Shown here piece after piece: positions 1 to 33,257 of a DNA stretch of 33,257 bases. The stretch covers positions 1 through 33,257 of the forward strand of contig DZCM01000019.1 of the NCBI GenBank assembly GCA_022730295.1, given 5' to 3'. The notes under the pieces are model-generated. The model ran no database searches. It was given only the letters and a program-made list of their open reading frames with translations, and was not told where the DNA came from. The position numbers and the translations under genes are program-made. The stretch's first letter is position 1, and every line of letters starts with the position of its first letter. The DNA comes from Rhodanobacter sp. Lineage in GTDB: Bacteria; Pseudomonadota; Gammaproteobacteria; Xanthomonadales; Rhodanobacteraceae.

Positions 1-723
1 ATAGTTGAGGTTCTCGTTCGGTGATTTCATCAGCACCACGCCGATCACCTTGCCGCTCTCGTCAAGCAGTGGGCCGCCGCTGTTCCCCGGCGAAGCGGCC
101 GCGGAGAAACGGATCCACTTCCACTTGCCGTCTTGAGCTTCCGGGGTGTTGGAGGTGTACAGGCCGTTGCGGATCACCACGCCGGTACCGAGCGCGTTGC
201 CGACCGAATACACGACCTGGTTCAAGGCCGGTGTGGTATCGATCGGCAGCGGCGTGATCTGCGGCGGGTGCTTCAGCGAAAACACCACGAAGTCGCGTCG
301 CAGTGCGAACTTTTCGATCTTGTCGATGGCGTACACCTTGCCCGACGCGTCGCGCAGTTCCGGCGGGCCCCACAGGCTCTGGTAGCTTGCCATCAGCACG
401 TGGCCGGCGGTGACGTAGCGGTTCGGGCCGATCGCGAACGCGGTGCCGATCGAGTAGTACTTGTCGGTGCGTTCCTGATACGGCAGCAGGTCCATCGGCA
501 ACGGTTTTTCGTAGGACAGCGTGTCCTTCGGTTTGGCCGCAACCACTTCGAAGGTCGCCGACTGGATCTCGGGAAGCAAGGCGGGATTGAGCGTGGCATC
601 GGCGTGCGCGGTTCCGAACGCGAGGCACGCGGCGCTCAGGGTGAGCAGCCAGCCGGCAATGCGATGCGCAGTGCGATGTTGCGTGTCGCGCCGTGCACGC
701 GCGGAACCGATCGATGCCGTCAT
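1..723 (-). CDS. Trypsin-like serine protease, exported (3' end outside window)
   Basis: The protein is read from an ATG at 723 down through base 1 without a stop, so 241 residues are seen and the C-terminus is missing. A basic N-terminus with a hydrophobic stretch (about residues 22-40, ending in AHA) looks like a signal peptide, so a periplasmic or secreted enzyme is expected. The S1 catalytic triad can be placed at His108 (TAGHV), Asp144 (RRDFVV) and Ser215 (GNSGGP), the arrangement of S1C/trypsin-2 type endopeptidases such as the DegP/HtrA core. Whether a PDZ domain follows cannot be seen. It is divergent from nothing close by; the next gene lies 83 bp behind its start on the same strand. 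Assignment to the protease fold is firm; the substrate is unknown. Confidence 0.88.
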   Translation of the reverse strand, partial: MTASIGSARARRDTQHRTAHRIAGWLLTLSAACLAFGTAHADATLNPALLPEIQSATFEVVAAKPKDTLSYEKPLPMDLLPYQERTDKYYSIGTAFAIGPNRYVTAGHVLMASYQSLWGPPELRDASGKVYAIDKIEKFALRRDFVVFSLKHPPQITPLPIDTTPALNQVVYSVGNALGTGVVIRNGLYTSNTPEAQDGKWKWIRFSAAASPGNSGGPLLDESGKVIGVVLMKSPNENLNY

Positions 724-806
724 GGGTGAACCTCTGCGGGGAAGGAGGGTGCGAGCCAAACTGCGCGATCTTTGCACAATTGCGGGTCGCCTGCATGGGT
801 GAAACT

Positions 807-1604
807 TCACATGCCGGGGCGGTGCATGATCAGCTCCAGCACGAACTTCGAGCCGAAGAATGCCAGCAGCAGGATCGCCATGCCGGTGAGCGTCAAGCGC
901 ACCGCGCGGTTGCCGCGCCAGCCCCAACGCCAGCGGCCTGCCAGCAGCACGCCGAAAATGATCCACGCCACCAGCGACAGGATCGCGGTGTGGGCCTGGT
1001 GTTGGTCGCGCAGGTTGTGCACGAACAGGATGCCGGAAAGCAGCGTCAATGTGAGCAGCGCGAAGCCGGCGCCGATCAGGCGGAACATCAGCGATTCGGT
1101 TTGCGTCAGCGGCGGCAGGGCGCCGGCCCACGTGTTCAAGCGGCGGCTGCGCAACGCGCGTTCCTGCGTCGCCAGCAGCACTGCCAGCACGGCCGCGATC
1201 GCCAGCAGGCTGAAGGCCAGCAGGGCGATCGTGACGTGCAACTTGATCTGCCAGTCCAGTGGAAATGGTGCTGTCGGCGGCGCGAAAAACTCGTCAATGG
1301 CGAGGAACAATGCGGCCAGCGGGAACAGGATGATGCCGAGCGCCGCGACCGGCCGCGCCAGGTTCACGATCAAGGTCAGCGCTGCGATCACCGCCGCGAC
1401 CAATGACAGCGCGGAGAAAAAATGCAGGTCCACGACGCCGCGGTGGATGCCGAACAGCACCGCGAAGTGCAACAACACGGCGATGGCGCCGATGATGAGC
1501 GCGGAACGGCGCGGTGTGGCGCGGCCCGCTTCGAGCAGCGGCCGTGCCAAGGCGGCGGCGGCGACGATGTACAGCACGATCGAAACCAGTGCCAGCAATT
1601 TCAT
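807..1604 (-). CDS. ypjD: Inner-membrane CcsA/YpjD-like cytochrome c assembly family protein
   Basis: A 265-residue, very hydrophobic protein with about eight membrane segments, starting MKLLALVSIVLY. The pattern of helices, with histidines in the segments near FFAPPTAPFPLDW and IKLHVTIALL, fits the cytochrome c assembly (CcsA/YpjD) family. In E. coli ypjD lies divergent from ffh; here it has the same orientation near ffh, but a hydrolase gene and a repeat have come between. The reading frame stays open to 1814, but the residues before 1604 are not membrane-like and contain shadow-type sequence, so the ATG at 1604 is preferred; an ATG four codons pairs upstream is possible. No heme-handling WWD motif is seen, so a direct role in cytochrome c maturation is only inferred from the family. 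Confidence 0.83.
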   Translation of the reverse strand: MKLLALVSIVLYIVAAAALARPLLEAGRATPRRSALIIGAIAVLLHFAVLFGIHRGVVDLHFFSALSLVAAVIAALTLIVNLARPVAALGIILFPLAALFLAIDEFFAPPTAPFPLDWQIKLHVTIALLAFSLLAIAAVLAVLLATQERALRSRRLNTWAGALPPLTQTESLMFRLIGAGFALLTLTLLSGILFVHNLRDQHQAHTAILSLVAWIIFGVLLAGRWRWGWRGNRAVRLTLTGMAILLLAFFGSKFVLELIMHRPGM

Positions 1605-1698
1605 GGTGGTCGAGTGCATCGGCATTGGGTCAGTGTCGCATACCCGCGGCATGGCGTTCCAACTGGTGCAGGGATCTGCGTGGACGCGCCCATGCCCA

Positions 1699-1712
1699 AT
1701 GGCACGTGCCAT
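1699..1712. promoter_or_regulatory. 14-bp perfect palindrome in divergent intergenic region (candidate operator)
   Basis: ATGGCACGTGCCAT is a perfect 14-bp palindrome lying between the divergent ypjD-like gene and the secreted hydrolase gene. It sits about 16-30 bases upstream of a TATCAT hexamer (1728-1733), where the -35 region of a promoter for the hydrolase gene would be. Position and symmetry suggest a repressor or activator site, but no known regulator motif is recognised, so this is a weak call. Confidence 0.3.
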
Positions 1713-1812
1713 ACCCCACCCGGGCCCTATCATTCCGGGAAGCCGGCGTCGCAGCCAGGTTGCGCAGCAGTATTGGCAGCGGCAGGGCGTGAGCGTCAGC
1801 GAGGAGGATGCC

Positions 1813-3198
1813 ATGCAACGCTCGATCGGATGTATCGCAATGACGGCAATGTTGTTGATGGCGCCCGCGGCCCTTGCCGCGGGTGTGCCACCCGGAGATT
1901 GCGTGGCTCACTCGAAAAAATTGCTCGACGCCATGGTGGATGGTGATTACGCAACGGCGCGTGCGAATTTCAGTGCCGAGATGAAAGCGGCCGCGAGCGC
2001 GGATTTGCTCAAACAAGTGTGGGCAGGGATTCAGGCCGGGTCGGGTGCGCTCAAGGGCCGCGGCGAACCGAGGCAGGTCGCGTCGGAGATGGGGTCCGTG
2101 GTGTTCACGCCCTTGCAGTTCTCCGGTACACCACGGGTTTTCGAAGTGTCCTGCTCCAACGAGGGCGAGGTCGATGGCATCCATTTTCTTTCCCCGCAGG
2201 AGGCCGGCGGCATCGAAGGCGAGCTGGCAGGCGCGGTGGCCAAGCCCGCACGGGCGCCGATCGTCGCGCACGTCGCGGCGGACGGCGTGCGCGTGCAGCC
2301 GCTCGATGTGCCTTCACCGTTGGGGCCGCTGCACGGCGCCTTGACGCTGCCGGCAGGCAAGGGCCCATTCCCGGCGGTGGTGCTGGTGCAAGGGTCGGGT
2401 TCGAGCGACATGGACGAAACGATCGGGCCGAACAAGCCGTTCCGCGACATCGCCGACGGCCTCGCCAAGGCCGGGGTTGCTTCGTTGCGCTACGACAAGC
2501 GTGCCTTCGTGTATCCGCGGCAGGTGGCGGCCGATGCGAAGTTCACCGTCGATGCCGAGGTGACCGGCGATGCGCTCGCCGCGGCGCAGCTTCTGGCGAA
2601 GCAGCAACAGGTCGATCCCCGTCGCATGTTCGTGCTGGGCCTGAGCGAAGGCGGGATGCTCGCTCCGCGCATCGGCCAGCGCGACCCGCGGCTGGCCGGC
2701 ATCATCATGCTGGCGGCACCGGCGCGGCAATTGCTGGAAGTGTCCGCCGAGCAGGTCCGCGAGCTCGCGGCGAAGCATGGTGAGCCGAAAGCCGCGGTCG
2801 ATGCGAACCTCGAGGCGATCGCCGCGGAACGGCAACTGCTCGACAAGGCCGGCCCGCAACACCCGCCCGCGGGATCCTTCCGCGGCGCGCCGCAGAGTTG
2901 GTGGTTGAGCCTGCACGACTACGATCAGGTCGCGGCCGCGAAGGCCTTGTCGATGCCGATCCTGATCTTGCAGGGCGGCAGCGATTTCCAGGTGTCGCCT
3001 GCCAAGGATTACGAGGCCTGGAAGCACGCATTGACCGGCAAGCCCGATGTGACGTTTCACCTGTATCCGGGCTTGAGCCACCTGTTCATGCCCGCCGGCA
3101 AGACCCTGACCATCGCAGATTACGCCAAGCCGGCGCATGTCGATCCGAGTGTGATCGCGGATATCGCCGATTGGATCAAGGTCCAGCCGGCGCGGTGA
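1813..3198 (+). CDS. Secreted DUF3887 plus alpha/beta hydrolase (serine hydrolase)
   Basis: A 461-residue protein. The ATG at 1813 is chosen because a strong GAGGAGG ribosome site lies at 1801-1807 and a clear signal peptide follows (hydrophobic to about residue 23, ALAAG). Residues about 30-130 form a small DUF3887-like domain with a Cys30/Cys114 pair that could form a disulfide. Residues about 155-458 form an alpha/beta hydrolase: oxyanion-type loop VQGSGSS near 193, nucleophile Ser278 in GLSEGG, probable acid Asp391 (GGSDFQV) and His423 (GLSHLF). This domain order is known from predicted periplasmic or cell-surface esterases/acyl hydrolases. The substrate is unknown. The gene lies between ypjD and ffh, which are adjacent in many relatives, and is followed directly by a palindromic repeat, so it may be an insertion. 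Confidence 0.9.
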   Translation: MQRSIGCIAMTAMLLMAPAALAAGVPPGDCVAHSKKLLDAMVDGDYATARANFSAEMKAAASADLLKQVWAGIQAGSGALKGRGEPRQVASEMGSVVFTPLQFSGTPRVFEVSCSNEGEVDGIHFLSPQEAGGIEGELAGAVAKPARAPIVAHVAADGVRVQPLDVPSPLGPLHGALTLPAGKGPFPAVVLVQGSGSSDMDETIGPNKPFRDIADGLAKAGVASLRYDKRAFVYPRQVAADAKFTVDAEVTGDALAAAQLLAKQQQVDPRRMFVLGLSEGGMLAPRIGQRDPRLAGIIMLAAPARQLLEVSAEQVRELAAKHGEPKAAVDANLEAIAAERQLLDKAGPQHPPAGSFRGAPQSWWLSLHDYDQVAAAKALSMPILILQGGSDFQVSPAKDYEAWKHALTGKPDVTFHLYPGLSHLFMPAGKTLTIADYAKPAHVDPSVIADIADWIKVQPAR

Positions 3199-3214
3199 CG
3201 AATATGGATCATTT

Positions 3215-3315
3215 CCCCCTTCGGGACGAAGGGGGGCGCGCGCAACGCGCGCGGGGGGATGCGGAGCGTGTGGCGAAGCGCCATCCCCCTCGATCCCCCT
3301 TCCTGTGGAAGGGGG
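3215..3315. repeat. Composite palindromic intergenic repeat, copy 1
   Basis: A 101-bp element between the hydrolase stop and ffh. Each end is a hairpin: the left end (3215-3235) pairs CCCCCTTCG with CGAAGGGGG, and the right end (3295-3315) pairs CCCCCTTCC with GGAAGGGGG around TGT. Between them lies GGGGGGATGC... and ...GCCATCCCCCTCGAT, which can pair with each other. Copy 2 at 16828-16941 has the same plan. It ends 24 bases before a TAGAAT hexamer (3340-3345) that may be the ffh -10 box. Confidence 0.8.
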
Positions 3316-3372
3316 AAGAAGGCGCCCGCGGTGACCCGCTAGAATGCATGGTTTGACACTGCCAACACCGCC

Positions 3373-4743
3373 ATGTTCGACAACCTGACCCAACGCCTGT
3401 CCACCACCGTCCAGCGTCTGACCGGGCGCGGGCGTTTGACCGAGGAAAACATCCGCGAGGCCTTGCGCGAGGTGCGCGTGGCGCTGCTGGAAGCCGACGT
3501 CGCGCTGCCGGTGGTGCAGGCGCTGGTCGAACGCATCAAGGTGCGCGCGGTCGGTCAGGAAGTGCTGAAGTCGTTGACGCCGGGGCAGGCGCTGATCAAG
3601 GTCGTGCGAGACGAGCTGACCGCGGTGATGGGCACCCAAAACGCCTCGCTCAATCTCGCCGCGACGCCGCCGGCGGTGGTGCTGATGGCGGGCCTGCAGG
3701 GCGCGGGCAAGACCACCACCGTGGCCAAGCTTGCGAAACACCTGATCGAGCGCAAGAAGAAAGTGATGGTGGTGTCGGCCGACGTGTATCGGCCGGCGGC
3801 GATCGAACAGTTGCAGACGCTGGCGGGGCAGGTCGGCGCCGGCTTTATTCCCTCGCAAGCGGGCGACAAGCCAGTCGCGATTGCGAAGGCTGCGGTCGCT
3901 GCCGCCAGGCGCGAAGTCGCCGACGTGCTGATCGTCGACACCGCAGGCCGCACTTCGATCGATCAGGCCATGATGGCCGAGATCAAGCAATTGCATGCGG
4001 CGTTGGATCCGATCGAAACCCTGTTCGTGGTCGATTCGATGACCGGGCAGGACGCCGCGAATACCGCCAAGGCATTCGCGGATGCGCTGCCGCTCACCGG
4101 CGTGATCCTGACCAAGGTCGATGGTGATGCACGCGGCGGCGCGGCGTTGTCGGTGCGTTATGTCACCGGCCGTCCGATCAAGTTTTTGGGCGCCGGCGAG
4201 AAGACCGACGCGTTGGAACCCTTCCATCCCGATCGCATGGCGACGCGTATCCTCGGCATGGGCGACGTGCTTTCGCTCATCGAAAATGTCCAGCAGAAAA
4301 CCGATGCCGACAAGGCCGCCAAACTTGCAGCAAAAGTGGCCAAGGGCAAGCGCTTTGACTTGAACGACATGCGCGACCAGCTCGACCAGATGCTCAACAT
4401 GGGCGGGTTGGCCGGCCTGATGGAGAAACTGCCGGGTGTATCCGGCCTGCCCGACAAGGTGAAGTCACAGGTCAACGACAAGGAAGTGCATCGGATGATG
4501 GCGATCATCGGTTCGATGACCAAGAAGGAACGCCGGCACCCCGATTTGCTGAATGGTTCGCGTCGCGCGCGCGTCGCGCGGGGGTCCGGCACCCAGCCCG
4601 CCGACGTCAACCGCCTGCTGAAGCAATACACGCAAATGGAAAAAATGATGGGCAAGTTCGCCCGCGGCGGCATGAAAGGCCTGATGCGGCAGATGTCCGG
4701 CGCGATGAAAGGCATGGGCGGACGCGGGATGCCGCCGCGCTGA
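3373..4743 (+). CDS. ffh: Signal recognition particle GTPase Ffh (SRP54)
   Basis: The 456-residue GTPase of the signal recognition particle, which binds signal sequences of nascent inner-membrane proteins together with 4.5S RNA and delivers them to FtsY. An N-terminal helical domain (about 1-90) is followed by the G domain with P-loop GLQGAGKTT (107-115), DTAGR (189-193) and TKVDGDARGG (247-256). The methionine-rich M domain follows from about 325, with the conserved RNA-binding stretch around LNGSRRARVARGSG and a Met/Gly-rich end. Length and motifs are normal. No clear ribosome site precedes the ATG; a TAGAAT hexamer at 3340-3345 could be its -10 box, without a good -35. It lies just upstream of, but separate from, the rpsP operon. 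Confidence 0.98.
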   Translation: MFDNLTQRLSTTVQRLTGRGRLTEENIREALREVRVALLEADVALPVVQALVERIKVRAVGQEVLKSLTPGQALIKVVRDELTAVMGTQNASLNLAATPPAVVLMAGLQGAGKTTTVAKLAKHLIERKKKVMVVSADVYRPAAIEQLQTLAGQVGAGFIPSQAGDKPVAIAKAAVAAARREVADVLIVDTAGRTSIDQAMMAEIKQLHAALDPIETLFVVDSMTGQDAANTAKAFADALPLTGVILTKVDGDARGGAALSVRYVTGRPIKFLGAGEKTDALEPFHPDRMATRILGMGDVLSLIENVQQKTDADKAAKLAAKVAKGKRFDLNDMRDQLDQMLNMGGLAGLMEKLPGVSGLPDKVKSQVNDKEVHRMMAIIGSMTKKERRHPDLLNGSRRARVARGSGTQPADVNRLLKQYTQMEKMMGKFARGGMKGLMRQMSGAMKGMGGRGMPPR

Positions 4744-4776
4744 CGGTGCGGGCACCACGCCAATCGCCAAAACCTG

Positions 4777-4805
4777 CTGAAAAATCGCGAAAAGTCCGCT
4801 ACAAT
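4777..4805 (+). promoter_or_regulatory. Sigma-70-type promoter of the rpsP-rimM-trmD-rplS operon
   Basis: CTGAAA (4777-4782; 4 of 6 bases of the -35 consensus) is separated by 17 bases from TACAAT (4800-4805; 5 of 6 of the -10 consensus). Transcription would start near 4812 and give a leader of about 60 bases before rpsP. Position and spacing fit; not confirmed experimentally. Confidence 0.6.
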
Positions 4806-4871
4806 GCCCGGTTTCCGCGTCCGTGATCGCTCCGATAACGGGCCGCATCTGATCCTGTGGAGTCTTGAATC

Positions 4872-5135
4872 ATGGTACGTATTCGTCTTTCGCGCGTCGG
4901 CGCCAAGGGCCGCCCGTTCTACCACGTGGTGGTGACCGACCAGCGCAGCGCGCGCGACGGTCGCAGCATCGAGCGGCTGGGTTATTTCAATCCGGGTGCT
5001 GCAGGCTCGCACGACAAGCGCCTGGTGCTGGATGTCGCGAAGTTGAACGCGTGGGTTGCCAAGGGCGCCCAGTGTTCGGACAAGGTTGCCTCGCTGGCCA
5101 AGGAAGCGGGCAAGCAGCAAGCTGCCGCTGCCTGA
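4872..5135 (+). CDS. rpsP: 30S ribosomal protein S16
   Basis: An 87-residue basic protein beginning [20 protein letters not shown], the unmistakable S16 signature; the GYFNP motif follows near residue 38. S16 is an early-assembling small-subunit protein. It is the first gene of the classic rpsP-rimM-trmD-rplS operon. The short Ala-rich tail is typical. The stop codon lies only 4 bases before the rimM start, indicating coupled translation. Confidence 0.98.
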
Positions 5136-5139
5136 TGCA

Positions 5140-5655
5140 ATGAAAGACGGGCGGCGGGTGCTGCTCGGGCGAATCGTGGGCGTGCACGGTGTGCACGGTG
5201 CGGTGAAGCTGGAATCGTTCACCGAGCCGCGCTTGGCAATCTTCGGTTACAAGCCGTGGTTGCTGGAAAGCGAATCCGGCTGCGTCGATGCAGTGGCCGA
5301 AGCGAAAGGACACGCTCAAGGCAAGGGCATCGTGGCGACACTGGGGGGAATCGGTGATCGCGACGCGGCAGCCGGCTTGGTGGGAACCAGGATTTTCGTT
5401 CCGCGCGAAGCGTTGCCGGCGTTGCCCGCTGGCGAGTATTACCAGGTGGACCTGGAAGGTCTGGAAGTGCGGAACCTGGCTGGCGAGTACCTCGGTCGCG
5501 TCAGCCACCTGTTCGACAACGGCGCGCATGATGTCTTGGTGACGCGCGACGAAGCCGGGCGGGAACGCTTGATTCCGTACGTGATCGAGCGGTACGTGAA
5601 ATCGGTCGACATGGATGCGCAGTGCATTACGGTCGACTGGGACAAGGAAGATTAG
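5140..5655 (+). CDS. rimM: Ribosome maturation factor RimM
   Basis: A 171-residue protein that binds S19 and assists maturation of the 30S head. The start [20 protein letters not shown] at 5140 is chosen because GRIVGxHGxxGxVK is the normal N-terminus; an open frame reaching back to 5056 overlaps rpsP and carries no RimM sequence. The N-terminal RimM barrel covers about residues 8-88, and the PRC-barrel covers about 95-168 ([12 protein letters not shown], then LIPYV). There is no clear ribosome site, so translation is probably coupled to rpsP. Confidence 0.96.
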
Positions 5656-5659
5656 GGTC

Positions 5660-6445
5660 GTGCGTGTTGACGTCGTCACGCTATTTCCGGAATTCGTGCA
5701 GCAATGCGCGGGCTTCGGGGTGATCGGACGCGCAGTCGAACGCGGTTTGCTGGATGTGGTGGCGTGGAATCCGCGCGACCATGCCGACGGTGGATATCGC
5801 CGGGTTGACGACACGGTTTGTGGCGGCGGCCCGGGGATGGTGATGTTGATCGAGCCGTTGCGCCGAACCTTGGCGGCGGCGCGGCAGGCGACGAATGGTC
5901 ATGCTGAGCAACCGGCTGATCAACCGGCGCCGGTGATTTATTTGAGTCCGCAGGGAGCGCGGCTCACGCAGGACAAGGTGCGGCAGTTGGCGGCATTGCC
6001 GCGGATGATTTTGCTGTGCGGGCGCTATGAAGGAATCGACGAGCGCCTGATTGAACACGAGGTCGACGAGGAACTGTCGATCGGCGATTACGTGCTGTCG
6101 GGCGGTGAATTGGCCGCGGCGGTGCTGATCGATGCGATCGGCAGGTTGCAGGAAGGCGCGCTGGGCGACACGCAATCCGCCGCGCAGGATTCGTTCTCGG
6201 ACGGCCTGCTGGATTGTCCGCACTACACGCGGCCGGTCAGCGACGAGTACGGCGAGGTGCCGGCAGTGTTGTTGTCGGGTGACCACGCGGCGATCGCACG
6301 CTGGCGACGTATGCAGTCGCTGGGCCGCACTTGGCTGCGACGCCCGGATTTGCTGGAAGGATTGGCGTTGGCGGTTTCAGACCAACGCCTGCTGGAAGAA
6401 TTCATACGCGAACACAAGGGCAACCCCCATGAACAAGATCATTGA
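5660..6445 (+). CDS. trmD: tRNA (guanine-N1-)-methyltransferase TrmD
   Basis: A 261-residue SPOUT methyltransferase that makes m1G37 in tRNAs with G36 and so prevents frameshifting. The GTG at 5660, four bases after the rimM stop, gives the typical N-terminus (M)[11 protein letters not shown]; upstream residues in the same frame overlap rimM. Conserved blocks are [31 protein letters not shown] and the knot region [13 protein letters not shown]. The insert [13 protein letters not shown] after the first third is a variable loop. Its last 17 bases overlap the start of rplS. Confidence 0.97.
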
Positions 6446-6809
6446 GCAATTCGAAACCGCACAGATGGGCCGCAAGCTGCCCGAGTTCTCCGCGGGCGAT
6501 ACCGTCATCGTCAACGTGAAGGTCAAGGAAGGCAATCGCGAGCGTGTGCAGGCGTTCGAGGGCGTGGTGATTGCACGCCGCAACCGCGGCCTGCATTCGG
6601 CCTTCACCGTGCGCAAGATGTCGCACGGCACCGGCGTCGAGCGCGTGTTCCAGTCGCATAGCGCGGCGATCGACTCGGTCGAGGTGAAGCGCCACGGCAA
6701 GGTGCGCGGTGCCAAGCTGTACTACCTGCGTGGTCTGGAAGGCAAGGCGGCGCGTATCGCCGAAGATCTCGCCGCGCGCGGCAAGCACGCGGCCGCCAGC
6801 GCCGAATAA
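6429..6809 (+). CDS. rplS: 50S ribosomal protein L19
   Basis: A 126-residue protein starting [13 protein letters not shown], with [16 protein letters not shown] and the basic [16 protein letters not shown] block that define L19, a protein at the 30S-50S interface. It starts inside the end of trmD (17-bp overlap) and is the last gene of the operon; a terminator follows 24 bases after the stop. The Ala-rich C-terminal extension (about ten residues) is common in this lineage. Confidence 0.98.
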
Positions 6810-6833
6810 GCGCGTTGCACCGGCAGCATCGAG

Positions 6834-6863
6834 AACCGCGCGGAGCGATCCGCGCGGTTTTTT
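6834..6863 (+). terminator. Rho-independent terminator of the rplS operon
   Basis: A perfect 11-bp stem AACCGCGCGGA / TCCGCGCGGTT with a GCGA tetraloop is followed by a run of six T (6858-6863). On the other strand no T-run follows, so it mainly serves the plus-strand operon. Confidence 0.9.
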
Positions 6864-6889
6864 CGTGCCCGGACGGAACTTGAGGATGG

Positions 6890-7205
6890 TCAGCGCACGG
6901 GTGTGCGCGGAACCGTGAAGACACGCGCAAGCGGCCGCCACCAGCGCGGTTGCAGTGCGTCCAGTACTTGCGGAAAGTGAGCGCACAAACTGAAGCCGCA
7001 GCGCGGGTTGATCTCGAAGATCATCGGGTTCCCGTCGACCAGTTTGTAATTGACGCAACACAGGCCGCTGAAGCCCAACGCGGCCAACATCTGCGCGAAG
7101 AGGTCCATGCAAGGCGGGTTCGTGATGGGTACGGCGCGTTCGCAGTGCGCCTGTCCCTTCACGAAAGAGTCGCTCGCGAAAAGGTATTCGCGGCCTGCGC
7201 AGCGT
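6890..7205 (-). pseudogene. C-terminal relic of an ATP-grasp family protein
   Basis: Read on the minus strand, about 105 residues match the end of an ATP-grasp ligase: GREYLFASDSF, ALGFSGLCCVNYK, LVDGNPMIFEINPR. The last block carries the metal-binding Glu and Asn of the fold. Everything upstream (the first two thirds of a normal 300-350-residue protein) is absent: the frame runs directly into the 3' end of the RND transporter gene, whose stop is at 7206. A GTG at 7162 would allow a 90-residue product, but such a fragment lacks the nucleotide-binding lobe. The simplest reading is a gene truncated when the efflux operon arrived. The original substrate cannot be told. Confidence 0.7.
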
Positions 7206-10200
7206 TCAGTCGAACGGCCGGATCACTTCCTCGCCATCGTCGGCGTGTTCGGTGCCGTCACTCTTGTCGCCGAGCAGGCGCCGCACCACCACGTAGAAAA
7301 CCGGAACCAGCATCACGCCGAGCACCGTGGCGCCGAGCATGCCACCGATCACGCCGGTGCCGATCGCGTGGCGGCTGTTGGCGCCGGCGCCGGTCGAGAT
7401 CGCCAGCGGCAACACCCCGAGGATGAAGGCAATCGAAGTCATCAGGATCGGCCGCAAGCGAATGCGACAGGCTTCCAGCGTCGCCCAGATCAAGCCGTGG
7501 CCTTGCTTTTGCAGGTCCACCGCGAACTGCACGATCAGGATTGCGTTCTTCACCGACAGGCCGATGATCGCGATCAAGCCGATCTTGAAATACACGTCGT
7601 CCTGGAGGCCGCGCATGCTGGTCAGGGCGACCGAGCCGAGTACGCCGAGCGGGATGACCAGCATCACGGCCACGGGGATCGACCAGCTTTCATACAGCGC
7701 ACACAGGCACAGGAACACCACGAGGAGCGACAGGCCGAACAGCATCGGTGCCTGCGCGCCGGAAAGAATTTCCTGCAGCGATTGCCCGGTCCATTCGTAG
7801 CCGAAACTCGTGGGCAGGTACTTCGCCACCAACTCCTGCATCGCGGCGATCGCGTCACCCGAGCTGTAACCCGGCGCCGCACTGCCGGTGATGCCGATCG
7901 AACCGGCGCCGTTGTAGCGATCGAGCTCCGGCGAGGCCAGCGACCACTTGGTCGACACCACGCTGGACAACGGCACCATCTTGCCGCTGGACGAGCGCGT
8001 GTAGAACTGGCTGATGTCGCCCGGATTCATGCGAAACGGTGCGTCGGCCTGTACCTCAACGCGCAGCACGCGGCCACCATAGTAGAAATCGTTGGCGTAG
8101 GCCTGCGACAGCATCAGCCCGATCGCGTTGTAGACATCGGTGACCGACAGTCCCATCGATTGCGCCTGCACGCGGTCGACGTGCATGTCCACGGTCGGCG
8201 CGTCGTCCATGCCGTTGATGTGGACGTTGGCGAGGCGTTTGTCGTTGCGCGCCTCGTCGAGCAATTTGTCCTTGGCTTGCACCAGCGCGGCGTGGCCGCG
8301 TCCGCCGCGGTCCTCCAGTTCGAAATCGAAGCCGGCGAAGCGGCCAAGGCCGCGGATGACGGCCTGGTTCATCGCGAACACCTGGGCGTTGCGGATCGAT
8401 CCGAACTGCTTGTTGAGTTCGCCGATGATTTCGTTCGCACTGCGGCTGCGGTCGCTCCAGTCCTTCAGGTGGATGAAGGCCATGCCGACGTTCTCGCCGT
8501 GGCCGATGAAGCTGAAGCCGCCGATGGTGAAGATGTTGGCGACCGCCGGATCCTTCCTGACGATGGCCTCGACCTGTGCCATCACCGCGCGTGTGCGCTG
8601 CGTCGTCGCGCCCGGCGGCAACTGGATCGTCGCCACCACTTCGCCCTGATCTTCCTGTGGCACAAAGCTCGAAGGAAGCTGCGCCAGCAAAAACACGGCG
8701 ATCACGATCGCGATGCCGTAGCCCAGCATCCAGCGCGGCGTATGCCGCACCGCCTTGCGCAGGCGCGCGAGGTAATGCCGCGCCATATTCTCATAGCCGT
8801 TGTTGAAGGCGCGCAGCAAGCGGTTGGCGTGCTCGTGCTCGGGGCGCAGGATGCTCGCGCACAGCGCCGGCGTGAACGACAGCGCCATCACCGCCGACAA
8901 CACCATCGACACCGCGATGGTGACCGAGAACTGGCGGTAGATCGCGCCCACGCTGCCCGACATCAAGGCCGCCGGCACGAACACCGAGGCCAGCACCGTG
9001 GTCACGGCGACGATTGCGCCGGTGATCTGGGTCATGCCCTTGCGGGTGGCTTCCTTGGGCGACAGGCCCTCCTCGCGCATGATGCGCTCGACGTTCTCGA
9101 CCACCACGATGGCATCGTCCACCACGATGCCGATCGCCAGCACCAGCCCGAACAAGCTGAGCACGTTGATCGAGAAGCCGAACAGGTACAGCCCGATGAA
9201 GGCGCCGGTCAGCGCTACCGGCAGCACCAGCGTCGGGATCAGCGTCGCGCGCAGGTTCTGCAGGAACAGCAGCATCACGAAGAACACCAGCACGATGGCC
9301 TCGGCCAGCGTCTTCACCACTTCGACAATAGAGACCCGCACGAAGGTGTAGCTCTCGAACGGCACGCTCCAGGTCACGCCGGGCGGCAGGTTTTTCGCCA
9401 GCTCCTTCATCCTGGCCTGCACCGCGTCGGCGACCGAGAGTGCGTTGGCGCCGGGCAGCAGCGAAATGCCGAACGAGGCCACGGGCTTGCCGTTCAGGCG
9501 CGAGAAATTGCCGTAATTGTCGGCGCCGAGTTCCACCCGGGCGACGTCGCCCAGGGTCACGGTGCTGCCGTCACTGTTGGTGCGCAGGATGATGTGGCGG
9601 AATTCATCCGGGGTGGTGAAGCTCGATTCCGCCGACACCGTCGCGGTGATGCCTTGTCCGTCCACCGCGGGCTCGGCGCCGACCGCGCCGGCCGCAAACA
9701 TGACGTTCTGCGCGCGGATCGCGTCCAGCGCGTCGGTGGCGGTCAGGCCATATCCTTCCAGCTTCAGCGGGTTCAGCCAGATCCGCATCGCGTACGGCGA
9801 GCCGAATTGGCGCACGCTGCCGACGCCCTCGACGCGCGAAATCGGGTCGACCAGTTGCGCGGCAATCAGGTTGCTCAACGCAGTCGGGTTGAGGTGGCCG
9901 CTGGAATCCTGCAGCGCGATGCCCATCAGGAAGCCCGAGTTGGACTTGCGCACCGTCACGCCGAGATTGTTGACGATCGATGGCAGCCGCGGCTCGGCGG
10001 CATTCACCGCGTTCTGGGTTTGCACTGCGGCGGTGTCGAGGTTGGTGCCGGGATCAAAGTACAGCGTGATGTCGGAGGATCCCGTCGAATTGGACGAGGA
10101 GCTGAAATACAGCAGATGATCGATGCCCGAGAGGTTCTGTTCGATCACCTGCGTAACCGTGCTCTGCACCACTTGCGCGTTCGCGCCGGGGTAGTTGGCG

Positions 10201-10337
10201 CGGATTTGCACGCTCGGAGGCGCGATCGTCGGATAGGCTTCGATCGGCAGGTGCAGGATTGCGATAGTGCCGCCCAGCGTGATCAGGATGGCAAGCACCC
10301 ACGCGAAGATCGGACGGTCGATGAAAAACTGCGGCAT
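7206..10337 (-). CDS. RND multidrug efflux transporter, HAE1 (AcrB/MexB) family
   Basis: A 1043-residue inner-membrane proton/drug antiporter, full family length. It starts MPQFFIDRPIFAWVLAI, typical of HAE1 pumps: one membrane helix, a large periplasmic porter loop, then helices 2-6, and the same plan repeated in the second half. The proton-relay pair Asp407-Asp408 (GIVVDDAIVVVEN) falls at exactly the AcrB positions, and the relay lysine is present in LSVKNAILIVQFA. It would form a trimer and work with the adaptor encoded 9 bp upstream and an outer-membrane channel such as TolC, which is not in the window. Substrates (antibiotics, solvents, dyes) cannot be predicted. It overlaps the border of an ATP-grasp gene relic. 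Confidence 0.96.
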   Translation of the reverse strand: MPQFFIDRPIFAWVLAILITLGGTIAILHLPIEAYPTIAPPSVQIRANYPGANAQVVQSTVTQVIEQNLSGIDHLLYFSSSSNSTGSSDITLYFDPGTNLDTAAVQTQNAVNAAEPRLPSIVNNLGVTVRKSNSGFLMGIALQDSSGHLNPTALSNLIAAQLVDPISRVEGVGSVRQFGSPYAMRIWLNPLKLEGYGLTATDALDAIRAQNVMFAAGAVGAEPAVDGQGITATVSAESSFTTPDEFRHIILRTNSDGSTVTLGDVARVELGADNYGNFSRLNGKPVASFGISLLPGANALSVADAVQARMKELAKNLPPGVTWSVPFESYTFVRVSIVEVVKTLAEAIVLVFFVMLLFLQNLRATLIPTLVLPVALTGAFIGLYLFGFSINVLSLFGLVLAIGIVVDDAIVVVENVERIMREEGLSPKEATRKGMTQITGAIVAVTTVLASVFVPAALMSGSVGAIYRQFSVTIAVSMVLSAVMALSFTPALCASILRPEHEHANRLLRAFNNGYENMARHYLARLRKAVRHTPRWMLGYGIAIVIAVFLLAQLPSSFVPQEDQGEVVATIQLPPGATTQRTRAVMAQVEAIVRKDPAVANIFTIGGFSFIGHGENVGMAFIHLKDWSDRSRSANEIIGELNKQFGSIRNAQVFAMNQAVIRGLGRFAGFDFELEDRGGRGHAALVQAKDKLLDEARNDKRLANVHINGMDDAPTVDMHVDRVQAQSMGLSVTDVYNAIGLMLSQAYANDFYYGGRVLRVEVQADAPFRMNPGDISQFYTRSSSGKMVPLSSVVSTKWSLASPELDRYNGAGSIGITGSAAPGYSSGDAIAAMQELVAKYLPTSFGYEWTGQSLQEILSGAQAPMLFGLSLLVVFLCLCALYESWSIPVAVMLVIPLGVLGSVALTSMRGLQDDVYFKIGLIAIIGLSVKNAILIVQFAVDLQKQGHGLIWATLEACRIRLRPILMTSIAFILGVLPLAISTGAGANSRHAIGTGVIGGMLGATVLGVMLVPVFYVVVRRLLGDKSDGTEHADDGEEVIRPFD

Positions 10338-10346
10338 GCTGCGTGC

Positions 10347-11510
10347 TCAGCCGGCTGTCGCGGTCGCCGCGGCGGATGCCGCAGGCGCGGAGGGAATGGG
10401 CTGCACCTTTTCACCCGCGTGTACTTTCAGGATCCCGGAGACGATGACTTGGTCGCCAGCGGCGAGGCCGCCAGTCACGATCCAGCCGGCGCCGCGTTGT
10501 TCGCCCAGCGCGACCCGCTTCTCGACGATCTCGTCGTTCGTTCCCACCACGAAAACGAACGCGCTCTCGTTGTCGCGCTGGATCGCGGCTTGCGGGAGCA
10601 TGATCGCACCGTGCAACTGGCCGAGCGTCAGGCGGATCTTCACGAACATGCCCGGCAACAGCGTGTGGCCCGGATTCGGGATCAAGGCGCGCAGGTCGAC
10701 GGCGCCGGTTGCGGGATCGACCGCGAGGTCGGTGAAATCGAGCGTGCCGGCGTGCGGATACACGCTGCCATCGGGCAACACCAACTGCACTTCCGCCTTG
10801 TCCGGCGCATCCAGTTTCAGTTTGCCGGATTTTGCGGCCTTGCGGAGCTTCTCGAGTTCCGCCATCGGCTGGCTGAAGTTGGCATAGATCGGATCAATCA
10901 CCTGCACCGTGGTGAGCGGATTGGTGTCAGTGGGCGAGACCAGCGCGCCCTCGGTGACGTTGGCGCGGCCGGCGCGGCCGGCAATCGGCGAGCGCAGCGT
11001 GGCGTAGCCGAGACTGATCTCGGCATTCTTCACGTTGGCCCTCGCCGATTTCACCGCAGCATCGGCTTCTGCCGCGGCGGCGGCCGCGTCGTCGACGTCC
11101 TGGGTCGAAAGCAGGCCCTGCGCGCCGAGCGTTTTGCTGCGTTTGGCCTTCAGGCTGGCGTTAGCCGCAGTGGCTTCGGCCTGTGCCAGCTGGCCTTGCG
11201 CGGCGCGCAGCGTGGCTTCGAGCGGCGCCGGATCGATCTTGAACAACACGTCGCCGGCCTTGACGTCGGAACCTTCCTTGTACACGCGCTGCAGCACGAT
11301 GCCGGTCACGCGTGCCCGCACCTGTGCCGTGAGCGTCGCGGCGAGGCGCCCGGGATAACTGTCGACCACCGGGATGCTGGACGCAGTGGCCGTCACCACG
11401 CCCACTTCCGGTGGCGCCGGTGCGGGCGGTGGCTTGTGTCCGCAGGCCGCGAGCAGCACTGCCAAGGCCGCGACCGGCACGCCACGCCACGGTGACTGGG
11501 TCATCGCCAT
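10347..11510 (-). CDS. RND efflux periplasmic adaptor lipoprotein (AcrA/MexA family)
   Basis: A 387-residue membrane fusion protein. The lipobox LAAC ends at Cys23, so a lipid-anchored periplasmic protein is predicted; a Pro-rich linker follows. Then come the first half of the lipoyl domain (SYPGRLAATLTAQVRARVTG), an alpha-hairpin of about residues 105-175 rich in Ala and Gln, the second lipoyl half (LRSPIAGRAGR), a beta-barrel and a membrane-proximal domain. It links the downstream transporter to an outer-membrane channel. The start could be the ATG at 11510 or the in-frame ATG at 11504, which has the better spacing from AGAGAA. The two genes form an operon with a 9-bp gap. Confidence 0.95.
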   Translation of the reverse strand: MAMTQSPWRGVPVAALAVLLAACGHKPPPAPAPPEVGVVTATASSIPVVDSYPGRLAATLTAQVRARVTGIVLQRVYKEGSDVKAGDVLFKIDPAPLEATLRAAQGQLAQAEATAANASLKAKRSKTLGAQGLLSTQDVDDAAAAAAEADAAVKSARANVKNAEISLGYATLRSPIAGRAGRANVTEGALVSPTDTNPLTTVQVIDPIYANFSQPMAELEKLRKAAKSGKLKLDAPDKAEVQLVLPDGSVYPHAGTLDFTDLAVDPATGAVDLRALIPNPGHTLLPGMFVKIRLTLGQLHGAIMLPQAAIQRDNESAFVFVVGTNDEIVEKRVALGEQRGAGWIVTGGLAAGDQVIVSGILKVHAGEKVQPIPSAPAASAAATATAG

Positions 11511-11529
11511 TTCTCTACCAAGCCGAACA

Positions 11530-11544
11530 ATAATCGCCCATTAT
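11530..11544. promoter_or_regulatory. Candidate operator/promoter of the RND efflux operon
   Basis: ATAAT-CGCCC-ATTAT forms a 5-bp inverted repeat with 5-base spacer, 19 bases upstream of the adaptor start. On the minus strand it contains GATAAT (11545-11540), close to the -10 consensus. Many RND operons are repressed by a TetR-type protein binding such a palindrome over the promoter, but no such regulator gene is present here, so the call is tentative. Confidence 0.3.
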
Positions 11545-11740
11545 CGCTGGAATCGCGGTGCGCCGCCCTGTGCCAAGCGGCACGTGCACGCGGCGCAAAG
11601 GCGTGCGCAATGTGCGCGCGGGTGCGCTCGCCAAGCCCGTGCGGTGGGCTGCCGCGGCTCCTGCGGCGGCCGCAGAACTGGAATGCCGCGTGGGCGCGGC
11701 GGTATCCTATGCGTTCCTTTTTAGCTCATCGACAATCGAC

Positions 11741-14700
11741 ATGAACGCACTGCGTGCCCCCACCGGGGGTGCTGAAGTCGCCGCGATCGCGGCCGCTGTC
11801 CGTGGCCTGGTCGCACCGGCCGACGCCGCCGCCGCCGAGAGCTTCGCGACACTGGTGAGCGCGGAAGTCAGTGGCGAGTTGTTGCGCCACCGTGGCGAGG
11901 ACAACTGGGCCGCGATGTGCGCCGGCCTGTTCCGCTGGTTCCGCAACCGCCCGGCTGGCCGCGCCAGCGTACGTGCGTTCAATCCCGATCGCCAGCGCGA
12001 TGGCTGGAGCTGCCCGCACTCGGTCATCGAAGTAGTCACCGATGACGCACCGTTCCTCGTGGATTCGCTGGAATTGGTGGTGGCGGCTGCGGGCCTGCGC
12101 ATGCATCGCTTGATCCATCCGGTGCTGGAAGTCCAACGCGATGCGCAAGGCAACGTCAAGGCGATCGCGGCTTGCGACGGCGCCCACGCGGCCGAATCGA
12201 TCACGCATGCCGAGGTTGATCGCGTCGACGACGCCACCCTGCAGTCACTGCAGGCGGCAGCTGAAGCTGCATTCGGCGACGTGCACGCTGCAGTGGTGGA
12301 CTGGCAAGCGATGCACGACAAGATGCTGGCGGTGGCCGAGTCACTGCCCAAGGAAAGGACGCCGCTCGGCGCCGACGAACTGGTCGAGGGCCAGGCTTTC
12401 CTGCGCTGGGCCGCGGACAACCACTTCACCTTCCTCGGTTACCGCGAATACGACGTGGTCGCCGAACAGGGCGACGAGTTGCTGAAGGCGCGCGCCGAAT
12501 CCGGCCTCGGTATCCTGCGCGATCCCACGCTGGCGACCACGCCGCGTTCCACCAAGAGCCTGATCGCGAGCCGCTTGCCGCAGTCCGGTTCGATGGACGC
12601 GATCATCCTGACCAAGACCAATGCGCGCTCGCGCGTGCATCGCCCGGGCTACATGGATTACATCGGCGTGCTGAGCTTCGATGCGCACGGCAAGCCGGTC
12701 AGCGAGAAACGCTTCCTTGGCCTGTATACGTCAACGGCCTACATGCGCCGTGCACAGGACGTGCCGCTGGTGCGCAAGAAGTTCGAATCGGCCGCCGAGC
12801 GTTCCAGCTTGCGCCCGCAGTCGCACTCCGACAAGGCCTTCCGTTCGATCCTTGAAACCTTGCCGCGCGACGAGCTGCTGCAGGCGACGACCGACGAGCT
12901 GCACAAGCTGGCCACCGGGATTTTCGAGGTGAACGAGCGCCGGCGCGCAAAGGTGTTCGTGCGCCGCGACGCCTACGGCCGCTTCTATTCGTGCCTGGTG
13001 TTCGTTCCGCGCGACCACTACAGCCCGGCCGTTGCCGCGCGCATCAAGGAGATGCTGAACGACGAGCTGCATGGCGCCCATGTTGATGCGACTACCCAGA
13101 TCGGTGATTCGCCGATGGCGCGCATGCATGTGACCGTGCGCCCGCGCGCCGGCGAAGAAGTGCACATCGACGACGCGAAACTGGATGCCTTGCTGGCGCC
13201 GATCGTGCGCAGCTGGCACGACGAATTGCGTGATGCACTGGTCGGCGGCAATGGCGAAGAGCGCGGTACCCAGCTGGCGAACCGCTGGGGCCGGGCTTTC
13301 AGCGCCGGCTACATCGAAGACGCCACGCCCGCGCGGGCGGCCGAAGACGTCGGCATCCTCACCGCGATGACCGATGCGGGCCAGGACATGCGCCTCGCCT
13401 TGCACGAGTCGTACCGCAAACCCGGCGAACTGCACTTCCGCATCTTCCGCACCGGTCACGACATTCCGTTGTCGGATGCGCTGCCGTTGCTGGAGAGCGC
13501 CGGCCTCAAGGTCGACACCGAACAGGTGCACAGCCTGGAAGTGCCGGGCGCCAAAGCCTGCGTGCAGGATTTCGTGGTGCGTCCGGCGGTGCCGATGACC
13601 TTCAAGCTCGATGACACCCACGCGCGTTTCGAGGGCGCCTTCGATGCGATCTGGCACGGTCTCGCCGAGAACGACCACTTCAACGCACTGGTGTTGCGCG
13701 CAGGTTTGAGCTGGCGGCAGATCGCGATGTTGCGCGGCTACTGCAAGTACCAGCAACAGGTTGGCACGCCGTTCTCGCAGGCGTACATGGAAGAGACGCT
13801 CAACCGTTACCCGATGATCGCGGGCTTGCTGGTGGAGTTGTTCGAAGCCAAGTTCGATCCCAGGCGCGAGACCGGCGATGCGGCTGCCCGCAAGGCCGCC
13901 CGTGACGCGCTGGAGCGCGAGCTCGGCACGCTGACGCCCAAGGCCGTCGCGGATGCCAATCCGGGTTTCGTCGCGAACGTTGCCGCGCTGCTCGAACAGC
14001 CGCGCGAGGAACAGGTCGAAGGCCTGGTCAACGCGCTCAAGGCGCTGCTCGCCAACGTCGCCAGCCTCGACGACGACCGCATCCTGCGCGGCTTCATGGG
14101 CCAGATCCGCGCCACCTTGCGCACCAACTATTTCCAGACGCACGCCGGCAAGCCGGCCGAATACATCGCCTACAAGTTCGATTCGCACCAGGTGCCGGAT
14201 GTGCCGAAGCCGGTGCCGTACCGCGAGATCTGGGTGTACGCGCCGCGGGTGGAAGGCGTGCACCTGCGCTTCGGTCCGGTTGCACGTGGCGGCATCCGCT
14301 GGTCGGATCGCCGCGAAGACTTCCGCACCGAAGTGCTGGGCCTGGTCAAGGCGCAGATGGTGAAGAACACCGTGATTGTGCCGGTGGGCTCGAAGGGCGG
14401 CTTCTTCGTGAAGCGTCCGCCGGCCGAGCGCGATGCACAGCTCGACGAGGGCATCGCCTGCTACAAGATGTTCATGAATGGCCTGCTGGACATCACCGAC
14501 AACATCGACACCAAGGCCAACACGGTGGTGCATCCGGTCGACGTGGTGCGCCACGATGCGGATGATCCGTATCTGGTGGTCGCTGCCGACAAGGGCACCG
14601 CGAAGTTCTCCGATATCGCCAACGGCATTTCGATCGAACACGGTTATTGGCTGGGCGATGCATTTGCCTCGGGTGGCTCGGCCGGCTTCGACCACAAGGA

Positions 14701-16687
14701 CATGGGGATAACCTCGCGCGGCGGTTGGGAGTCGGTGAAGTGCCACTTCCGCGCGCTCGGCCACGATTGCCAGAACGAGGATTTCACCTGCGTTGGCATC
14801 GGTGACATGTCCGGTGACGTGTTCGGCAACGGCTTGTTGCGCTCGCGCCACACGCGCCTGCTTGCGGCGTTCGACCATCGCCACATCTTCATCGATCCGG
14901 ATCCGCAGACCGAAGCGTCGTACATCGAGCGCGAACGCATGTTCGCGTTGCCGCGCTCCTCGTGGGAAGACTACGACAAGTCAAAGATCTCGAAAGGTGG
15001 CGGCGTGTTCGCGCGCAGCCTCAAGGCCGTGGCGATCACGCTGGAAATGCGCGCGGTGCTTGGCATCGCCGAAGGCGTGGAATCGTTGTCGCCAACCGAG
15101 CTGATGACGGCGATCCTGAAGGCACCGGTCGACCTGTTGTGGAACGGCGGCATTGGCACCTACGTCAAGGCGGCGTCGGAATCCAACGCCGATGTAGGCG
15201 ACCGCGCCAACAATTCGCTACGCATCAACGGCGGCGAACTGCGCTGCAAGATCGTGGGCGAGGGCGGCAACCTCGGCTTGACGCAGAAGGGACGCATCGA
15301 GGCCGCGCAGAACGGCGTGCTGCTGAACACCGACTTCATCGACAATTCGGCGGGCGTGGATACCTCCGACCACGAGGTCAACATCAAGATCCTGCTGAAC
15401 GATGCGGTGCAACGCGGCGAGATGGACATCGAGGCACGCAACAAGTTGTTGCATTCAATGACCGACGAAGTGGCCGGGCTGGTGTTGAACGACAACTACC
15501 GGCAGAACGTGGCGCTTGGCCTGATGCAACACATGTCGCCCGGTCGCATCGGTACCCAGGGACATTTCATCCGCACCCTGGAATCGCGCGGGCAACTTGA
15601 TCGCCAGATCGAATCGCTGCCCACCGACAGCGAAATCGCCGAGCGGCGCACCCGTCACCAGGGACTGGTGCGGCCCGAGCTTGCGGTGCTGTTGTCCTAT
15701 TCCAAGATCGTGCTGTACCAGCAGTTGCTGGATTCTGACGTGCCGGAGGATCCCTTCCTCTCGCACGAGTTGATGCGTTATTTCCCCCGGCCGTTGCACC
15801 AGAAGTACGCGGAGCACATGCAGCGGCATCGCCTGAAGCGCGAAATCATCGCCACGGCGGTGACCAACTCGATCGTCAACCGCATGGGCGCGACCTTCGT
15901 ATTGCGCACCCAGGAAGACTCCGGGCAAACGGCGGCCGCCGTGGTGAAGGCCTACAACGCCGCACGCCAGATCATCCATGCGCGCGAGCTGTGGTCCGGC
16001 ATCGACGCGTTGGATGGCAAGGTCAGTGCGGATGCGCAGATCGACGCGCTGATGAAGATCTGGGCGTTGCTGCGCCACATATCGCGCTGGCTGCTCAATC
16101 GTCCGGGCACCACGCTTGACATCACCGAACTGGTGCAGCGTTACCAGCCCGGCATGGACCAGCTGCGCGCCGCCTTGCCGAATGAACTCACGGATACCAG
16201 CAAAGCCTCATGGGGTGTTGACCTCGAAAAGTGGCAGGATCTGGGCTTCGGCGACGCACTCGCCCGCAACCTGGCAACGATTCCGGTGCTGGAGATCGCG
16301 ATGGACGTCATCGAAACCGCGCAGGATTCAGGCCGGCCGGTCGAGCATGTCGCGCGGGTGTTCTTCGAACTTGGCGAGGCCTTGGATATCGAATTCCTGC
16401 GCGCCCAGATCGAGAAGTTGCCGGTGGAGAGCCGCTGGCATGCGCAGGCACGCGGTGCGCTGCGCGACGAACTTGCGGTGCAGCAGCGCGCCATGGTCGG
16501 CCAGATTCTCGCGTCCGAACAGGGCAAGCAGGGCGCCGACGGTGCGGTGGCTGCGTGGCTGGACCGCGACGACCCACAACTGCAATTCACCCGCGGCATG
16601 CTGGACGAAATCCGCGGCGTCGACGTGGACTACCCGATCGCATCGGTGGCGCTGCGCCGTCTCGCCCAGATCGCGCAGTCGGGTTGA
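11741..16687 (+). CDS. gdhB: NAD-specific glutamate dehydrogenase, large (180-kDa class)
   Basis: A 1648-residue protein of the large bacterial NAD-GDH class, which oxidises glutamate to 2-oxoglutarate and ammonium and is chiefly catabolic. A long N-terminal part (about 1-750) holds ACT-like regulatory regions (VTDDAPFLVDSLELVV near 105). The catalytic GDH core spans roughly 800-1230, with GPVARGGIRWSDR, the lysine near 885 in VPVGSKGGF, and GIGDMSGDVFGNGLL. A helical C-terminal region (about 1230-1648) follows, typical of this class and involved in allostery. The ATG at 11741 gives MNALRAP; the frame is open further back, but those residues are low-complexity and no ribosome site is seen at either place. 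It stands alone, divergent from the efflux operon with a 230-bp gap. Confidence 0.96.
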   Translation: MNALRAPTGGAEVAAIAAAVRGLVAPADAAAAESFATLVSAEVSGELLRHRGEDNWAAMCAGLFRWFRNRPAGRASVRAFNPDRQRDGWSCPHSVIEVVTDDAPFLVDSLELVVAAAGLRMHRLIHPVLEVQRDAQGNVKAIAACDGAHAAESITHAEVDRVDDATLQSLQAAAEAAFGDVHAAVVDWQAMHDKMLAVAESLPKERTPLGADELVEGQAFLRWAADNHFTFLGYREYDVVAEQGDELLKARAESGLGILRDPTLATTPRSTKSLIASRLPQSGSMDAIILTKTNARSRVHRPGYMDYIGVLSFDAHGKPVSEKRFLGLYTSTAYMRRAQDVPLVRKKFESAAERSSLRPQSHSDKAFRSILETLPRDELLQATTDELHKLATGIFEVNERRRAKVFVRRDAYGRFYSCLVFVPRDHYSPAVAARIKEMLNDELHGAHVDATTQIGDSPMARMHVTVRPRAGEEVHIDDAKLDALLAPIVRSWHDELRDALVGGNGEERGTQLANRWGRAFSAGYIEDATPARAAEDVGILTAMTDAGQDMRLALHESYRKPGELHFRIFRTGHDIPLSDALPLLESAGLKVDTEQVHSLEVPGAKACVQDFVVRPAVPMTFKLDDTHARFEGAFDAIWHGLAENDHFNALVLRAGLSWRQIAMLRGYCKYQQQVGTPFSQAYMEETLNRYPMIAGLLVELFEAKFDPRRETGDAAARKAARDALERELGTLTPKAVADANPGFVANVAALLEQPREEQVEGLVNALKALLANVASLDDDRILRGFMGQIRATLRTNYFQTHAGKPAEYIAYKFDSHQVPDVPKPVPYREIWVYAPRVEGVHLRFGPVARGGIRWSDRREDFRTEVLGLVKAQMVKNTVIVPVGSKGGFFVKRPPAERDAQLDEGIACYKMFMNGLLDITDNIDTKANTVVHPVDVVRHDADDPYLVVAADKGTAKFSDIANGISIEHGYWLGDAFASGGSAGFDHKDMGITSRGGWESVKCHFRALGHDCQNEDFTCVGIGDMSGDVFGNGLLRSRHTRLLAAFDHRHIFIDPDPQTEASYIERERMFALPRSSWEDYDKSKISKGGGVFARSLKAVAITLEMRAVLGIAEGVESLSPTELMTAILKAPVDLLWNGGIGTYVKAASESNADVGDRANNSLRINGGELRCKIVGEGGNLGLTQKGRIEAAQNGVLLNTDFIDNSAGVDTSDHEVNIKILLNDAVQRGEMDIEARNKLLHSMTDEVAGLVLNDNYRQNVALGLMQHMSPGRIGTQGHFIRTLESRGQLDRQIESLPTDSEIAERRTRHQGLVRPELAVLLSYSKIVLYQQLLDSDVPEDPFLSHELMRYFPRPLHQKYAEHMQRHRLKREIIATAVTNSIVNRMGATFVLRTQEDSGQTAAAVVKAYNAARQIIHARELWSGIDALDGKVSADAQIDALMKIWALLRHISRWLLNRPGTTLDITELVQRYQPGMDQLRAALPNELTDTSKASWGVDLEKWQDLGFGDALARNLATIPVLEIAMDVIETAQDSGRPVEHVARVFFELGEALDIEFLRAQIEKLPVESRWHAQARGALRDELAVQQRAMVGQILASEQGKQGADGAVAAWLDRDDPQLQFTRGMLDEIRGVDVDYPIASVALRRLAQIAQSG

Positions 16688-16827
16688 AGGGTCAAGGCAA
16701 GAGCGAGAGCCTGGGCCACGGATCAACACGGATCAGAGCGGATAAGTACTTTGATTCGTGTTGTTGCGGCCGCTGACCAGATGGCAGGGCGTGACGTAAG
16801 TTTTGGCGCGCATGGCTGACGCGCTTG

Positions 16828-16941
16828 CCTCCTTCCGCAGGAAGGGGGTCGAAGCTGCCTGCGCCAGCAGGCAACTGCGGGGGGATGCGCTGAACGTTAC
16901 AAGAAGCCATCCCCCTCGATCCCCCTTCCTGCGGAAGGGGG
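16828..16941. repeat. Composite palindromic intergenic repeat, copy 2
   Basis: A 114-bp element. The left hairpin (16828-16848) pairs CCTCCTTCC with GGAAGGGGG (one mismatch); the right hairpin (16921-16941) is a perfect 9-bp stem CCCCCTTCC/GGAAGGGGG around TGC. Inside, a small CTGCCTG/CAGGCAA-type hairpin is followed by CGGGGGGATG, which can pair with CATCCCCCTCG near 16909. The plan matches copy 1 at 3215-3315. Confidence 0.8.
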
Positions 16942-16980
16942 AGGACAACTTCGCGCCTTCGCGCCGATAGGGGACACTCA

Positions 16981-17040
16981 CCCCCTTCCGCAGGAAGGGG
17001 GTCGAAGCTGCCTGCGCCAGCAGGCAACTGCGGGGGGATG
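16981..17040. repeat. Composite palindromic repeat, half copy 3
   Basis: Bases 16984-17040 are identical over 57 bp to 16831-16887 of copy 2, starting with the CCCCCTTCC/GGAAGGGGG hairpin and ending at GGGGGGATG. The right half is missing. It ends 48 bases before the nadK start, so it lies in or just upstream of the nadK promoter. Confidence 0.8.
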
Positions 17041-17088
17041 TAACGCCAGGCATTTCCCAATTTGGCGTATCCGCGGCACACTGGCGGC

Positions 17089-17880
17089 ATGGCCAACGCA
17101 CTTCATTCGGTCGCCGCCAATCCAAGGCTCGCCTTCGTCGCATCCGCGTCCGACAAGGCGCGGGCAGCCTGCGCTGAACTGCAGGAACGCTATGGCGCGG
17201 TGAAGCCCGCGGAGGCTGACGTTGTCGTCGCCCTCGGCGGCGATGGTTTCATGCTGCGCACCTTGCACGCGCAGTTGGGACAAGGCTTGCCGGTGTACGG
17301 CATGAAGCTCGGCCGCGTCGGCTTCCTGATGAATCGTTATCTGCCCGAGGGTTTGCCAGAGCGCATTGCCACCGCGCATCCGGCCGTACTGCATCCGTTG
17401 GAGATGCGCGTCACCCGCGCCGACGGCAGTGAAGCCACGGCGCTGGCCTTCAACGAAATCTCGCTGTTGCGCCAGACCAATCAGGCTGCGCACATCGAAG
17501 TGTCGTTGAACGGAGACGTGAAGTTGGCCAACCTCGTGTGCGATGGCGTGCTGGTGGCGACTCCGGCAGGATCCACCGCCTACAACTTTTCCGCGCACGG
17601 CCCGATCCTTCCACTCGACGCCAACGTGCTGGCGCTAACCCCGATCAGCCCGTTTCGCCCGCGCCGCTGGCGCGGCGCATTATTGCCATCGGCAACGCGC
17701 GTGGGCTTGCGTACCCTCGAACCGCTACACCGCCCGATCAGCGCCACCGCCGATTTCCACGAGGTGCGCGATGCGGTCGAGATCGACGTCCGTCAGGCAC
17801 GCGAGCAATCCGTCACCATGTTGTTCGATCCCGAGCACAGCCTCGCGCAGCGGATCCTCGACGAACAGTTTGAACCATGA
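17089..17880 (+). CDS. nadK: NAD kinase
   Basis: A 263-residue kinase that phosphorylates NAD to NADP using ATP or polyphosphate. The ATG at 17089 (MANALHS) is preferred over an upstream in-frame start at 17062, which adds nine non-conserved residues. The GGDG motif lies at 50-53 with the expected FML after it; the FNEISLL motif near 126 supplies Asn-Glu, and ATPAGSTAYNFSAHGPI near 158-175 is the substrate-binding block. It is shorter than the ~292-residue E. coli enzyme because the N-terminal lobe is compact, as in Xanthomonas relatives. fimX is convergent, ending 49 bp after it. Confidence 0.96.
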   Translation: MANALHSVAANPRLAFVASASDKARAACAELQERYGAVKPAEADVVVALGGDGFMLRTLHAQLGQGLPVYGMKLGRVGFLMNRYLPEGLPERIATAHPAVLHPLEMRVTRADGSEATALAFNEISLLRQTNQAAHIEVSLNGDVKLANLVCDGVLVATPAGSTAYNFSAHGPILPLDANVLALTPISPFRPRRWRGALLPSATRVGLRTLEPLHRPISATADFHEVRDAVEIDVRQAREQSVTMLFDPEHSLAQRILDEQFEP

Positions 17881-17929
17881 TTTGTGTGATCGCCCCTGAT
17901 CGCCGCTACGCTTTTCCCGATTCCCGGCA

Positions 17930-20005
17930 TCATGTTACATAGCGCATCTCGCGCGAGGGCGGGCACAGGAAATTGCCCTGCGCGAAGGTGACGCCGGCGG
18001 AGAACAGGATCGGCATGCTGGAGGCTTCCTCGATCCACTCGACCATGGTGTGTTTGCCGGCGGCATGGGCTTGCGAGCACAGTTCGCGCACCTTCAATTC
18101 ATTCTCGGCGTGCCGGGCAAGGTCGGTGGTGAGGGTGCGGTCGATCTTCAGGTAATCGGCGTCGATGTGCTTCAGGGCCTGGAAGGAATTGAGCCCCGAG
18201 CCGAATTGTTCGAGACCGAACGTGCCGCCGCTCTTGCGCCAGCGTTCGATGAAGTCGCGCGCAGGTTTCAGGCAGGTCATCACCTTGGCTTCGGGCACCT
18301 CGAACACCAATTGCGCGGCCTTGACGCTGGCGGCCGCGAGCCGGGCATCCACCCAGTTGGCGAGCGTCTCGTCGTGCAGCGTGAGTGTCGAGAGTTTGAC
18401 GAAGGCGGTGGCGGCCTTACCCGTATTGGACCTTGCGTGTTTGCCGAGCTCGGCGATGGTGTGCTCGATCACCCAGCGGTCGATCGCCAGCAAGCGGTCG
18501 TTGCGCTCGGCGATCGGCATGAAGTGGGATGGCAGGATTTCTTCGGTCGGGCCGCGCATGCGCAGCAACACTTCGAAGAATTCGCCATCGTCGCCCTGCA
18601 GGCTCACGATCGGCTGGAAGTACAGGATGAACCCGTTTCCCTTGAGCGCGGCATCGATCATTTCGAGCCACTGCTGCTCGCGTTCTGCTTCGGCCTTGTC
18701 GGTGGCGCCCGGATCATGGATGTCGATGCGGTTGCCGCCTTGGCTGGCAACGACGCGCAGGGCGTCGTCGGCCTGCGACAACAACACCTGCGACTTGGCG
18801 TTTTTCTCGCCCAGCAGGCTGCCGCCGATGCTGATGGTGAGGCTGGTGGATTTGCCGCCGGCTTCGATGATCGCCGTTTCCACGCTCGCGCGCAGCGATT
18901 CGGCGATCTGCTGGACTTCCGCTTGCGGACAGCCGCACAACAGCAACCCGAATGTGTGGTCGCCGATCCGGCCGGCGTTGTCGGTGCTGCGCAGGCGCTG
19001 TTTCATCGTGCCGGCCAGCGTACGCAGCACGTCATCGGCGCCGGCGATGCCGACGGTGTCGAGCACGGCACGGAAGTTGTCGGGTTCCAGCAGCAGCAAG
19101 GCCTGGTCGCGCTTGCCGCCGATGGTGGCCGCAACCGCTTCGTCGACCTGTTCGAGGAAGTAGGCGCGGTTGGACAAACCAGTCAGCGGGTCCTGGGTCT
19201 TCAGGCGCTTCAGTTCTTCTTCGGTGTCCGGGTTGGAGCCCGGCAAGCGGAACACGATCTGCTGGCACGGCTCGCCTTCGTACGTGGCTGTAGCGAACTC
19301 CATCACCGCTTCGAAAGTGCTGCCGTCCGCACGTTGCGCGGTGAGATCGAGCCGCGGCGGTGGCTTTTCGCCGCGTGCGAGGCGCTTCAACAGATCCTTG
19401 AAGTCTGCGGTGTGCTGGGCCGCGACCAGATCGAGGATGGTCAGGCCTTCGACGTCCTCGAAGTTTTCGAAGCCGAACATTTCGAGGTACGCGTTGTTGG
19501 CGCGCACGTGGGTGCCTTCGTGGATGTAGGCGATCGGGTCGCGCGAGGAATCGAGCAGCGAGGCGCAGCGGCGTTCGGACTCGCGCAGCGCCGCTTCCAG
19601 CTTGCGCACGTTGCGGCGGGTGTTAAGCGCATCCAACTCGCGCCGCACCACCGCTTGCAACTGGTCGTGGCGGTTGCGCAGGGCGATGCCACGGACACTG
19701 CCGTGGCCGAGAATTGTGGTGACCACGTCATCGGTGAGTTTGTCGGCGAGCGCCAGCAGCGCGACATCCTTGCCGGTGCCATCGAGCGCCCGCGCCACCG
19801 TGGTCAGCGACACGCACTGGCAGGCTGGATTGGCGAGCACCAAGTCGGGGGTGAACGACTCCAGGGTCGCCGCCAGCTCTTCCTCGCTTGCGACGCGCTG
19901 CGGGCGCAGCGCGATGCCGCTGTTGCGCAGCACGCTGGTGATCTGCTCGGCGTCCTCGGCGTGGTCATCGACGATGATCAGTTTGATGATCGGTTCTGGC
20001 AACAT
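17930..20005 (-). CDS. fimX: FimX-like c-di-GMP effector (degenerate REC-PAS-GGDEF-EAL)
   Basis: A 691-residue protein, nearly the length of Xanthomonas FimX. Order: a receiver-like domain (about 5-120, VDDH at 12-15) in which the usual phosphorylated Asp appears to be Asn59 (LVLANP); a PAS domain (about 150-255); a GGDEF domain (270-430) whose active motif is RIGDHTF (346-352); and an EAL domain (445-688) with EVLLR (478-482) instead of EALLR and EQFGSG instead of DDFGTG. It therefore should neither make nor cleave c-di-GMP, but may bind it through the EAL pocket. In Pseudomonas and Xanthomonas FimX links c-di-GMP to type IV pilus extension through PilZ and PilB. The ATG at 20005 gives MLPEPIIKLIIVDD; the upstream frame is not conserved-looking. 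Confidence 0.87.
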   Translation of the reverse strand: MLPEPIIKLIIVDDHAEDAEQITSVLRNSGIALRPQRVASEEELAATLESFTPDLVLANPACQCVSLTTVARALDGTGKDVALLALADKLTDDVVTTILGHGSVRGIALRNRHDQLQAVVRRELDALNTRRNVRKLEAALRESERRCASLLDSSRDPIAYIHEGTHVRANNAYLEMFGFENFEDVEGLTILDLVAAQHTADFKDLLKRLARGEKPPPRLDLTAQRADGSTFEAVMEFATATYEGEPCQQIVFRLPGSNPDTEEELKRLKTQDPLTGLSNRAYFLEQVDEAVAATIGGKRDQALLLLEPDNFRAVLDTVGIAGADDVLRTLAGTMKQRLRSTDNAGRIGDHTFGLLLCGCPQAEVQQIAESLRASVETAIIEAGGKSTSLTISIGGSLLGEKNAKSQVLLSQADDALRVVASQGGNRIDIHDPGATDKAEAEREQQWLEMIDAALKGNGFILYFQPIVSLQGDDGEFFEVLLRMRGPTEEILPSHFMPIAERNDRLLAIDRWVIEHTIAELGKHARSNTGKAATAFVKLSTLTLHDETLANWVDARLAAASVKAAQLVFEVPEAKVMTCLKPARDFIERWRKSGGTFGLEQFGSGLNSFQALKHIDADYLKIDRTLTTDLARHAENELKVRELCSQAHAAGKHTMVEWIEEASSMPILFSAGVTFAQGNFLCPPSREMRYVT

Positions 20006-20129
20006 GACTGTCCTTCGAATTCGTACGCGACCGGCCGTCGTCCACGCCGCTGGCCCTGCAGCCGCTGGTTCCAGTTTGCTTTGCCGGGCTGACGTTTGAC
20101 CCCACCCCCGGCACCCGCGCCAGCGGGCT

Positions 20130-21140
20130 CTACAACGGGCGCTTGGACCGCTCGCCCGGCGCTTCGCGCACCAGCCTGGGTACAAGATACCCCGGAAGGC
20201 GGGCCCGCAGGGCGTCGGCAAGTGTGCGCGCCTGCTCATCCGGCACTTCGAAGTGGGCGGTTCCGCGCACCCGGTCGAGCTGATGCAGGTAGTAGGGCAG
20301 CACGCCGAACGCGAACAATCGCTCGGAAAGCTCGGCCAGAACAGCCGCATCATCGTTGACGCCACGCAGCAAAACCGACTGGTTCAGGAGCGTCACGCCG
20401 GCCTCGCGCAAACGGCTGCACGCCGCGCCAACACTGGCATCCAGCTCGTTCGGGTGGTTCGCATGCAACACCATCACCCGTTGCATCGGCAGGCCGGCCA
20501 GCCACTCAATCAGCGCGGCGTCGATGCGCTCCGGCAACACCACCGGCAGGCGGGAATGGATGCGCAAGCGGATGATTTGTGGCAGGTTGCGGAGACAAAA
20601 TGTGAATTCCGTCAACTTTTGTGTCGAGAGCACCAAAGGGTCGCCGCCGGACAAGATCACCTCGCGAATCGAGGGATCGGCGGCCAGGCAGGCCAGTGCT
20701 TCGCGCCAGGCGTGGGTGGCGGCGAGCTCCTCGGCGTAGGGGAAATGCCGTCGAAAACAGTAGCGGCAATTGATCGCGCAACTGCCCGCCGCGATCAGCA
20801 GAGCGCGTCCTTCGTACTTGTGCAGTACGCCGTGCCCGGCGATTGAATCCAGATCGCCGACCGCGTCATCGCTGAAACCGGGGGCCTCGTCCAGCTCGGC
20901 CAGTTGCGGTAGCACCTGCAACAGCAGCGGGTCGTATGGATCGCCCGGGCGCATCCGCGCGACGAAACCGCGCGGCACCTTCAGCGCAAAACCGGCGGCG
21001 TTTGCCGGCAGCCGGTCAGCGAGGTGCGGCAGTCCCGCCAGCGTCAGCAGTTCGCGCGGATCGGTGATGGCGTCGCGCAAGGACTGGCGCCAATCGGGGC
21101 GTGTGCGCGTCTGGGTTGTGCGCTCGTTTGCGGTTATCAT
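20130..21140 (-). CDS. epmB: EF-P beta-lysylation protein EpmB (lysine 2,3-aminomutase-like radical SAM enzyme)
   Basis: A 336-residue radical SAM enzyme that converts L-lysine to (R)-beta-lysine for attachment to elongation factor P. The iron-sulfur motif is Cys121, Cys125, Cys128 (CAINCRYC), followed by FRRHFPY. SGGDPL and the PLP-binding region near HQLDRVRGTAHFEV are as in the aminomutase family; the short length, without the extra C-terminal domain of true lysine 2,3-aminomutases, fits EpmB. Start at the ATG 21140 (MITANER); an upstream start at 21182 lies in the shared promoter region. It is divergent from efp, its substrate, with a 108-bp gap. The partner ligase gene epmA is not in the window. 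Confidence 0.95.
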   Translation of the reverse strand: MITANERTTQTRTRPDWRQSLRDAITDPRELLTLAGLPHLADRLPANAAGFALKVPRGFVARMRPGDPYDPLLLQVLPQLAELDEAPGFSDDAVGDLDSIAGHGVLHKYEGRALLIAAGSCAINCRYCFRRHFPYAEELAATHAWREALACLAADPSIREVILSGGDPLVLSTQKLTEFTFCLRNLPQIIRLRIHSRLPVVLPERIDAALIEWLAGLPMQRVMVLHANHPNELDASVGAACSRLREAGVTLLNQSVLLRGVNDDAAVLAELSERLFAFGVLPYYLHQLDRVRGTAHFEVPDEQARTLADALRARLPGYLVPRLVREAPGERSKRPL

Positions 21141-21248
21141 GGGTGGCCCTGCGCCAGTGGGATGGCGCGGTGAATCCCCCATTTTAGGTCACAAACGGGA
21201 TCCGGGCCATTGAACCCGGCCGCATCCCGCATCCGTGGAGTCAGCAGC

Positions 21249-21815
21249 ATGGCCAGTTATGGTCTCAATGATGTCAAGAACGGCCTGAAGATCATCGTCG
21301 ACGGCGATCCCTACGTGATCGTCGGCGCAGAGTTCATCAAGCCCGGCAAGGGTCAGGCGTTCACGCGCATCAAGATCCGCAATCTCAAGAATGGCCGCAC
21401 CACCGAAAAGACCATGAAGGCCACCGACGCGGTCGAGGGCGCCGACGTGGTTGATACCGACATGCAGTACCTCTACAACGACGGCGAGTTCTGGCATTTC
21501 ATGGATCCGGCGAGTTTCGAGCAGCACACCGCCGACAAGAATTCCGTGGGCGATGCCGCGCAGTGGCTGAAGGGTGAAGAGGAATGCATCGTCACCTTCT
21601 GGAACGGCGTGCCCTTGTCGGTGGCGCCGCCCAATTTCGTGGAACTGAAGATCGCCGAAACCGATCCCGGCGTGCGCGGGGACACCTCGGGTGGCGGCGG
21701 CAAGCCGGCCAAGCTGGAAACCGGCGCGACCGTGCGCGTGCCGCTGTTCGTGAATCAGGACGAGATCATCCGCGTCGATACCCGCACTGGCGAGTATGTT
21801 GGTCGCGTGAAGTGA
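21249..21815 (+). CDS. efp: Elongation factor P
   Basis: A 188-residue translation factor that rescues ribosomes stalled at polyproline. Three beta-barrel domains; the modified residue is Lys34 in the loop IKPGKGQAF, matching the EpmA/EpmB beta-lysylation type rather than the arginine (EarP) type. The start is [14 protein letters not shown] with GTGGAG (21236-21241) as a plausible ribosome site; the upstream in-frame ATG-less extension to 21210 is not conserved. A 7-bp hairpin AATCCGC/GCGGATT follows at 21829-21845 but lacks a T-run, so termination there is doubtful. Confidence 0.98.
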
Positions 21816-22012
21816 TTGATTCGCTGCGAATCCGCCTGGCGGATTGCGTCGTGCATCCATCATGTTGGCGAAAGCCGGGGTCCGCTCGCGATGGATTCCG
21901 GTTGGCGCCGGACTGCGGCGGCAGGACGCCAACGCGAACGCCGGCATAGCCGGCGGCCCGCCAGCACAGCCTGCAGGATGCAGTCTGTCGTGACGAGCAA
22001 GAGCGCATCGAC

Positions 22013-23356
22013 ATGGCCGAAGCTGCACTTCAGCACCGTTGCCCGATCGATTTGCTGATAACACCCCGCTGGCTTGTGCCAGTGGAGCCGGCTGGCGTGG
22101 TGCTGGAAGACCACGCAGTCGCGGTCGACGGCGATTCGATTGTCGAAGTGTTACCCGTCGCTGAAGCCGCAGCGAAGTACGCGCCGCGCGAACGCGTGCC
22201 GTTGGCCGAGCATGTGCTGATTCCCGGCCTGGTCAACGCGCACACCCACAACCCGATGACACTGATGCGCGGCTTGGCCGACGACCTGCCGCTGATGACG
22301 TGGCTGCAGCAGCACATCTGGCCGGTGGAAGGCAAGGTGATTGGCGTGGATTTCGTGCGCGCTGGCGTGGAACTTGCGATCGCCGAAATGTTGCGCGGCG
22401 GCACCACATGTTGCAGCGAGTTGTATTTCTTTCCCGATGTGCAGGCAGCCGCTTACAAGGGCCACGGATTTCGCGCGGTGGCAGGTTTGCCGATCGTGGA
22501 ATTTCCGACCGCGTGGGCTGGATCACGTGATGAATATTTCGAGCGCGCGCTGGCGGTGCATGACGCCTGGCGCGGCGATGCGCTGATCTCCACGGCCTTC
22601 GCGCCGCACGCGCCGTATACCGTGGCCGATGCGTCCTTCGAGCGCATCCGCACGCTGTCCGACCAGTTGGATATTCCGGTGCACCTGCACCTGATGGAAA
22701 CCGCGCAGGAAGTCGAGGACAGCAAGCGCGAGCATGGGCTGCGGCCATTGCAACGCTTGCAGAAATTGGGTCTGGTCAACGACCGCCTGATCGCCGTGCA
22801 CATGACCCAGGTCAGCGACGCCGAGGTGACGGTGTGCGCTGACGCCGGCGTATCGGTGGTGCACTGTCCGGAATCGAATCTCAAGCTCGCATCCGGATTC
22901 TGCCCGGCCGAGAAATTGCGGCGGGCTGGCGTGAACGTCGCGCTCGGCACCGATGGCTGCGCGTCCAACAACGACCTCGACATGTTCGGCGAACTGCGCA
23001 CGGCGGCCTTGCTGGCCAAGGGCGTGGCCAATGATGCCGCGGCCTTCGATGCGGCCTTCGTGCTGCGCGCTGCCACGCTGAACGGCGCACGCGCGATCGG
23101 TTGCGGTGACAAGATTGGTTCGATCGAGACGGGCAAGCGCGCCGATCTCACTGCCGTGCACATGGACGAAGTCGAGACCCAGCCGCTCTACAATGTGGTG
23201 TCGCAGCTGGTTTACGCCGTGTCGCGGCGTCAGGTCAGCGATGTGTGGATCAACGGGCAGCGCAAACTCGATGCTGGCGTGCTGGTCGATTTCGACCTCG
23301 CCGGCGTGCTCGACAAGGCGCGTCGTTGGGGCGAGCGGATCGCGTCGATTCGGTAG
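22013..23356 (+). CDS. mtaD: TRZ/ATZ-family amidohydrolase, probable 5'-methylthioadenosine/S-adenosylhomocysteine deaminase
   Basis: A 447-residue cytosolic metal-dependent hydrolase. Metal ligands are His77 and His79 (VNAHTHN), a His in the VHLHLMET block, a His in HAPYTV-type context and Asp in LGTDGCASNNDLD. The sequence GLADDLPLMTWL and the SNLKLASG block are typical of MTA/SAH deaminases, which convert S-adenosylhomocysteine or methylthioadenosine to the inosyl forms; guanine deaminase or chlorohydrolase-type relatives are less likely. A 197-bp gap separates it from efp. It lies 128 bp before ubiG, a SAM-dependent methyltransferase whose by-product is S-adenosylhomocysteine, which makes the assignment attractive but does not prove it. 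Confidence 0.86.
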   Translation: MAEAALQHRCPIDLLITPRWLVPVEPAGVVLEDHAVAVDGDSIVEVLPVAEAAAKYAPRERVPLAEHVLIPGLVNAHTHNPMTLMRGLADDLPLMTWLQQHIWPVEGKVIGVDFVRAGVELAIAEMLRGGTTCCSELYFFPDVQAAAYKGHGFRAVAGLPIVEFPTAWAGSRDEYFERALAVHDAWRGDALISTAFAPHAPYTVADASFERIRTLSDQLDIPVHLHLMETAQEVEDSKREHGLRPLQRLQKLGLVNDRLIAVHMTQVSDAEVTVCADAGVSVVHCPESNLKLASGFCPAEKLRRAGVNVALGTDGCASNNDLDMFGELRTAALLAKGVANDAAAFDAAFVLRAATLNGARAIGCGDKIGSIETGKRADLTAVHMDEVETQPLYNVVSQLVYAVSRRQVSDVWINGQRKLDAGVLVDFDLAGVLDKARRWGERIASIR

Positions 23357-23374
23357 GTCTTGAAAGGCAAATCA

Positions 23375-23456
23375 GTCCGCAAATGAACGCAAAGAACGCA
23401 AATGAAAGCCAAACAGTTTCCGCTCTATTCGCGTTTATTTGCGTTGATTCGCGGAC
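23375..23456. repeat. Imperfect 20-bp inverted repeat between mtaD and ubiG
   Basis: The left arm GTCCGCAAATGAACGCAAAG (23375-23394) and the right arm (23437-23456) match over 17 of 20 bases when one is inverted. Inside, the motif AACGCAAA recurs. AT-rich tandem-like AACGCAAAT motifs bounded by GTCCGC resemble a common intergenic repeat family of this bacterial group; only one copy is in this window. Confidence 0.6.
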
Positions 23457-23484
23457 CTGTAGCTTTTGAGACACAAGGAACGAA

Positions 23485-24216
23485 GTGAACGAATCGGAAT
23501 ACAACGCAGATCCGGAGGAACTGGCTCGCTTTGGCAAACTTGCCGCGCGCTGGTGGGATCCGGACGGCGAGTCGCGCCCCTTGCATGACCTCAACCCCGT
23601 GCGCCTTGGCTTCGTCGCCGAGCGCGTGGCCTTGCGTGGTGCGCGGGTGGCGGACGTGGGTTGCGGCGGGGGCTTGCTGAGCGAAGCATTGGCAAAGGCT
23701 GGCGCGGAGGTGACCGCGATCGACCTCGCGCCGGAAGTCATTGAAGTGGCGCGCCTGCACCTGCACGAAACCAACGCGCCACTCACCGCACCGCTGGTCA
23801 TTGATTATCGCTTGTGCGGCTCGCACGATCTCGCACTGGCGGAACCCGCGGCGTTCGACGTGGTGTGCTGCATGGAGCTGATCGAACACGTGCCCGATCC
23901 GGCGGCGCTGGTGGCGGATCTCGCGACGATGCTGAAGCCGGGCGGCAAGTTGTTCATGTCGACACTCAATCGCACGCCCGCAAGTTTCGTCACTGCAATC
24001 ATCGGTGCCGAATACGTTGCGCGCCTGCTGCCGCGCGGCACGCACGACTACCGTCAGTTCCTGCGTCCATCGGAGTTGGCGGCGTTATTGCGGCACTCCG
24101 GGCTCAACTTGGACGAAGTTTCGGGGGTCGCCTATAACCCGTTCAACCGGAAGGCCCGGCTGACACGCCACACGGCGGTCAATTACCTCGTCGCCGCCAG
24201 CAGCCCCACAGCATGA
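23485..24216 (+). CDS. ubiG: Ubiquinone biosynthesis O-methyltransferase UbiG
   Basis: A 243-residue class I SAM methyltransferase that performs both O-methylations in ubiquinone synthesis. Starts at GTG 23485 with AAGGAA (23475-23480) as ribosome site. The family signature FGKLAARWWDPDGESRPLHDLNP lies at about 16-38; the SAM-binding motif VADVGCGGG is at 55-63; acidic residue at the end of strand 2 in TAIDLAPE; and LKPGGKLFMSTLNR marks motif III. HDYRQFLRPSEL is typical of UbiG. The stop overlaps the next ATG by 4 bases (ATGA), so gph is translationally coupled. Confidence 0.96.
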   Translation: MNESEYNADPEELARFGKLAARWWDPDGESRPLHDLNPVRLGFVAERVALRGARVADVGCGGGLLSEALAKAGAEVTAIDLAPEVIEVARLHLHETNAPLTAPLVIDYRLCGSHDLALAEPAAFDVVCCMELIEHVPDPAALVADLATMLKPGGKLFMSTLNRTPASFVTAIIGAEYVARLLPRGTHDYRQFLRPSELAALLRHSGLNLDEVSGVAYNPFNRKARLTRHTAVNYLVAASSPTA

Positions 24217-24878
24217 AATCACTGCCGCAACCTCTGGCCGGGGTGTTTTTCGATCTTGACGGTACGCTCGTGGACTCCGCCCGTGACATGCACGCCGCGA
24301 TCACCGCGCTGTGTCGCGAGCGGGGTATTGCCGTGCCCGATTTCGAACTCGTGCGCGAGACGGTTTCACGCGGTGCCCGCGCGGTGTTGCGCTGTGCGGT
24401 CGGCAACGATGAGGCAAAGGTGGATGCGGTGTTGCCACGTTTCCTCGATCTGTATGTCGCCACCGGCATGGCCAATACCCGCGCCTTCGCAGGCGTCGAT
24501 GCGCTACTGCAACAACTCGAAGCGCGCGGCATCGCGTGGGGCGTCGTCAGCAACAAGGCCAGTGGCCTGGTCGCGCTGGTGATGGAGAAGCTGGGCTACG
24601 CGCAACGCGCAGCGGCCGTCGTCGGCGGCGACACCCTGCCACAGTGCAAGCCCGATCCGGAACCCGTGCTGCATGCCTGCAAGCTGGCTGGCGTTGCGCC
24701 GGCCAGCTGCGCGTATGTGGGCGATGATCCCCGCGACATCCTGGCGGGCCGCGCGGCGGGCCTGTACACGGTGGCGGCGGCCTGGGGTTACCTCGATGGT
24801 GCCGATCCGAACACGTGGCAGCCGGACGCGATTGCCGATTCGGCGGCGCAGATTGCAGGGTGGCTTGAATCCACGTGA
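24213..24878 (+). CDS. gph: HAD phosphatase: N-acetylmuramic acid 6-phosphate phosphatase (MupP) or phosphoglycolate phosphatase (Gph)
   Basis: A 221-residue haloacid-dehalogenase phosphatase. Motif I is DLDGT with nucleophile Asp14 and acid Asp16; motif II is VVSNKAS; motif III Lys in QCKPDP; motif IV GDDPRDI. A helical cap (about 20-85) makes it class C1, like Gph. In Pseudomonas the gene directly after ubiG is mupP, which removes the 6-phosphate from MurNAc in the cell-wall recycling route that bypasses MurA. The same position here favours that role over phosphoglycolate repair, but sequence alone does not separate the two. It overlaps both neighbours by 4 bases. Confidence 0.9.
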   Translation: MKSLPQPLAGVFFDLDGTLVDSARDMHAAITALCRERGIAVPDFELVRETVSRGARAVLRCAVGNDEAKVDAVLPRFLDLYVATGMANTRAFAGVDALLQQLEARGIAWGVVSNKASGLVALVMEKLGYAQRAAAVVGGDTLPQCKPDPEPVLHACKLAGVAPASCAYVGDDPRDILAGRAAGLYTVAAAWGYLDGADPNTWQPDAIADSAAQIAGWLEST

Positions 24879-25732
24879 GCGAAAACACGTTCAATGATTA
24901 CCTCGCGCACTGGCGTTCCGCCAGTCACGCACGGGCGATTGCGTGGCTGTTCCTGCGCCCGGATGAGCGCGTCCGTTCTGGTGGCGTGGCTGCTCTGCAG
25001 CAGGAATGGCTGCGTGCGATCCGCGAAATCAGCGAGCCGCAAGTCGCGGCGGTGAAGCTCGGCTGGTGGCGCGAGGAAATGCAGCGCGCGGCGGCAGGCG
25101 AAGCGCGGCATCCGCTGACACAAGCACTGTTCGCCGACGCGAGGATCCGCGCCGTCCCGATGCCATATTGGACGGCGGGCGTGGATGCCGCGACGTTGGC
25201 GATCGGTGCGTCGCCCGCACGGGATATTGCCGCCGAGCGCGCCGCTGCGGCGCCGTTGGGGGCCGCATTCGCCGCGCAGGAAACCTGCGTGGCCTTTGGT
25301 GCCGGCGTGGCGAGCGACAAAGCGGCTGCAGTCTGGACGATCGGATTGCTCGTCGCCAACCTGCGGGCGCTCGCCAGTGAGGCCGGGCATGGACGCTCGC
25401 CGGTGCCCATGAACCTGCTGGCGCGGCATGGCCTGAGCCGTGAGGCCTTGCTCGAAGACAGCCCGGCGCGACGGTCGCTGCTGCGCGATTACACAGGTGA
25501 ACTTCAGCGCGCGCTGGCGGATGCCGCTAAAATGGACGCTCCGCTGACGCTGTTGCGTAGCGTCCAGCTGCGTAGCGACCTGGAATCCTTGCGAGCGGCA
25601 GAGCGCGACGCCGACCCGCTGCATGGCCTGCACGAGCAGCGCAGCGGATTGCGCGATGTCTTGAAAACCTGGCGCGCCGCTCGCATTTCACGCCAGATTC
25701 CGTTTGTCGAGAAACCCGATGCAACGATCTGA
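24875..25732 (+). CDS. Squalene/phytoene synthase-like protein lacking Asp-rich motifs
   Basis: A 285-residue protein starting at a GTG that overlaps the gph stop. The fold is suggested by the N-terminal RAIAWLFLRPDER (compare the RA...LF..PxxR block of synthases), the KLGWWREEMQR motif at about residues 62-72, and an all-helical composition. The two Asp-rich motifs that hold Mg2+-diphosphate in active squalene or phytoene synthases (DxxxD) are not seen, so catalysis is doubtful. A similar inactive family member, NDUFAF6, is an assembly factor of respiratory complex I in mitochondria. Its position after ubiG in the quinone neighbourhood is suggestive only. Its end overlaps folE2 by 14 bases. 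Function unknown. Confidence 0.72.
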   Translation: MSENTFNDYLAHWRSASHARAIAWLFLRPDERVRSGGVAALQQEWLRAIREISEPQVAAVKLGWWREEMQRAAAGEARHPLTQALFADARIRAVPMPYWTAGVDAATLAIGASPARDIAAERAAAAPLGAAFAAQETCVAFGAGVASDKAAAVWTIGLLVANLRALASEAGHGRSPVPMNLLARHGLSREALLEDSPARRSLLRDYTGELQRALADAAKMDAPLTLLRSVQLRSDLESLRAAERDADPLHGLHEQRSGLRDVLKTWRAARISRQIPFVEKPDATI

Positions 25733-26669
25733 CCACAACACCGCAAGCCTGCCGGATGTAGCGACTGCCGTACAGCCCGCCACTGCCGGTGCGCTGGACT
25801 GGGTCGGCATGGATGGCATCGACCTGCCGGTGCGCTGCGCGGACGGGCAGGGCGGCACGCTCAGCGTGCCGGCGCGCGTTTCGGTGCAGGTGAATCTCGC
25901 CGACCCCGCGGCGCGTGGCATCCACATGTCGCGTCTGTATCTGGCGCTGGAACAAGCGCTGGGCGAACAGCCGTTGACCCCGGCCGGCCTGCATGCGCTG
26001 CTGCGCACGCTCGTCGCTTCGCACAAGGGCCTGTCGTCGCGTGCGCGCCTGCGCGTCGAATACCGGCAAATGCTGAAGCGCCGTGCCCTGGTCAGCGACA
26101 ACGCCGGCTGGAAGGCGTATCCGGTGACCGTCGATGCGCAACTTCTGGACGACAGCTTCAGCGTGCGCCTGACCTGCGAGGTGGAATACTCATCGACGTG
26201 CCCGGCCTCCGCAGCGCTGGCGCGGCAACTGAACCAGCAGCGTTTCGACGAGGATTTTGCGGGCGTGCTGCCCTCGCAGCATGCAGTGCGCGACTGGCTG
26301 GGCAGCGAGCGCGGCATGGCCGCGACACCGCATGCGCAACGCAGTACCGCGCGCGTGCAAGTGCAATTGAAGCCGGGCTTCGACCTGCCGGTCGCGGATC
26401 TGGTCGACGCGATCGAACAGGCGCTGGCCACTCCGGTGCAGACTGCCGTCAAGCGCGAAGACGAACAGGCCTTCGCGAAGTTGAACGCCGAGAATCTGAT
26501 GTTCTGCGAGGATGCCGTGCGCCGCATTCGCAGCGCGCTTGATCAGGATCCGCGCATTGCCGGTTACCGCATCCGCGCCGCCCACCATGAGAGCCTGCAT
26601 CCGCACGATGCCGTCGCCGAAGTCAGCCAAAATCTTGGCCCAGGCGGAGAGCATTTCGGACACGGGTAA
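25719..26669 (+). CDS. folE2: GTP cyclohydrolase FolE2 (type IB)
   Basis: A 316-residue GTP cyclohydrolase of the IB class, which makes 7,8-dihydroneopterin triphosphate for folate or queuosine and unlike FolE does not depend strictly on zinc. Start at ATG 25719 (MQRSDHN). Conserved features are the GIHMSRLY block near 67-74, the SSTCPAS block with catalytic Cys161, and the C-terminal CEDAVRRIRSAL and AHHESLHPHDA. It is the fourth gene of an overlapping chain with ubiG. In many bacteria folE2 is induced under zinc limitation by Zur; no Zur site is recognised before it because it lies inside the operon. Confidence 0.94.
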   Translation: MQRSDHNTASLPDVATAVQPATAGALDWVGMDGIDLPVRCADGQGGTLSVPARVSVQVNLADPAARGIHMSRLYLALEQALGEQPLTPAGLHALLRTLVASHKGLSSRARLRVEYRQMLKRRALVSDNAGWKAYPVTVDAQLLDDSFSVRLTCEVEYSSTCPASAALARQLNQQRFDEDFAGVLPSQHAVRDWLGSERGMAATPHAQRSTARVQVQLKPGFDLPVADLVDAIEQALATPVQTAVKREDEQAFAKLNAENLMFCEDAVRRIRSALDQDPRIAGYRIRAAHHESLHPHDAVAEVSQNLGPGGEHFGHG

Positions 26670-26809
26670 GATTGGATAACAGCGGATCGCTACAGTAAGC
26701 GCGTCGCCGCGAAACAATCCCGACGAACAGGATTCAAGAAAAAAGCCTGATCCGTATTTTTTCGCTCTTGTGCGTGCCAAAAAGCTCTTGATCTCAGCTC
26801 GCCGGCACG

Positions 26810-28144
26810 TCAGCGGTCGAATTCCAGCCGCATTCCCGGCGGTGTGTCCAGAAGTTTTCCAGCGCGCGCGGCGAGGTGGCCGTTGACGAAAGTCGCGGCA
26901 ATTGAGGCGCGGAACGTATCGCCTTCGAACGGTGACCAGCCGCACTTCGAGTAAATCCCTTCGCGCCGCACGCTGCACGGTTTCGCCGGATCCACCAGCA
27001 CGAGGTCGGCATAGCCGCCTTCGCGCAAGTAACCACGGTCGACGATGCCGAACAGCGTCGCCGGCGCATGCGCGTACGCGTCGACCAGGCGCTCCAAGGT
27101 CAACCTGTCGTCGAACACGTGCTCCAGCGCCGACTGCAAGGCGAACTGGATCAACGGAATGCCGGACGGACAGCTCGTGTACGGGTTGGCCTTTTCCGAT
27201 TCCAGGTGCGGCGCGTGGTCGGTGGCGAGGATATCGAGGCGCGTGTCGACGAGACCTTGCAGCAACCCCTTGCGATCCGATGCGGCTTTCACGGCCGGAT
27301 TGCATTTGAGCTTGCCGCCCAGCGTCGCGTAGTCGGCGTCGGAATAGCGCAGGAAATGCACGCAGGTTTCTGCGGTGATGCGCTTGCTGGCGATCGGACC
27401 GGGTTCGAACATCGCGACTTCATCGGCGGTGGACACGTGCAGCACGTGCAAGCGCGTGGCGAGGCGGCGCGCGGTGTCCACTGCCCACCGGGTCGATTCA
27501 ACGCAGGCTTCGCGCGAACGGATTTCCGGGTGCAGCGACATCGGGATGGCATCGCCGTATTCGGCCTTGGCACGGTCGAGGTTGGCGTGGATGATGCGGC
27601 TGTCTTCCGCGTGCACCAGCACCGTCACCGGCGAGTCGCGAAACACTCCCTCCAACGCAACGGGGTCGCTGACAAACAGGTTCCCGGTCGATTCACACAG
27701 GAACACCTTCACGCCCGGCACGCGGCGCGGATCGAGCGCGCGGATTGCATCGAGATTGGCGTTGCCGGCGCCGAAGTAGAACGCGAAATTGGCAACCGAG
27801 TTGTGCGCAGCGATTGCGTACTTGTCTTCCAGCAACGCGTGGGTCAGTGTCGCCGGCTTGGTATTCGGCATCTCGAAGAAGCTGGTGATGCCGCCCGCGA
27901 CCGCTGCGCGCGATTCCGAGGCGATGTCGGCCTTGGCGGTGTAGCCCGGTTCGCGAAAATGCACGTGGTCGTCGATCATGCCCGGGAGCAGCCACAGGCC
28001 CGCGGCATCGAAAACCTGCTCGTCGGCACGGTTCGCAAGGCCAGCACCGATTTCCTCGATGCGCTCGCCGCAGATGCGCAGGTCGGCATGGAAACGCCGG
28101 CCTTCGTTGACGAGTTCGGCGTTGCGGATCAGCCAATGGGACAT
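26810..28144 (-). CDS. pyrC: Dihydroorotase (type I)
   Basis: A 444-residue amidohydrolase that closes carbamoyl aspartate to dihydroorotate, the third step of pyrimidine synthesis. Metal ligands are His60 and His62 in DDHVHFREPG; later blocks are EMPNTKPAT, GVKVFLCES, LHVLHVST, ATDHAPH and the C-terminal GYxADLVLVD. Length and motifs fit the longer (type I) dihydroorotase rather than the ~345-residue E. coli-type enzyme; allantoinase is the nearest alternative, but the FREPG and TDHAPH combination favours dihydroorotase. No carbamoyltransferase gene is nearby. A 193-bp region full of hairpins lies between its start and yidD. Confidence 0.94.
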   Translation of the reverse strand: MSHWLIRNAELVNEGRRFHADLRICGERIEEIGAGLANRADEQVFDAAGLWLLPGMIDDHVHFREPGYTAKADIASESRAAVAGGITSFFEMPNTKPATLTHALLEDKYAIAAHNSVANFAFYFGAGNANLDAIRALDPRRVPGVKVFLCESTGNLFVSDPVALEGVFRDSPVTVLVHAEDSRIIHANLDRAKAEYGDAIPMSLHPEIRSREACVESTRWAVDTARRLATRLHVLHVSTADEVAMFEPGPIASKRITAETCVHFLRYSDADYATLGGKLKCNPAVKAASDRKGLLQGLVDTRLDILATDHAPHLESEKANPYTSCPSGIPLIQFALQSALEHVFDDRLTLERLVDAYAHAPATLFGIVDRGYLREGGYADLVLVDPAKPCSVRREGIYSKCGWSPFEGDTFRASIAATFVNGHLAARAGKLLDTPPGMRLEFDR

Positions 28145-28180
28145 GCGCGGTTCCTGCGGGCGGGTGTAGGCAAGTGGGTT

Positions 28181-28325
28181 GTTGAAAGAGTGCTGTCCTG
28201 CACTTTTTCAACGCGCCGAGTCCGGCACATGTCCGGACCCGGCTTCGCGGATCAAGCGCTTATGGCGCTTGATCCGCGGCGGGTCATCCGTGACCCGCGC
28301 CAGCAGGGTGTTTTCAACACCCTGC
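28181..28325. repeat. Cluster of five consecutive hairpins between yidD and pyrC
   Basis: Five stem-loops follow one another in 145 bp: 28181-28193/28200-28212 (13 bp, one G-T type mismatch); 28220-28225/28233-28238 (6 bp); 28246-28259/28265-28278 (14 bp, perfect); 28279-28286/28291-28298 (8 bp, perfect); 28303-28312/28316-28325 (10 bp, perfect, loop TTC). Only a few bases separate the stems. No coding region is supported here. It could be an intergenic palindromic repeat, or act in mRNA as a terminator or stability element between the two minus-strand genes. Confidence 0.75.
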
Positions 28326-28337
28326 AAGTGCAACAGT

Positions 28338-28592
28338 TTATTCGACGTCGTCGCCATGCCGGCAGCGTCGCAGCGTGAAATGGCCGGGCACGGGATCCAT
28401 GCCGCCTTCGCACAACGGCTGGCAGCGCAGGATACGCCATAGCGTGAGCACGCTGCCCCGAAATGGACCGAAGCGCGCGATTGCAATACGTGCATAAGTC
28501 GAGCAACTCGGGTAAAAACGACAGCGCGCACCGAGCAGGGGGCTCAGCAGGCGCTTGTAGGCGGCAATCAGGAAAAGCAGGATGCGGGTCAA
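28338..28592 (-). CDS. yidD: Membrane protein insertion efficiency factor YidD
   Basis: An 84-residue protein that assists YidC/Sec-dependent membrane insertion. An amphipathic hydrophobic start ([18 protein letters not shown]) is followed by the family signature [12 protein letters not shown] and the Cys pair in [15 protein letters not shown]. The start is a TTG at 28592, giving MTRILLF; no better start or ribosome site is visible. Usually yidD sits between rnpA and yidC near the replication origin; here it is isolated from them, upstream of pyrC. Confidence 0.92.
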
Positions 28593-28711
28593 GACAGGCA
28601 GGTCGTGTGTGGGAGGGCGGGTTCGCTTCGGGGCGGCAAAATTGGTTGCCCGGGCGGGGTGACTACGCTATAACACGCGGTCGCATCTCCACAATATCGA
28701 GTGCACAGGAC

Positions 28712-29719
28712 ATGGCAAAAGCGAAGCGCGCCGCCGCCAAGAGCGGTGGCAAGAAAGCCAAGCCCGCGGCCAAACCCGCGAAGGCCAAATCCGCGAAGAC
28801 TGCGACTACGAAGGTAGTCCGCAAGCCCGCGGCCAAAGTCAAGCCCAAGGCCAAGCCCAAGGCCAAGCCCAAGCCCAAGGCTGCCGCCATGCCCGCGCGC
28901 AAGCCTGCGGCGAAGGCTGCCAAGACCTCCCGTGCAAAACATCCCACCAAGACAAACAAGCCAGCAAAAGGTACGGTCAAGCCGGTGAAGAAACCGAATA
29001 CGAAGAAAGTCACGAAAGTCGCGGCCAAGAAGCCGGTAGCAGCGCCCAAGCCGCCGAAGCGCGCGCCTGTCGCCAAGGGTTCAAAGCACGTTGCGGTGGC
29101 GACACCGGTGCCAGCTGCGGTGAAATCCGGGCATGGCCATGCAACGGTATCCAGCCATGGCGCGCCGCACGTGGCGCACCAGCCGGTACGCAAGCCGGCC
29201 CACGTCCGGCCAGTCGGTGGCGTTGCCGCGCGCCTCAGCGTCGCCGCTGGCGGTGACGAGCAGACCATCACCAAGGAAGATGGCCGCTACGCGCTGCCGG
29301 CGACGGTCAACATCGATTTGCCGAAGGGCTACAAACCCGGCGGCAAAGAGGAATACATGAATCCGAAGCAGCTGGCGTACTTCCGCCAGAAGCTGAAGAA
29401 GTGGCGCGACCAGTTGGTCGAGGAGTCGCGCCAGACCATGGAAAACCTGCGCGAGGAAGTGCGCGATGTCGGCGACGATGCCGAGCGCGCCACGCGTGAA
29501 ACCGAGAACTCGCTGGAGCTGCGCACCCGCGACCGCTACCGCAAGCTGATCTCCAAGATCGAGAAAGCCTTGCGCAAGATCGAGGAAGGCCGCTACGGCT
29601 ATTGCGAGGAAACCGACGAGGAAATCGGCATCGATCGCCTCGAGGCGCGTCCGATCGCCACCCTGTCGCTGGATGCGCAGGAGCGCCGCGAGCATCTGCA
29701 GAAGCAGATGGGCGATTGA
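28712..29719 (+). CDS. dksA: DksA-family RNA polymerase-binding factor with long lysine-rich N-terminal tail
   Basis: A 335-residue protein, against about 151 in E. coli. The ATG at 28712 (MAKAKRAA) is preferred; the longer frame from 28463 overlaps yidD. Residues 1-~180 are Lys/Ala/Pro-rich low-complexity sequence with PKAK repeats (43-56), resembling histone H1-like tails. Residues ~186-335 are the DksA core: a coiled coil with tip DDAERA (255-260), then YCEETDEEIGIDRLEARP. Of the four zinc-binding cysteines only Cys298 remains; the others are Thr301, Ser319 and Ala322, the pattern reported for zinc-free DksA2-type proteins. The tip has Glu258 where E. coli has the important Asp74. DksA acts with ppGpp in the RNA polymerase secondary channel. 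The tail might bind DNA or RNA; that is inference. Confidence 0.93.
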   Translation: MAKAKRAAAKSGGKKAKPAAKPAKAKSAKTATTKVVRKPAAKVKPKAKPKAKPKPKAAAMPARKPAAKAAKTSRAKHPTKTNKPAKGTVKPVKKPNTKKVTKVAAKKPVAAPKPPKRAPVAKGSKHVAVATPVPAAVKSGHGHATVSSHGAPHVAHQPVRKPAHVRPVGGVAARLSVAAGGDEQTITKEDGRYALPATVNIDLPKGYKPGGKEEYMNPKQLAYFRQKLKKWRDQLVEESRQTMENLREEVRDVGDDAERATRETENSLELRTRDRYRKLISKIEKALRKIEEGRYGYCEETDEEIGIDRLEARPIATLSLDAQERREHLQKQMGD

Positions 29720-29891
29720 GGATGACGCTGCCCTCGCCGGTTGGAAGCGCCGCGATCCATGGCTGAGCGCTCCGTGCTGCTGGTGCGAAGCGCCGGGTGA
29801 GGGTGCGAGGTCGCGCGATGGTCGCCGTGCCTTTTCCCGCGCGCCGTACTTGCGCCATCCCCTGCGCTCGCGCTGCGGGCCGCCTGTGGCA

Positions 29892-30278
29892 TCAGCCAGC
29901 CATTCTGCGAAGCATGTGATCCATGACCTTGCCGTGTTCGCGCTGCGGGCTGAACATGATTATTTCGGCCGCCTGGCCGACTTTGACCGTATGTCCGGGC
30001 GGCCAATAAAACAGGTCGCCGGCCCTTGTCGACTCGCTGGTTGCGTCGGCATAGGTGACGGTGAGTTCGCCTTGCAGTACGTAACCCCAGTGCGGGCATT
30101 GGCACAGATCGCTTTCCAGACCCTGGAGCAGGGGGGCGATATCGGTACCCGTGCCGAGTGAAAAGTACTCGCCGCTGATCTTGCCGAAGCCGGAGGCGTC
30201 GCCAAAATCCGTCTGCTGGCGGGCTACCGCGCCCGGCACATCGATCCGTGCAGGAATGTCTTGTCTGGCAATGCGCAT
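29892..30278 (-). CDS. Small single-domain cupin protein
   Basis: A 128-residue protein. The ATG at 30278 (MRIARQDIPARI) is preceded by GGAGG at 30290-30286 with 7-base spacing, so the longer frame to 30353 is rejected. A single cupin barrel is seen: motif 1 around CQCPHWGYVLQGELTV and motif 2 around AGDLFYWPPGHTVKV. One metal-binding His is present in each, but the full metal triad is not obvious. Cupins of this size include sugar isomerases, dioxygenases and simple ligand binders; no specific activity is supported. It is the second gene of a probable two-gene unit with the methyltransferase, 56 bp downstream of its stop. Confidence 0.8.
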   Translation of the reverse strand: MRIARQDIPARIDVPGAVARQQTDFGDASGFGKISGEYFSLGTGTDIAPLLQGLESDLCQCPHWGYVLQGELTVTYADATSESTRAGDLFYWPPGHTVKVGQAAEIIMFSPQREHGKVMDHMLRRMAG

Positions 30279-30333
30279 CGGAATGCCTCCTTCGCTGGGA
30301 AAAATCGGTGCCGCGGCCTGTTGCCGGGGGGCG

Positions 30334-31179
30334 TCAGCGCCGCGTCGCTGCAATATCCAGCAACTCGCCGCTCGTGATGGTCAGCACGCCGTCGCGCAAT
30401 TCGCCGTTGCCGGCAAAGATCTTTTCCAGGCTGTCGCGCAGTTCCTGCTGCCGCTGCGAATCGATGCTGTCGAAGGCCTTCTTGGCCGGGCCGAACTGGC
30501 TGCGAAACAGACCGACCAGTTCGGCGGCGTCGAACGGGTAGTGCCACTGCGAATAAATCCTGCGGCGGCATTGGATATCGGTAAAGTCCCTGGACAGGCG
30601 CTGCCGCACAGCGGCTTCGTCGCCCCACAGCACGGGCGAGGCCAGTCCGGGCGGGGGCGGCGCGAAACCTGCCACGCATTTGAACATCTGTCCGGGCATG
30701 CTGGCGGCGGTCCAGTTGGCCATGCGCAGCGTGCCGCCGGGTTTCAGCACGCGGGCGAATTCGGCGGCGACGACTTCCGGACGCGGCGCGAACATGGCGC
30801 CGATCAGGGAAATGACGACATCGAAACTGGCGTCGGCATAGGGCAGGTTTTCCGCATCGCCGACATCGAAGCGCACCTCCACGCTCAATTCCCGCGCGCG
30901 TCGGCGGGCATGCTCGATGAGGTTCTCGGCGAGGTCGATGGCAGTGACCCGGGCACCCATGCGGGCGGCGGGTATGGCGGTCTGGCCGGAGCCGCAGCCC
31001 ACATCCAGCAGGGCCTGGCCGCGCCCGATGTGCCAGTCATCGAGGATGTCGATGGCGCCGGCTTCCATGTATTGGCTGAAACTGGCGTAATCGCCGTCTT
31101 CCCAGGTGGCTTTCTGTCTGGCCTTGATGGCCGCCCAGTCGACGGTGGATGGCGGGTTGGGTGCGGACGCGGCAGTCAC
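30334..31179 (-). CDS. Class I SAM-dependent methyltransferase (UbiE/type 11-like)
   Basis: A 281-residue protein if the GTG at 31179 is used (MTAASAPNPPSTVDW); another GTG at 31230 would give 298 residues. Neither has a ribosome site, so the start is uncertain. The SAM-binding motif LLDVGCGSGQTA, the acidic end of strand 2 in TAIDLAEN, GDAENLPYADASFDVV and LKPGGTLRMANW define a methyltransferase-11 domain (about residues 45-165). The C-terminal ~110 residues are a variable substrate cap. The acceptor is unknown. It forms a unit with the cupin gene and is divergent from an HxlR regulator, which probably controls it. Confidence 0.82.
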   Translation of the reverse strand: MTAASAPNPPSTVDWAAIKARQKATWEDGDYASFSQYMEAGAIDILDDWHIGRGQALLDVGCGSGQTAIPAARMGARVTAIDLAENLIEHARRRARELSVEVRFDVGDAENLPYADASFDVVISLIGAMFAPRPEVVAAEFARVLKPGGTLRMANWTAASMPGQMFKCVAGFAPPPPGLASPVLWGDEAAVRQRLSRDFTDIQCRRRIYSQWHYPFDAAELVGLFRSQFGPAKKAFDSIDSQRQQELRDSLEKIFAGNGELRDGVLTITSGELLDIAATRR

Positions 31180-31240
31180 GACGTTTGGCCCAAGGTGCGG
31201 ACAAACACAAGTCTGGACCCGCCGTGCCACCGCAGCAAGT

Positions 31241-31259
31241 ACAACGTTTGTAGCGTTGT
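31241..31259. promoter_or_regulatory. Inverted repeat in the methyltransferase/HxlR divergent region (candidate operator)
   Basis: ACAACG and CGTTGT (31241-31246, 31254-31259) form a 6-bp inverted repeat with a 7-base spacer, just upstream of the methyltransferase start. A second short palindrome, CAAATTTG, lies at 31363-31370 before the regulator gene. HxlR proteins bind such dyads as dimers; the link here is by position only. Confidence 0.28.
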
Positions 31260-31418
31260 CGGCGCGGAGCGGCCGTTCATGATGCTTTCCGATTCAGCCG
31301 CTTGGCCCCGGCCGGCGCGGCGGCAGCAGGGCGGCCGTGGCCGATGGGATCCGTTCAGGTATCAAATTTGTAGTGGAATCGGGCGGGCCGGACGTTTATC
31401 GTGCGCACAGAGGTGCCC

Positions 31419-32120
31419 ATGATGGAGACCCTGAAAGGTTATGGACAATTCTGTCCAATCGCCAAGGCGTCGGAAGTGCTGGGGGAACGCTGGACCCATC
31501 TCGTCATCCGCGAGTTGGCGGCAGGCAGCGAGTCGTTCAACGATCTGCACAGGGGCGTGCCATTGATGTCGCCGTCCCTGCTTTCCAAGCGGCTCAAGTC
31601 GCTGGAAGGCCACCGGCTGATCCAGCGCCGGGAGGCTGATGGGCGCGTCAGTTACAAGCTCACCCGAGCCGGCGAGGAACTGGTGCCGATCATTTTCCAG
31701 CTCGGTGTCTGGGGACAACGCTGGGTGCGCAGCGATCTTTCTGCCAACGATCTGGATCCGGCGCTGCTGATCTGGGACATGCATCGCACCCTGGACGCGA
31801 CGTTTTTCGGGGACGGGCGCACGGTGATCCGCGTCGAGTTCACCGACCAGGCGGCGCGTTACCGGCGCTGGTGGCTGGTGATCCGGGATGGCGATGTCGA
31901 CGTCTGCCTGAAGGATCCCGGATTCGACGTCGACCTGTCGCTCACGACCGATCTGCGTACCCTGACCGCGGTCTGGATGGGGGGTATCAGCATCACGCAT
32001 GCGATACGGGAGCGCCGGGTGGCGGTGGACGGGGTTTCCCGCTTGCGGAAAGGCATCGCCGTCTGGCTGGGTTCGAGCTATTTTGCTGATGTGAGGCCGG
32101 CGCACGCGGCGCCGGTTTGA
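31419..32120 (+). CDS. HxlR-family winged-helix transcriptional regulator with C-terminal SCP2-like domain
   Basis: A 233-residue protein. The ATG at 31419 is chosen because AGAGG lies at 31409-31413. The N-terminal ~100 residues are an HxlR winged helix: a Cys in the FCPIAKASEVLGERWT block (often redox- or effector-sensing), recognition helix in SPSLLSKRLKSLEGHRLI, and wing with GRVSYKLT. The C-terminal half (about 115-225) resembles the SCP2-type lipid-binding domain that some long HxlR members carry, so a hydrophobic effector is possible. It is transcribed away from the methyltransferase-cupin pair, the usual arrangement of a local regulator. Confidence 0.87.
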   Translation: MMETLKGYGQFCPIAKASEVLGERWTHLVIRELAAGSESFNDLHRGVPLMSPSLLSKRLKSLEGHRLIQRREADGRVSYKLTRAGEELVPIIFQLGVWGQRWVRSDLSANDLDPALLIWDMHRTLDATFFGDGRTVIRVEFTDQAARYRRWWLVIRDGDVDVCLKDPGFDVDLSLTTDLRTLTAVWMGGISITHAIRERRVAVDGVSRLRKGIAVWLGSSYFADVRPAHAAPV

Positions 32121-32217
32121 GGCGCGGCGGAGCCTGGACCAGCTCGCGTTGCGGTTCTGCGGCGTCGTGCGCGCTTGCCGTCGCCCGTTTCCGGGCGCAT
32201 GAAATTGCGTGTCGGCG

Positions 32218-32246
32218 CTTGATCCCGCGCCGCGCCGCCTCCATTC
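32218..32246 (+). promoter_or_regulatory. Sigma-32-like (heat-shock) promoter of lon
   Basis: CTTGATC (32218-32224) resembles the sigma-32 -35 box CTTGAAA, and CTCCATTC (32239-32246) resembles CCCCATNT, with the optimal 14-base spacer. Transcription would start near 32252, about 28 bases before the first lon ATG. lon is a classic heat-shock gene in E. coli, which supports the reading. Confidence 0.55.
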
Positions 32247-32279
32247 TCGGTGCATCGCCCGCCTTGCGGGTCCAACGCA

Positions 32280-33257
32280 ATGCCCATGCAAGACACCGAC
32301 ATGCCGACCGAAAATCCCGAAACCATGACTGCCACCGTTGAGCTGCCCGCGTTGCCGCTGCGTGACGTGGTGGTGTATCCGCACATGGTGATTCCGCTGT
32401 TCGTCGGCCGCGAGAAGTCGATGAAGGCGCTGGAAACCGCTATGGAAGGCGATCGCCGCGTGATGCTGGTTGCGCAACTGCAGCCCGAAACGGATGACCC
32501 CGGCGAGGCCGATCTGCACCAGGTCGGGTGTGTCGGAACCTTGCTGCAGTTGATCAAGCTGCCGGACGGTACGGTCAAGGTGCTGGTGGAAGGTCAGTCG
32601 CGGGCGCGGATGCTCGGTTGTGTCGAGATCGACGGCATGTTGCGCGCCAGCGTGGCCAGCGTGGATCCGGTGTACGACCGCCCGGCCGCTGAGCTGGAAA
32701 CCGCGGCACGCATGCTGGTGGGCCTGTTCGAGCAACTGGTGCGGCAAAGCCGCAAGTTGCCGCCGGAAGTGCTCACGGGCTTGTCCGGCATCGATGACCT
32801 GTCGCGCCTCGCCGATTCGGTCGCCGCGCATTTGTCCGTACGCCTGTCGGACAAGCAGAAGGTGCTGGACACCATCGCGGTCGGTGCGCGCACGGAAATG
32901 CTGATCGGCCTGGTCGAAAGTGAACTCGACCTTCAACAGGTCGAGAAGCGCATCCGCGGACGCATCAAGACGCAGATGGAAAAGAGCCAGCGCGAGTATT
33001 ACCTCAACGAACAGATGAAGGCGATCCAGAAGGAACTGGGCGACATCGAGGAGGGCGGCAACGAGATCGACGCGCTGGCCAAGAAGATTGCCGGCGCGGG
33101 CATGCCCAAGCCGGTGCTGGCCAAGGCCAAGGCCGAGTTCAACAAGTTGAAGCAGATGCCGCCGATGTCGGCGGAAGCCACCGTGGTGCGCAATTACCTC
33201 GACTGGCTGACCGGCGTGCCGTGGAAGAAGCGCAGCAAGGTGCGCAAGGACCTGCGC
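32280..33257 (+). CDS. lon: ATP-dependent protease Lon (3' part outside window)
   Basis: The first 326 residues of Lon, the AAA+ protease that degrades misfolded and regulatory proteins in the cytoplasm. The N-terminal substrate-binding LON domain is evident (LPALPLRDVVVYPHMVIPLF, then VGREKSMKAL), followed by the helical region with EKRIRGRIKTQMEKSQREYY and LNEQMKAIQKELG, which leads to the AAA+ module beyond the window edge. Four in-frame ATG codons (32280, 32286, 32301, 32325) could serve as start; none has a strong ribosome site, and conservation begins only just after the last one. A sigma-32-like promoter lies upstream. Confidence 0.95.
   Translation, partial: MPMQDTDMPTENPETMTATVELPALPLRDVVVYPHMVIPLFVGREKSMKALETAMEGDRRVMLVAQLQPETDDPGEADLHQVGCVGTLLQLIKLPDGTVKVLVEGQSRARMLGCVEIDGMLRASVASVDPVYDRPAAELETAARMLVGLFEQLVRQSRKLPPEVLTGLSGIDDLSRLADSVAAHLSVRLSDKQKVLDTIAVGARTEMLIGLVESELDLQQVEKRIRGRIKTQMEKSQREYYLNEQMKAIQKELGDIEEGGNEIDALAKKIAGAGMPKPVLAKAKAEFNKLKQMPPMSAEATVVRNYLDWLTGVPWKKRSKVRKDLR

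Follow-up and report, generated by a model that had tools for sequence, protein, structure and literature searches.

Why should a DksA protein begin with some 180 residues made largely of lysine, alanine and proline, does this tail have anything to do with the degenerate zinc site of the same protein, and what might it do at a polymerase? Few bacterial transcription factors have been studied as thoroughly as DksA, an RNA-polymerase secondary-channel factor that acts with ppGpp and adjusts the polymerase in starvation. The window, i.e., the whole stretch of 33,257 nt analysed here (contig DZCM01000019.1 of the Rhodanobacter sp. assembly GCA_022730295.1), holds a dksA gene with the following parts:

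28646..28674, + strand: dksA promoter (-35 TTGCCC 28646-28651, 17-nt spacer, -10 TATAAC 28669-28674)
28712-29719, + strand: dksA open reading frame, 335 aa plus stop
28712..29251, + strand: Lys/Ala/Pro-rich tail, residues 1-180 (from composition and predicted disorder)
29252..29329, + strand: linker, residues 181-206, with a DEQTITKEDGRYALPATVNIDLPKG-type motif kept in most genes of the family
29330..29716, + strand: DksA core, residues 207-335 (from TIGR02420, the 1tjl match, the model and a fold search)
29468..29491, + strand: coiled-coil tip VGDDAERA, residues 253-260 (from column counts)
29603..29680, + strand: degenerate zinc site C298, T301, S319, A322, then Q323 (from alignment to the E. 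coli columns)

By profile match and predicted structure, the gene product is a member of the DksA family. The NCBIfam equivalog TIGR02420 (dksA) matched the core at 144.7 bits (cut-off 115.5) over model positions 1-110 of 110, Pfam DksA_N and zf-dskA_traR both match it, and its best solved relative is E. coli DksA (1tjl, E 1.4e-32). The AlphaFold model places a coiled coil at residues 218-250 / 256-292, a globular domain and a C-terminal helix at 320-333, with pLDDT blocks mostly of 76-93 in the core and of 64-70 around the tip. A fold search with this model returned 1tjl and 5vsw as best matches (TM-score by target 0.78 for 1tjl) as well as 4ijj, the structure of the zinc-free DksA2 (TM-score by target 0.85). 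By homology, the protein would be expected to act on the polymerase and with ppGpp. Its named closest relatives come from metagenome assemblies and from Dyella, Rhodanobacter, Frateuria, Luteibacter and Fulvimonas (Rhodanobacteraceae, Lysobacterales).

A first-pass annotation had described about 180 Lys/Ala/Pro-rich residues ahead of a DksA core with zinc ligands Cys-Thr-Ser-Ala and with Glu258 at the position of E. coli D74, and residue counts and alignment agree with each of these points. The E. coli ligands C114, C117, C135 and C138 correspond to C298, T301, S319 and A322, i.e., C-T-S-A in place of a four-Cys zinc finger (114, 117, 135, 138). We followed these columns through a Lysobacterales set of 82 core rows, 58 of them taken by kinship and 24 named (L199-L222, some with vaguer or other titles; 24 of 80 named loci entered the core tree). 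Rows left out were a duplicate (L016, of L002), paralogs or fragments (L061, L063, L064, L070-L072) and contig-cut copies (L062, L065). Column 117 is Thr and column 138 Ala in all 82 rows, and column 135 is Ser, Cys or Thr in 44, 28 and 10 of them, so that every row reads C-T-S/C/T-A. By model and sequence, the protein has the complete DksA fold but lacks part of the zinc ligands, as in DksA of the zinc-independent (DksA2) type, and the core most likely works without zinc. Zinc-free DksA is in itself already known; working examples are described for P. aeruginosa (DksA2), R. sphaeroides (RSP2654) and S. meliloti (SMc00469) (PMC9239242).

At the tip, D71, D74 and A76 of E. coli correspond to D255, E258 and A260, and the DxxDxA motif, which is reported to be needed for DksA activity, D74 included (PMC9239242), is departed from at the D74 position alone. 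D71 and A76 are kept in 82/82 rows of the Lysobacterales set, and 79/82 carry Glu at 74. Because this charge-keeping change is fixed in the lineage, E258 gives no sign of lost function as far as sequence can tell, and DksA of X. citri is reported to be required for full pathogenicity (PMC6804348). Glu at the tip was also seen in f102 and in one copy from f81. In E. coli, ppGpp at site 2 is described as contacted by R91, L95, K98, R129 and K139 (PMC7676912); the first four are kept here and K139 is replaced by Gln (Q323). In the Lysobacterales set R91, L95 and R129 are kept in 82/82 rows and K98 in 79/82, and 139 is Gln in 82/82. Nothing on the tip and ppGpp residues was found in PMC7822876.

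The tail itself holds 41 K, 8 R, 8 H, 44 A and 24 P and neither D nor E in residues 1-180, for a net charge of +49. Secondary structure is absent from it in the AlphaFold model and its pLDDT block means are 39-62, and it is thus predicted to be intrinsically disordered; two short strands follow in the linker, at 187-194. Such a disordered Lys/Ala/Pro tail with nearly no acidic residues is what characterizes histone-H1-like and AlgP-like tails. KPKA-type DNA repeats with 12-nt spacing run inside the tail, and the KPAAK codon pattern has 11 occurrences in the organism's own genome, compared with 5 for the reversed control. Three of these 11 occurrences lie within dksA, and of the other eight just one (L223) falls where Lys exceeds 12% of the residues (35%). 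These counts argue that the composition of the tail is not due to chance. The frame at L223 (around position 1500; contig C4 of the own genome, near 14138) is Lys/Ala-rich, comprises 182 codons with 35% Lys near the motif, and perhaps encodes a small histone-H1-like protein.

Is the tail translated at all? The tail could lie outside the protein, with the real start near residue 180-190 and an ordinary short DksA as product; a start near 29260 is the alternative against which the first-pass annotation had set its reading, and the old annotation of 147 aa for the X. euvesicatoria gene (PMC5559785) is of this kind. This is very improbable. The -10 element ends 37 nt before ATG 28712, and a pattern written from the promoter precedes the tail start in 36/36 genes of the same family, at 32-46 nt. 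The pattern recurs at 38-47 nt in 3/3 f2, 3/3 f3 and 1/1 f6 genes and at 66 and 88 nt in 2/3 f4 genes, and is present in 1/13 of the mostly tail-free f5 and f7-f12, for some of which distances were taken from the core, a tail start being absent. A generic promoter scan omitted the dksA promoter because it requires T at the last -10 position. Protein-level selection in the tails of relatives (below) likewise speaks against an untranslated tail, as do published data on X. euvesicatoria dksA, where peptides, the transcription start and start-codon mutants place the start upstream of the 147-aa annotation and the detected length of DksA is 256 aa (PMC5559785). Two of the three f2 genes (L053, L056), f2 being by our inference the Xanthomonas family, have a GTG just before the core, at exactly 147 codons from the end; therefore the X. 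euvesicatoria peptides most likely extend into such a tail by about 109 residues, and the region that they cover most likely falls in a tail of this kind. On promoter, selection and these peptides we rejected a start at residue ~180; ATG 28463, which would open a 418-aa frame, was rejected because it is located upstream of the promoter. The tail is translated, and the promoter supports ATG 28712 as its start. Other X. euvesicatoria proteins are also listed as longer than annotated in the same source, namely GrpE (403 vs 172 aa) and Rho (599 vs 420 aa) (PMC5559785, Table 1).

A processed DksA variant is described beside the full-length protein in X. euvesicatoria (PMC5559785), so the tail may be partly clipped off. 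From this one might picture the tail as a regulatory handle, with DksA tethered or free depending on proteolytic trimming or lysine modification. We regard this as improbable, and the processed form could stem from degradation of a disordered tail during extraction.

Selection on the tail was assessed in 92 distinct long-tailed genes, from which 23 disjoint close pairs were compared in frame-blind DNA alignments. Mismatches in the tail fall on the three codon positions as 539/488/1139. Across the 23 pairs, Lys and Arg were exchanged 26 times and Lys and Glu once; either exchange is a single A to G or G to A change, an equal mutational step, and positive charge is therefore selected. Protein-guided alignments gave a pN/pS ratio of 0.42 for the tail and 0.04 for the core, in a set that counted one pair twice (L038/L054 = L162/L164). 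Alignments of the low-complexity tail are uncertain, with 92 of 264 gaps not multiples of three, which we read as misplacement in repeats. Tail length ranges from 127 to 304 aa among the 92 genes. These data support that the tail is kept under selection for positive charge and not for sequence. The 12-nt repeats, the large variation in length and a pN/pS roughly tenfold higher in the tail than in the core would also be expected from a near-neutral low-complexity expansion through codon-repeat slippage, tolerated as soluble and positive and with no specific job. The third-position excess and the 26 Lys/Arg exchanges vs one Lys/Glu exchange weigh against this reading, which we consider rather unlikely; the distribution of tails bears on it further.

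To count as a tail in the survey, a stretch had to comprise 60 or more residues, of which 12% or more are Lys. The check proposed in the first-pass annotation, a survey of Lysobacterales DksA, yielded 45 Lys/Ala-rich tails (K 19.5, R 4.3, A 26.5, P 13.0, D+E 3.1%), yet there are tail-free families in the order too. In f7-f11 the same core stands without a tail, as it does in two of the three f5 genes, and the tail is thus dispensable for basic DksA action. Some family members are poor in lysine (L045, 8% K; L059, 11% K). Outside the order we sampled 70 DksA genes from 229 gammaproteobacterial genomes, comprising the 30 best-scoring and 40 loci with mostly long frames, the latter chosen by eye among the matches listed, with some frames of 231-239 aa left out. 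Forty-seven of the 70 are tailed, 13/30 among the best-scoring and 34/40 among those picked mostly for long frames. Pooled, these 47 tails contain K 29, A 22, T 11 and P 8%, with D+E at 2.4%. All but one (46/47) sit on a four-Cys DksA; the exception is L138. Asp occupies position 74 in 70/70 of these genes, and 69 have the four Cys and K139, the one without being again the tailed L138. We therefore rejected the idea that the tail is peculiar to Lysobacterales, since tails occur on DksA of other Gammaproteobacteria.

A link between tail and zinc loss was judged on a tree of 153 cores from which the ligand, tip and 139 columns had been removed, a tree with few columns and many unresolved forks. 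Zinc state changes once on this tree and tip state once; the tail label changes at least 22 times, a figure somewhat inflated as L045 and L059, with less than 12% Lys, were counted as untailed. Start codons were chosen by script; L032, L027, L034 and L059 are among the rows set slightly upstream, and L024 was labelled tailed by hand, its Lys-rich tail being evident and the script-chosen start having dropped it. Seven independent pairs on starred branches differ in their tail, and in none of them does the zinc state differ. Zinc-site loss spans Lysobacterales, with or without a tail. On this tree and these pairs we rejected the idea that tail and zinc loss go together; the data support that the two are independent. 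Of the first-pass reading, a zinc-independent polymerase factor with an arm, the translated cationic tail and a core that is most likely zinc-free (82/82 rows, a 4ijj-like model) stand, and the suggestion that the two form a meaningful combination falls, as zinc state changes once and the tail at least 22 times among the 153 cores, and tails are found on four-Cys, D74 DksA. The many changes of the tail label and the tail-free families of the order would suit a near-neutral expansion; the scarcity of acidic residues (3.1% in 45 Lysobacterales and 2.4% in 47 other gammaproteobacterial genes) and the recurrence of tails on DksA in many families argue against it.

The single zinc change is valid for the 153-core sample only, because later samples hold zinc-free DksA elsewhere, and the class sample had favoured high-scoring, four-Cys DksA. 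Zinc-free DksA occurs in further gammaproteobacterial families (e.g. f102, f53, f118, f130), some with tails, and in three loci from other classes. Outside the class, open frames are shorter than 240 aa save one of 307 among the matches listed, and a Lys-rich tail was not found in the three longest non-class frames read (L266-L268). A zinc-free DksA with a long N-terminal region and Asp at the tip was observed in L264 (G166) and L265 (G282), both of family f118; the region is Lys/Ala/Pro-rich in L264.

What, then, might the tail do? We favour, at a probability of roughly 0.55, a zinc-free DksA core working at the polymerase with a disordered tail of about 180 residues that is translated, selected for charge and acts as a polycationic nucleic-acid tether. 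The core would bind the RNA polymerase secondary channel as in E. coli, by homology. The tail, judged by its composition only, would most likely tether the protein to nucleic acid, i.e., to nucleoid DNA and perhaps to nascent or ribosomal RNA, and through tethering DksA might become locally more concentrated at transcribing polymerase and dwell there longer. AlgP provides the closest tested precedent, in that KPAA-repeat peptides are reported to bind DNA in vitro (PMC9239181). The same P. aeruginosa protein lends some plausibility to another target: AlgP, whose KPAA-rich tail the tail here resembles in composition, is described as associated with polyphosphate granules and as needing that tail for granule spacing (PMC9239181). 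A polyphosphate- or condensate-binding arm would recruit DksA to granules or RNA-rich condensates in starvation and couple the stringent response to polyphosphate. We think this unlikely, though composition cannot separate polyphosphate from DNA or RNA binding. Beyond the nucleic-acid tether proposed for this gene, we tentatively suggest, with somewhat less than even confidence, that cationic N-terminal tails are a recurrent, selected DksA module across Gammaproteobacteria that ties the protein to nucleic acid or polyphosphate, whereby the dose of DksA at the polymerase would track nucleoid or polyphosphate state.

The genes upstream of dksA in the window are the following:

25704..26669, + strand: folE2, GTP cyclohydrolase FolE2 (NF010200, 311.6 bits)
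26810..28144, - strand: dihydroorotase, PyrC type (NF006688, 625 bits)
28338..28592, - strand: yidD (TIGR00278), divergent neighbour of dksA

The first-pass annotation had advised looking for a second, four-Cys dksA. A PF01258 search of the organism's own genome assembly (2.27 Mb, 82% complete) found no second full-length DksA, and the other match is a short four-Cys frame of TraR-like type that breaks off at the end of a contig; because the genome is 82% complete, this does not prove absence. A match over the cut-off is present in 57/61 relatives, and all those read are C-T-x-A (fragment G059:C32 left out); some genomes also hold more distant four-Cys relatives (e.g. L070, L071). Second, zinc-free DksA paralogs were noted in two relatives (L060 in G011, a 253-codon frame, and L064 in G008), L060 with an Arg-rich N-terminal stretch of 91 residues.

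At E <= 1e-5, TIGR00857 matches no gene of the own genome other than this dihydroorotase, and the genome also has a PF01227 GTP cyclohydrolase. Within flanks of limited length, yidD, often along with the dihydroorotase, lies beside dksA in loci of f1-f11, and neither was found beside it in the two f12 loci or in L011 and L019. By hand count, folE2 lies on the same contig within 15 kb of dksA in 30/37 genomes of the family and in G037, G039 and G059. The cluster of folE2, dihydroorotase, yidD and zinc-free dksA (25704-29719) recalls the Zur-regulated FolE2/PyrC/DksA2 set of Pseudomonas. A Zur regulon with FolE2, a PyrC paralog and a DksA paralog is described for P. fluorescens, and DksA paralogs behind putative Zur sites are described as lacking the four Cys (PMC2770081). 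Zur-like palindromes in the window are no more frequent than chance and no Zur site was found there, and the gene does not fit the DksA2 pattern of a Zur-regulated second copy beside a four-Cys DksA. Descent of the lineage's DksA from such a zinc-sparing set is speculation on our part.

Should tailed DksA be common, what is said of the affinity and abundance of DksA and of its coupling to ppGpp may not hold for many Gammaproteobacteria, Lysobacterales among them. As a module the tail is easy to delete, and the order supplies natural variants at two functional positions, D74E and K139Q. In the open-licence literature, as far as its accessible parts go, we found no published Lys-rich, H1-like, low-complexity or disordered DksA tail, which is not proof of absence, and among the matches listed on the N-terminal extension of Xanthomonas DksA no Lys-rich tail is described.

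Among known systems, E. coli DksA (1tjl, 5vsw, 7khi) shares the core fold, with 49-50% identity over fold alignments, D71 and A76 of the tip, and R91, L95, K98 and R129 of site 2. It differs in being a 151-residue chain without such a tail and in having four zinc Cys, D74 and K139, where C-T-S-A, Glu and Gln are found here; natural DksA-family chains found among solved structures comprise 132-151 residues. P. aeruginosa DksA2 (4ijj) shares a globular fold without a four-Cys finger, but has 136 residues and no such tail, D at the tip and K at 139. DksA2 is described as an additional paralog whose expression is confined to zinc starvation (PMC9213440), whereas the DksA here is the only full-length copy found in an 82%-complete genome and has a standard-looking promoter. 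DksA of X. euvesicatoria belongs to the same order and shares an N-terminal extension, although the accessible part of that account is silent on the composition and function of the extension and on the zinc site (PMC5559785). A likeness in composition lies in the AlgP and PhaF tails of Pseudomonas, which are likewise described as disordered and Lys/Pro/Ala-rich and have been likened to the histone H1 C-terminus (PMC9239181). Those tails are C-terminal and sit on other proteins, whereas the one here is N-terminal and belongs to a polymerase factor, with 3 KPAA units vs the 25 perfect repeats given for the AlgP tail region.
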